Both the position numbers and the translations under genes were made by a program. Under the pieces are notes generated by a model, which searched no databases, was not told where the DNA came from, and was given only the letters and a program-made list of their open reading frames with translations. From IMG/VR virus record IMGVR_UViG_3300020424_000001, positions 1 to 37,568 of that record: a DNA stretch of 37,568 bases. One strand, given 5' to 3'. This document shows positions 1 through 37,568 of this stretch, one piece after another; the stretch's first letter is position 1, and the number at the start of each line of letters is the position of its first letter. The stretch comes from a virus.

Positions 1-77
1 GCAGTTGGAACTGTAAAATTACAGGACATGACAACTGAAATCTCAGGTCAGGACTACGGGATTATGTATCAATCAAC
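1..77. repeat. Terminal overlap, left copy
   Basis: Bases 1-77 are identical to 37492-37568 and lie in the same reading frame of the capsid gene. Overlap of exactly 77 bases in mid-gene is what a de Bruijn assembler with k=77 leaves on a closed circular contig, so it is most likely an assembly overlap and not a biological terminal repeat. The unique genome length is then 37,491 bp. Confidence 0.95.
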
Positions 78-159
78 CCTACTTTTAGCGAAGTACGCAC
101 TTGGGCATGGAATCCTAAGACCAGAGTGTGCAGCAACAATTAAATTGTCTGCTACATAA
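1..159 (+). CDS. Major capsid protein, C-terminal part (continues from window end)
   Basis: This is the last part of the T7 gp10-like major capsid protein. The reading frame enters at base 1 (GCA, Ala) and stops at TAA 157-159. The same 77 bases occur at the end of the window in the same frame of the gene that starts at 36664. Joining the pieces gives a 328-aa protein, close to the 345 aa of T7 gp10A. The junction is therefore an artefact of where the circular map was opened, not a broken gene. A hairpin terminator follows at 180-212, as expected after the most highly expressed late gene. Confidence 0.93.
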   Translation, partial: AVGTVKLQDMTTEISGQDYGIMYQSTLLLAKYALGHGILRPECAATIKLSAT

Positions 160-179
160 TCTACCTAAATTCCTAAAAT

Positions 180-212
180 GGGGTATTCTATTATTAGATA
201 CCCCTTTTTTTT
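180..212 (+). terminator. Rho-independent terminator after capsid gene
   Basis: A perfect stem GGGGTAT (180-186) / ATACCCC (198-204), with an extra CTA/TAG pairing in the loop, is followed by eight T residues (205-212). It lies 20 bp after the capsid stop and 1 bp before the next small gene. It matches the position of the T7 terminator T-phi behind gene 10. Some read-through must occur, because the tail genes downstream show no clear promoter of their own. Confidence 0.9.
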
Positions 213-335
213 ATGCCCGCAGGTAAGGGAACGTATGGTTCTAAGGTTGGAAGACCTAAGAAAAAGAAAGACGACAAAAAAAAGTCTGCTCTTAAAAACA
301 AACTCATGGCATTAAAAATGTCAAAAAAAAAGTAA
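213..335 (+). CDS. Small lysine-rich protein (40 aa)
   Basis: The frame runs from ATG 213 to TAA 333-335 and gives a 40-aa, very basic protein starting MPAGKGTYGSKVGRPKKKK. About 40% of the residues are lysine, so it probably binds nucleic acid or is a minor virion component. Similar short MPAGKGTYG-type proteins sit next to capsid and tail genes in marine phages; I recall this from general knowledge and did not check it. Its start falls immediately after the T-run of the capsid terminator, so it is expressed only from read-through transcripts, which would lower its level relative to capsid. No function can be assigned. Confidence 0.72.
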   Translation: MPAGKGTYGSKVGRPKKKKDDKKKSALKNKLMALKMSKKK

Positions 336-341
336 AGAAAA

Positions 342-950
342 ATGGCTGTAGCTGCAAGCACTGAATTGGAATGTGTAAACATTATGCTCGCTGCAATAGG
401 CGAAGCACCAATAAATAAATTGACAGGGCTGCTCCCTGTAGATGCAAGAACTGCACAATCAACTTTGCTTGAAGTTAATAAAGAAGTCCAATCTGAAGGT
501 TGGTCATTCAATCAAGAATTTAATGTTGTGTTAACTAGAGATAGTAAAAATGAAATTACTATTGCAAATAATATTTTAAAAATAGATACTAATATTTTTG
601 ACCACCCGACTATTGATGTAATTCAAAGAGGTCTTAAATTATATGATCGAAAAAATAATACTTTTAAATTTGATAATGATTTAACTTGTCATGTTACTTA
701 CTTTAGAGATTTTGTAGAACTGCCTGAACCTGCTAGACGTTATATGAATATAAAAGCTGCAAGAATATTTGTAGATAGATTAATTGGAGATGATGGTTTA
801 AGGACTTATACAGGGCAAGATGAAGCTAGAGCTAGATCAATATTAATGGAAACAGATTTATCAAATGCAGATCATAATGTTCTTACAGGCGACCCTAACT
901 TAAATAATGCTATTGATACCTTTACTCCTGCTGATGTACTTAATAGGTAA
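342..950 (+). CDS. Tail tubular protein A (T7 gp11-like)
   Basis: This 202-aa protein matches the T7 gp11 family (196 aa in T7), which forms the ring connecting the portal to the tail nozzle. The N-terminus (ELECVNIMLAAIGEAPINKL) and the following stretch ending in EGWSFNQEF are the family signature. ATG 342 is 7 bp after the preceding stop. The gene is followed after 2 bp by the nozzle gene, so the two tail tube genes are coupled as in T7. Confidence 0.93.
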   Translation: MAVAASTELECVNIMLAAIGEAPINKLTGLLPVDARTAQSTLLEVNKEVQSEGWSFNQEFNVVLTRDSKNEITIANNILKIDTNIFDHPTIDVIQRGLKLYDRKNNTFKFDNDLTCHVTYFRDFVELPEPARRYMNIKAARIFVDRLIGDDGLRTYTGQDEARARSILMETDLSNADHNVLTGDPNLNNAIDTFTPADVLNR

Positions 951-952
951 TT

Positions 953-3406
953 ATGGGAATTGTATCAAGAGCTATTCCAACTTTATTGAGGGGAGTTTCA
1001 CAAGCTTCTGATTCATCTAAGCAAGCAGACCACGCAGACATACAAGACAATGCAGATAGTAACCCTGTAGTTGGTCTTATAAAAAGATCAGGCATACAGC
1101 ACGTTACTAATTTAAGTACTCAAAGTCTAGGAAATGTTCATATTCAAACTATTAATAGAGATGTAAATGAACAGTATGTAGCCATTTTCAGTAATGGAAG
1201 TGTAAAAGTTTATGACCTACAAGGTAATGAAAAAACTGTAGAAACACCTGACGGAACTACATACTTAAATACAACAAACCCAAGAAGTGAAATTAAAACT
1301 GTAACGATTGCTGACTTCACTTTTGTTGTTAATACAAGCGTAGCTACTGCTATGGATACTACTTTGTCAGGTGGTACAGGAACAAAAGCAATTATATTTG
1401 TAGAGCAAGTCTCAAATAATACTATCTATACTGTCACAGTAGATGGGGTAACTGTCACAGATGACACTACTAATGACTCGACTCTTAGTACTTCAGGAGT
1501 TGCTAATGACTTAGCTAACGGATTAGCAAGTGGTCTTACTGGATTTGATGTAACAAGAAACGGAAGTGTTATATATGTTAGAAAAACAGATGGAAGTAAT
1601 TTTTCTATAGATGGAAGTGACACTCAAGGTAATACACAGCTATCTATTGTAAAAGACTCAGTGCAAAGGTTTACAGACTTACCTACTGTTTCTCCTGATG
1701 GTTACGTTGTCGAAGTAAAAGGAGATGACAATACAAATTTTGATAATTACTATGTGAAGTTTGTCACTAATAATGGAGGAACCTTTGAAGAAGGACAATG
1801 GGAAGAGACAGTACAAGCAGGAATACCTTTTAAATTTGATTACTCAACTATGCCCCACGTTCTAATTAGACAGGCTGATGGTAATTTTAGATTTGCAAGA
1901 GTAGATGGAGATACTTATACTTTAAATGGAACGGATTACACTTTACCTGTTTGGGGAGAACGCACTTCAGGAGATGAAATATCTGCACCTGACCCCTCGT
2001 TTATTGGTCGTAATATAAGCAACGTATTTTTCTTTAGAAACAGATTAGGCTTTCTAGCAGATGACAACGTGATTCTGTCTAACGTGTCAGACTTCTTTAA
2101 TTTTTTTCCTGATACTGTTCTAACTATTGTTGACTCCCACCCTATAGACGTTGCAGCTTCACACACAAAAGTTGCTATCTTAAAACACGCTGTAACTATG
2201 GGAGAGCAGTTGATTCTATTCTCAGAACAAACGCAGTTTATACTATCTAGTTCAGCAGACAACTTAACACCATTAACAGCTAACGTACTTGTAGCAACTG
2301 AGTTTGAGTCTTCAGATGATGCACCGCCTGTAGGTTCTGGTTCTTCTATTTATTTTCTTACAAAGAAAGGAGACTTTGCAGGTATCAGAGAATATATAAC
2401 TCAAACAGATGTAACCTTAAAAGATGCTAGTAACATAACTATTCATGTACCAAGGTTGATACCAAGCGGAATATTTAAACTTGCTGTATCTAATAACCAA
2501 GATATTTTAGTTTGTTTAGGAACTGATAACCCAAACAAATTATTTATTAATAGATGGTTATTTGGAACACAAGGACAGAAAGTTTTAAACAGTTGGTTTA
2601 CTTTTACTATTAATCCAAACAGAAGAATAAAGAATGTAGATTTTATAGGTACTGATTTATTTCTAGTCATAGAAGAAGATACTCATGTAACCCTAGAAAA
2701 ACTACCTTTTGAATCTGATTACAAAGAAGATAACGCTACGTTTGAATATCATTTAGATCATAAAGTTACTGAAGCTAGTAACAATGTCACAGTTACATTT
2801 AACACAACAACTAAGAAAACTATATTTACTGTTCCTTATAGACTAAGAGGAGAGATGAATGTAGTAGGAAGATATATAGCATCAAATGAAACCAGTACGT
2901 TTGTTGATCTTAACGGAACTACTCAAACATTAAAAGCAGGAACAATAATAAAAACCACAAACCAAACAGATGGAACAACGTCAACTATAGAAGCAAACGG
3001 AGACTATAGAAATGCAAAAGTAATTATTGGAGAACCTTTTGAAATGCACTACAGGTTTAGTAAACAAAGAATTACTGAATCGCCAACACAGAGTTCTGCT
3101 GAAATTATTAGTTCAAGATTACAACTACACCATTTTTATATTAAGTTTGAAGAGACAGGATTTTTTAAAGTAGAAGTAACACCTGAGTATAGAGACACAA
3201 GTGTACATAAATTTAGTGGTCGTTTACTGGGTGCTGCTTCTTCTGCTATTGGTCAAATTAATTTAGCTACAGGTACATTTAGAGTTCCGATAATGAGTAG
3301 AGCAGACAGAGTAGATATAGATGTAAAGAATAATACTTTCCTTCCTACATTGTTAGCCAGTGCAGAATTTGAAGCTATGTTCAATATGAGAAGTAGGCGA
3401 ATGTAG
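953..3406 (+). CDS. Tail tubular protein B / tail nozzle (T7 gp12-like)
   Basis: This 817-aa protein corresponds to T7 gp12 (794 aa), the hexameric nozzle at the tail tip. Its N-terminus (RAIPTLLRGVSQASDSSKQA) is the conserved gp12 opening. The middle contains the family segment around FFRNRLGFLADDNVILS followed by SDFFNFFP (about residues 360-385). The C-terminus ends MFNMRSRRM, typical of this family. The start lies in a TAATTATGG context that overlaps the gp11 stop, suggesting translation by re-initiation. Confidence 0.94.
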   Translation: MGIVSRAIPTLLRGVSQASDSSKQADHADIQDNADSNPVVGLIKRSGIQHVTNLSTQSLGNVHIQTINRDVNEQYVAIFSNGSVKVYDLQGNEKTVETPDGTTYLNTTNPRSEIKTVTIADFTFVVNTSVATAMDTTLSGGTGTKAIIFVEQVSNNTIYTVTVDGVTVTDDTTNDSTLSTSGVANDLANGLASGLTGFDVTRNGSVIYVRKTDGSNFSIDGSDTQGNTQLSIVKDSVQRFTDLPTVSPDGYVVEVKGDDNTNFDNYYVKFVTNNGGTFEEGQWEETVQAGIPFKFDYSTMPHVLIRQADGNFRFARVDGDTYTLNGTDYTLPVWGERTSGDEISAPDPSFIGRNISNVFFFRNRLGFLADDNVILSNVSDFFNFFPDTVLTIVDSHPIDVAASHTKVAILKHAVTMGEQLILFSEQTQFILSSSADNLTPLTANVLVATEFESSDDAPPVGSGSSIYFLTKKGDFAGIREYITQTDVTLKDASNITIHVPRLIPSGIFKLAVSNNQDILVCLGTDNPNKLFINRWLFGTQGQKVLNSWFTFTINPNRRIKNVDFIGTDLFLVIEEDTHVTLEKLPFESDYKEDNATFEYHLDHKVTEASNNVTVTFNTTTKKTIFTVPYRLRGEMNVVGRYIASNETSTFVDLNGTTQTLKAGTIIKTTNQTDGTTSTIEANGDYRNAKVIIGEPFEMHYRFSKQRITESPTQSSAEIISSRLQLHHFYIKFEETGFFKVEVTPEYRDTSVHKFSGRLLGAASSAIGQINLATGTFRVPIMSRADRVDIDVKNNTFLPTLLASAEFEAMFNMRSRRM

Positions 3407-3407
3407 T

Positions 3408-3860
3408 ATGGGGCATTTAAGAAAATGTACCCTTAAAGACTTGCATTATGTAAGCGACAATATGAGAGAGATGGATAAACTAGAAGCTCTCTATCAAGCA
3501 GATCAAGACCCTGAAACCGCACTAAAAGTTTCATACTTAGCTAGTAAAGAAGTTATGGCGATCTGTGGAGACGAAGATAACCCTATTGGTATTTGTGGTG
3601 TAACTGCTAATGGCTGTATCTATATGGTTTCTACTGAAGAGCTATTTGATAATAAAAAATACAGAATACAATTAATTAGAAAAGGTAGAATATGGGTTGA
3701 TCAGTTAATGAAATCATATACAATTCTATATAATGTTGTATATGCAGAAAACGTAGCAGCTATGAAGTGGTTAGAAAGTTTAGGATTTAAGTTTATCGAG
3801 TATCATGAAGAATATGGTGTACATAAAAAACCTTTTTATCAATTCATGAGGATAGCCTAA
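3408..3860 (+). CDS. gp13-like protein with GNAT-type fold
   Basis: This 150-aa protein occupies the position of T7 gp13 (internal virion protein A, needed for core assembly). It has a clear acetyltransferase-like (GNAT) pattern: a central strand region (IGICGVTANGCIYMV) and the C-terminal AENVAAMKWLESLGFKF motif (about residues 112-128). The canonical acetyl-CoA loop (R/QxxGxG/A) is not evident, so enzymatic activity is doubtful, as is thought for the T7 family. It begins 1 bp after gp12 and its TAA overlaps the next ATG by one base. Confidence 0.8.
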   Translation: MGHLRKCTLKDLHYVSDNMREMDKLEALYQADQDPETALKVSYLASKEVMAICGDEDNPIGICGVTANGCIYMVSTEELFDNKKYRIQLIRKGRIWVDQLMKSYTILYNVVYAENVAAMKWLESLGFKFIEYHEEYGVHKKPFYQFMRIA

Positions 3861-4486
3861 TGTGTTTTGTAGCAGGAGCTTTAGGATTAACTGGATTGGC
3901 AGGTAATCTGTTCAATGCTTCCTTGGCCTTAAGTGCAGTAACAGGAGTAATGGGAGCAGCAGCCAAGAATCAACAGGCAAGACAGACAGCATCTTACGCA
4001 TATCAAGCTGCTGAAGCTACAGCCATATCTGCTGATAACGCTATGATAAGACAGCAAGAAGCGACAAACGCTAAACTTTCAGATGACAGAAAAGCTACTG
4101 CACAAGCAAAATTAGAAAAAGATATAGAAAGAAAAAGAGCAGTTGGCAAGATTTATGCAACAGAAGGGAGGTCAGGTAGATTAGCTACGCTGCTGACAAT
4201 AGAAGCTGAAAGAAATTCTGCAAGAATGAAAGAAGTTTTGACACAAGAATTAGAATCTGCTGAAGAACAATACTTTAGAGATGTAGAACAAATAGTCGCA
4301 AATAGAGATAGTCGTAGAAATCAAGCTACAGATATTGCTAATAGAGGATATATGCAAGCACAGCAAATGTATCAATCTCCTCTATCGGTTATTGCTAATG
4401 TAGCATCAACAGGATTAGGGGCTTTCACAGCTATTGCTCCACATGAAGCAGCTATCAATTCTATTGGTAAAACTAAGACAGTTTAA
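3860..4486 (+). CDS. Internal virion protein B (T7 gp14-like)
   Basis: This 208-aa protein matches T7 gp14 (196 aa) in size, order and character. It opens with MCFVAGALG and a hydrophobic, glycine/alanine-rich segment (residues about 4-35). An alanine- and glutamine-rich, strongly helical middle follows (about 40-160). In T7, gp14 is ejected first and forms the outer-membrane pore of the ejection channel, and I infer the same role here. The gene is followed after 2 bp by the gp15-like gene. Confidence 0.85.
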   Translation: MCFVAGALGLTGLAGNLFNASLALSAVTGVMGAAAKNQQARQTASYAYQAAEATAISADNAMIRQQEATNAKLSDDRKATAQAKLEKDIERKRAVGKIYATEGRSGRLATLLTIEAERNSARMKEVLTQELESAEEQYFRDVEQIVANRDSRRNQATDIANRGYMQAQQMYQSPLSVIANVASTGLGAFTAIAPHEAAINSIGKTKTV

Positions 4487-4488
4487 TT

Positions 4489-7400
4489 ATGGTTTATAGA
4501 TCAAAAGTACAAAGGACAGACCCCTTCGTTAATCAAAGTACTATTGGTGCTGTTAACTTAAATAGTCCTGTTGCTCAAGTTGCACAAGCTTTAGCGACTA
4601 TAGAACCTAATCTGCAAAAAGTAATAGTTAACAAAATAAAAGAAATAAAACGAGATGAAACAGTAGAGGGATTTCAAAAAGGACAGCGAGCAGGAAGTAA
4701 TTATATGGCACAAGCAGAACTCCTATATCCAAAAGAAACTGAGTTAGAGGAAACTACAGGACAGATAGCTAATAAACTGGCTGCTTTAACAAAAGCAGGT
4801 AATGAAGAAGAATCAAGAATGTTAAGAGCAAATAACCCTTGGTTTAAACACGCTTTTTATTCTGGTAAATCAAAATCGTTAGCAAAAGGTCTAAGTAAAG
4901 AGTGGGTAGAAGATATTAAAAGAGTTCAAATGGTTGACCCTCAAGATAACAAACTAAAATCAATGGCTGCTTTTCCTTTTAGTAGTCCACAAGTTCAGGG
5001 ATATATAGCAGGAAAAAGAAATGCAAGAGTTGAACAACTTGATATGCCTGAATATTATGTCAAAAAATACTTCTTACCTGAATTAGAAAATGGTATTAAT
5101 ACTTTTCAAGAAGAACATACAAAATTAAGAACAGATTTAAAATTAGATAATTTTGAAAAACTTAATAGGATAGGTCTAGAAACAATAGTCAGCGAGTTTT
5201 TATTACAAGACGAAGGTAAAGGTAGAGAATATATAAAAAATGAATTAAAGCTATGGACAGATGAATTAAGAAAATACTATGTCGGTAAAGACTTTACTAA
5301 AGAAATGGGAGTTCATACAGACTATTTAATGGATAGAGCTATTGCTATAGCTAGTCAAAAAAGTGCAGGAGAAGCTAGGTTTGAAGATGCAAGAAATTTT
5401 ATAAAAGAATTTGCTAGTTTATTTCCAAGTTATTCACTAGGTACAAAAAAGATAATAGGTGCTGATGGTAAAGAAAAAACAGTAGTTGCAGAAAATCCTC
5501 GTAACTCTTTAAAAAATTCAAAAAACTTTTTAGATAAATTAAATACAACTTTAAAAACAATAGACACTTTAGAAAGCAGACATTATGATTTTCAAGACAA
5601 AATTCAACCTAAGTTAGATATAGAAGAAGCTGAAAAAATTATATTAGAAGATGATGGGAATATGTCTGAAGAGAAAAGAGAAGCAAATCAAGAAAGAATA
5701 AACGAGCTTATTGCTACTGATAAAAAAGTTGCTACTTGGGTTAAAGATAATCAATATGTTTTATCTCAAAATAATAAAGAACGTCAAATTTATTATCAGC
5801 AAAAAATTACTTTTGGAGAGATAAGAGATAAAAAATATGGTTTAGCAATTATAAATGATATATGGAATAAAAGTTTGAAAACACCTGCTGATTTAGAATT
5901 TAGAGAAAATATGATTAATGCTTTAAAAGATGATGTAAAAAACGCAAATCAAGTTGCAATAAAAGCAGCAGGAGACACAGTATCACAGCTAAATAAAATT
6001 TACCAAAACAAAAAAAATATTACTCCTAATATGCAAGATCAAATAGAAGACATACAGTTTTCAATACCAAATAGATATTTACAGTATTGGAAAACTCCTT
6101 CTATTGATACAGGACAGGTTGATGAAGAAGGTAAGCCAATACTTAGAACACCAAATGAAGATGAATTTAAAAGCTTTGTAGATCAAGTACAAGAACAATC
6201 TATTAACAAAATCCGAGCAATTAGAGATGTTTCAGAATTAGAAGGCAATCAGACTTTTGACCAGAATCGTACTATTTATCAATTTAATCAAGATATTTTA
6301 GAGGATAACAGAATAAGAGCTAGGTCTTTAATTTTTACTGCACAGACTTTAAAAGTAGAAGCACCATTTATAAATGGAGTACAAGAAAGACCAACCTTAG
6401 AAGATGTGGCTGAACAGTTTTCTTATGGAGAGCCAATAAGTCCTGATGGAATTATTGCTTCTTTTAATGATGCTGAAGGTAACTTTGATACGACTCAGAA
6501 AGATAGTATTAGACAGTTTTTTAGATTTGTAAGGGTTACTGATGCACAAATCAAACAATACGGATTAGTTGAGAAAGGAGCTTTATCTAATGAAAGGCTG
6601 ACAGAATATAGAAAAAACACTACTAAAGATAGTGACGGAAAAATAATAGAAGGTTTAAGTGGTCAAGTAGATGATGGACAAGGACAGAGTGGTCAAGTAG
6701 ATGATGGAACAGTAGGGGGAAGTTCTGAAAATGATGATAATTCACAAGTTTCAGGTAAGACTCAAAATGAGAAACCTAGTAATACTAAGGAAAAGGAAGA
6801 AGGCATAAAAAACATAAATGACATGGAAGGTGTTATTGACCCTAAAGAAATTAGAAAGAGTGGTCTTGACCAAAACAACTTAGGAAATATTGCTAATAAT
6901 TTTATTAATGCCATAACTGGTACTCAATCAGCACAAGCAGGAGAATTTCAAAAGCCAGTAATGAATCCTGAAGTTTTAAAACTTATTGAAGATGAAGACA
7001 AAGTATTATCAGCAAAAGATATAGGTATTAAAGATGAAAAAGATGAACCTAACGGAGCAAGAAGGCAAGAACACAATTTCGTAATTTTCTATAATTTAGC
7101 TAAAAAATACGGACATAAGTTTCCTGAATTAACAGCAGCACAGGCTATGCACGAAACCTCAAATGGTGCATCTCCTTCAGGAAAAAATAATTACTTAGGA
7201 TTTGAAGCAAACAGAGTACAGATTGAAAGAGGAGAATCATCTTTACTTGATACTGAGCAAGATTTTGGAAAAGGTTTAGAGAAAACTAAAGAAGACTTTG
7301 TAGATTTTGAAGATATAAGAGATCAATTTATACAATACAAAAAAGAGTGGAATGACCCATTCTCAGATAGAAAAGGTATTGTAAGTGTAGATACACCAGA

Positions 7401-7518
7401 AGAAGCTTTAGATTTAATTCTTAGCCGACCTGATGATATGTATGCTACGGATAAGGACTACAAACAAAAAGTTCTTAATATCCTAAAAGACGCTAAAAGA
7501 AACCCTGCATTATTTTAA
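4489..7518 (+). CDS. Internal virion protein C (gp15-like) with C-terminal GH73-type hydrolase domain
   Basis: This 1009-aa protein is in the T7 gp15 position (747 aa in T7), but is longer. Residues 1 to about 710 are mostly charged and helical, as expected for the core protein that forms the periplasmic tunnel. A low-complexity hinge (about 720-800) contains a 10-residue duplication with GQVDDG. The extra C-terminus (about 850-1009) resembles FlgJ/GH73 N-acetylglucosaminidase domains: AAQAMHETSNGASPSGKNNY, then LGF, with the likely catalytic Glu at residue 889. In T7 the cell-wall hydrolase sits at the N-terminus of gp16 instead. The start is in a TAATTATGG context. Confidence 0.85.
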   Translation: MVYRSKVQRTDPFVNQSTIGAVNLNSPVAQVAQALATIEPNLQKVIVNKIKEIKRDETVEGFQKGQRAGSNYMAQAELLYPKETELEETTGQIANKLAALTKAGNEEESRMLRANNPWFKHAFYSGKSKSLAKGLSKEWVEDIKRVQMVDPQDNKLKSMAAFPFSSPQVQGYIAGKRNARVEQLDMPEYYVKKYFLPELENGINTFQEEHTKLRTDLKLDNFEKLNRIGLETIVSEFLLQDEGKGREYIKNELKLWTDELRKYYVGKDFTKEMGVHTDYLMDRAIAIASQKSAGEARFEDARNFIKEFASLFPSYSLGTKKIIGADGKEKTVVAENPRNSLKNSKNFLDKLNTTLKTIDTLESRHYDFQDKIQPKLDIEEAEKIILEDDGNMSEEKREANQERINELIATDKKVATWVKDNQYVLSQNNKERQIYYQQKITFGEIRDKKYGLAIINDIWNKSLKTPADLEFRENMINALKDDVKNANQVAIKAAGDTVSQLNKIYQNKKNITPNMQDQIEDIQFSIPNRYLQYWKTPSIDTGQVDEEGKPILRTPNEDEFKSFVDQVQEQSINKIRAIRDVSELEGNQTFDQNRTIYQFNQDILEDNRIRARSLIFTAQTLKVEAPFINGVQERPTLEDVAEQFSYGEPISPDGIIASFNDAEGNFDTTQKDSIRQFFRFVRVTDAQIKQYGLVEKGALSNERLTEYRKNTTKDSDGKIIEGLSGQVDDGQGQSGQVDDGTVGGSSENDDNSQVSGKTQNEKPSNTKEKEEGIKNINDMEGVIDPKEIRKSGLDQNNLGNIANNFINAITGTQSAQAGEFQKPVMNPEVLKLIEDEDKVLSAKDIGIKDEKDEPNGARRQEHNFVIFYNLAKKYGHKFPELTAAQAMHETSNGASPSGKNNYLGFEANRVQIERGESSLLDTEQDFGKGLEKTKEDFVDFEDIRDQFIQYKKEWNDPFSDRKGIVSVDTPEEALDLILSRPDDMYATDKDYKQKVLNILKDAKRNPALF
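6658..6708 (+). repeat. Imperfect tandem repeat in gp15-like hinge
   Basis: A 21-bp unit (AGTGGTCAAGTAGATGATGG plus A) occurs at 6658-6678 and 6688-6708, period 30 bp. It encodes two copies of SGQVDDG separated by QGQ. It lies in the flexible acidic linker that joins the core-protein body to the GH73-type domain, so it is probably a slippage-generated linker expansion. Confidence 0.85.
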
Positions 7519-7521
7519 AAG

Positions 7522-10500
7522 ATGACAAGTTCTATGAATGAAAACAACACAATGCAGACAGAGCTTAATGCTGCTGAAGGTGTAAAAGCTGTAGAAGAAA
7601 CTAAAGAACAGATTAAAGAAGAAACTGCTCCAAAACTACAGCCCAAACCAGTACCAAATCAAAAAGAATTAACAGAAACAACAAATGCAGAAATAGTCCA
7701 AGACCAAAAAGTTAAAGAAGAAGCAACAAATATTTTTGGTGTTTCTGATACTGACTTACTTACAGAAGAACAGAAATATCTTGATGGATTACAAAAAGGT
7801 TTAGATAAAGAAATACAAGAATATAAAGCAGAACAAGGAGATAATTTTGACAAAGCAGAATTTCAAAAGTTTTTAGATGGAAAACATAAAACTATTACAA
7901 CAAAAATAAGAAATGGAATAGTTAATGGAAATATTGAAAACATAAATAATATATATAAGTTAGGAGATGATATAGTCGATTATCTTCTTGGAGATATTTA
8001 CGATTCATCAAGACCTGTTGATTTTGAACTAATACCTCTAAGTAAGCCTGTAAGTGAAAGACGTAAATTTAGTCAAATTATAGGAGGATTTGAAGAAACA
8101 GAAGCAGATAGAAACGATACAGTGTATGGAATCTCAAAAGGATTAGCACAATACATATTACCTGCTTTTAAAACTAATGCACTTTTAAAAAATGTTGGAG
8201 TTAAAAAATTTAGAGGTGGTTTAACAGGGGTTGGAGTAGGGGCTGTTGCTGTTGACCCTTATGAAGATAAATTATTAGGTTGGTTATCAGAGAGAACTGA
8301 CATAGCACCATTGATTAGAGATGTGCTTGGTAATGCAACAGAAGCAGATGAATTTGGAAATTTAAAACCTGCTGAAGAAAGATTAAAAGCAAGGCTATAT
8401 TCTGTAGCAAATGATTTTATTACAGGAGAAATTTTGTTACCTGTTAGTATGAGAGCTACAGGACTAGGAGTAAAAGAAATAAATAAACTTGCCAAGAAGA
8501 CAGGTATAGATAAAGCAACAGCCAAGGTAATTTTTGGAATTAGAGATATTACAAAAGATAGTGCAGGGAAAGTAGGTAATGAAATGGTCGATTTCTTTAT
8601 GAATCAAATTTACAACTTAAGAAATAAAGGAGGAGAAGAACTAAATAGATTAAAGGCAAATCTAAAAGCAATTATTCATAGAAGCGGTGCGGATATAGAA
8701 GAACAAGTTTACAATTCCCAACAACAAAATTTGATGGAGAATCTTAATTTATATATGAAAAATATAAAAGAACACCCATTATTACAGAAATATTATATGG
8801 GTGGAGATGGAGAGTCTTTAAGTGCAGTTCCTTTAAGAGGTAAAAAGATAACAAGAACTCTAAATGCTAGAGATTTATCTAGATATTTTATAGGTAAAAA
8901 TGGCAAGAATTTTGCAAATAAAGAAGCAATAGTTGATTTTATTATGGCTAGAGGTGCAGCTTTAAAAGCTTCAGTAAAGCCTAATAGTAGAACATGGAAG
9001 GCTATGCAAGCAAAGGCAAGAACTCAATTACCTTTAGATACTATAAATGTATTAACTGATTTTATAGATCAATATGGTAAAGGTGGAGACTTTGATTTAG
9101 AAGCTTCTATTATTGCATTGAACGATATTGTTAATGAAACTGCAATAGTCTTACAAGACTTAACTGCAAAAATGGACGATCAAATAAATCTAAAAAGAGC
9201 AGGAAAGATGGATACAGTTCACTATGACAGATTAAAAAAAGATTTTGCTTTTACTTTAAAATTTTTTGATTCTGTCTTAGGTATTAAGCGACAAACTATT
9301 GCTCCTGTATCAAGAGCTTTAAGCTTATCAAACGTAACTTCAGGAAAGCTTACAAAAAAAGGATTAAGTAATTTAAAAAACCTTAGAGAAGATGAAATCA
9401 TAGCAGAGAACATACAAAAAAAAGCAAGAATAAAAAATGCAGAAGATATGCTTGACCCTACTGACCCTCTAGGAGAATTTGATATTGAAGATATTATAAA
9501 GTTGGCAGATAGCGGAGATACAAAAGCGTTACAGCAAACAATTAGAAGACTTAACATAGCAGCTACAAATCCAAAAGCTTTAAAAGCAATTATGGCTGCA
9601 CAAAAAGGTAACGGAGTTATAAAAATAAGTAATCATTTATTTATTAATTCAATTCTTTCAAGCCCAATTACACATCAAGTTAATATTCTTTCTACTGGTC
9701 TAAATACATTTATGCGACCTACTGCAAAATTTGTAGGTGCTGAAAGAAAAGAAGAAAGAATAAGAGCTTTAAAAGAATTACAGTACTTGATGTCAACTTC
9801 TTTTGAATCTTTGAAGATGGGTGTAGTTGCTTTCAGAGCAAATAGAAATATTGTTGATGCAAGTGCAACATTATTAGATGGTCAATCTGCACAGCAGTTA
9901 ATGATGGAAGGGTGGACAGGTACAAGAGGAGCTTTAGGTAGAGCCTTTATGAACGGATACGGAATACCTAGCAGATTTCTTATGGCAGAAGATGAAGTAT
10001 TTAAGCAGTTAAATTTTAGAGCATTTGTTAGGGCTGAGATTTGGGAAAGAACACATAGAGCTATGGAGAGAGGTACACGCAAATTTGCTAATCGTACTAA
10101 ATATAACGAATACGTTAATAATCAATTCAATAGTATTATGGACGTAATTAATAGAGAATCAGTAGAAGGAAAATTATCAAAAAGAAATTTAGAGTTATTA
10201 GATAGAGCCAGAAAATATGCAGCAGAAGCAACATTTACAGAAGATTTAAAAGAGGGTTCTTTTTCTGAAGCATTTACTAATTTAGTCAACGAATATCCTT
10301 TAGCAAGACAAATAGTTCCTTTTATTAGAACTCCTATAAACATCACAAAACAAGCCTTTAACGCAAGTCCACTTGCTCTACTTGTTGAAATGCAAGACAC
10401 AAGAGTAGGAAAACTTACAGGTATGTCGTGGGCTAGTAAAAATGTTTTAAGAAAAGCAAGTTGGCTAGATCAACATTATGCAGACCTGACTTCTAAAGAC

Positions 10501-11946
10501 GCAGGTGTTAGAGCTTTAGCTAGAGGAAGAACTAGAATAGGCTCGTCAGTTTTTGCAGGTTCAATATATTTATCTCACCAAGCAAATGACCCTGAAGCTC
10601 CTGTAGCAATTACAGGAGGTTTGCCTAAGAGTTTGGCAAAAAGAGAATTACTGATTAACCAAGGCTTTCAACCATATTCAATTAGATTACTTGCAACAGA
10701 AGAAGACATAAAAAAATATGGCAGAAAAGGAGAAGCTTATGAAGTTGTTAAAGGAGAAAACGACCAAGTTAAGTATGTAAGAGGAGCAGATGGAAAAATT
10801 AAATATAAATATTGGAGCTATAAAAGATTAGAACCTTATGCAAGTTTTCTTTCTGTAGCTGCTGACTTTACAAGAATTACAGGCTATATGGGAGAAGAAG
10901 CATTATTACAGAAAGAAGCTATACAACAAGTGATTCAAGCTGCTGTATATGACTCAACTATAGATAAAACTTTCTTAGATGGTATTGCTGAATTATTCCA
11001 ATTAGTAGAACGACCTTATCAGTTAAATGCTTTCTTAGCAAGAAGAGTTGCACAAACAACCATTCCTTTTTCAGGAGCTATGAAGTTTGTTAAAAATGCA
11101 AAGAATAGTTATGGAGAGTATGGCGATATTGCTATGAATAAGCGTGTCGCTAAAGGTCAATATGAAGGAGATATAAACCCTTTAGTATTTGCACAAAGAG
11201 TTTTAAACGAAGCAGCAGGAACAACCCCTTTTGGAGATGCAAACGCAATACCTTATCAAAATCATATAACTGGTAAATATACTATTAAACCAACAGGCTT
11301 TGGAAAAGATGAAATGAATATCTTTTTTGATGGTCACGCAACAGAAACAGTTTCAGTAAATGACCCTGTAATGACAATATTAATGGAAACTGGCAGAGAA
11401 TTTGCAAGACCTGATATGACAATTTACCCTAAAAGTTCAACTAACCCTAAAGCTTTATTTACAGATGACACAGAATATAAAGATTTAGTTTTTTCAACAG
11501 CCACTTATACAAAGGGTTCTTTACAAAAAACTATGTATCAAACTATGCAAGATTGGATAAATAATAATCAAGAAGTAATTAATAGAATGAGAATGAAACC
11601 AGACGATTTAAGATGGGATAATTTAAGTCCAAAGTTAAGAAAAAAATATGCAAGACTTTTTCAAGTTAGTGATTTAAGTAAAGACGATTTTGATAAAGCT
11701 ACAAGAGTACAATTAATTTATATGGCAAGAGAAGAAGTCGGAGATGCTATGGCAGAAATTCATGAAGAATATAAAAGAGATGCTAAAAAGTTTTGGATAG
11801 AAAATAACTTTAGAAAAATGAGTCCAGAAAAATATAATGATTTTAATAATAGAAGAAGAAAAAATAGTAAATTATATGACACACTTGTATCGGATAGTAG
11901 AATTGATATATTAGAAGACTTTGCTTCTCTTAACTTACTTGGCTAA
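7522..11946 (+). CDS. Internal virion protein D (T7 gp16-like)
   Basis: This is the largest gene, 1474 aa (T7 gp16 is 1318 aa). In T7, gp16 forms the inner part of the ejection channel and drives DNA entry. The N-terminus (1 to about 120) is low-complexity and rich in Glu, Lys and Gln. I see no transglycosylase motif there, unlike T7. A glycine-rich, membrane-compatible segment (GGLTGVGVGAVAV) lies at about residues 232-244. The rest is long, charged and helical with scattered hydrophobic stretches, consistent with the family. It starts 3 bp after gp15 and ends just before a TAATTATGG start. Confidence 0.87.
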   Translation: MTSSMNENNTMQTELNAAEGVKAVEETKEQIKEETAPKLQPKPVPNQKELTETTNAEIVQDQKVKEEATNIFGVSDTDLLTEEQKYLDGLQKGLDKEIQEYKAEQGDNFDKAEFQKFLDGKHKTITTKIRNGIVNGNIENINNIYKLGDDIVDYLLGDIYDSSRPVDFELIPLSKPVSERRKFSQIIGGFEETEADRNDTVYGISKGLAQYILPAFKTNALLKNVGVKKFRGGLTGVGVGAVAVDPYEDKLLGWLSERTDIAPLIRDVLGNATEADEFGNLKPAEERLKARLYSVANDFITGEILLPVSMRATGLGVKEINKLAKKTGIDKATAKVIFGIRDITKDSAGKVGNEMVDFFMNQIYNLRNKGGEELNRLKANLKAIIHRSGADIEEQVYNSQQQNLMENLNLYMKNIKEHPLLQKYYMGGDGESLSAVPLRGKKITRTLNARDLSRYFIGKNGKNFANKEAIVDFIMARGAALKASVKPNSRTWKAMQAKARTQLPLDTINVLTDFIDQYGKGGDFDLEASIIALNDIVNETAIVLQDLTAKMDDQINLKRAGKMDTVHYDRLKKDFAFTLKFFDSVLGIKRQTIAPVSRALSLSNVTSGKLTKKGLSNLKNLREDEIIAENIQKKARIKNAEDMLDPTDPLGEFDIEDIIKLADSGDTKALQQTIRRLNIAATNPKALKAIMAAQKGNGVIKISNHLFINSILSSPITHQVNILSTGLNTFMRPTAKFVGAERKEERIRALKELQYLMSTSFESLKMGVVAFRANRNIVDASATLLDGQSAQQLMMEGWTGTRGALGRAFMNGYGIPSRFLMAEDEVFKQLNFRAFVRAEIWERTHRAMERGTRKFANRTKYNEYVNNQFNSIMDVINRESVEGKLSKRNLELLDRARKYAAEATFTEDLKEGSFSEAFTNLVNEYPLARQIVPFIRTPINITKQAFNASPLALLVEMQDTRVGKLTGMSWASKNVLRKASWLDQHYADLTSKDAGVRALARGRTRIGSSVFAGSIYLSHQANDPEAPVAITGGLPKSLAKRELLINQGFQPYSIRLLATEEDIKKYGRKGEAYEVVKGENDQVKYVRGADGKIKYKYWSYKRLEPYASFLSVAADFTRITGYMGEEALLQKEAIQQVIQAAVYDSTIDKTFLDGIAELFQLVERPYQLNAFLARRVAQTTIPFSGAMKFVKNAKNSYGEYGDIAMNKRVAKGQYEGDINPLVFAQRVLNEAAGTTPFGDANAIPYQNHITGKYTIKPTGFGKDEMNIFFDGHATETVSVNDPVMTILMETGREFARPDMTIYPKSSTNPKALFTDDTEYKDLVFSTATYTKGSLQKTMYQTMQDWINNNQEVINRMRMKPDDLRWDNLSPKLRKKYARLFQVSDLSKDDFDKATRVQLIYMAREEVGDAMAEIHEEYKRDAKKFWIENNFRKMSPEKYNDFNNRRRKNSKLYDTLVSDSRIDILEDFASLNLLG

Positions 11947-11948
11947 TT

Positions 11949-12896
11949 ATGGCTGTCAACAACACCAACACGTTTACTAATCACACAGGAAACGGAACTG
12001 AAGTTAATTTTGCTATTAGCTTTTCATACATATCCATTCTAGGAATAACTGTAACACTAGATGAAGTAGTCAAAACTATTGATACTGACTATACGATTAC
12101 AGGTCAACAACTAACTTTTGTCACTGCTCCTGCAAATGGTGTTGCGATTAAGTTTCAAAGAAATACTGATATTAGTTTGCCAGTTGTTGACTTTCAAGAT
12201 GGTTCAGTTCTTACAGAGCTTGATCTTGATACAGGATTAAGACAAGTATTATTTGCACAGCAAGAAAATGCAGATGACGCAGCAGCAGGAATTGTACCAG
12301 ACGGAGAACATCTAACAGCTAATGGAAAAAGAATAGGTGGTGTAGAAAGCCCTGTCAGTGACACAGATGTTGCAAACAAAGCATACACAGATTTATTTTT
12401 AAAGAGAGATGGCTCGTTACCTTTAACAGGAGAAGTCAATTCAGGCGGTAATAAAATAACAAACTTAGGAGATGGAACAAATGCAAATGACGCTGTTACA
12501 AAAGGGCAACTAGACGCAGGTATTGGAAATGCTCAATCTGCTGTTACTACATCAACTACCAAAGCACAAGAAGCATCTGACTCCGCAGATGACGCACAAG
12601 GCTTTGCAAATGAAGCGAAAGGTTATAGAGATGAAGCTAATGTTGCAAAAGGTATTGCTCAAAATTTAGCTAGAGTTTCAGTATTTTTAGGTTTTAAACG
12701 TGAAGATGATGGAATGTTAGTAATGGAATATAGCACCGCAGGAGATCAATTATCCCCACAAAAGGTTTACAAAACAGAAGATTATTACCAAAATGGGGCA
12801 AGTCATGCTTTCTTCTTGGGAGAAGATATACTAAACTCAAATGGTATTCCTGCTATTAGTTTCCAACCCACTGGCAACCTTATTCTTGACATTTAA
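11949..12896 (+). CDS. Tail fibre base protein (T7 gp17 N-terminal domain)
   Basis: This 315-aa protein contains the T7 gp17-type N-terminal domain (about residues 1-130), which attaches the fibre to the tail. The family pattern includes NHTGNGTEVNFAISFSYI, VDFQDGSVLTELDLDTGLRQ and FAQQENADDA. Two fibre-type repeats follow (VSDTDVANKAYTD and ITNLGDGTNANDAVTKGQLD), then a heptad-like Ala-rich coiled coil (about 195-240). T7 gp17 is 553 aa and ends in a receptor-binding head. Here the protein is truncated to an adaptor, and the next gene probably supplies the distal part. Confidence 0.9.
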   Translation: MAVNNTNTFTNHTGNGTEVNFAISFSYISILGITVTLDEVVKTIDTDYTITGQQLTFVTAPANGVAIKFQRNTDISLPVVDFQDGSVLTELDLDTGLRQVLFAQQENADDAAAGIVPDGEHLTANGKRIGGVESPVSDTDVANKAYTDLFLKRDGSLPLTGEVNSGGNKITNLGDGTNANDAVTKGQLDAGIGNAQSAVTTSTTKAQEASDSADDAQGFANEAKGYRDEANVAKGIAQNLARVSVFLGFKREDDGMLVMEYSTAGDQLSPQKVYKTEDYYQNGASHAFFLGEDILNSNGIPAISFQPTGNLILDI

Positions 12897-12898
12897 TT

Positions 12899-15800
12899 AT
12901 GGCACAAATTGATTTAGGCAAACTTAAGTTTAACTTCATGGGGGAGTGGAACAATAGCACTGCCTACAAAAAAGATGACGTAGTTTATTACGAAAGTTCA
13001 ACTTATGTTTATAGGTCAGATGTAAACGCAAACTCAGGAACACCACCTCAAAATACACATCTTGGCAGTGTTTGTGATTTGATGACACTGGGTATTAATT
13101 ATAGAGGAGCTTGGCAAGGTGGAACTACTTATTACAAAGGAGATTTAGTTGATTGGCAAAATGCAAAATATTTATTTATAGGTACTGGAAATAATCTCGT
13201 AAATACTTATAGTCCTACAGCAGCAGGTTACACAAGTCTTTGGACAGTGTTTATTCCTGCCAACCCTGCTGATGTCTTAACAACAAGTGGCGACTTGTTA
13301 ATGAGAGAGAATGACGGAGTAGCAAATGTAAGATTGCCAATAGGTAAAAAAGGACAATCTATAACAGTAATAGAAAAACCAGACCAAGATATACCAAACG
13401 ATAAGAACTTTGACTATGCTCCTTTTACTGGTAATGGAGATGCCCTTGGTTCTGGTATGAACAGATGGCTACTAGGAGATGAAAGAGAAACTTATGAATC
13501 AATTACTTATACAGTTACAGTTGCAACAGGTGCTAATAATGCAAATCAGTTTCACATGAGTGGAGGTAGTCTTTCTGGAACTGTTGAAAGACCTACACTA
13601 GATATAAAGATTGGGTCACAATATATCTTTGATGTTAGTGACGCTAGTAATACAGGTCATGTTTTAGCTTTTAGACACTGGACAGGTAGTTCTTATCCAG
13701 AAGTTGCTAGTGAAGCTGAGATGGGTATAACAAGATCAGGAACAGCAGGTCAGGCAGGAGCAACAGTAACATGGGTTCCTACACCTGCTTCTCAATATGT
13801 TTTAAGGTATTTCTGTTCTGTTCACTCAAGTATGAGTGATGGTATTTTTGCTACTAACTTTACTAGAGGACAGCAATTCCCTAAGATTTACAGATCGCCA
13901 CTACAAACTACTGCTGTCAAACTTTCAAAAGGAAAAACTTATTCATTTACATTTCCTGCAAACCAAAGAACTTACTCAATAAAAGATACTGCTGACTCAA
14001 ACTATAACCCGACTCTTACAGGTGGTCGTTATGAAAAAGGTGTTAGCCCAACCTCTATTACTAATGGAGGAACTATAAGTTTTACTGTTCCTGATGATGC
14101 ACCACAAACATTAAGTTTAGAAGATCAAAACGGAGGTGGAGATTCTTTAACTTTCAGTATTAAAGATAGAGCTTTTGTTCCTGCTTATGGAGGTGGAGAT
14201 TTTAGTGAAAAGAGTGTTCTTAGTTCTGTAAAAGAAAACTATCAACAAAACACAGCAGGAATACTCCAATTTAATAACTTCCCTAATCAAGCAGGTAATA
14301 CATATACAGAATCAATAAAAGCTTTACCTGATTATTTGAAGAAGGTAGGTCGAGGGTATGTGTATGGTTGTAACTCTGGATTCTATAGGCAAGGTGGATA
14401 TATAGGAAAGAGAGAAACTCATTTATGGGGTAACTTCTATCATGATGGTAACGATTATGTATATGGTGGAGGTATTGGACTAGATGGACAAAACGCAACT
14501 AATGGTAGTAGATGGCACCCAAACAAAGGAAGTAAAGTACAAGGCTACAAGCTAAGACAGGCACTAGCAGGTAATCCTGACTATGCCCATCTTCTTACAG
14601 ATTTGCTTGGCAATAGTTGCGATATGTTAGATGATAACGGAAACATAGTTCATAGGTTCCCTAAAGTTTTATCAGTTCATGGTAATAGAGCTATCAAGTA
14701 TCATTTATGTGAAAATGGTATGGTCTGGTTTAGTGGATATAACGGATATGGATTAATGGGAGATGGAGGAACTAGAGATAGAAACGAAGTGCAAGCACCT
14801 ATGAAGTGGTATGACGAAAGTACGTCAGAGTTAAAAGGTACAAACTTTCCAAAGATTAAACAAATTGTTACTTCTCATGCTCATGTTATGGACACTAATA
14901 GTAATGATTATGGTTCAGCTTACGCAGTAGATATAGATGGAAATTTATACAGTTGGGGTTACAACGGATATGGACAGTTAGGAGATGGAACTAATAACGG
15001 AAATTACTACGCAAAGAGAGTACCCGCTAGTGTATTTAATAATGAGAAAATATTGTATGTAACTTGTAGTGGCTATAGATATACACACGTTATGGTTATT
15101 ACTGAATCAGGTAAGTGTTGGGCAACAGGTTATGGAGATCAAGGTCAGCTAGGATTAAATAACACATCTAGTAGAAATGAGTTTGCTGAAGTAACAGCAG
15201 TTAGCGGTTCTCCTCTAAATGGCAAGAAAATAATTCACATAATAATGAACCAAGATGGAGACGCAGAAGGTAGAACATGGTGGTTAACAGACGAAGGTAA
15301 GGTTTATTACGCAGGTTACTTTAGAGATTACGGACAGCAAACAGGTGTATATGATTCAGCAGGTTCGGGAACTAATGGTATGCCTAGAATACTTACTAAC
15401 TCAAGTACTCTATGGAATAGTGATGACCAGAAAGTTATTTATATGGTTTGTACTAATGTCAGATATTCAACTTTATGGTTTATAACAGATGGTGGTTCTA
15501 CTGGTATGGAACAAAAAATATACTCCACTGCATCTAATTACTATGGTGTACAAGGAACTAATAACTCTCCTAATAGCCACACTAACTCTGCTAGTTTAGG
15601 CGGTTGGTTTGGTGGAGAAATATTGTTCTCTGACTTTGGAGACTTTGAAGATGGTGGAGATAACAGCAGACCAAATGAAGCTATAGGTAACTGGTCTAGT
15701 TTCCAAGATGGCGGTAGTAATGAAAAGAAAATGAAGATAGGTAAAATAATTGAGATTATTCCTAGAGGTACACCTGAGAATACATATAACTCTGTTGTTC

Positions 15801-16126
15801 TAATGGACGAGTTCGGTTCATTATTCTTTGCAGGTTATTGGAACTACACACCAAGTAGATCAAATGAAAATGATGGACAGCATTATTTAATATATCAAAA
15901 TCACTGGGTTCCTTATTTCATTCACTGGCCTGACCAACCCGCACAATGTATGGAAAATGGATTCTGTCATCTTGGATATGGTACAGAAAATGGTTGGTTC
16001 TGGTTAAGTAGGTTTGGAGATGTATATACAGGTGGAGATAATTCTTGGTATCAGCAATCAGACTACAATAGCAGTGGATATGATTGCGGATTCCCAAGTT
16101 GGAGTACACTAGATACAAACGGATAA
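12899..16126 (+). CDS. Large tail protein with RCC1-like propeller, probable receptor-binding protein
   Basis: This 1075-aa protein follows the fibre base gene after 2 bp. The N-terminus holds two carbohydrate-binding-module-like repeats (GEWNNSTAYKKDDVVYYESS near residue 15; YRGAWQGGTTYYKGDLVDW near 65). Residues about 200-320 resemble a cupredoxin-like fold seen in marine phage structural proteins, with a GHVLAF strand and FCSVHSSM. From about residue 480 onward there are about eight to nine RCC1-like repeats, such as VWFSGYNGYGLMGDG (about 608), LYSWGYNGYGQLGDGT (about 683) and CWATGYGDQGQLG (about 739). These predict a beta-propeller. Host recognition is an inference from position and repeats. 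Confidence 0.82.
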   Translation: MAQIDLGKLKFNFMGEWNNSTAYKKDDVVYYESSTYVYRSDVNANSGTPPQNTHLGSVCDLMTLGINYRGAWQGGTTYYKGDLVDWQNAKYLFIGTGNNLVNTYSPTAAGYTSLWTVFIPANPADVLTTSGDLLMRENDGVANVRLPIGKKGQSITVIEKPDQDIPNDKNFDYAPFTGNGDALGSGMNRWLLGDERETYESITYTVTVATGANNANQFHMSGGSLSGTVERPTLDIKIGSQYIFDVSDASNTGHVLAFRHWTGSSYPEVASEAEMGITRSGTAGQAGATVTWVPTPASQYVLRYFCSVHSSMSDGIFATNFTRGQQFPKIYRSPLQTTAVKLSKGKTYSFTFPANQRTYSIKDTADSNYNPTLTGGRYEKGVSPTSITNGGTISFTVPDDAPQTLSLEDQNGGGDSLTFSIKDRAFVPAYGGGDFSEKSVLSSVKENYQQNTAGILQFNNFPNQAGNTYTESIKALPDYLKKVGRGYVYGCNSGFYRQGGYIGKRETHLWGNFYHDGNDYVYGGGIGLDGQNATNGSRWHPNKGSKVQGYKLRQALAGNPDYAHLLTDLLGNSCDMLDDNGNIVHRFPKVLSVHGNRAIKYHLCENGMVWFSGYNGYGLMGDGGTRDRNEVQAPMKWYDESTSELKGTNFPKIKQIVTSHAHVMDTNSNDYGSAYAVDIDGNLYSWGYNGYGQLGDGTNNGNYYAKRVPASVFNNEKILYVTCSGYRYTHVMVITESGKCWATGYGDQGQLGLNNTSSRNEFAEVTAVSGSPLNGKKIIHIIMNQDGDAEGRTWWLTDEGKVYYAGYFRDYGQQTGVYDSAGSGTNGMPRILTNSSTLWNSDDQKVIYMVCTNVRYSTLWFITDGGSTGMEQKIYSTASNYYGVQGTNNSPNSHTNSASLGGWFGGEILFSDFGDFEDGGDNSRPNEAIGNWSSFQDGGSNEKKMKIGKIIEIIPRGTPENTYNSVVLMDEFGSLFFAGYWNYTPSRSNENDGQHYLIYQNHWVPYFIHWPDQPAQCMENGFCHLGYGTENGWFWLSRFGDVYTGGDNSWYQQSDYNSSGYDCGFPSWSTLDTNG

Positions 16127-16130
16127 ACTT

Positions 16131-16436
16131 ATGGACGAATTTAAAACTTTTCCTGAAGTCAAATCACTTTATACTAAGTGGTATAAGCACGAACTAACAG
16201 GCAAAACTGCTTCTAACGGAGTGGGTATGATGGAAAAAGTAGCTGATAAGGCTAAAGATAAGCACTGGCTAAAGCTACTTGACCCATTTAAAAACGATAC
16301 AACAGAACTAAAGTATGGAATAGTTGTAGCGGAAGCAAACTTTGACCCTAATAACTGGGTTAATGCTTCTGTCACTCTTACCGAAATGACCGCAGAAGAA
16401 CAAGCAGCAGCGAAAAAAATAGTCAACTGGGATTAA
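16131..16436 (+). CDS. Conserved-type small protein after the fibre genes (101 aa)
   Basis: This 101-aa soluble protein starts at ATG 16131, 4 bp after the propeller gene, and ends with MTAEEQAAAKKIVNWD. It has no signal peptide or membrane segment. Its position directly behind the fibre genes would suit a fibre assembly factor or tail-associated protein, but no motif supports a specific function. Its TAA is immediately followed by the TTG start of the next gene, so the two are probably co-translated. Confidence 0.75.
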   Translation: MDEFKTFPEVKSLYTKWYKHELTGKTASNGVGMMEKVADKAKDKHWLKLLDPFKNDTTELKYGIVVAEANFDPNNWVNASVTLTEMTAEEQAAAKKIVNWD

Positions 16437-16907
16437 TTGGATTATCCACAGATTGATATACCAGAAAATTTAGTACCGCCTAAAACAATTTTTTATCCAC
16501 CTGTGGCAGACGTTCCATATCTAGACCCTTTACTTCTTCCAAGTCTGGAACAGGTAGAGTCGGGTTTGGGAGGTCAGGAATCTTCTGCTGAAGAAGAAAC
16601 AACATCTTCAAAGGAGGGAGGGTTAGAAGTAAAACCAGAGACAATACCGACAAACCTGCCAAACACCAAAGAGCTTTTATCAACTGAAGAACCTGTAGCT
16701 ACATTCAATATACCATTTATAAACTATGAATTTCCAGTGCCTTCGCCAGAAGTAATTGCATCAAGTGTCATAGCATCTGGTGTTAGTGCTACTGCTGCCG
16801 TTACAGGTTCGATAGTTTTACAAAGCGTTGTTAATCAACTAAAGAAAGTAATGACAAAAATATTTAAGAAGGTACTTAAGAAAGAGATTGCAGATCAAAA
16901 GAAATAA
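16437..16907 (+). CDS. Single-span membrane protein with basic tail (156 aa), possible lysis protein
   Basis: The frame opens with TTG at 16437 directly after the preceding TAA; no ATG lies near the 5' end, so the TTG start is preferred. The protein is Pro/Glu-rich (residues 1 to about 100). It then has one hydrophobic Ala/Val/Ser segment (VIASGVSATAAVTGSIVL, about 117-134) and a basic C-terminus (KKVMTKIFKKVLKKE). Proteins of this architecture (MDxPxIDxP start, one membrane segment, lysine tail) are familiar from cyanophages, in my recollection. T7 has its holin (gp17.5) at this place, so a membrane role in lysis is possible but not shown. Confidence 0.75.
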   Translation: MDYPQIDIPENLVPPKTIFYPPVADVPYLDPLLLPSLEQVESGLGGQESSAEEETTSSKEGGLEVKPETIPTNLPNTKELLSTEEPVATFNIPFINYEFPVPSPEVIASSVIASGVSATAAVTGSIVLQSVVNQLKKVMTKIFKKVLKKEIADQKK

Positions 16908-16921
16908 GATATACTAAAATT

Positions 16922-17082
16922 CAGGCGACCAGACCTGCTTGATCTCTCTTAGGTTTTTAGTTGACTCCTTAAGATGAACTCAAGAATCCGTCAATGCCCT
17001 TGCAGTGGTCAACGGATTTATGAAACGAACACAAGTGGGAACTTGTTTAATTCGTAACTCCTCTACAGAACGTCAGTCGCCT
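16922..17082 (+). ncRNA. Candidate structured RNA between convergent genes
   Basis: This 165-bp gap between convergent genes is rich in pairing. A closing stem AGGCGAC (16923-16929) / GTCGCCT (17076-17082) encloses several hairpins. These are AGACCT/AGGTTT (16931-16936 / 16951-16956, one G-U), AATCCGT/ACGGATT (16985-16991 / 17012-17018), and ACAAGT-GGGA-ACTTGT (17031-17046) capped by the outer pairs ACGAA/TTCGT. The GGGA loop is a GNRA tetraloop only on the + strand, which favours a rightward RNA. The 3' arm overlaps the end of the leftward gene. It could be an independent RNA, a 3' UTR element or a bidirectional transcription stop. I do not recognise the family. Confidence 0.4.
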
Positions 17083-17603
17083 TTAAATTTTTCAGAGTTA
17101 GCCTTTACATAAGCTCTAATATTTATTACATCACTACAGATATAAGCAAATTCTGATTTAGGATTAATCATATAGCCAGAAGCGTGGAGTTGTGAACACT
17201 TTAAAACTCTCACTAATTGCTTATCATGGACTTGCTTGTCTAGTTCTTCTTTGGCTAGGTCTAGCTTTACTTTGGATAGTTCGTTACAAGTTTGATTATC
17301 TCCCAGAGGTATCATAAAACTCATTTGTATTCCCCAACCTTCATTGATGCTATAACTTTCTGATTGAGCATCATTTCCTGTATAAAAAGGAGTTACAGCC
17401 ATAGTAGGTTGACTACAAACTAAATTTCCAAACTGCTGTTTACCTGTCATTCCATTATTAATATTCATATTCTGATTGATAATACTGGAATTACCAATCG
17501 CATTTGGTTGAGCCTGTACGTTTGTATCGCCCTCGGCTCTAACTTTATTACTGACTAAAGACAGACAAAGAAGTAATAACGCTAGTGGTGTTGATCGTGT
17601 CAT
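17073..17603 (-). CDS. Exported protein, function unknown (176 aa)
   Basis: This leftward gene encodes a protein with a clear signal peptide (MTRSTPLALLLLCLSLVSN, then KVRA, probably cleaved before EG). I chose ATG 17603, because it puts the basic residues right before the hydrophobic core; an in-frame TTG at 17621 would add six residues. The mature part has an Asn/Gln-rich segment (about residues 28-60) and four or five cysteines, including LVCSQPTM and VLKCSQLH. It also has a GWGIQMSFMIPLG strand. It overlaps the upstream exported gene by 56 bp in another frame. The overlap recalls Rz/Rz1 spanins, but there is no lipobox or N-terminal anchor, so I do not call it a spanin. Confidence 0.8.
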   Translation of the reverse strand: MTRSTPLALLLLCLSLVSNKVRAEGDTNVQAQPNAIGNSSIINQNMNINNGMTGKQQFGNLVCSQPTMAVTPFYTGNDAQSESYSINEGWGIQMSFMIPLGDNQTCNELSKVKLDLAKEELDKQVHDKQLVRVLKCSQLHASGYMINPKSEFAYICSDVINIRAYVKANSEKFKGD

Positions 17604-17907
17604 TCTGTGTGATCTTTTCAATCATTAAACCTGATGCTCTCGAAGTCACATTTAATGACCAATCTTTTGAAGTATCTGCAACTGTAAATACTGCATCTCC
17701 ACCTGCAATACCTGCTGAAGCAGCCACACTTATATTAGAACCTTCCCAAGTATTTATAGTAGAGCCATATTTTTCTGTGACTACGCTGCGAGTTATGGTT
17801 TGAGTAGTATTCTCAGTTCTGTTACTTGAGCCAGTAGTCCACGTTGGCACTGTGTTTGCGTAACAGGGTGCTACTAAAAACAAACCTAGTAATAATAGTT
17901 TCTTCAT
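17548..17907 (-). CDS. Exported Thr/Ser-rich protein, function unknown (119 aa)
   Basis: This leftward gene has a typical signal peptide (MKKLLLLGLFLVAPCYA, cleavage predicted before NTV). The residue before Cys is Pro, so it is not a canonical lipobox. The mature part is rich in Thr, Ser and Asn and looks beta-structured (TENTTQTITRSVVTEKYGS; SVITSLSVFSQ at the C-terminus). Small secreted proteins with this look occur in cyanophages, as I recall, with no known function. Its ATG overlaps the stop of the holin-like gene (ATGA, 17904-17907) and its end overlaps the next leftward gene, so all three form one operon. Confidence 0.8.
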   Translation of the reverse strand: MKKLLLLGLFLVAPCYANTVPTWTTGSSNRTENTTQTITRSVVTEKYGSTINTWEGSNISVAASAGIAGGDAVFTVADTSKDWSLNVTSRASGLMIEKITQNDTINTTSVITSLSVFSQ

Positions 17908-18143
17908 TTGATGCCAACTTTAGAGTTCTTATTATCTACTATAGTATCTTTTTTCTTTTTTATCGAAAACCCAAGTGACGCAGTGGAAGCACTGAAAATA
18001 CTTGCAATAAATGTCGGGTCAAAATCTACTAATTTTTTACCAGAAGGAGGTTCGTAATATGAGAGAGATAATAGCGTTGCCGACCAAAGAAGTACGCAGA
18101 CTTTGACAATGGTTTCAACTTTACTTGGCTCTTGATCTTCCAT
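17904..18143 (-). CDS. Small membrane protein with two spans, holin candidate (79 aa)
   Basis: This first gene of the leftward operon encodes 79 aa with two hydrophobic segments: VKVCVLLWSATLLSLSYY (about 12-29) and FIASIFSASTASLGFSI (about 45-61). The N-terminus is acidic (MEDQEPSK) and the C-terminus is highly charged (KKKKDTIVDNKNSK). Size and layout fit a class II holin, which would place both ends in the cytoplasm. Genetic context near the terminase, as for T7 gene 17.5, also fits. No lytic enzyme is encoded next to it, so the call is tentative. Confidence 0.7.
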   Translation of the reverse strand: MEDQEPSKVETIVKVCVLLWSATLLSLSYYEPPSGKKLVDFDPTFIASIFSASTASLGFSIKKKKDTIVDNKNSKVGIK

Positions 18144-18209
18144 AAAAGTTAAGACTCTTGTTTAATACTACCAAGTTAGCTATGTTTGGAAAGTAACACA
18201 ATAGTTATT
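18144..18209. promoter_or_regulatory. Divergent intergenic spacer with probable promoters
   Basis: This 66-bp AT-rich spacer separates the leftward three-gene cassette from the rightward terminase block. It is the only divergent gene pair in the genome, so a leftward promoter must lie here or just inside the neighbouring gene. A weak leftward TAGTAT (-10-like) is visible, without a good -35 element. No strong consensus promoter can be named. Confidence 0.3.
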
Positions 18210-18374
18210 ATGCTGAAAATCTTAAAACCAATACTACTAAAATTCTTTACTACTACTGCTGTGAAGAGATTAGTAGTTGATTTACTTAGAGCAATCTGTA
18301 AACAAACTACCAACACGCTAGATGATCGTGCTGTTGATATGTTAGAGCAACAGTTGTTTCCTAAGATGAACTGA
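18210..18374 (+). CDS. Small conserved-type protein (54 aa)
   Basis: I start this gene at ATG 18210 (MLKILKPILLKFFTTTAVKR); a TTG at 18186 would add eight residues. The N-terminus is a short amphipathic or membrane-associated helix (LKILKPILLKFF). A charged part follows (VVDLLRAICKQ ... DDRAVDMLEQQLFPK). Proteins of this shape are common next to late genes in cyanophages, in my recollection, with unknown function. It ends 1 bp before the next ATG, so it is translationally coupled to it. Confidence 0.65.
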   Translation: MLKILKPILLKFFTTTAVKRLVVDLLRAICKQTTNTLDDRAVDMLEQQLFPKMN

Positions 18375-18375
18375 T

Positions 18376-18684
18376 ATGACACATAAAGAGTTTTTTAAGG
18401 TACTTGTCGGCAACCCACCGCCAGAAATAGAGTTTGAGATTGAAGTTAAGCAGCGTGAAACAGAGCAAATGCCTGAAGAAGCTGTAAGAGCATACTGTTT
18501 AGACCTAGTTAAATACACCAAACTACAAGATTTACTTTTAACGTCAGCAATAATGCGTATATCAGAAATAGAAACTAAGTTATATCGCTATGAAAAGGGT
18601 ATGAGACTATACAAAAAGGTTAGAAAGCTAGGTTTTTTTGGTAAGATTAGGTATCTTCTATCTGGCAAGACAGATCAGAAGTGA
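18376..18684 (+). CDS. Hypothetical protein (102 aa)
   Basis: This gene encodes a 102-aa soluble, charged protein starting MTHKEFFKVLVGNPPPEIEF. The C-terminal half is basic (RYEKGMRLYKKVRKLGFFGK). It has no signal peptide or recognisable motif. It sits just upstream of the small terminase gene, so a role in packaging or late expression is possible by location only. A 27-bp gap separates it from the next gene. Confidence 0.72.
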   Translation: MTHKEFFKVLVGNPPPEIEFEIEVKQRETEQMPEEAVRAYCLDLVKYTKLQDLLLTSAIMRISEIETKLYRYEKGMRLYKKVRKLGFFGKIRYLLSGKTDQK

Positions 18685-18711
18685 TTATATTAAACAAAAA
18701 AGCTAGTAATT

Positions 18712-18933
18712 ATGGATAAAAATTTAAAATTACTAAAGGATATACATTATGAGTTAGCTAAACATATACTTGATCTAATAAAAAGTGGCGAAGCAAAAGC
18801 AGGAGACTTAAACGTAGCTAGACAGTTTCTAAAAGATAATGGTATCGAGTGTATTCCTGTAGAAAATAACCCAATGGAAGACCTTATGAACAACTTACCA
18901 GACCTAGAAACTATCCCACCTAGCGAACTATAA
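18712..18933 (+). CDS. Terminase small subunit (T7 gp18-like)
   Basis: This 73-aa protein fits the small terminase (DNA maturase A), which recognises concatemeric DNA and works with the large subunit. It contains the typical helix-rich core, with KSGEAKAGDLNVARQFLKDN followed by GIEC (about residues 23-46), and an acidic Pro-rich C-terminus. T7 gp18 is 89 aa. It lies immediately upstream of the large subunit, whose TTG start directly follows its TAA. The start is in the recurrent TAATTATGG context although no stop codon is needed there. Confidence 0.85.
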   Translation: MDKNLKLLKDIHYELAKHILDLIKSGEAKAGDLNVARQFLKDNGIECIPVENNPMEDLMNNLPDLETIPPSEL

Positions 18934-20655
18934 TTGCAAGAATTACCAGAAAAGCTACTTGACTTTAGATATTTCTTAATCGTTACTTGGAGACATCTAA
19001 ACCTACCAGACCCTACACCTGTTCAACTAGATATAGCAGAATATCTACAGCATGGGGCTAGAAGAAAGATCATACAGGGGTTTCGTGGTGTAGGTAAAAG
19101 TTGGATTACAAGTACTTACGTTGTATGGCGATTAAGGATAGACCCACAACTAAAGTTTCTTGTGGTATCTGCCAGTAAAGACAGGGCTGATAACTTTACT
19201 ACCTTCACTATGCGTCTTATAAACGAGATGCCTATACTAGCTCCACTAATCCCCAGAGATGACCAGAGAAACAGTAAGGTAAGTTTTGATGTAAGACCTG
19301 CCAGTGCCGATCACGCACCCTCCTGTTCCTCTAAGGGGGTCTTATCGCAGCTTGCAGGGAGTCGTGCTGATGAAGTTATAGCAGACGATTGCGAAGTGCC
19401 TAACAACAGCTTTACGCAGCCTATGAGAGACAAACTAGGCGAAGCTGTAAAAGAATTTGAAGCCATATTAAAACCAAATGGAAAGATTACCTTCCTTGGT
19501 ACACCACAAGTAGAAAATAGTTTGTACCTGACACTAGAAGAACGTGGCTATGAAACACGAATATGGACAGCTAGGTACCCAAATCATAAAAACAACTATG
19601 GAGATCGTCTTGCTCCTCGTATTGCAAAGAACTTATCAGAAGGAATCGCAGAACCAAAAGACCCTGTTGACCCTATAAGGTTCTCAGCCATTGATCTAAT
19701 GGAACGTGAAGCGTCTTATGGGCGATCAGGGTTCAATCTACAGTTCATGCTCGATACGACCCTCTCAGACCAAGATAGATACCCCTTAAAAATTAACGAC
19801 CTAATAATTATGTCGGTCAATAAAGAATACGCACCTGAAAAAGTTATATGGTCTAACTCCCCTGAATATGTAATTACTGATTTACCCTGCGTTGGATTCA
19901 ATGGAGACAGGTATCATAGACCTGCACAGGAGTTCGGAGACTACATTGAATACACAGGAAGCGTAATGTTTGTTGACCCATCTGGTACAGGAAAAGACCA
20001 GACAGCTATATCCTGTGTAAAGATGCTAAATGGTAACTTATTCGTTACAGAGTGCTTTGGTTTGTCGGGAGGTTACAGCGATAGAGTCCTAGAACGCATA
20101 GCTAGAACCGCAAAAGTCAATAAGATCAACACAATAATCGTAGAACAGAACTTTGGTGGTGGTATGTTTTCACAATTACTAAAACCTTTCCTAATGACTT
20201 ACCACCCTTGTGAGGTAAAAGACGTGCGAAATACCAAAACTAAAGAATTACGCATAATCGACACGCTAGAACCTGTAATGAACTCTCATAGACTTATTAT
20301 TGACCGCAAAGTTATAGATAATGACTTTAAATCAAACCCTGATGAAACTCCTGAAAGAAGACTTAAACTACAACTTGCCTATCAACTTAGTCGTATCTCT
20401 AGAAACAAAGGTTCGCTAGTTCATGATGACCTTTGTGACTCACTTGCAGGTGCAGTTGCATACTGGACAGACTATATGGCTCAAACTGAAGACATGAATA
20501 TCGCTAAAAGACACGAAGAATTAATTAATACACACCTAGAAAACTGGGGTCACGTTCTTAATAACACTGTTTCACAAGCTGCTATGGGTATGACTCCTCA
20601 ACAAATAAGAAATTCTAATGTATCTGATGATGGTTTCATAAGCGGAGCTTATTAG
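18934..20655 (+). CDS. Terminase large subunit (T7 gp19-like)
   Basis: This 573-aa protein is the packaging ATPase and nuclease (586 aa in T7). Walker A is GFRGVGKS (residues 49-56). Walker B with catalytic acids is DEVIADDCEV (from about residue 146). The nuclease domain shows FVDPSGTGKD (about 345-354) and VHDDLCDSLAGAV (about 495-507), which carry the metal-binding aspartates. The start is TTG at 18934, directly after the small subunit TAA (TAATTG junction). It is the last late gene; beyond it lies the 609-bp control region where the genome ends probably are. Confidence 0.95.
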   Translation: MQELPEKLLDFRYFLIVTWRHLNLPDPTPVQLDIAEYLQHGARRKIIQGFRGVGKSWITSTYVVWRLRIDPQLKFLVVSASKDRADNFTTFTMRLINEMPILAPLIPRDDQRNSKVSFDVRPASADHAPSCSSKGVLSQLAGSRADEVIADDCEVPNNSFTQPMRDKLGEAVKEFEAILKPNGKITFLGTPQVENSLYLTLEERGYETRIWTARYPNHKNNYGDRLAPRIAKNLSEGIAEPKDPVDPIRFSAIDLMEREASYGRSGFNLQFMLDTTLSDQDRYPLKINDLIIMSVNKEYAPEKVIWSNSPEYVITDLPCVGFNGDRYHRPAQEFGDYIEYTGSVMFVDPSGTGKDQTAISCVKMLNGNLFVTECFGLSGGYSDRVLERIARTAKVNKINTIIVEQNFGGGMFSQLLKPFLMTYHPCEVKDVRNTKTKELRIIDTLEPVMNSHRLIIDRKVIDNDFKSNPDETPERRLKLQLAYQLSRISRNKGSLVHDDLCDSLAGAVAYWTDYMAQTEDMNIAKRHEELINTHLENWGHVLNNTVSQAAMGMTPQQIRNSNVSDDGFISGAY

Positions 20656-20672
20656 GTTGCACTATAGGAGAT
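20650..20672 (+). promoter_or_regulatory. T7-like phage promoter candidate
   Basis: The sequence from 20650 aligns with the T7 consensus: CACTATAGG (20660-20668) is identical to positions -7 to +2, and T(-17), A(-16), T(-14), A(-13) and G(-11) also match. The expected start is G20667, followed by GAGAT. It overlaps the terminase stop, like the T7 phiOR promoter near the right end. CACTATAG occurs in only one other place that I found (35056-35063). Promoter specificity of this RNA polymerase is unknown, so this is a candidate. Confidence 0.5.
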
Positions 20673-20691
20673 ACCTCGCATTGTCTCACAT

Positions 20692-20760
20692 TAAGATTAC
20701 ACTAGGATTTTCTGGGTGGCGTCTATCCATTCCGTACAAAGATTCTCCTGTGTAATCTTA
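20692..20760. promoter_or_regulatory. Long hairpin near predicted right genome end
   Basis: TAAGATTACAC (20692-20702) is an exact inverted copy of GTGTAATCTTA (20750-20760). The stem extends after a one-base bulge by AGGA/TCCT (20704-20707 / 20746-20749), giving about 15 paired bases around a 38-base loop. There is no T-run after it on either strand, so it is not a standard terminator. Together with the promoter-like site at 20650 it resembles the promoter-plus-hairpin layout of the T7 concatemer junction. Confidence 0.6.
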
Positions 20761-20798
20761 TCCAGAAAAAAATTTGGCGAAAAAATCTGAAGCCCTTA

Positions 20799-20815
20799 CA
20801 CTTCTCTCGGAAGTG
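20799..20815. repeat. Short hairpin CACTTC/GAAGTG
   Basis: CACTTC (20799-20804) pairs with GAAGTG (20810-20815) around the 5-base loop TCTCG. A T-run (20832-20838) begins 16 bases later, which is too far for a standard terminator. It may help end transcription from the terminase, but the evidence is weak. Confidence 0.4.
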
Positions 20816-20862
20816 CGATCTCCCCGTCTCGATTTTTTTATTTTCTTTGAGATTCTTCGATA

Positions 20863-20883
20863 TTTGACATTAAATAAGTCAAA
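20863..20883. repeat. Inverted repeat TTTGAC/GTCAAA
   Basis: TTTGAC (20863-20868) and GTCAAA (20878-20883) are exact inverted copies with a 9-base spacer. The symmetrical layout fits a dimeric DNA-binding protein site or a small RNA hairpin. The TTGAC half could also serve as a -35 element. No downstream -10 at standard spacing is convincing. Confidence 0.4.
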
Positions 20884-21041
20884 AGTGTTGCTATCACTAG
20901 AGTTTCAGAATATTACTACTATTCTTGAGGCTCTTCTGGTCAAAAATTTTTATATATGCTTTTATTTTTTCTTTTAATCGGTGGAGGGTCAGGGATAAAA
21001 AATATAAATCAAAGAGAATAAAAAAATATATATAAGGATTC

Positions 21042-21063
21042 AAAAAGAAACCAAAAAGAAACC
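21042..21063. repeat. Tandem 11-bp direct repeat
   Basis: AAAAAGAAACC occurs twice in direct succession (21042-21052, 21053-21063) in a purine-rich stretch of the control region. Short tandem repeats of this kind border the terminal repeats of T7, so it might mark the left end, but two copies are too few to be sure. Confidence 0.5.
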
Positions 21064-21098
21064 CAGTAAAAAACTAAAATTTGGTTATCAGGTAAGCA

Positions 21099-21112
21099 AG
21101 TACATTTGTACT
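21099..21112. promoter_or_regulatory. Cyanobacterial-type LexA box
   Basis: AGTACATTTGTACT is a perfect 6+6 inverted repeat with a 2-base centre. It fits the cyanobacterial LexA (SOS) consensus as I remember it, AGTACWNWTGTACT, at every position. It lies about 80 bp upstream of the sigma70-like promoter that precedes the early genes, and it abuts ACTATAG (21110-21116). Host LexA could bind here and hold back an early transcript until DNA damage. Binding is inferred. Confidence 0.6.
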
Positions 21113-21179
21113 ATAGCTAGTGATACCAAAGGATTTAAAAGAAATTGTATGAATTACAACAAAATGTTAAGCACATTAG

Positions 21180-21209
21180 TTGACGTACTGTATGCAGTAT
21201 GTTTATTAT
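21180..21209 (+). promoter_or_regulatory. Sigma70-like early promoter with an inverted repeat in the spacer
   Basis: TTGACG (-35, 21180-21185) and TATTAT (-10, 21204-21209) are separated by 18 bp; each hexamer matches consensus at five of six positions. The spacer contains the inverted repeat TACTG-TATG-CAGTA (21186-21199), a suitable operator position. The promoter would start transcription near 21216 and drive the ardC-like gene and the small early genes with host RNA polymerase. Confidence 0.6.
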
Positions 21210-21215
21210 AAAAAT

Positions 21216-21234
21216 ATCAAGTTGATTACTTGAT
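21216..21234 (+). promoter_or_regulatory. Inverted repeat at the predicted start site
   Basis: ATCAAGT (21216-21222) and ACTTGAT (21228-21234) are exact inverted copies with spacer TGATT. The element begins at the predicted transcription start of the early promoter. It could be a second operator or a 5' hairpin that stabilises the mRNA. The ATG of the ardC-like gene follows 30 bp later without a Shine-Dalgarno site. Confidence 0.5.
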
Positions 21235-21264
21235 TGCTTTAACCAATTTAAACAACCAAAAACA

Positions 21265-22227
21265 ATGACTACATCATCAAAACCTAGAGTAAAAGTTGAA
21301 GAGGAAATTCTAAACGATTTCATGAGAATCCTTGAGGAGAACAAAGATTCTCGCAATCCTTGGGCTAAACCTTGGAACCCTAGCTCTTCGGAGGGTCACA
21401 TAAATTTCCTTACTGGGAATCGTTATCAAGGCATGAATGTAATTATCTTGGAGATGTATCAGTTCTCCAAGGGATATGAACTACCTTGTTGGATAGGCTA
21501 TCAACAGGCCAAAAAGGAATTTAATTGTGTTCCTAGAAAAGGCTCAAAAGCTGCTCGTATAGTCCGTCCTAATCCTATCAGGATTGATGCCAAAGATGAC
21601 AACGGAAACCCTATTCTTGATAAAGAGGGCAACCCTGAGTTTTACATGAAGATGACTTTCAAGGGTGCAACTGTTTTCAATATCGCTGATCTAGTCGGAC
21701 TTGATGAAAAAGCTCAAGAAAAGCTAGACCAAAAGATCGCAAGCTTCAAGACTAAATGTGTTGAAAATGCAAGGCCACTTGCTGAAAGATGCAAAGAAGC
21801 TCACGACCGCTTGATGATCTTCAAAGAGGAACTAGAGGGTGGTTTACATCACGGGTCAGATAGAGCTTATTACAGGCACGATCTTGACTCAGTGACAATG
21901 CCAAACAGGGAGGATTTCAAAACTGACGAGGGCTATCTTGCAACCCTAGCTCATGAGTTCTCACACGCCACTGGACACAAGTCAAGAACTAATAGAAAGT
22001 GGTTAAACAACTACACTCAATACAGGCCACAAGAGGAGCTAGTAGCTGAGTTCTCAGCAGTGCTAATCGCTAACAGATTACAGATCACTTGCGATACTCA
22101 GAACCACGCTTCATACCTCGGAGGTTGGGCATCTCAGATCAAGAATTCTAAGAACCCTGCTCAAGAGTTATTCAAGGTCTTTGCATACGCTTCAAAAGCT
22201 GCTAATACAGTACTTGGCGAAGCTTAA
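21265..22227 (+). CDS. ArdC-like antirestriction protein (zincin metallopeptidase domain)
   Basis: This 320-aa protein has the ArdC/TraC layout. The N-terminal ssDNA-binding type domain (about 1-150) includes NPWAKPWN, GNRYQGMNVIIL, WIGYQQAKK and KGSKAARIV. The C-terminal zincin domain carries HEFSHATGH (H230, E231, H234) and the third-ligand helix with E262 (PQEELVAEFSAVL). ArdC proteins of plasmids protect incoming DNA against host restriction, which fits a first-entering early gene. No Shine-Dalgarno site is seen before ATG 21265, unlike the genes downstream. The family is plasmid-associated, so transfer from a plasmid or another phage is plausible. Confidence 0.88.
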   Translation: MTTSSKPRVKVEEEILNDFMRILEENKDSRNPWAKPWNPSSSEGHINFLTGNRYQGMNVIILEMYQFSKGYELPCWIGYQQAKKEFNCVPRKGSKAARIVRPNPIRIDAKDDNGNPILDKEGNPEFYMKMTFKGATVFNIADLVGLDEKAQEKLDQKIASFKTKCVENARPLAERCKEAHDRLMIFKEELEGGLHHGSDRAYYRHDLDSVTMPNREDFKTDEGYLATLAHEFSHATGHKSRTNRKWLNNYTQYRPQEELVAEFSAVLIANRLQITCDTQNHASYLGGWASQIKNSKNPAQELFKVFAYASKAANTVLGEA

Positions 22228-22241
22228 TCAAGACGATTTCT

Positions 22242-22263
22242 AGGAGGGATTGACCTCCCTCCT
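22242..22263 (+). promoter_or_regulatory. GC-rich hairpin after ardC-like gene
   Basis: AGGAGGGA (22242-22249) pairs fully with TCCCTCCT (22256-22263) around the loop TTGACC. No T-run follows. It may slow RNA polymerase or protect the upstream mRNA 3' end, separating expression of the ardC-like gene from the small genes downstream. The left arm itself resembles a Shine-Dalgarno sequence, but no start codon is near. Confidence 0.55.
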
Positions 22264-22324
22264 TGAAGTCCTCTAACCAAGAACTTCACTATCAAAAAAC
22301 TTTAACCAAAAGGAGATTAAAAAA

Positions 22325-22519
22325 ATGGGATTCAATCCTACAATGTTCGATCATCAAAGAGCTTTCGCAATAGCTCTTTCAACCAACAATAGAGTCGGTC
22401 AGATGATGCGATCAGGTCAAGAGATTATGTTTCAATACGGAACAGATACCGAGCTTTGTTTTAAGCACGCTTTGACTAGAAAAAGCTACTTCCTAAACTA
22501 CCAAGGTCAGGAGGTCTAG
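22325..22519 (+). CDS. Hypothetical early protein (64 aa)
   Basis: ATG 22325 is preceded by a good ribosome-binding site (AAAAGGAGATT, 7-11 bp upstream). The protein is soluble, with no motif I recognise (MGFNPTMFDHQRAFAIALST at the N-terminus). It opens a run of about ten small genes with strong Shine-Dalgarno sites between the ardC-like gene and the integrase. Such early small proteins usually inhibit or redirect host functions, but nothing in the sequence points to a target. Confidence 0.72.
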   Translation: MGFNPTMFDHQRAFAIALSTNNRVGQMMRSGQEIMFQYGTDTELCFKHALTRKSYFLNYQGQEV

Positions 22520-22522
22520 ACA

Positions 22523-22651
22523 ATGCAAAGAGTAGAAATTATTAACTACGATCGCTTATCAAAAAGCGATCCACTTTTCCTAAAAGCTATTGAACAAATC
22601 AAGAGCCTTGGAATACATGATTCACAACTAAAACAAAAGGAGGTCAAGTAA
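22523..22651 (+). CDS. Hypothetical early protein (42 aa)
   Basis: The frame from ATG 22523 to TAA 22649-22651 encodes 42 aa (MQRVEIINYDRLSKSDPLFL...). Support comes from an excellent Shine-Dalgarno site (CAGGAGGTC, inside the end of the preceding gene), and tight packing: it starts 3 bp after one gene and ends directly before the next ATG. The protein is charged, soluble and of unknown function. Confidence 0.7.
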   Translation: MQRVEIINYDRLSKSDPLFLKAIEQIKSLGIHDSQLKQKEVK

Positions 22652-23038
22652 ATGCACAATCTCAAAGAACTCAGAACAGTACACATCTGTGGCCTTGAGT
22701 GGCAAGATAAAGTCAACGGAAACTCTTACTTTGCTCTTGAGATTTCACTCAATCTTGATGCTAGTAGAGGAGAGCCAAGGACGACTATAAAAATTCCTTT
22801 GCAGTACGGCTATGAAGACCAGTATCTTTATGAAGCCAACAAGATAATCCGATCTCAATTCAGAATGTCTAAATGGTTCAAGGAAAAATGGAACATTCAT
22901 CATGCCCAAAGTCATTACAAATTTAAGCTTGAGTATTACAAGATCAAAGATTGTACTAAAGCAAGGATTAAAAAATGGTATGACGAAAGCAAAGATTTCT
23001 ATGCCAAAGTCTCAGCTAGAGAATTCTTTGATAGCTAA
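22652..23038 (+). CDS. Hypothetical early protein (128 aa)
   Basis: ATG 22652 follows the previous stop without a gap and has a strong site (AAAAGGAGGTC). The 128-aa protein is rich in aromatic and basic residues, with a beta-rich N-terminal half and a basic region (FRMSKWFKEKWNIHHAQSHY). The Trp/Tyr/Lys content would suit a nucleic-acid or protein-binding role, but no family is recognised. Two hairpins follow the gene (23052-23094). Confidence 0.72.
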   Translation: MHNLKELRTVHICGLEWQDKVNGNSYFALEISLNLDASRGEPRTTIKIPLQYGYEDQYLYEANKIIRSQFRMSKWFKEKWNIHHAQSHYKFKLEYYKIKDCTKARIKKWYDESKDFYAKVSAREFFDS

Positions 23039-23051
23039 TCGAATCTCTCAC

Positions 23052-23094
23052 GCTTGCTCTTCGGGGCAAGCCTGAGTGACTCATTACTCACTCA
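23052..23094 (+). promoter_or_regulatory. Two tandem hairpins, first with UUCG tetraloop
   Basis: The first stem is GCTTGCTC (23052-23059) / GGGCAAGC (23064-23071), 8 bp with one G-U, closed by a C(UUCG)G tetraloop, one of the most stable RNA loops on this strand. The second is TGAGTGA (23073-23079) / TCACTCA (23088-23094). There is no T-run, so they may act as mRNA stabilisers or processing sites instead of a simple terminator. Confidence 0.6.
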
Positions 23095-23125
23095 CATTTA
23101 AACCTAAACTACAGGAGAAAATCTT

Positions 23126-23494
23126 ATGACTACTAAGTCTAAGAAGTCAACTAAAAAAGTTGAATACAAGCAACAAGACAGAGAAGTAATTGCTTTCTGT
23201 TGGGTTGCACACGGAACTTTCACTTGGTCAATAGGCTATGAGCCAAACATCATACACGCCACAAGAGCAGTGAGGTTAGCCAAGCGAAACTACAAACTCA
23301 AGGGTTGGCAGATCATACCAGTATCTATCTTTGACATAGAAGACACAGAGAACTGGGCGTTTGATGGTGGCACTCTTGTTGATACTGACAAGCAAGACAA
23401 GAGTTCTGAAGCCTACAAAAACGGAGAAGTTTACAACCAGTGGAGGGGTTGCCCACCGCTAAAGTTTATCGAAACTTTAGAAGTCGTTAGTTGA
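23126..23494 (+). CDS. Hypothetical early protein (122 aa)
   Basis: This 122-aa protein starts at ATG 23126 after ACAGGAGAAAATCTT. The N-terminus is lysine-rich (MTTKSKKSTKKVEYKQQDRE) and the rest is compact and aromatic (CWVAHGTFTWSIGYEP). No family is recognised. It is followed by a hairpin terminator at 23511-23539, so it closes the first early sub-operon. Confidence 0.72.
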   Translation: MTTKSKKSTKKVEYKQQDREVIAFCWVAHGTFTWSIGYEPNIIHATRAVRLAKRNYKLKGWQIIPVSIFDIEDTENWAFDGGTLVDTDKQDKSSEAYKNGEVYNQWRGCPPLKFIETLEVVS

Positions 23495-23519
23495 CATTCT
23501 AAAATCAATCGGGCATACT
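23491..23519 (+). promoter_or_regulatory. Sigma70-like promoter candidate overlapping a terminator
   Basis: TTGACA (23491-23496) and CATACT (23514-23519) are spaced by 17 bp; the -35 is perfect and the -10 matches five of six. The -10 lies inside the left arm of the terminator hairpin, and the -35 overlaps the TGA of the preceding gene. It could restart transcription for the genes from 23579 on, or be a chance match. Confidence 0.4.
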
Positions 23520-23539
23520 GTATTCAGGTATGCCCTTTT
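23511..23539 (+). terminator. Rho-independent terminator
   Basis: GGGCATAC (23511-23518) pairs with GTATGCCC (23528-23535), 8 bp with a 9-base loop, followed by TTTTC (23536-23540). It ends the sub-operon from the ardC-like gene. The T-run is short, so read-through is likely. Confidence 0.75.
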
Positions 23540-23578
23540 CATACCCATCAACCAATCAAAAAACAGGAGGAAAATTTA

Positions 23579-23749
23579 ATGGTTGACCACGATTACAGGA
23601 ACGACATCAAACAAATTGATGACGGACTAATTGGTATCCAGATTACCAAAGAAAATGCTAAAGACATTTCTAAAATCTGGGAAGCTCTCAAGTCTGTACC
23701 TGCCCCAAAGAAAGGGGAAGTATGGAGGAACAGAGGAGAGATGTCATGA
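23579..23749 (+). CDS. Hypothetical early protein (56 aa)
   Basis: ATG 23579 follows a very strong ribosome-binding site (ACAGGAGGAAAATTTA). The 56-aa protein (MVDHDYRNDIKQIDDGLIGI...) is soluble and charged. Its TGA overlaps the ATG of the next gene (ATGA, 23746-23749), so the two are coupled. Function unknown. Confidence 0.7.
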   Translation: MVDHDYRNDIKQIDDGLIGIQITKENAKDISKIWEALKSVPAPKKGEVWRNRGEMS

Positions 23750-24177
23750 CTCTTAAATACATTCCACCAACTAATCAATCTATTTATCAGTTGGTTCTTG
23801 AAGGCATAGAGTTCGAGCTTGAAGACGGAGAGTATTACAACGGACTTGACAATTCAGGTTGGGAGTCTTGGACAGATCAAGAAAAATTCAAATGGTGTTA
23901 TCGCCTTTGGTATTCAACCGCAGTTGGCAAAGATATGGAGTCTTGGCTCAGAGGTTTGCCTTTAGGTATGCCATACATGAATGATGAAATCGAGAAGTTA
24001 GGGCATAACCCTGAAACTTATTGGCTCGATTGTGCTACTGAAATCGTCAACCAAGTTGGCGATCAGTACGTCTTCTTAAAAGCTTGCCAATACCCAGAGC
24101 TATGGCGTGAGCCACTAGGAAAAAACTATGTCAGGAACATTGACATAGATCATGTATTAAAGGAGCTAACAGCATGA
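23746..24177 (+). CDS. Hypothetical early protein (143 aa)
   Basis: I choose ATG 23746, which has an AGAGGAGAG site and the ATGA overlap with the upstream gene; an ATG at 23722 would add eight residues but lies inside that Shine-Dalgarno region. The 143-aa protein is acidic and Trp/Tyr-rich (WESWTDQEKFKWCYRLWYST). It has no membrane segment. Its end overlaps the next start (ATGA, 24174-24177). Function unknown. Confidence 0.74.
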   Translation: MTLKYIPPTNQSIYQLVLEGIEFELEDGEYYNGLDNSGWESWTDQEKFKWCYRLWYSTAVGKDMESWLRGLPLGMPYMNDEIEKLGHNPETYWLDCATEIVNQVGDQYVFLKACQYPELWREPLGKNYVRNIDIDHVLKELTA

Positions 24178-24398
24178 AGAAAAGTCAAATCGAAATCGCT
24201 GTTGAGTTTCTCAAAGAACGTGGTTGGACATTCAGACCTGCTCAAAAGATCGAGGGTGTCTTCAAGCCTGTTGGTAAATATGATGCTAAGAACCCTGTTC
24301 AAAAGGACTTCAGCATCTATGACAACAAGACTCTCAAAATGTATGCTTATCACATTTCTTTAGCAGAGTCACAAGGTAGAACTTGGAGGTATGTCTGA
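24174..24398 (+). CDS. Hypothetical early protein (74 aa)
   Basis: This small basic protein (MKKSQIEIAVEFLKERGWTF...) starts in an ATGA overlap with the preceding gene, with AAAGGAG 10 bp upstream. Its TGA overlaps the next ATG by one base (TGATG). The chain of overlapping genes shows one transcription unit. No motif is recognised. Confidence 0.72.
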   Translation: MKKSQIEIAVEFLKERGWTFRPAQKIEGVFKPVGKYDAKNPVQKDFSIYDNKTLKMYAYHISLAESQGRTWRYV

Positions 24399-24607
24399 TG
24401 CCTAGATCAAAGCACGCAACAATGATGGAGCTTGATTGTATTCTCCACAGGGCTGCGTGCCTTACCGATAGTGACTACACTATCTTCCCGCCCACTGATG
24501 AAGAGGGCAATATGTTACTTGATGAAACTATTGAGTACTACAAAAAAGAGATCATTCGAACCATTAACAAAATCAAAACGGAGGAATCAAATGGATTACG
24601 AAATTAA
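24398..24607 (+). CDS. Hypothetical early protein (69 aa)
   Basis: The best start is ATG 24398, in a TGATG overlap with the upstream gene, with TTGGAGGT upstream; the in-frame ATG at 24383 lies within that site. The 69-aa protein (MPRSKHATMMELDCILHRAA...) is helical and acidic in its second half. Its last 17 bases overlap the next gene. Function unknown. Confidence 0.7.
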   Translation: MPRSKHATMMELDCILHRAACLTDSDYTIFPPTDEEGNMLLDETIEYYKKEIIRTINKIKTEESNGLRN

Positions 24608-24743
24608 AAAGGTAACTATGTTTGACAACATAGGTTTATATGATGCCTACTTTTTAATTGATTATAAAAATTGTCAACTAAATAAGTTTGGTGTTGAGCA
24701 TCTTGCACAAGAAGAAGCTAGTAAGAGAGGTCTTGCACAATGA
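24591..24743 (+). CDS. Hypothetical early protein (50 aa)
   Basis: ATG 24591 is preceded by ACGGAGGAATCAA, which decides this start over earlier in-frame ATG codons that lie deep in the neighbouring gene. The 50-aa protein begins MDYEIKKVTMFDNIGLYDAY. Its TGA overlaps the next ATG (24740-24743). It is small and soluble, with no recognised family. Confidence 0.68.
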   Translation: MDYEIKKVTMFDNIGLYDAYFLIDYKNCQLNKFGVEHLAQEEASKRGLAQ

Positions 24744-25084
24744 ACACTTCAAGAATAGAACACGTCTGGCCTGATGGTCACTGGCAAGAAGCAGAATTTG
24801 TTTCTTTTAAAACAGGAGTCTTTGATGATACTTCAGTAGGTTATCTAGCTTGTACAGATAACGAGGGAGATGAAGCACATCTTCCTAATATGAAGTCATC
24901 AACTATGGTTAAATGTTTTGTAAAGTTTCTTGAGATTGATAACGTCTTGAGGGAATCAGAGCATGGCAACAAAGCAAGTGCCGAGACTATAGAGAATCTA
25001 AGAAAGATAAGAGATAAGATTAATAAACTTATCAAACCAGAGAAAGACTTATCTCTCGAAGAAAATGCGGAGGAGGACAAGTGA
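24740..25084 (+). CDS. Hypothetical early protein (114 aa)
   Basis: This acidic 114-aa protein starts at ATG 24740 in an ATGA overlap. The N-terminal half looks beta-rich (HWQEAEFVSFKTGVFDDTSV). The C-terminal half is a long charged helix ending in acidic residues (SLEENAEEDK). An acidic tail of this kind can mimic DNA or contact polymerase, but this is speculation. A 3-bp gap leads to the zinc-ribbon gene. Confidence 0.72.
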   Translation: MNTSRIEHVWPDGHWQEAEFVSFKTGVFDDTSVGYLACTDNEGDEAHLPNMKSSTMVKCFVKFLEIDNVLRESEHGNKASAETIENLRKIRDKINKLIKPEKDLSLEENAEEDK

Positions 25085-25087
25085 CCT

Positions 25088-25315
25088 ATGGCTGTTTGTC
25101 CTAACAAAGAGTGTCGCAGTACTAATACAAAGTATTTAGATACAAGACACAGACAGGAAAGCAGAGCAACAAAGAAGCCCTATACCTATCGGTCTAGGGT
25201 TTGTTTGTCTTGTGGTAAACGCTTTGCTACTAGAGAGTATTCCATTCAAGACTTGATTGACTTTGGCAAGCAAGGATATATGGAGATGATTGACGATCTA
25301 ATTAAAAACAACTAA
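25088..25315 (+). CDS. Zinc-ribbon protein, NrdR- or Ogr-like (75 aa)
   Basis: This 75-aa protein carries a four-cysteine zinc ribbon: C4-x4-C9 and C39-x2-C42, with VCLSCGKRFATREYS after the second pair. That segment strongly resembles the N-terminal ribbon of NrdR, the ribonucleotide reductase repressor. The ATP-cone of NrdR is missing and no reductase is encoded here. The spacing also recalls phage Ogr/Delta late-gene activators. Either way, a small DNA-binding regulator is likely. It lies 13 bp upstream of the integrase gene. Confidence 0.75.
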   Translation: MAVCPNKECRSTNTKYLDTRHRQESRATKKPYTYRSRVCLSCGKRFATREYSIQDLIDFGKQGYMEMIDDLIKNN

Positions 25316-25328
25316 CCAAAAGGAGACA

Positions 25329-26168
25329 ATGAAAAACAAAGTACCAACCCTCAAGGAAGCTGCTTTCATAACCTACAAGAGGAGAAAGAACGGAGAGAAA
25401 TCGGCTGATGATTTTCTCGTCAGCATGAAACATAATATCCAAGCTCTTGGGAACATACCTGTAAACAAAATAACTACAAGTATGATTAGCAAGATGAATG
25501 ACTACAACAAAGCAAGACCCAACTGTAACGAGGTAGTCAATAAAAAGATGGGGCATCTCAAGTTAGTACTTGATGATTGCAAAGATGATGGACACATTAC
25601 AATGCCTGAGTTTCCCAAGCCATTGAAGGTAAAGAAAAACAAGAAGGTTCATTACTTAACTAATGAGATGGAGATTGAGTTGTTGGATAAGGTCACAGAG
25701 CTTGGTCATCATGAACACAGAGATGTATTCAAGTGCTTGATTGATCTGGGTTGCAGGTGCATGGAGTTACTCACTCTTGAGAAAAGATTTATTGACTTTG
25801 AAAAGAATCAAATTACATTTCAAGAAAGAAAAAACGGAAGGCCAAATACTGTACCAATGAGTAACAAAGTAAGAGATATTATCAAGCCATACTATGACAA
25901 GTGCAATACCTTGGATTATGTATTCGACCATAATTATTATTGGGCTGAGAGTGTGTTCAAGAAGGTCAAGAGAGAACTAGGTTATCAGCAACACAAGTGG
26001 TACAAGATACATCTCTTTAGAGATACAGCAGGGTCGAGGTTAGTACAACGTGGAGTACATCTCTTGATAGTCAGAGATTGGTTAGGTCATGAAGATGTAA
26101 AGATGACAGAGAAGTATGCCCATCTTGCCCCTGACTCTATGCACTCAGTAGTGGAGGTATTGAACTAA
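25329..26168 (+). CDS. int: Tyrosine recombinase / integrase
   Basis: This 279-aa protein has the full catalytic set of the tyrosine recombinase family: R143 (GCRCMELL), K168 in the beta-hairpin (ERKNGRPNTVPM), H228 and R231 (HLFRDTAGS), H254 (WLGHEDV) and nucleophile Y263 (EKYAHL). An N-terminal core-binding (SAM-like) domain spans about residues 1-95. ATG 25329 follows AACCAAAAGGAGACA. Integrases at this position, before RNA polymerase, are known in cyanopodoviruses such as P-SSP7. No attachment site or excisionase could be identified. Confidence 0.92.
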   Translation: MKNKVPTLKEAAFITYKRRKNGEKSADDFLVSMKHNIQALGNIPVNKITTSMISKMNDYNKARPNCNEVVNKKMGHLKLVLDDCKDDGHITMPEFPKPLKVKKNKKVHYLTNEMEIELLDKVTELGHHEHRDVFKCLIDLGCRCMELLTLEKRFIDFEKNQITFQERKNGRPNTVPMSNKVRDIIKPYYDKCNTLDYVFDHNYYWAESVFKKVKRELGYQQHKWYKIHLFRDTAGSRLVQRGVHLLIVRDWLGHEDVKMTEKYAHLAPDSMHSVVEVLN

Positions 26169-26374
26169 TGAAGTTTACCGATAGCCAAATCTTTTTTATC
26201 AATGACTCAATTAGAAAAGAGTTAAACGAGCAAGAAATATTTTTAAAATATTTAACTGATTTAGCACAAAAAGAAAATGATTTAGCAAAGAAAAATAAGA
26301 TCAATAAGTCTGTTGAATTGTGTGTAGAAAAGATACAAGAACTTGAAGCGTTGAGAGGTTTACTTCATGAATGA
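26168..26374 (+). CDS. Small coiled-coil protein (68 aa)
   Basis: This 68-aa protein starts in a TAATG overlap with the integrase stop and ends 8 bp inside the RNA polymerase gene. It is highly charged and almost wholly helical (YLTDLAQKENDLAKKNKINK ...), suggesting a coiled coil. The site GTGGAGGT lies upstream. A regulator of integrase or polymerase is possible from position only. Confidence 0.65.
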   Translation: MKFTDSQIFFINDSIRKELNEQEIFLKYLTDLAQKENDLAKKNKINKSVELCVEKIQELEALRGLLHE

Positions 26375-28769
26375 ACCAAGCAAGAAACAACTAGACCTAG
26401 AGCAAAGTATCTTTAGCATCTCAGGGTATAACAAGATCAGTAAGAATAATAAACTCAGAGAGCAGGGAAGGGAGTCTGAAACATACTATGCTCGCAACAT
26501 GATTGAAGCAGGGCTAGAGGAATTAACAAAGCAGACTCAGAACTATATATATAAATCTTTGAGTGGACAAGTAGGAGTCAAATCGTTAGCTGCTATATAC
26601 CTAAATCAATTCCCTGATATTGACGTAGTTTCTTTTATAACTTTCAAGGTCATCATAGACAACGTATCCCTTGGCAAGGTAACAACACAAGTAGCAATCA
26701 ACATAGGTCAGATGTTGGAAGATGAAATGCGATACACAATCTTTGAAGAACAAGACCCTAAACATTTCAAAGCAATTCAATATCATACCAGAGATACAAA
26801 CCACCAAGGTTATAAAAAGAATATGGTTAGATCACACATGAGTAAGAAGGGCATAGAGTTCAAGACTTGGAGTAAAGAAAATAAATTAAAAATTGGTATG
26901 GTTCTGATTGACTTAGTTGTTAATCATATTGGAATGATAAAGCTAGTAAACAAAAGGGTAGGCAAGACAACTACTTCATGTGTAGTCTTCACTGATGTAG
27001 CAGACAAGTGGATAAGAAAGAACAGAGCCAACCGCATAGCTGCTTATCCTTTATATCTTCCGTGCTTCGATAAGCCCAAACAATATACAACTTTATTTGA
27101 TGGAGGTTATTACACAGAGAGACTTAGGACTTCAGCTATCAAGACTACTAATCAAGAGACATTAAAAAAGTTACAAGAAGAAAACTTAACAGTATGTCTA
27201 AAGGCTCTAAACCTTGCGTCAAGTACTGCGTGGGGGGTAAATAAATTTGTGTTTGATACTCTTGTATATTGTTGGGAAGAAAGAATAGAAGTAGGGGGAT
27301 TGATTGATAGAGAACCACTTGAATTACCAGTAAAGCCTGAAGGTTTTGGAGAGGATAAGGAGGTAACAAAACAATGGAGTTACCACGCAGGTTTAATTCA
27401 TGATACAAACCACGCAAACAAAGTAAAGAGATTCCAAATACTTTCAATGATAGACACAGCGAAAAGTTATCTTGGCGAAAAATTTTTTCACGTTTATCAA
27501 ATGGATTTCACTTCAAGACTTTATCCTGTAACTGCACACTTCCACCCACAAGGAACTGATATTGCCAGAGCCTTACATCAATTCTATGAGGGTGCAGAGA
27601 TCAAGAATAAAAGACACTTAGATTGGTTGGCTATAGCAGGAGCCAATGCCTTTGGTCATAACAAGTTAAGTTATGAAGATAGATTAGAGTGGGCTTACAT
27701 AGAAGGCACAGACTTTGCTGAACAGGTAGCACTCAACCCACTGGACAATATAGATATATGGGGTCAAGCAAAAGAGCCTTGGCAATTCTTGGCTTGGTGC
27801 AAAGAGTGGCATGAATTTATGCAGGTAGGTATGGACAATGGTTTTATCTCACGTTTCTGTTGTTGTCTTGATGGTACTAACAATGGATACCAACATATCG
27901 CAGGGTTAATTTCATCTCAAGAACTAGCACAAAAGGTTAACTTGCAGAGAGCAAGTAAGCCACAGGATTTATATAAAGATGTTCTAGCTAGAGTCATAGA
28001 AATATTAGAGACAGATACAACAACGCAAGGCAAGAACTGGAATAAGATTTCAAACCTGTTGACTAGAAAGTTTATAAAGAAACCAGTGCTTATGATTCCA
28101 TATAACTCAACGACCTTTGGCATAGCTAACTACATAGAAAAATATTTTGTTGCAAAAAATATTTCAATGGCAAAAAATTTTAAGAATAACTTTTACCTTG
28201 CTGCAATAATCGAACAGGCTGTAAAAGATATATGCCCTGAGAGTTATCAAGTTTTAAATTACTTGTCAAAGATAGCTCTATGTTTTAACAAAGAGAACAA
28301 GACTATCTCATGGCATACCCCATCTGGGTTTCTGGTACAGCAGAAGTACTATACAAACCAGACTAAAAGAATCAAGACCAAGCTCAGTAATCAAACAGTT
28401 TACCTGAGTCTTGCCGAGCCTGACGAGAAGCTAGTCAACAAGAGAAAACAACTGCAAGGTTTCCCAAGTAATTACATACATTCCTTTGACGCTGCACACC
28501 TACAGTTGAGCTTGGTTGAAGCAAGCAAGATGGGTCTTGAACAGTTCTGTATTATTCACGATTGCTTTGGTAGTCCTGCTGCTGAACTTGATAGGTTAAT
28601 TGAATGTGTTAAGCAGACATTCTTCTACATATATAGTGATAATAATTTAGATAACTTACATCATCAAGCAGCAGATCAATTAAGTAATAGTAAGGGATTA
28701 CCACCTGCACTACTGATGGGGGAGTTTGATATTACAGATGTGTTGACAGCACCATATATATTTACATAA
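26367..28769 (+). CDS. Single-subunit DNA-directed RNA polymerase (T7 gp1-like)
   Basis: This 800-aa protein (883 aa in T7) transcribes the phage middle and late genes. Key residues align with T7: D502 in LDGTNNGYQHIAG (T7 D537), K571 and Y579 in RKFIKKPVLMIPYNSTTFG (T7 K631 and Y639), and D732 in CIIHDCFGS (T7 D812). The MDFTSRLYPVTAHFHPQGTD segment is the family motif before the palm. The C-terminus is somewhat short but includes both catalytic aspartates. It starts 8 bp before the end of the coiled-coil gene. It must recognise phage promoters, candidates for which are at 20650 and 35046. Confidence 0.96.
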   Translation: MNEPSKKQLDLEQSIFSISGYNKISKNNKLREQGRESETYYARNMIEAGLEELTKQTQNYIYKSLSGQVGVKSLAAIYLNQFPDIDVVSFITFKVIIDNVSLGKVTTQVAINIGQMLEDEMRYTIFEEQDPKHFKAIQYHTRDTNHQGYKKNMVRSHMSKKGIEFKTWSKENKLKIGMVLIDLVVNHIGMIKLVNKRVGKTTTSCVVFTDVADKWIRKNRANRIAAYPLYLPCFDKPKQYTTLFDGGYYTERLRTSAIKTTNQETLKKLQEENLTVCLKALNLASSTAWGVNKFVFDTLVYCWEERIEVGGLIDREPLELPVKPEGFGEDKEVTKQWSYHAGLIHDTNHANKVKRFQILSMIDTAKSYLGEKFFHVYQMDFTSRLYPVTAHFHPQGTDIARALHQFYEGAEIKNKRHLDWLAIAGANAFGHNKLSYEDRLEWAYIEGTDFAEQVALNPLDNIDIWGQAKEPWQFLAWCKEWHEFMQVGMDNGFISRFCCCLDGTNNGYQHIAGLISSQELAQKVNLQRASKPQDLYKDVLARVIEILETDTTTQGKNWNKISNLLTRKFIKKPVLMIPYNSTTFGIANYIEKYFVAKNISMAKNFKNNFYLAAIIEQAVKDICPESYQVLNYLSKIALCFNKENKTISWHTPSGFLVQQKYYTNQTKRIKTKLSNQTVYLSLAEPDEKLVNKRKQLQGFPSNYIHSFDAAHLQLSLVEASKMGLEQFCIIHDCFGSPAAELDRLIECVKQTFFYIYSDNNLDNLHHQAADQLSNSKGLPPALLMGEFDITDVLTAPYIFT

Positions 28770-28795
28770 CAAGAGATCAAGGTACAATTAGGGAA

Positions 28796-28811
28796 CGTCT
28801 TTTTAAAGACG
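28796..28811. promoter_or_regulatory. Palindrome in leader of the SSB gene
   Basis: CGTCTTTTTAAAGACG is an inverted repeat (7+7, 2-base centre) in the 68-bp gap between the RNA polymerase and SSB genes, preceded by AATTAGGGAA. It may be an operator, a hairpin in the SSB mRNA, or part of a phage promoter. A TTGACA at 28743-28748 inside the polymerase gene end lacks a good -10. Confidence 0.4.
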
Positions 28812-28837
28812 AATCACAAGAACAATCCAAGGTAAAC

Positions 28838-29506
28838 ATGGAATCAATTAAATCGGAGCAGATTAAAATAGTCACTCCAGTAGGAACTCGCTTTCGTTAT
28901 TCGTGGCTAGTAACACCTGATGAATACATGGGTGTTGAGAAGTGGAAGACAGAAGCTATGGTACCTGTCGGCACAATCGTCAAGGTAAAAGAAAATGGCA
29001 AAGAAGTAGAACATGAAGCTACTCAATACATAGCCAACCAGTTAGAAAACCTACTTGAAGGTTGGAAGACACAGTTAAAAGCTGCTTACCCAAACAGAGA
29101 ATTTACTCTTACAAAAAACAAGAACACAGGTAAGCCTACCTTTCCTTGGTCATTTGAAAATGACTTCTTAATCTTGAAGCTCAAGAAAAATGTCAAAGGA
29201 TTAAAAGGTAACAACCAACCGATACAACTGTATAAGCATGACTCTGCTTCAGGACAAAACTTATTAATGAGTGAAGCCGAAAGACAAACTATGAATAAGA
29301 TAAGTCCAGAGACTACAGGCCAAGCAGCTATGCTTGCTTCTGGCTATGACGCACAGGGTAATGGTGTTGGTATCAAACTGTTCCCCATATCTTTTTGCTT
29401 CAGGGATATAGTTCCTTGGACAGGAGGAGGAGCAGATGATTTTGATACAGCAGAACCATCAAGCTATGAAGAAAAAACTCCGACCCCAACAGCAGCCGAC
29501 TTCTAA
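28838..29506 (+). CDS. Single-stranded DNA-binding protein (T7 gp2.5-like)
   Basis: This 222-aa protein (232 aa in T7) covers single-stranded DNA and coordinates replication proteins. It shows the OB-fold pattern of the family (TPVGTRFRYSWLVTPDEYM; FPISFCFRDIVPW near the end) and an acidic, Pro-rich tail that ends with Phe (TPTPTAADF). The terminal Phe is the family's contact residue for polymerase and helicase, and it is kept here although no phage polymerase gene exists. Its 3' end overlaps the endonuclease gene by 41 bp. Confidence 0.9.
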   Translation: MESIKSEQIKIVTPVGTRFRYSWLVTPDEYMGVEKWKTEAMVPVGTIVKVKENGKEVEHEATQYIANQLENLLEGWKTQLKAAYPNREFTLTKNKNTGKPTFPWSFENDFLILKLKKNVKGLKGNNQPIQLYKHDSASGQNLLMSEAERQTMNKISPETTGQAAMLASGYDAQGNGVGIKLFPISFCFRDIVPWTGGGADDFDTAEPSSYEEKTPTPTAADF

Positions 29507-29855
29507 GTACAAGAGTAAATTTGAAAGTCAATTTGCTGACGACCTTAAAAAAAAGAAACTTATCTTTACCTATGAAACACTCAGCATTGACTATGAAATT
29601 ACTTGCACCTATCGCCCTGACTTTATCCTCAACAATTTTATTGTGGAAACGAAGGGCTACTTCTCCAAAGAAGACAGACGCAAGCATCTTGCAATTAAGG
29701 AGAAAAGACCCGACCTAGATATAAGGTTCTGTTTTCAAAACAGCAAGACCAAACTATCCAAGGCCAAGAACTCTATCTCGTATGCCGATTGGTGTACGAG
29801 ACATGGGTTTCAATACTGCGACAAATTTATTCCAGAAGATTGGTATGACAAGTAA
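29466..29855 (+). CDS. Endonuclease I, Holliday junction resolvase (T7 gp3-like)
   Basis: This 129-aa protein matches T7 endonuclease I (149 aa), which cleaves branched DNA and degrades host DNA. Starting at ATG 29466, the catalytic residues fall at E20 (SKFESQ), D52 (YRPDF), E61 and K63 (IVETKG), closely matching T7 E20, D55, E65 and K67. That agreement supports this start over the ATG at 29436. The segment around RRKHLAIKEKRPDLDIRF is also conserved. It overlaps the SSB gene upstream and the small gene downstream (11 bp). Confidence 0.93.
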   Translation: MKKKLRPQQQPTSKYKSKFESQFADDLKKKKLIFTYETLSIDYEITCTYRPDFILNNFIVETKGYFSKEDRRKHLAIKEKRPDLDIRFCFQNSKTKLSKAKNSISYADWCTRHGFQYCDKFIPEDWYDK

Positions 29856-30021
29856 CCACATAGATGATCGCAAGCACCAGATAAGCCACCGCATTTCTGA
29901 TTTAATTTTCTTGCTAAATCAACTTGAAAAAAATAATCCATTTACTTATCCCAATGGAACTACACATCATTTTGAATATCGACTAGCTCAGTACCAACAC
30001 GTTAAATATCCAGATGCCTAG
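29845..30021 (+). CDS. Hypothetical protein between endonuclease and primase (58 aa)
   Basis: The frame from ATG 29845 to TAG encodes 58 aa (MTSNHIDDRKHQISHRISDL...), overlapping the endonuclease end by 11 bp and the primase start by 8 bp. An earlier in-frame ATG at 29782 lies deep in the endonuclease gene. It is helical with several His residues. T7 has its lysozyme gene (3.5) in this place, but no amidase motif is present. Confidence 0.6.
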   Translation: MTSNHIDDRKHQISHRISDLIFLLNQLEKNNPFTYPNGTTHHFEYRLAQYQHVKYPDA

Positions 30022-31645
30022 CTCAAGCTACAAAGTTAAAGAAGTTTGCCCTGAGTGTGGCAAGAAAAACTGTGCGGTCTTTAGTGATGGACATAAGCAT
30101 TGTTTCACTATGGATTGCGGATACACTTACTATCCAAACAAGAAAAATTTATCGTCTGCTTACTCAAAGAAAATGATAGACAAAGTGACACCACTATTTA
30201 AAACAAGTCCAAAGCTATTGAAGGTAACACCCATAGCATTATCCAAACGTGGAATCACTAAAGAGACTTGCGAACTATTTGGTTATGGACAGGCTGAGTT
30301 TAAAGGTATGCCTGTTCAAGTAGCTACATACAAAGATCAAAAGGGTAATGATGTAGCACAACACGTTAGATTTCCTGACAAAAAATTTTCTTGGATAGGA
30401 GATATAAAAGAAGTACAGCTTTGGGGTCAACATTTATGGCGTCAGCATGGCGGTAATGGTTCCGTCTTTGTAACTGTTTGCGAAGGAGAGATTGATTGCA
30501 TGAGTGCTAGTCAGATACAGGGTAATAAGTTTCCCTGTGTATCTATTCCGTCAGGTGTACAATCAGCAGCCAAGTATCTAGCAGCTAACTACAAATGGTT
30601 AGATACTTATTGTCGTATAGTTCTATGCTTTGATAATGATGAAGCAGGTAACAGAGCAGCAGAGAAATGCTTGGAAGTTTTACCCAAAGGCAAAGTAGCA
30701 ATAGCAAAGCTTGATCGTAATGACGTGAACGATCATCTGGTATTGAATGAAGGAGAGATAGTAAGACAAAAGTTATGGAAAGCTAGACCAGTTAGACCAG
30801 ACAGTTTAATTAATGGAGCAGACGCATGGGATTTGTTTATTAAAGAAACAAGTAAACCAATATCAGACTTTCCATTTCCAAAACTAAATGACTTTACAAG
30901 AGGTTTGTTTCCTAGCCAACTGTTCACAGTTGCTAGTGGAAGTGGAGCAGGTAAGTCCACGATATGCAGAGAACTTGCATATCATTTCTTAACCAAGAAT
31001 CTAAAGCTTGGTTACATAGGATTAGAAGAATCAGTACAAAGAACTTTACAGGGATTAGTTGGTATTGATATGAATGTACCGCTACACCTCGAAGATGATA
31101 TTGACCCTGATGAAGTGAAGAGTTCATTTGATAAGCTGACATCTTCTCGTAACTTATATTTATATAATCACTTTGGTAGTCTTGACCCTGATGTATTGCT
31201 TGAGCAGATCAGATACTTAGCAACTGTTGATGGGGTTCAGATAGTAATACTAGATCATATAACTATAGTTACTTCAGGTCTTGAATTGGAGAATGAAAGA
31301 CGTGCTATTGATGTGACAATGACTAAGCTTAGAAGTCTATGCGAATCAACTGGCATAGCTTTGATACTTGTTAGTCATCTACGCAGACCGCAAGGACAAT
31401 CACATGAGTCGGGTAGAGAGATTGATACTTCAGATTTGAAGGGGAGTTCTGGACTACTTCAACTAAGTGATGTCGTATTAGGTGCATCAAGAAATCAGGT
31501 AGGCGAAGCTAGTGAAAGACAAAGGCTACAGCTAAAGATACTTAAGTCAAGACATACAGGTATGACAGGAGAAGTAGATAAGTTATTGTATGACCAGAAG
31601 ACAGGTCGGTTAATAGTTTATGAAAACACATTCGGAGATTTATGA
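30014..31645 (+). CDS. DNA primase-helicase (T7 gp4-like)
   Basis: This 543-aa protein has the full gp4A layout (566 aa in T7). The zinc-binding domain has C12, C15, C30 and C35. The TOPRIM primase domain has E157 (VCEGEIDCMSA) and D207/D209 (CFDNDEAGN). The hexameric helicase has Walker A GSGAGKST (about 309-316) and a downstream VILDHITIV Walker B (near residue 415). It unwinds DNA and primes the lagging strand. Its TGA overlaps the exonuclease ATG (31642-31645), leaving no room for the polymerase gene that normally follows. Confidence 0.95.
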   Translation: MPSSSYKVKEVCPECGKKNCAVFSDGHKHCFTMDCGYTYYPNKKNLSSAYSKKMIDKVTPLFKTSPKLLKVTPIALSKRGITKETCELFGYGQAEFKGMPVQVATYKDQKGNDVAQHVRFPDKKFSWIGDIKEVQLWGQHLWRQHGGNGSVFVTVCEGEIDCMSASQIQGNKFPCVSIPSGVQSAAKYLAANYKWLDTYCRIVLCFDNDEAGNRAAEKCLEVLPKGKVAIAKLDRNDVNDHLVLNEGEIVRQKLWKARPVRPDSLINGADAWDLFIKETSKPISDFPFPKLNDFTRGLFPSQLFTVASGSGAGKSTICRELAYHFLTKNLKLGYIGLEESVQRTLQGLVGIDMNVPLHLEDDIDPDEVKSSFDKLTSSRNLYLYNHFGSLDPDVLLEQIRYLATVDGVQIVILDHITIVTSGLELENERRAIDVTMTKLRSLCESTGIALILVSHLRRPQGQSHESGREIDTSDLKGSSGLLQLSDVVLGASRNQVGEASERQRLQLKILKSRHTGMTGEVDKLLYDQKTGRLIVYENTFGDL

Positions 31646-32391
31646 CTTTACTTATTGATGCAGATTGGCTAGTCTTTTCTTCCTGTTGTGCAGGAGAAGT
31701 AGAAATACAATGGGATACTTGGAATCATACCTTGCACTCTAATGCAAAGGATTGCTTGTCTATCATTGAAGCAAGACTAGAAGTATATAAGACTATAGCT
31801 AAAGCACAGCAGCCTAAAGTTAATCATGATGTGGTCATGTGTTTTTCTGAGTACCCAACATTTAGGCATGACATATTTCCTGAATACAAAATCCATAGGA
31901 TAGGAAAAAGAAAACCACTTGCTATGAAACATACTATTGATTTACTAAAGCAAGACTTTGAATGTGTATCGTATCCCAACTTAGAAGGAGATGACGTTCT
32001 AGGATTACTAGCTACTAATGGTCAGTATGAGAATCCAGTTGTAGTTTCAGTTGATAAAGACATGAGAACTATTCCTTGTATGTTGATAGCTGCTGAAGAG
32101 GTAGAACATATCACAGAGAAAAAAGCTATGCGACACTGGTTTGAAATGTCTATAGCAGGAGATGCCACAGACGGAATCATAGGAGTCAAGGGCTTGGGTA
32201 TGGTAAGTGCAAACAAGTTACTTGCAAACACTCCTGATACACAAGATGCACTATGGTCTAAAGTTGCTGAGACATATACAAAGAAAGGCTATTCGTTAGC
32301 TGATGCCATACTTAATGCAAGACTTACAAGAATACTTAGAGAAGGGGATTATAACTACAGCACTGGCGAAGTAAAACTTTGGAATCCATAA
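31642..32391 (+). CDS. 5'-3' exonuclease (T7 gp6-like, FEN family)
   Basis: This 249-aa protein (300 aa in T7) belongs to the flap-nuclease family that removes RNA primers and degrades host DNA. It shows the metal-binding acids LIDADW (6-8), LEGDDVLGL, VSVDKDM and AGDATDG, and the helix-3-turn-helix GVKGLGMVSANKLL. In T7 it follows the DNA polymerase gene; here it directly follows primase-helicase with a 4-bp overlap. A terminator follows after 6 bp. Confidence 0.92.
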   Translation: MTLLIDADWLVFSSCCAGEVEIQWDTWNHTLHSNAKDCLSIIEARLEVYKTIAKAQQPKVNHDVVMCFSEYPTFRHDIFPEYKIHRIGKRKPLAMKHTIDLLKQDFECVSYPNLEGDDVLGLLATNGQYENPVVVSVDKDMRTIPCMLIAAEEVEHITEKKAMRHWFEMSIAGDATDGIIGVKGLGMVSANKLLANTPDTQDALWSKVAETYTKKGYSLADAILNARLTRILREGDYNYSTGEVKLWNP

Positions 32392-32397
32392 AAAAAA

Positions 32398-32442
32398 CTC
32401 TAGGAAAAACGACAGGAGAGGTCAAAAACCTAGAGCTTTTTT
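32398..32442 (+). terminator. Rho-independent terminator after the replication genes
   Basis: CTCTAGG (32398-32404) pairs with CCTAGAG (32429-32435), followed by C and six T residues (32437-32442). The 24-base loop holds a small inner GAC/GTC stem. It separates the replication block from the head genes. Confidence 0.82.
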
Positions 32443-32453
32443 ATTTGCTTTAC

Positions 32454-32475
32454 CAATGGGAAACCACCCCCATTG
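32454..32475. repeat. Inverted repeat CAATGGG/CCCATTG
   Basis: CAATGGG (32454-32460) and CCCATTG (32469-32475) are exact inverted copies with an 8-base spacer, 12 bp after the terminator T-run. The right arm overlaps the -35 element of the candidate promoter at 32473. It could be an operator or an extra RNA hairpin. Confidence 0.5.
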
Positions 32476-32502
32476 ATTAAATTGTAGCATGAAATCTATA
32501 CA
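32473..32502 (+). promoter_or_regulatory. Weak sigma70-like promoter candidate for the head genes
   Basis: TTGATT (32473-32478) and TATACA (32497-32502) are spaced by 18 bp, each matching four of six consensus positions. A promoter is needed after the strong terminator upstream. It lies 33 bp before the next ATG, in an otherwise empty, AT-rich gap. Confidence 0.35.
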
Positions 32503-32534
32503 AAAGTATTTATATTTTCAGATTAAGAGTTACT

Positions 32535-32756
32535 ATGTTAATAGTTTCAATCTTATTCTTGGCAGTTAAGTTACCACAAATCACTGATGACTTGATACAA
32601 GGATTAGATAAGGTCTTTCCTAACCGCCAACCTGAACTGTCATTTTCTGATAAAGAGGTTTGGTATCGGGCAGGGCAAAGGTTTGTTGTTGATTACTTAA
32701 TCGAGCAACAAAAGAGACAACGTGAAACTATGTTAACTGAACAAGTTTTAGATTAG
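32535..32756 (+). CDS. Small protein before the head genes (73 aa)
   Basis: This 73-aa protein has a hydrophobic N-terminus (MLIVSILFLAVKLPQITDDL) that may be a short membrane anchor or an uncleaved signal. A charged soluble part follows (YRAGQRFVVDYLIEQQKRQR). It lies first in the head gene block, after the terminator. No recognised family. Confidence 0.65.
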   Translation: MLIVSILFLAVKLPQITDDLIQGLDKVFPNRQPELSFSDKEVWYRAGQRFVVDYLIEQQKRQRETMLTEQVLD

Positions 32757-32760
32757 TACT

Positions 32761-33057
32761 ATGTGTTTCGGCTCTAAACCTAAAGCACCTGAAAAACCCA
32801 AGAAAGCTGAGTTTGAAGATGCACCTCCTGTTGTTACAGGTAAACAGGAAGATGTTGAAAATCCATTTGATACTAAGAAAATTACAGATCAGTTAAAACT
32901 TAGAAGGAAGAAGAAAGAGAAAGGTATTAAGATTAAAAAAGGCGACCCTGATTTATCAAACGTCAGGATAGCAGGTCTTAATCCTGAAACTGATACTAGA
33001 AGGAAGTCTGGTATGGGTAAGATGTCTTCTCCCTATAACACGAAATCTATTTATTAA
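32761..33057 (+). CDS. Virion-type protein similar to T7 gp6.7 (98 aa)
   Basis: This 98-aa basic protein starts MCFGSKPKAPEKPKK, which resembles the N-terminus of T7 gp6.7 (MCFSPKIKTPK) and lies in the same place. T7 gp6.7 is a minor virion protein ejected with the DNA. The rest is lysine-rich and probably disordered (RRKKKEKGIKIKKGDPD). It starts 4 bp after the preceding gene. The assignment rests on order and the first residues only. Confidence 0.6.
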   Translation: MCFGSKPKAPEKPKKAEFEDAPPVVTGKQEDVENPFDTKKITDQLKLRRKKKEKGIKIKKGDPDLSNVRIAGLNPETDTRRKSGMGKMSSPYNTKSIY

Positions 33058-33062
33058 AAACT

Positions 33063-33311
33063 ATGTGCGTTTTCTCAGCCCCACCACCTCCCCCACCACT
33101 ACCAGACCCAGAGCCTACAGCACCTAAAGGCGAAAAGACAGCAGAACAAGTTGTTACTGGACAGCAAAGAACTACAGTTAAAAAGAAAGGTCAGAAGATG
33201 GGTAGAACTGCTGCAAGAGATGCAGGTAGAAAAGGTACAGCATCATTAAGAATACCTTTACTAGGTAAAAAAGAGACTACCAGAAGCGGTAACTTAAACA
33301 CACCTATCTAA
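33063..33311 (+). CDS. Small basic protein, possibly T7 gp7.3-like (82 aa)
   Basis: This 82-aa protein starts MCVFSAPPPPPPLPDPEPTA, with a proline run, and is basic and Gly/Arg-rich afterwards (GRTAARDAGRKGTASLRIPL). In T7 the gene before the portal is 7.3, a tail-assembly virion protein with a similar basic, Ser/Gly-rich C-terminus. The shared MC-F start suggests that it and the preceding gene are related paralogues. Order supports the call; sequence similarity is weak. Confidence 0.55.
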   Translation: MCVFSAPPPPPPLPDPEPTAPKGEKTAEQVVTGQQRTTVKKKGQKMGRTAARDAGRKGTASLRIPLLGKKETTRSGNLNTPI

Positions 33312-33317
33312 AACAAT

Positions 33318-34925
33318 ATGGAATATGAATCTCCTGTAGGTACAGCAGCGTCACTGTATGAGCAGTATGCTACTGAACGATCTTCTTACCTTAGAGAAGG
33401 GCAGGAGTCTAGTAAATACACACTGCCATATTTGATACCTGAAACCGCAGCAGGTAGTGGTTCTAGAAGGACTAAGATCAAAACAAACTATCAAGGGATT
33501 GGAGCAGCAGGTACTAATAGTCTTGCTGCAAAACTCTTGACAGGTTTGTTTCCTACAAACGTACCATTTTTTAAATTAGTTTTAGATAAAATAAAAATAG
33601 CTCAAGAAGAAGCAGGAGCAGAAGCGATAACTGAAATAGATAAAGCTTTGCGTAAGGTAGAAAATGCTCTAATGAGAGAGATTGAAGTTTCTACAGATAG
33701 AGTTGCTATGTTTGAAGCTTTAAAACATTTAGTAGTTGGTGGAAATGTTTTACTGTATTTAACTGAAGAAGGATTACAAGTATATCCTTTAGAAAAATAT
33801 GTCTGTAAACGTGATGCTACTGGCAATACCATAGAAATTATTATCAAAGAAACTATAAGTGCTAAAGCTTTACCTCCTGCTTTCCTTGAAAACATAAAAC
33901 AAAAAGCAGAGTACACAGAAAAAACACTTGAAGAAGAATTAGATATTTACACACACGTTAAAAGAGATGGAGATTATTTTAATTATCATCAAGAATGTAA
34001 AAACGAAATCATACCAAACACAGAGGGTAGAGCAAAGAAAGATGTATCTCCTTTTATAAATCTAAGGTTTACAAGATTAAGTGGAGAAAGTTACGGAAGG
34101 GGATACGTTGAAGAGTACCGAGGGGATTTGATTTCTCTTGAAGGATTGATGAAAGCAATAATCGAGAACGCTGCTGCGTCTGCTCGTACAGTTTTTCTTG
34201 TAAATCCAAATGGTACAACCAGAGCTAGTACTCTAGCTAAAGCACCTAACGGAGCCATAAGAGAAGGTAATGCACAAGACATATCAGTTATGCAGGTAGG
34301 TAAAGGACAGGACTTGCAGGTTTCTTTTCAAGCAATACAAAGAATAGAACAAAGATTACAATACGCTTTTCTTATGGCTAAAGCAGTACAACGTGACGCT
34401 GAAAGGGTTACAAGTACAGAGCTAAAAATATTAACACAAGAATTAGAATCAACACTTGGAGGAATTTACTCTATCCTGAGTTCAGAACTACAGCTACCCT
34501 ATTTAAGAAGACGTATGCACCTACTTGTTAAGTCAGGTAGAGTCCCCAAGCTACCTGACGACATAGTTGGTATCTCAATAGTTACAGGATTACAAGGTCT
34601 TGGTAGAGGACAAGACAAAGAAAAGCTACTTGAGTTTATTACAGTGATGGCACAGGCTTTAGGGGCTGATGTCATGAGACAATACGTTAATCTTGACGAA
34701 GCTATTAAGCGTCTAGCTACCAGTATTGGCATTGAAACTGAGAATTTGGTAAAATCAGAAGAAGAAATCGCTGCTGAACAACAGCAAATGCAACAACAAG
34801 AACTTATTAGAAGTCTTGGAAGTGCTGCTGTAGGTTCTCCGTTACTTGACCCCAAGAAACAAGCTGAAGCAGGATTAATTAATCAAGAGGTAACTGCAAA
34901 TGCCAACCAAGAAGGCCAAATCTAG
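33318..34925 (+). CDS. Portal (head-tail connector) protein (T7 gp8-like)
   Basis: This 535-aa protein equals T7 gp8 (536 aa) in length. Portal features include LAAKLLTGLFPTNVPFFKL (about residues 70-90), GESYGRGYVEEYRGDL (about 257-272), AAASARTVFLVNPNG and RVTSTELKILTQELESTLGG. It forms the dodecameric ring through which DNA is packaged. The C-terminus is Gln-rich (EEEIAAEQQQMQQQELIRSL). Its end overlaps the next small gene by 26 bp. Confidence 0.95.
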   Translation: MEYESPVGTAASLYEQYATERSSYLREGQESSKYTLPYLIPETAAGSGSRRTKIKTNYQGIGAAGTNSLAAKLLTGLFPTNVPFFKLVLDKIKIAQEEAGAEAITEIDKALRKVENALMREIEVSTDRVAMFEALKHLVVGGNVLLYLTEEGLQVYPLEKYVCKRDATGNTIEIIIKETISAKALPPAFLENIKQKAEYTEKTLEEELDIYTHVKRDGDYFNYHQECKNEIIPNTEGRAKKDVSPFINLRFTRLSGESYGRGYVEEYRGDLISLEGLMKAIIENAAASARTVFLVNPNGTTRASTLAKAPNGAIREGNAQDISVMQVGKGQDLQVSFQAIQRIEQRLQYAFLMAKAVQRDAERVTSTELKILTQELESTLGGIYSILSSELQLPYLRRRMHLLVKSGRVPKLPDDIVGISIVTGLQGLGRGQDKEKLLEFITVMAQALGADVMRQYVNLDEAIKRLATSIGIETENLVKSEEEIAAEQQQMQQQELIRSLGSAAVGSPLLDPKKQAEAGLINQEVTANANQEGQI

Positions 34926-35067
34926 TAAACCTAGAGATAAAAATGGGAGATATACTGCTCCTGAAAAAGCTGTAGTAAGTAGGCTTGGAGCTTCAGAAGA
35001 AACTCCTATACCTGAGAAGTCAGGAGACAAACTTACTAGACATGGTTCAACTATCCACTATAGTTAA
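34900..35067 (+). CDS. Small basic protein between portal and scaffold (55 aa)
   Basis: The frame from ATG 34900 to TAA 35065-35067 encodes 55 aa (MPTKKAKSSKPRDKNGRYTA...). It overlaps the portal end by 26 bp in another frame and stops 14 bp before the scaffold start. The N-terminal half is lysine-rich. Its last codons overlap the CACTATAG promoter-like site. It is too short for a family call; a minor head protein is plausible. Confidence 0.62.
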   Translation: MPTKKAKSSKPRDKNGRYTAPEKAVVSRLGASEETPIPEKSGDKLTRHGSTIHYS

Positions 35068-35068
35068 A
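35046..35068 (+). promoter_or_regulatory. Second T7-like promoter candidate, before the scaffold gene
   Basis: CACTATAG (35056-35063) is identical to T7 positions -7 to +1. Upstream bases match only in part. It lies 19 bp before the scaffold start, matching the position of T7 phi9. The bases also encode HYS at the end of the small gene, and the site forms an AACTAT/ATAGTT inverted repeat (35049-35065). It may be coincidence. Confidence 0.3.
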
Positions 35069-35081
35069 GCAAAAAACTACT

Positions 35082-35864
35082 ATGACATCATCACAAGTAC
35101 AATCTTTTGAAACACCTCCTATGTCAGCAGATGATATAGAAGCTCTTAGAGATGAATCAGGTCTTATTGCAGGTAAATTTAAAACTGCTGCTGATATGGT
35201 AAACAGCTACAAAGAGTTAGAAGGTAAGTTAGGAGCAGTAGAACAAACTCAAACTGAGAAACCAACTGAAGAAGCAGAAGCAGAAGCACCTGATAATGAG
35301 TGGAATCCTACTGAAATTTATGGAGATGGTCTTGCTTCCGTATTAGAAGAAGTTGGAATAGATACTCAAGAAATAACAAAAGTCTTTGAAGATACAGGAA
35401 ACATAAGAGAAGATGATTATGCAAAACTTGCTGAAGCAGGTTTTTCTAAACAAATCATTGATACTTATTTAAATGGTCTAAGAGGTGGAACAGCAGTTGC
35501 AGAAGAGATACAACAATCTCAATTAGAAGATATACAGAGTGTTGTAGGTGGAGAAGACGGATATAACGAGCTTAGAGAGTGGACACAAAATAATGTTCCT
35601 GATGAAACACTAGCAGCATTTGACAAAATATTAGATACTCAAGACCCCACTATGATTAAGATTGCAGTTCAAGGCTTTGCTGCACAAATGAGGGCTGCTG
35701 AAGGATTTGAACCAACACTTATAAATGGTAGAAGTCCACAGGCAATAACTCCGTTTAAGACACAAGCAGAGATTAAAACTGCTATGGGCGACCCTAGATA
35801 CGGAAAAGATGAAGCATATACTCTAAGTGTTTATAAGCGTATGGAAAATACTGAAGTAGTCTAA
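35082..35864 (+). CDS. Scaffolding (capsid assembly) protein (T7 gp9-like)
   Basis: This 260-aa acidic protein (307 aa in T7) lies between portal and capsid, the standard place of the scaffold. Residues 1-90 contain the family segment ALRDESGLIAGKFKTAADMV followed by NSYKELEGKLG, then a Glu-rich stretch. The C-terminal part is helical, ending YGKDEAYTLSVYKRMENTEV. Scaffolds guide capsid assembly and leave the head. Its TAA overlaps the next ATG (TAATG). Confidence 0.92.
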   Translation: MTSSQVQSFETPPMSADDIEALRDESGLIAGKFKTAADMVNSYKELEGKLGAVEQTQTEKPTEEAEAEAPDNEWNPTEIYGDGLASVLEEVGIDTQEITKVFEDTGNIREDDYAKLAEAGFSKQIIDTYLNGLRGGTAVAEEIQQSQLEDIQSVVGGEDGYNELREWTQNNVPDETLAAFDKILDTQDPTMIKIAVQGFAAQMRAAEGFEPTLINGRSPQAITPFKTQAEIKTAMGDPRYGKDEAYTLSVYKRMENTEVV

Positions 35865-36010
35865 TGGCTAACAAACCAACTAAACCAGAACTTTATGCAA
35901 GAATCAAAGCTAAAGTTAAAGCAAGAGTCAAGAAGTGGCCTTCTGCTTATGCAAGTGGTCAAGTTGTTAGACAATATAAAGCAGCAGGTGGAGGATACAC
36001 CAAAGCCTAA
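35864..36010 (+). CDS. Small conserved-type protein (48 aa)
   Basis: The frame from ATG 35864 to TAA 36008-36010 encodes 48 aa (MANKPTKPELYARIKAKVKA ... PSAYASGQVVRQYKAAGGGY). It is in TAATG overlaps at both ends, which supports it as a gene. Proteins with this KPxLYARxKA and PSAYA pattern recur in cyanophages and pelagiphages, as I recall, where they are unassigned. It is basic and could bind DNA. Confidence 0.75.
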   Translation: MANKPTKPELYARIKAKVKARVKKWPSAYASGQVVRQYKAAGGGYTKA

Positions 36011-36249
36011 TGAGTCTTGATAGATGGTTTAAAGAGAAATGGGTTGATGTCAAAACAGGCAAGAAGTGTGGCAGAAAAAAAGGAGATGGCCGACCTTATC
36101 CTGCTTGCAGACCTTCAAAAAGAGTAAGTAGTAAGACACCAAAGACTACAAAAGAAATGTCTAATAGAGAAAAACTTAAATTTAAAAGATCAAAAACTAG
36201 CGGTAAAAGAATAAATTACAACCATAAAAGACGACAAAGAACTGCATAG
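36010..36249 (+). CDS. Small basic conserved-type protein (79 aa)
   Basis: This 79-aa protein starts MSLDRWFKEKWVDVKTGKKC and continues with GRKKGDGRPYPACRPSKRV. The WFKEKWVD, CGRKKG and YPACRPSKR pieces are characteristic of a small protein family widespread in marine phages, in my recollection. The two Cys and many Lys/Arg suggest DNA or RNA binding, but the role is unknown. It overlaps the preceding gene by one base. Confidence 0.75.
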   Translation: MSLDRWFKEKWVDVKTGKKCGRKKGDGRPYPACRPSKRVSSKTPKTTKEMSNREKLKFKRSKTSGKRINYNHKRRQRTA

Positions 36250-36285
36250 CTGTTATATTTTATATAAGCTACTAATCCGTAGTTC

Positions 36286-36552
36286 ATGTCTCCACGCAGA
36301 AAATCTTTATCTCTTAGAAAATCTGACAAGAATCCAACAGGAGGATTATCGGAAAGTGGGAGAAGAAGAATCAACGCTGCTACAGGTTCTAAGTTGCAAC
36401 GACCTGTCACTAAAAAAAGTGGACTTTCAAAACGTGAAAAAGGTAGAAGAAAATCTTTTTGTGCAAGAATGAAAGGTGTCAAAGGAGCTATGAAAGACAG
36501 TAAAGGTAGGCCAACTAGAAAGGCTCTTGCACTTCGCAAGTGGCGTTGCTAG
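36286..36552 (+). CDS. Small basic conserved-type protein (88 aa)
   Basis: This 88-aa protein is extremely basic. It carries GLSESGRRRINAATGSKL, RRKSFCARMKGVKGAMKDSK and GRPTRKALALRKWRC. This pattern recurs as a small protein in many marine phages, as I recall, and its function is unknown. It precedes the capsid gene by 111 bp. Like its neighbours it may accompany DNA in the head. Confidence 0.78.
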   Translation: MSPRRKSLSLRKSDKNPTGGLSESGRRRINAATGSKLQRPVTKKSGLSKREKGRRKSFCARMKGVKGAMKDSKGRPTRKALALRKWRC

Positions 36553-36663
36553 TTTCTGGACTTTCATCTACACATCAAAGTGCCTGATACGTCAGATAAC
36601 GCTTTTGAGAAAAGATAGTAAGACAGAGTAAGTACAAATTAATTCTCAACAACAGACAAACAG
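36553..36663 (+). promoter_or_regulatory. Capsid gene leader
   Basis: These 111 bp before the capsid ATG hold no gene. They contain a small hairpin CTGA-TACG-TCAG (36584-36595) and an AG-rich stretch (GAGAAAAGATAGTAAGACAG). No CACTATAG site is present, so the promoter that drives capsid, if any, differs from the candidates elsewhere. Confidence 0.4.
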
Positions 36664-37568
36664 ATGGCTAACGCAACTGTATCTCGTCTGGGCTTGAAGA
36701 ACGCAACAGGTACAAACTTTGACGAGTTATTTCTCAAGGTATTTTCTGGCGAGGTGCTAACAGCATTTGGTCAAAACAATATTTTTGATGACAAATTACA
36801 CACTGTTCGTTCTATAGCATCAGGCAAATCGGCAAGCTTCCCCGTTTTAGGCACCGCTAGTGCTGCCTATCATGTAATTGGAGAACCTCTAGTGGGGGCG
36901 AACCAAATCAAGGCTAATGAGAAGATTATTAACATAGATGATATGTTGATCTCTCAAGCAGTAGTGGCAAAATTAGATGAATTGAAGAATCACTATGATG
37001 TGAGGTCAATTTATTCTGCCGAGCTTGGAAAGGCTTTAGCAAAGGCATACGATCAAAACGTAGCCAAGGTAATTGCAAACGCTTCAAGGGCTAGTGCTAC
37101 ATTGACAGGTGGTAATGGTGGACTTGTTCTAACACTACCTACTGGTAATACAACTTCAGCCAACGTCACAGGAGATGAACTGGTTGCAGCTATCTATGAT
37201 ATAGCTCAAGAGTTTGACTCTAGAGACATTCCTCCTACAGATAGATTCTGTGTGTTGCCACCTGCTGAATACTATAAAATTCCTGAGTCAGCGACTAGGA
37301 TTATAGATACTGACTTTAACCCACAGGGTAATGGTTCAGTAGCAGCAGGTCGTGTATCAATGGTTGCAGGTATTCCTGTAATGATGAGCAACAACGTACC
37401 TCAATCTAACGTAGCTTCTTCTCCAAGTGGTACAAACAATGCTTACAACGGAGATGATAGTAAGACGCTAGGGTTGGTATTCCATAAATCCGCAGTTGGA
37501 ACTGTAAAATTACAGGACATGACAACTGAAATCTCAGGTCAGGACTACGGGATTATGTATCAATCAAC
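36664..37568 (+). CDS. Major capsid protein, N-terminal part (continues at base 1)
   Basis: This gene encodes the major capsid protein (T7 gp10 family, HK97 fold), which forms the icosahedral shell. It starts at ATG 36664 (MANATVSRLG...) and stays open to the window end. It continues in frame at base 1 and stops at 159, giving 328 aa in total. The pattern is typical of T7-like capsids: an N-terminal segment with FDELFLKVFSGEVLTAF, then SIASGKSASFPVLGTA, and an RFCVLPPAEYY segment in the second half. It follows the scaffold gene and three small basic genes, as in other marine podoviruses. The 111-bp leader (36553-36663) has a small CTGA/TCAG hairpin but no obvious strong Shine-Dalgarno site. 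Confidence 0.95.
   Translation, partial: MANATVSRLGLKNATGTNFDELFLKVFSGEVLTAFGQNNIFDDKLHTVRSIASGKSASFPVLGTASAAYHVIGEPLVGANQIKANEKIINIDDMLISQAVVAKLDELKNHYDVRSIYSAELGKALAKAYDQNVAKVIANASRASATLTGGNGGLVLTLPTGNTTSANVTGDELVAAIYDIAQEFDSRDIPPTDRFCVLPPAEYYKIPESATRIIDTDFNPQGNGSVAAGRVSMVAGIPVMMSNNVPQSNVASSPSGTNNAYNGDDSKTLGLVFHKSAVGTVKLQDMTTEISGQDYGIMYQS
37492..37568. repeat. Terminal overlap, right copy
   Basis: This is the second copy of bases 1-77. It shows that the window is a complete circular map. Real packaged ends are expected elsewhere, in the non-coding region 20656-21264 between the large terminase and the early genes. Confidence 0.95.

Follow-up and report, generated by a model that had tools for sequence, protein, structure and literature searches.

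Bacteriophage T7 is the textbook example of a small replisome with its own polymerase, and the acidic, Phe-ended tail of its primase-helicase, gp4, docks the DNA polymerase, gp5. The gp5 gene lies between gp4 and gp6 in T7 as well as in the polymerase-bearing phages HTVC120P, HTVC109P, CRP-361, and S-TIP28. A cyanopodovirus lineage without a DNA polymerase gene, MPP-C, was described in 2022, and its isolates infect MED4 without the gene; the polymerase options proposed were host Pol I, host Pol III, and a very divergent phage polymerase (PMC9860041). The window analyzed here, a whole stretch of 37,568 bases that includes an exact 77-bp direct repeat at both ends, is an uncultured ocean cyanopodovirus of this published lineage. 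It belongs to the P-SCSP2 branch and is a new species-level member. Of the characteristics given for MPP-C (PMC9860041), the following are found in the window: the DNA polymerase gene is absent, the core genes cluster with those of P-SCSP1 and P-SCSP2 in the gp4 and gp6 trees, the genome size lies within the range of ~37.3 to 37.9 kb, and psbA, hli, mazG, rnr, talC, and thyX are missing from the Pfam matches. The initial annotation had pointed to a polymerase-less cyanopodovirus lineage of which the window was perhaps a member or a relative; that lineage is real and is MPP-C (PMC9860041). The missing gene is thus a real feature of a lineage already published, and the additions made here are modest, namely, the loss of the helicase tail, the lack of a replacement gene, and the spread of GC content within the clade.

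The contig is circular as assembled, since both ends carry the exact 77-bp repeat, which is a typical assembly overlap, and the major capsid gene runs across the contig ends. This agrees with the closed genome claimed initially. The homologues of gp1, gp2.5, gp3, gp4, and gp6 named at that time were also recovered with Pfam and PHROGs (Table 1). The gp2.5 assignment is based on phrog_112 (E = 6e-4) and on alignment with known single-stranded DNA-binding proteins (SSBs), as Pfam gives nothing for this protein. The gp4 of the window matches the T7 gp4 structure, with the primase, TOPRIM, and helicase domains all intact. The T7-like single-subunit RNA polymerase and the T7-like gene order are those of Autographiviridae, and the five homologues, together with the structural genes, are syntenic with those of T7, P-SSP7 (MPP-B), HTVC120P, and CRP-361. 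In contrast to the window, these four phages carry gp5 between gp4 and gp6 and have a gp4 tail ending in acidic DF, and the marine phages among them (P-SSP7, HTVC120P, and CRP-361) possess ribonucleotide reductase genes. The window therefore departs from the classical T7-type replisome in two respects: gp5 is absent, and the acidic, Phe-ended gp4 tail is gone.

Table 1. Positions of the main features in the window and the basis of their assignment
Feature	Position	Strand	Basis or remark
Probable lysis cassette, three genes	17073..18143	-	Position and membrane-type sequences
Tyrosine integrase, early region	25329..26168	+	PF00589, E = 6e-20
T7-like single-subunit RNA polymerase (gp1)	26367..28769	+	phrog_414, E = 2e-187; PF00940
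gp2.5-like SSB, tail end AADF	28838..29506	+	phrog_112; alignment with known SSBs
gp3-like endonuclease I, overlaps SSB gene	29436..29855	+	PF05367, E = 7e-37
gp4-like primase-helicase, 543 aa	30014..31645	+	phrog_239, E = 5e-159; Helic-prim_T7_N, Toprim, DnaB_C
gp4 C-terminal tail after TGRL, IVYENTFGDL	31613..31642	+	Without acidic, Phe-ended docking tail
ATGA overlap of gp4 stop and gp6 start	31642..31645	+	Position of gp5 (DNA polymerase) in relatives
gp6-like 5'-3' exonuclease, 249 aa	31642..32391	+	phrog_107, E = 1e-44; PF02739

At the junction, gp4 ends with TGA at 31643-31645 and gp6 starts with ATG at 31642-31644, so that the two genes share an ATGA at the gp5 site; the sequence reads here as initially annotated. 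No match to PF00476 was obtained in a six-frame translation of the whole record, although the positive controls did score, and the genes and larger open reading frames (ORFs) gave no DNA polymerase against all of Pfam and PHROGs. These profile searches had been proposed along with the claim that the genome lacks a DNA polymerase, and all of them came back empty. The unassigned ORFs were considered as a place for a hidden polymerase, but the profile scans yielded none. The same holds for close relatives. Viral contigs with more than 50% gp4 identity are polymerase-less wherever this is decidable, whereas those at or below 44% are polymerase bearing; in a second scan, the polymerase was absent from 74 of 74 decidable close relatives. 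Among whole contigs, PF00476 matched none of the 24 that are polymerase-less, some of which measure 37 to 40 kb, and all 6 of the others.

The gp4-gp6 junction is tight in 94 of the 95 polymerase-less loci examined, with the ATGA overlap in 50 and the two genes within a few bases of each other in 44 more. Contigs from other samples (L093 to L097) have a junction nearly letter-identical to that of the window, and the junction is also tight in the isolates P-SCSP1a and P-SCSP2 and in fosmid GU943031. No polymerase was found at this position in other assemblies, the comparison that the initial annotation had put forward; independent contigs and MED4 isolates agree. Since tight junctions recur across independent assemblies as well as sequenced MED4 phages, the junction is not an assembly fault, and the chance that assembly dropped a polymerase gene or joined two fragments is negligible. 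In the sole exception among the 95 loci, contig L024, gp4 is separated from gp6 by an insert of 0.8 kb (1550-2350). A polymerase relic was ruled out for this insert, in which a zinc-ribbon ORF and an HNH endonuclease were identified. The window itself encodes, at 25088-25315, a 75-aa zinc ribbon protein that resembles NrdR but lacks the remainder of it, and a related ORF occupies the gp5 position of contig G004.

We additionally compared the gene families of 7 polymerase-less and 5 polymerase-bearing genomes by blastp, which very short or fast-evolving genes may escape. DNA polymerase is the only family present in all 5 polymerase-bearing genomes and in none of the 7 others, and no family is both confined to and shared throughout the 7 polymerase-less genomes. 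A clade-wide replacement or adaptor gene was therefore not found at this level of comparison. These results bear on a phage-encoded polymerase too divergent to recognize, hidden in the large internal virion proteins or in a small early ORF, which is among the options kept in the description of MPP-C (PMC9860041). Several early ORFs of 56 to 151 aa have no family match and leave some room for such an enzyme. However, the longest unassigned early ORF reaches only 151 aa, the 1,474-aa protein has a match to a family of internal virion proteins, the 1,009-aa protein has a glucosaminidase domain and sits at the gp15 position, and the comparison revealed no family that is clade wide and absent elsewhere. 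We regard a divergent phage polymerase as quite improbable.

The single-subunit RNA polymerase is structurally related to Pol I and could alternatively have come to make DNA. T7 RNA polymerase accepts dNTPs when Tyr639 is replaced by Phe, and all 49 RNA polymerases from polymerase-less phages have N, S, or A directly after this tyrosine (T7 G640), where the others mostly have G. The sugar-selecting tyrosine itself is kept in the window and in all 49, which argues against this explanation, and the T7-type RNA polymerase has no proofreading domain. A DNA-synthesizing RNA polymerase is accordingly rated as extremely improbable.

In the gp4 tree (80 rows) and the gp6 tree (62 rows), all polymerase-less phages fall on one side of a branch with SH-aLRT support of 100 and 99, respectively; therefore, one change suffices to explain the absence of the gene. 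P-SCSP1 and P-SCSP2 are nested inside a wider clade with contigs of 57 to 60% GC (G001, G004, and L025). The GC content of these members suggests, as a guess, that the polymerase-less clade also has hosts other than Prochlorococcus, perhaps Synechococcus. The packaging genes give a different picture. The TerL tree, of only ten rows, splits the polymerase-less phages in two and places the window and P-SCSP2 nearer roseophage and pelagiphage, apart from P-SCSP1; the TerL of the window (18934-20655) has 58% identity to those of roseophages versus 51% to that of P-SCSP1. Two changes are needed on the portal tree, where the branches are long. Of the trees proposed in the initial annotation, that of TerL thus joins the window to P-SCSP2 and separates it from P-SCSP1, and that of the portal requires two changes. 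Because TerL divides the polymerase-less phages, the history of the whole genome is not one of simple single descent. Module exchange is a possible explanation for the TerL pattern, and the history of the replication module may differ from that of the packaging genes.

DF forms the C-terminus of gp4 in T7, P-SSP7, and P-RSP2. Among polymerase-bearing phages, the stretch after TGRL has a median of 15 residues, 5 of them acidic, and ends in Phe in 41 of 59 cases, whereas in polymerase-less phages, the median is 10 residues with 1 acidic, and a terminal Phe is found in 2 of 17; the terminal Phe is also missing in 18 of the 59 polymerase-bearing relatives. As judged from these sequences, the polymerase-less clade as a whole has lost the gp5-docking helicase tail, in keeping with a real and old loss of gp5. 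The tail counts are not independent evidence, since the tail changed a single time on the tree. Neither "C-terminal" nor "acidic" appears in the main text of the MPP-C description (PMC9860041), so the loss of the helicase tail seems to be unreported there. The SSBs of polymerase-less phages keep an aromatic end. The acidic, Phe-ended SSB tail noted initially is indeed present, but its reading as a gp5 contact fails, as the lineage has no gp5; the helicase tail, which is more informative here, was overlooked initially. The aromatic end may serve the SSB's own control of DNA binding and does not imply a gp5 partner. A more tentative idea, which we consider possible but doubtful, is that the clade has swapped the acidic helicase tail for a short aromatic one (such as TFGDL, YFGT, or FFGEKL) and reaches a host polymerase via the helicase or SSB tail, also in the non-Prochlorococcus hosts of members with 57 to 60% GC.

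Taken as a whole, the window is very probably a complete T7-like MPP-C podovirus, with Prochlorococcus as the probable host, that descends from a single ancient gp5 loss and depends on a host replicase for synthesis. The family A DNA polymerase gene would have disappeared a single time, far back, in the ancestor of the replication module. The phage gp4 would still unwind and prime phage DNA, the phage SSB would coat it, and gp6 would remove primers and degrade host DNA, while a host replicase would carry out synthesis and be reached via surfaces of gp4 or the SSB, not via a dedicated adaptor. The presence of the T7 copying machinery without a DNA polymerase of its own makes it very probable that a host enzyme is borrowed, and the initial suggestion that Pol III or Pol I is recruited appears sound.

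Between these two enzymes, we rank the Pol III holoenzyme above Pol I and consider its recruitment somewhat probable. Satellite phage P4 provides a precedent, in which a phage primase-helicase works with host Pol III. No clamp-binding motif was seen among the replication proteins, so Pol III is not favored on this point. Such motifs were discarded as a lead because they are present only in the tail tubular protein gp12 and in a 73-aa ORF. Recruitment of host Pol I instead would agree with its membership in the family of gp5, and Pol I is one of the options listed previously (PMC9860041). However, Pol I functions mostly in repair, and the gp4 tail that, in T7, docks a polymerase of family A is gone; we consider Pol I a possible but rather unlikely partner. 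A widespread clade that has a helicase, a primase, and an SSB but no polymerase offers a natural experiment on the ways in which a phage helicase can couple to a host polymerase, and the lost helicase tail is a concrete lead that is testable per residue. This clade is missed by surveys that count cyanophages via the DNA polymerase gene.

The gp4, gp6, and TerL sequences and the gene order group the window with isolate P-SCSP2 (OM416780, MPP-C; 84% identity in gp4 and 85% in TerL), which together with fosmid GU943031 (MedDCM-OCT-S08-C159, genus Jalkavirus) is the closest record. P-SCSP2 has a 37-kb genome without DNA polymerase, an integrase upstream of the RNA polymerase, and a minus-strand lysis cassette, as does the window. 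It is nevertheless a different species, with identities of 64% in gp6, 55 to 58% in the SSB, and 51% in the integrase, and its internal virion proteins and tail fiber diverge from those of the window; gp4 and gp6 are separated by 2 bases in P-SCSP2 and overlap in the window. The fosmid, known as a 10-kb fragment only, shares the ATGA overlap (83% identity in gp4 and 73% in gp6). P-SCSP1a to P-SCSP1u (MPP-C) likewise have no DNA polymerase, carry the ATGA overlap, and fall in the clade of the window in the gp4 and gp6 trees. However, they show ~50% gp4 identity to the window, have no annotated integrase, and carry a TerL of another lineage on the opposite strand.

The first two minus-strand genes of the window are 91 to 98% identical in P-SCSP2 and 82 to 83% identical in P-SCSP1a, both MED4 phages; the similarity to their relatives in P-SSP7 and P-RSP2 is weaker. 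No relatives of the cassette genes were found in pelagiphage HTVC120P or roseophage CRP-361. As this cassette is common to Prochlorococcus phages, it supports Prochlorococcus as the host, which the window probably infects. A noncoding stretch at 16908-17072 adjoins the cassette, is 76% identical to its counterpart in P-SCSP2, and contains an inverted repeat, AATCCGT...ACGGATT; an Rfam search including this stretch gave no match. For the integrase, neither the T-loop motif nor a tRNA scan nor the conserved noncoding DNA yielded a usable attP site, and no attB site was found. A search for prophages in cellular genomes returned only phage contigs binned with a metagenome-assembled genome.

Several further observations concern individual genes. 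The first gene after the noncoding stretch beyond TerL, at 21265-22227, encodes an ArdC-like anti-restriction protein with an ArdC N-terminal domain and a zincin-like peptidase (phrog_7245), and P-SCSP2 has one too. A tail protein of 1,075 aa at 12899-16126 has RCC1-like repeats. P-SCSP2 was said to have no recognizable endonuclease gene (PMC9860041), but an endonuclease I frame, unannotated in the record, overlaps its SSB gene (5185-5628 of L001). The 2,571-aa virion protein of P-SCSP1a (18788-26503 of L091) matches, over part of its length, the far end of the portal proteins in phrog_21; this part is perhaps a fused enzyme domain.
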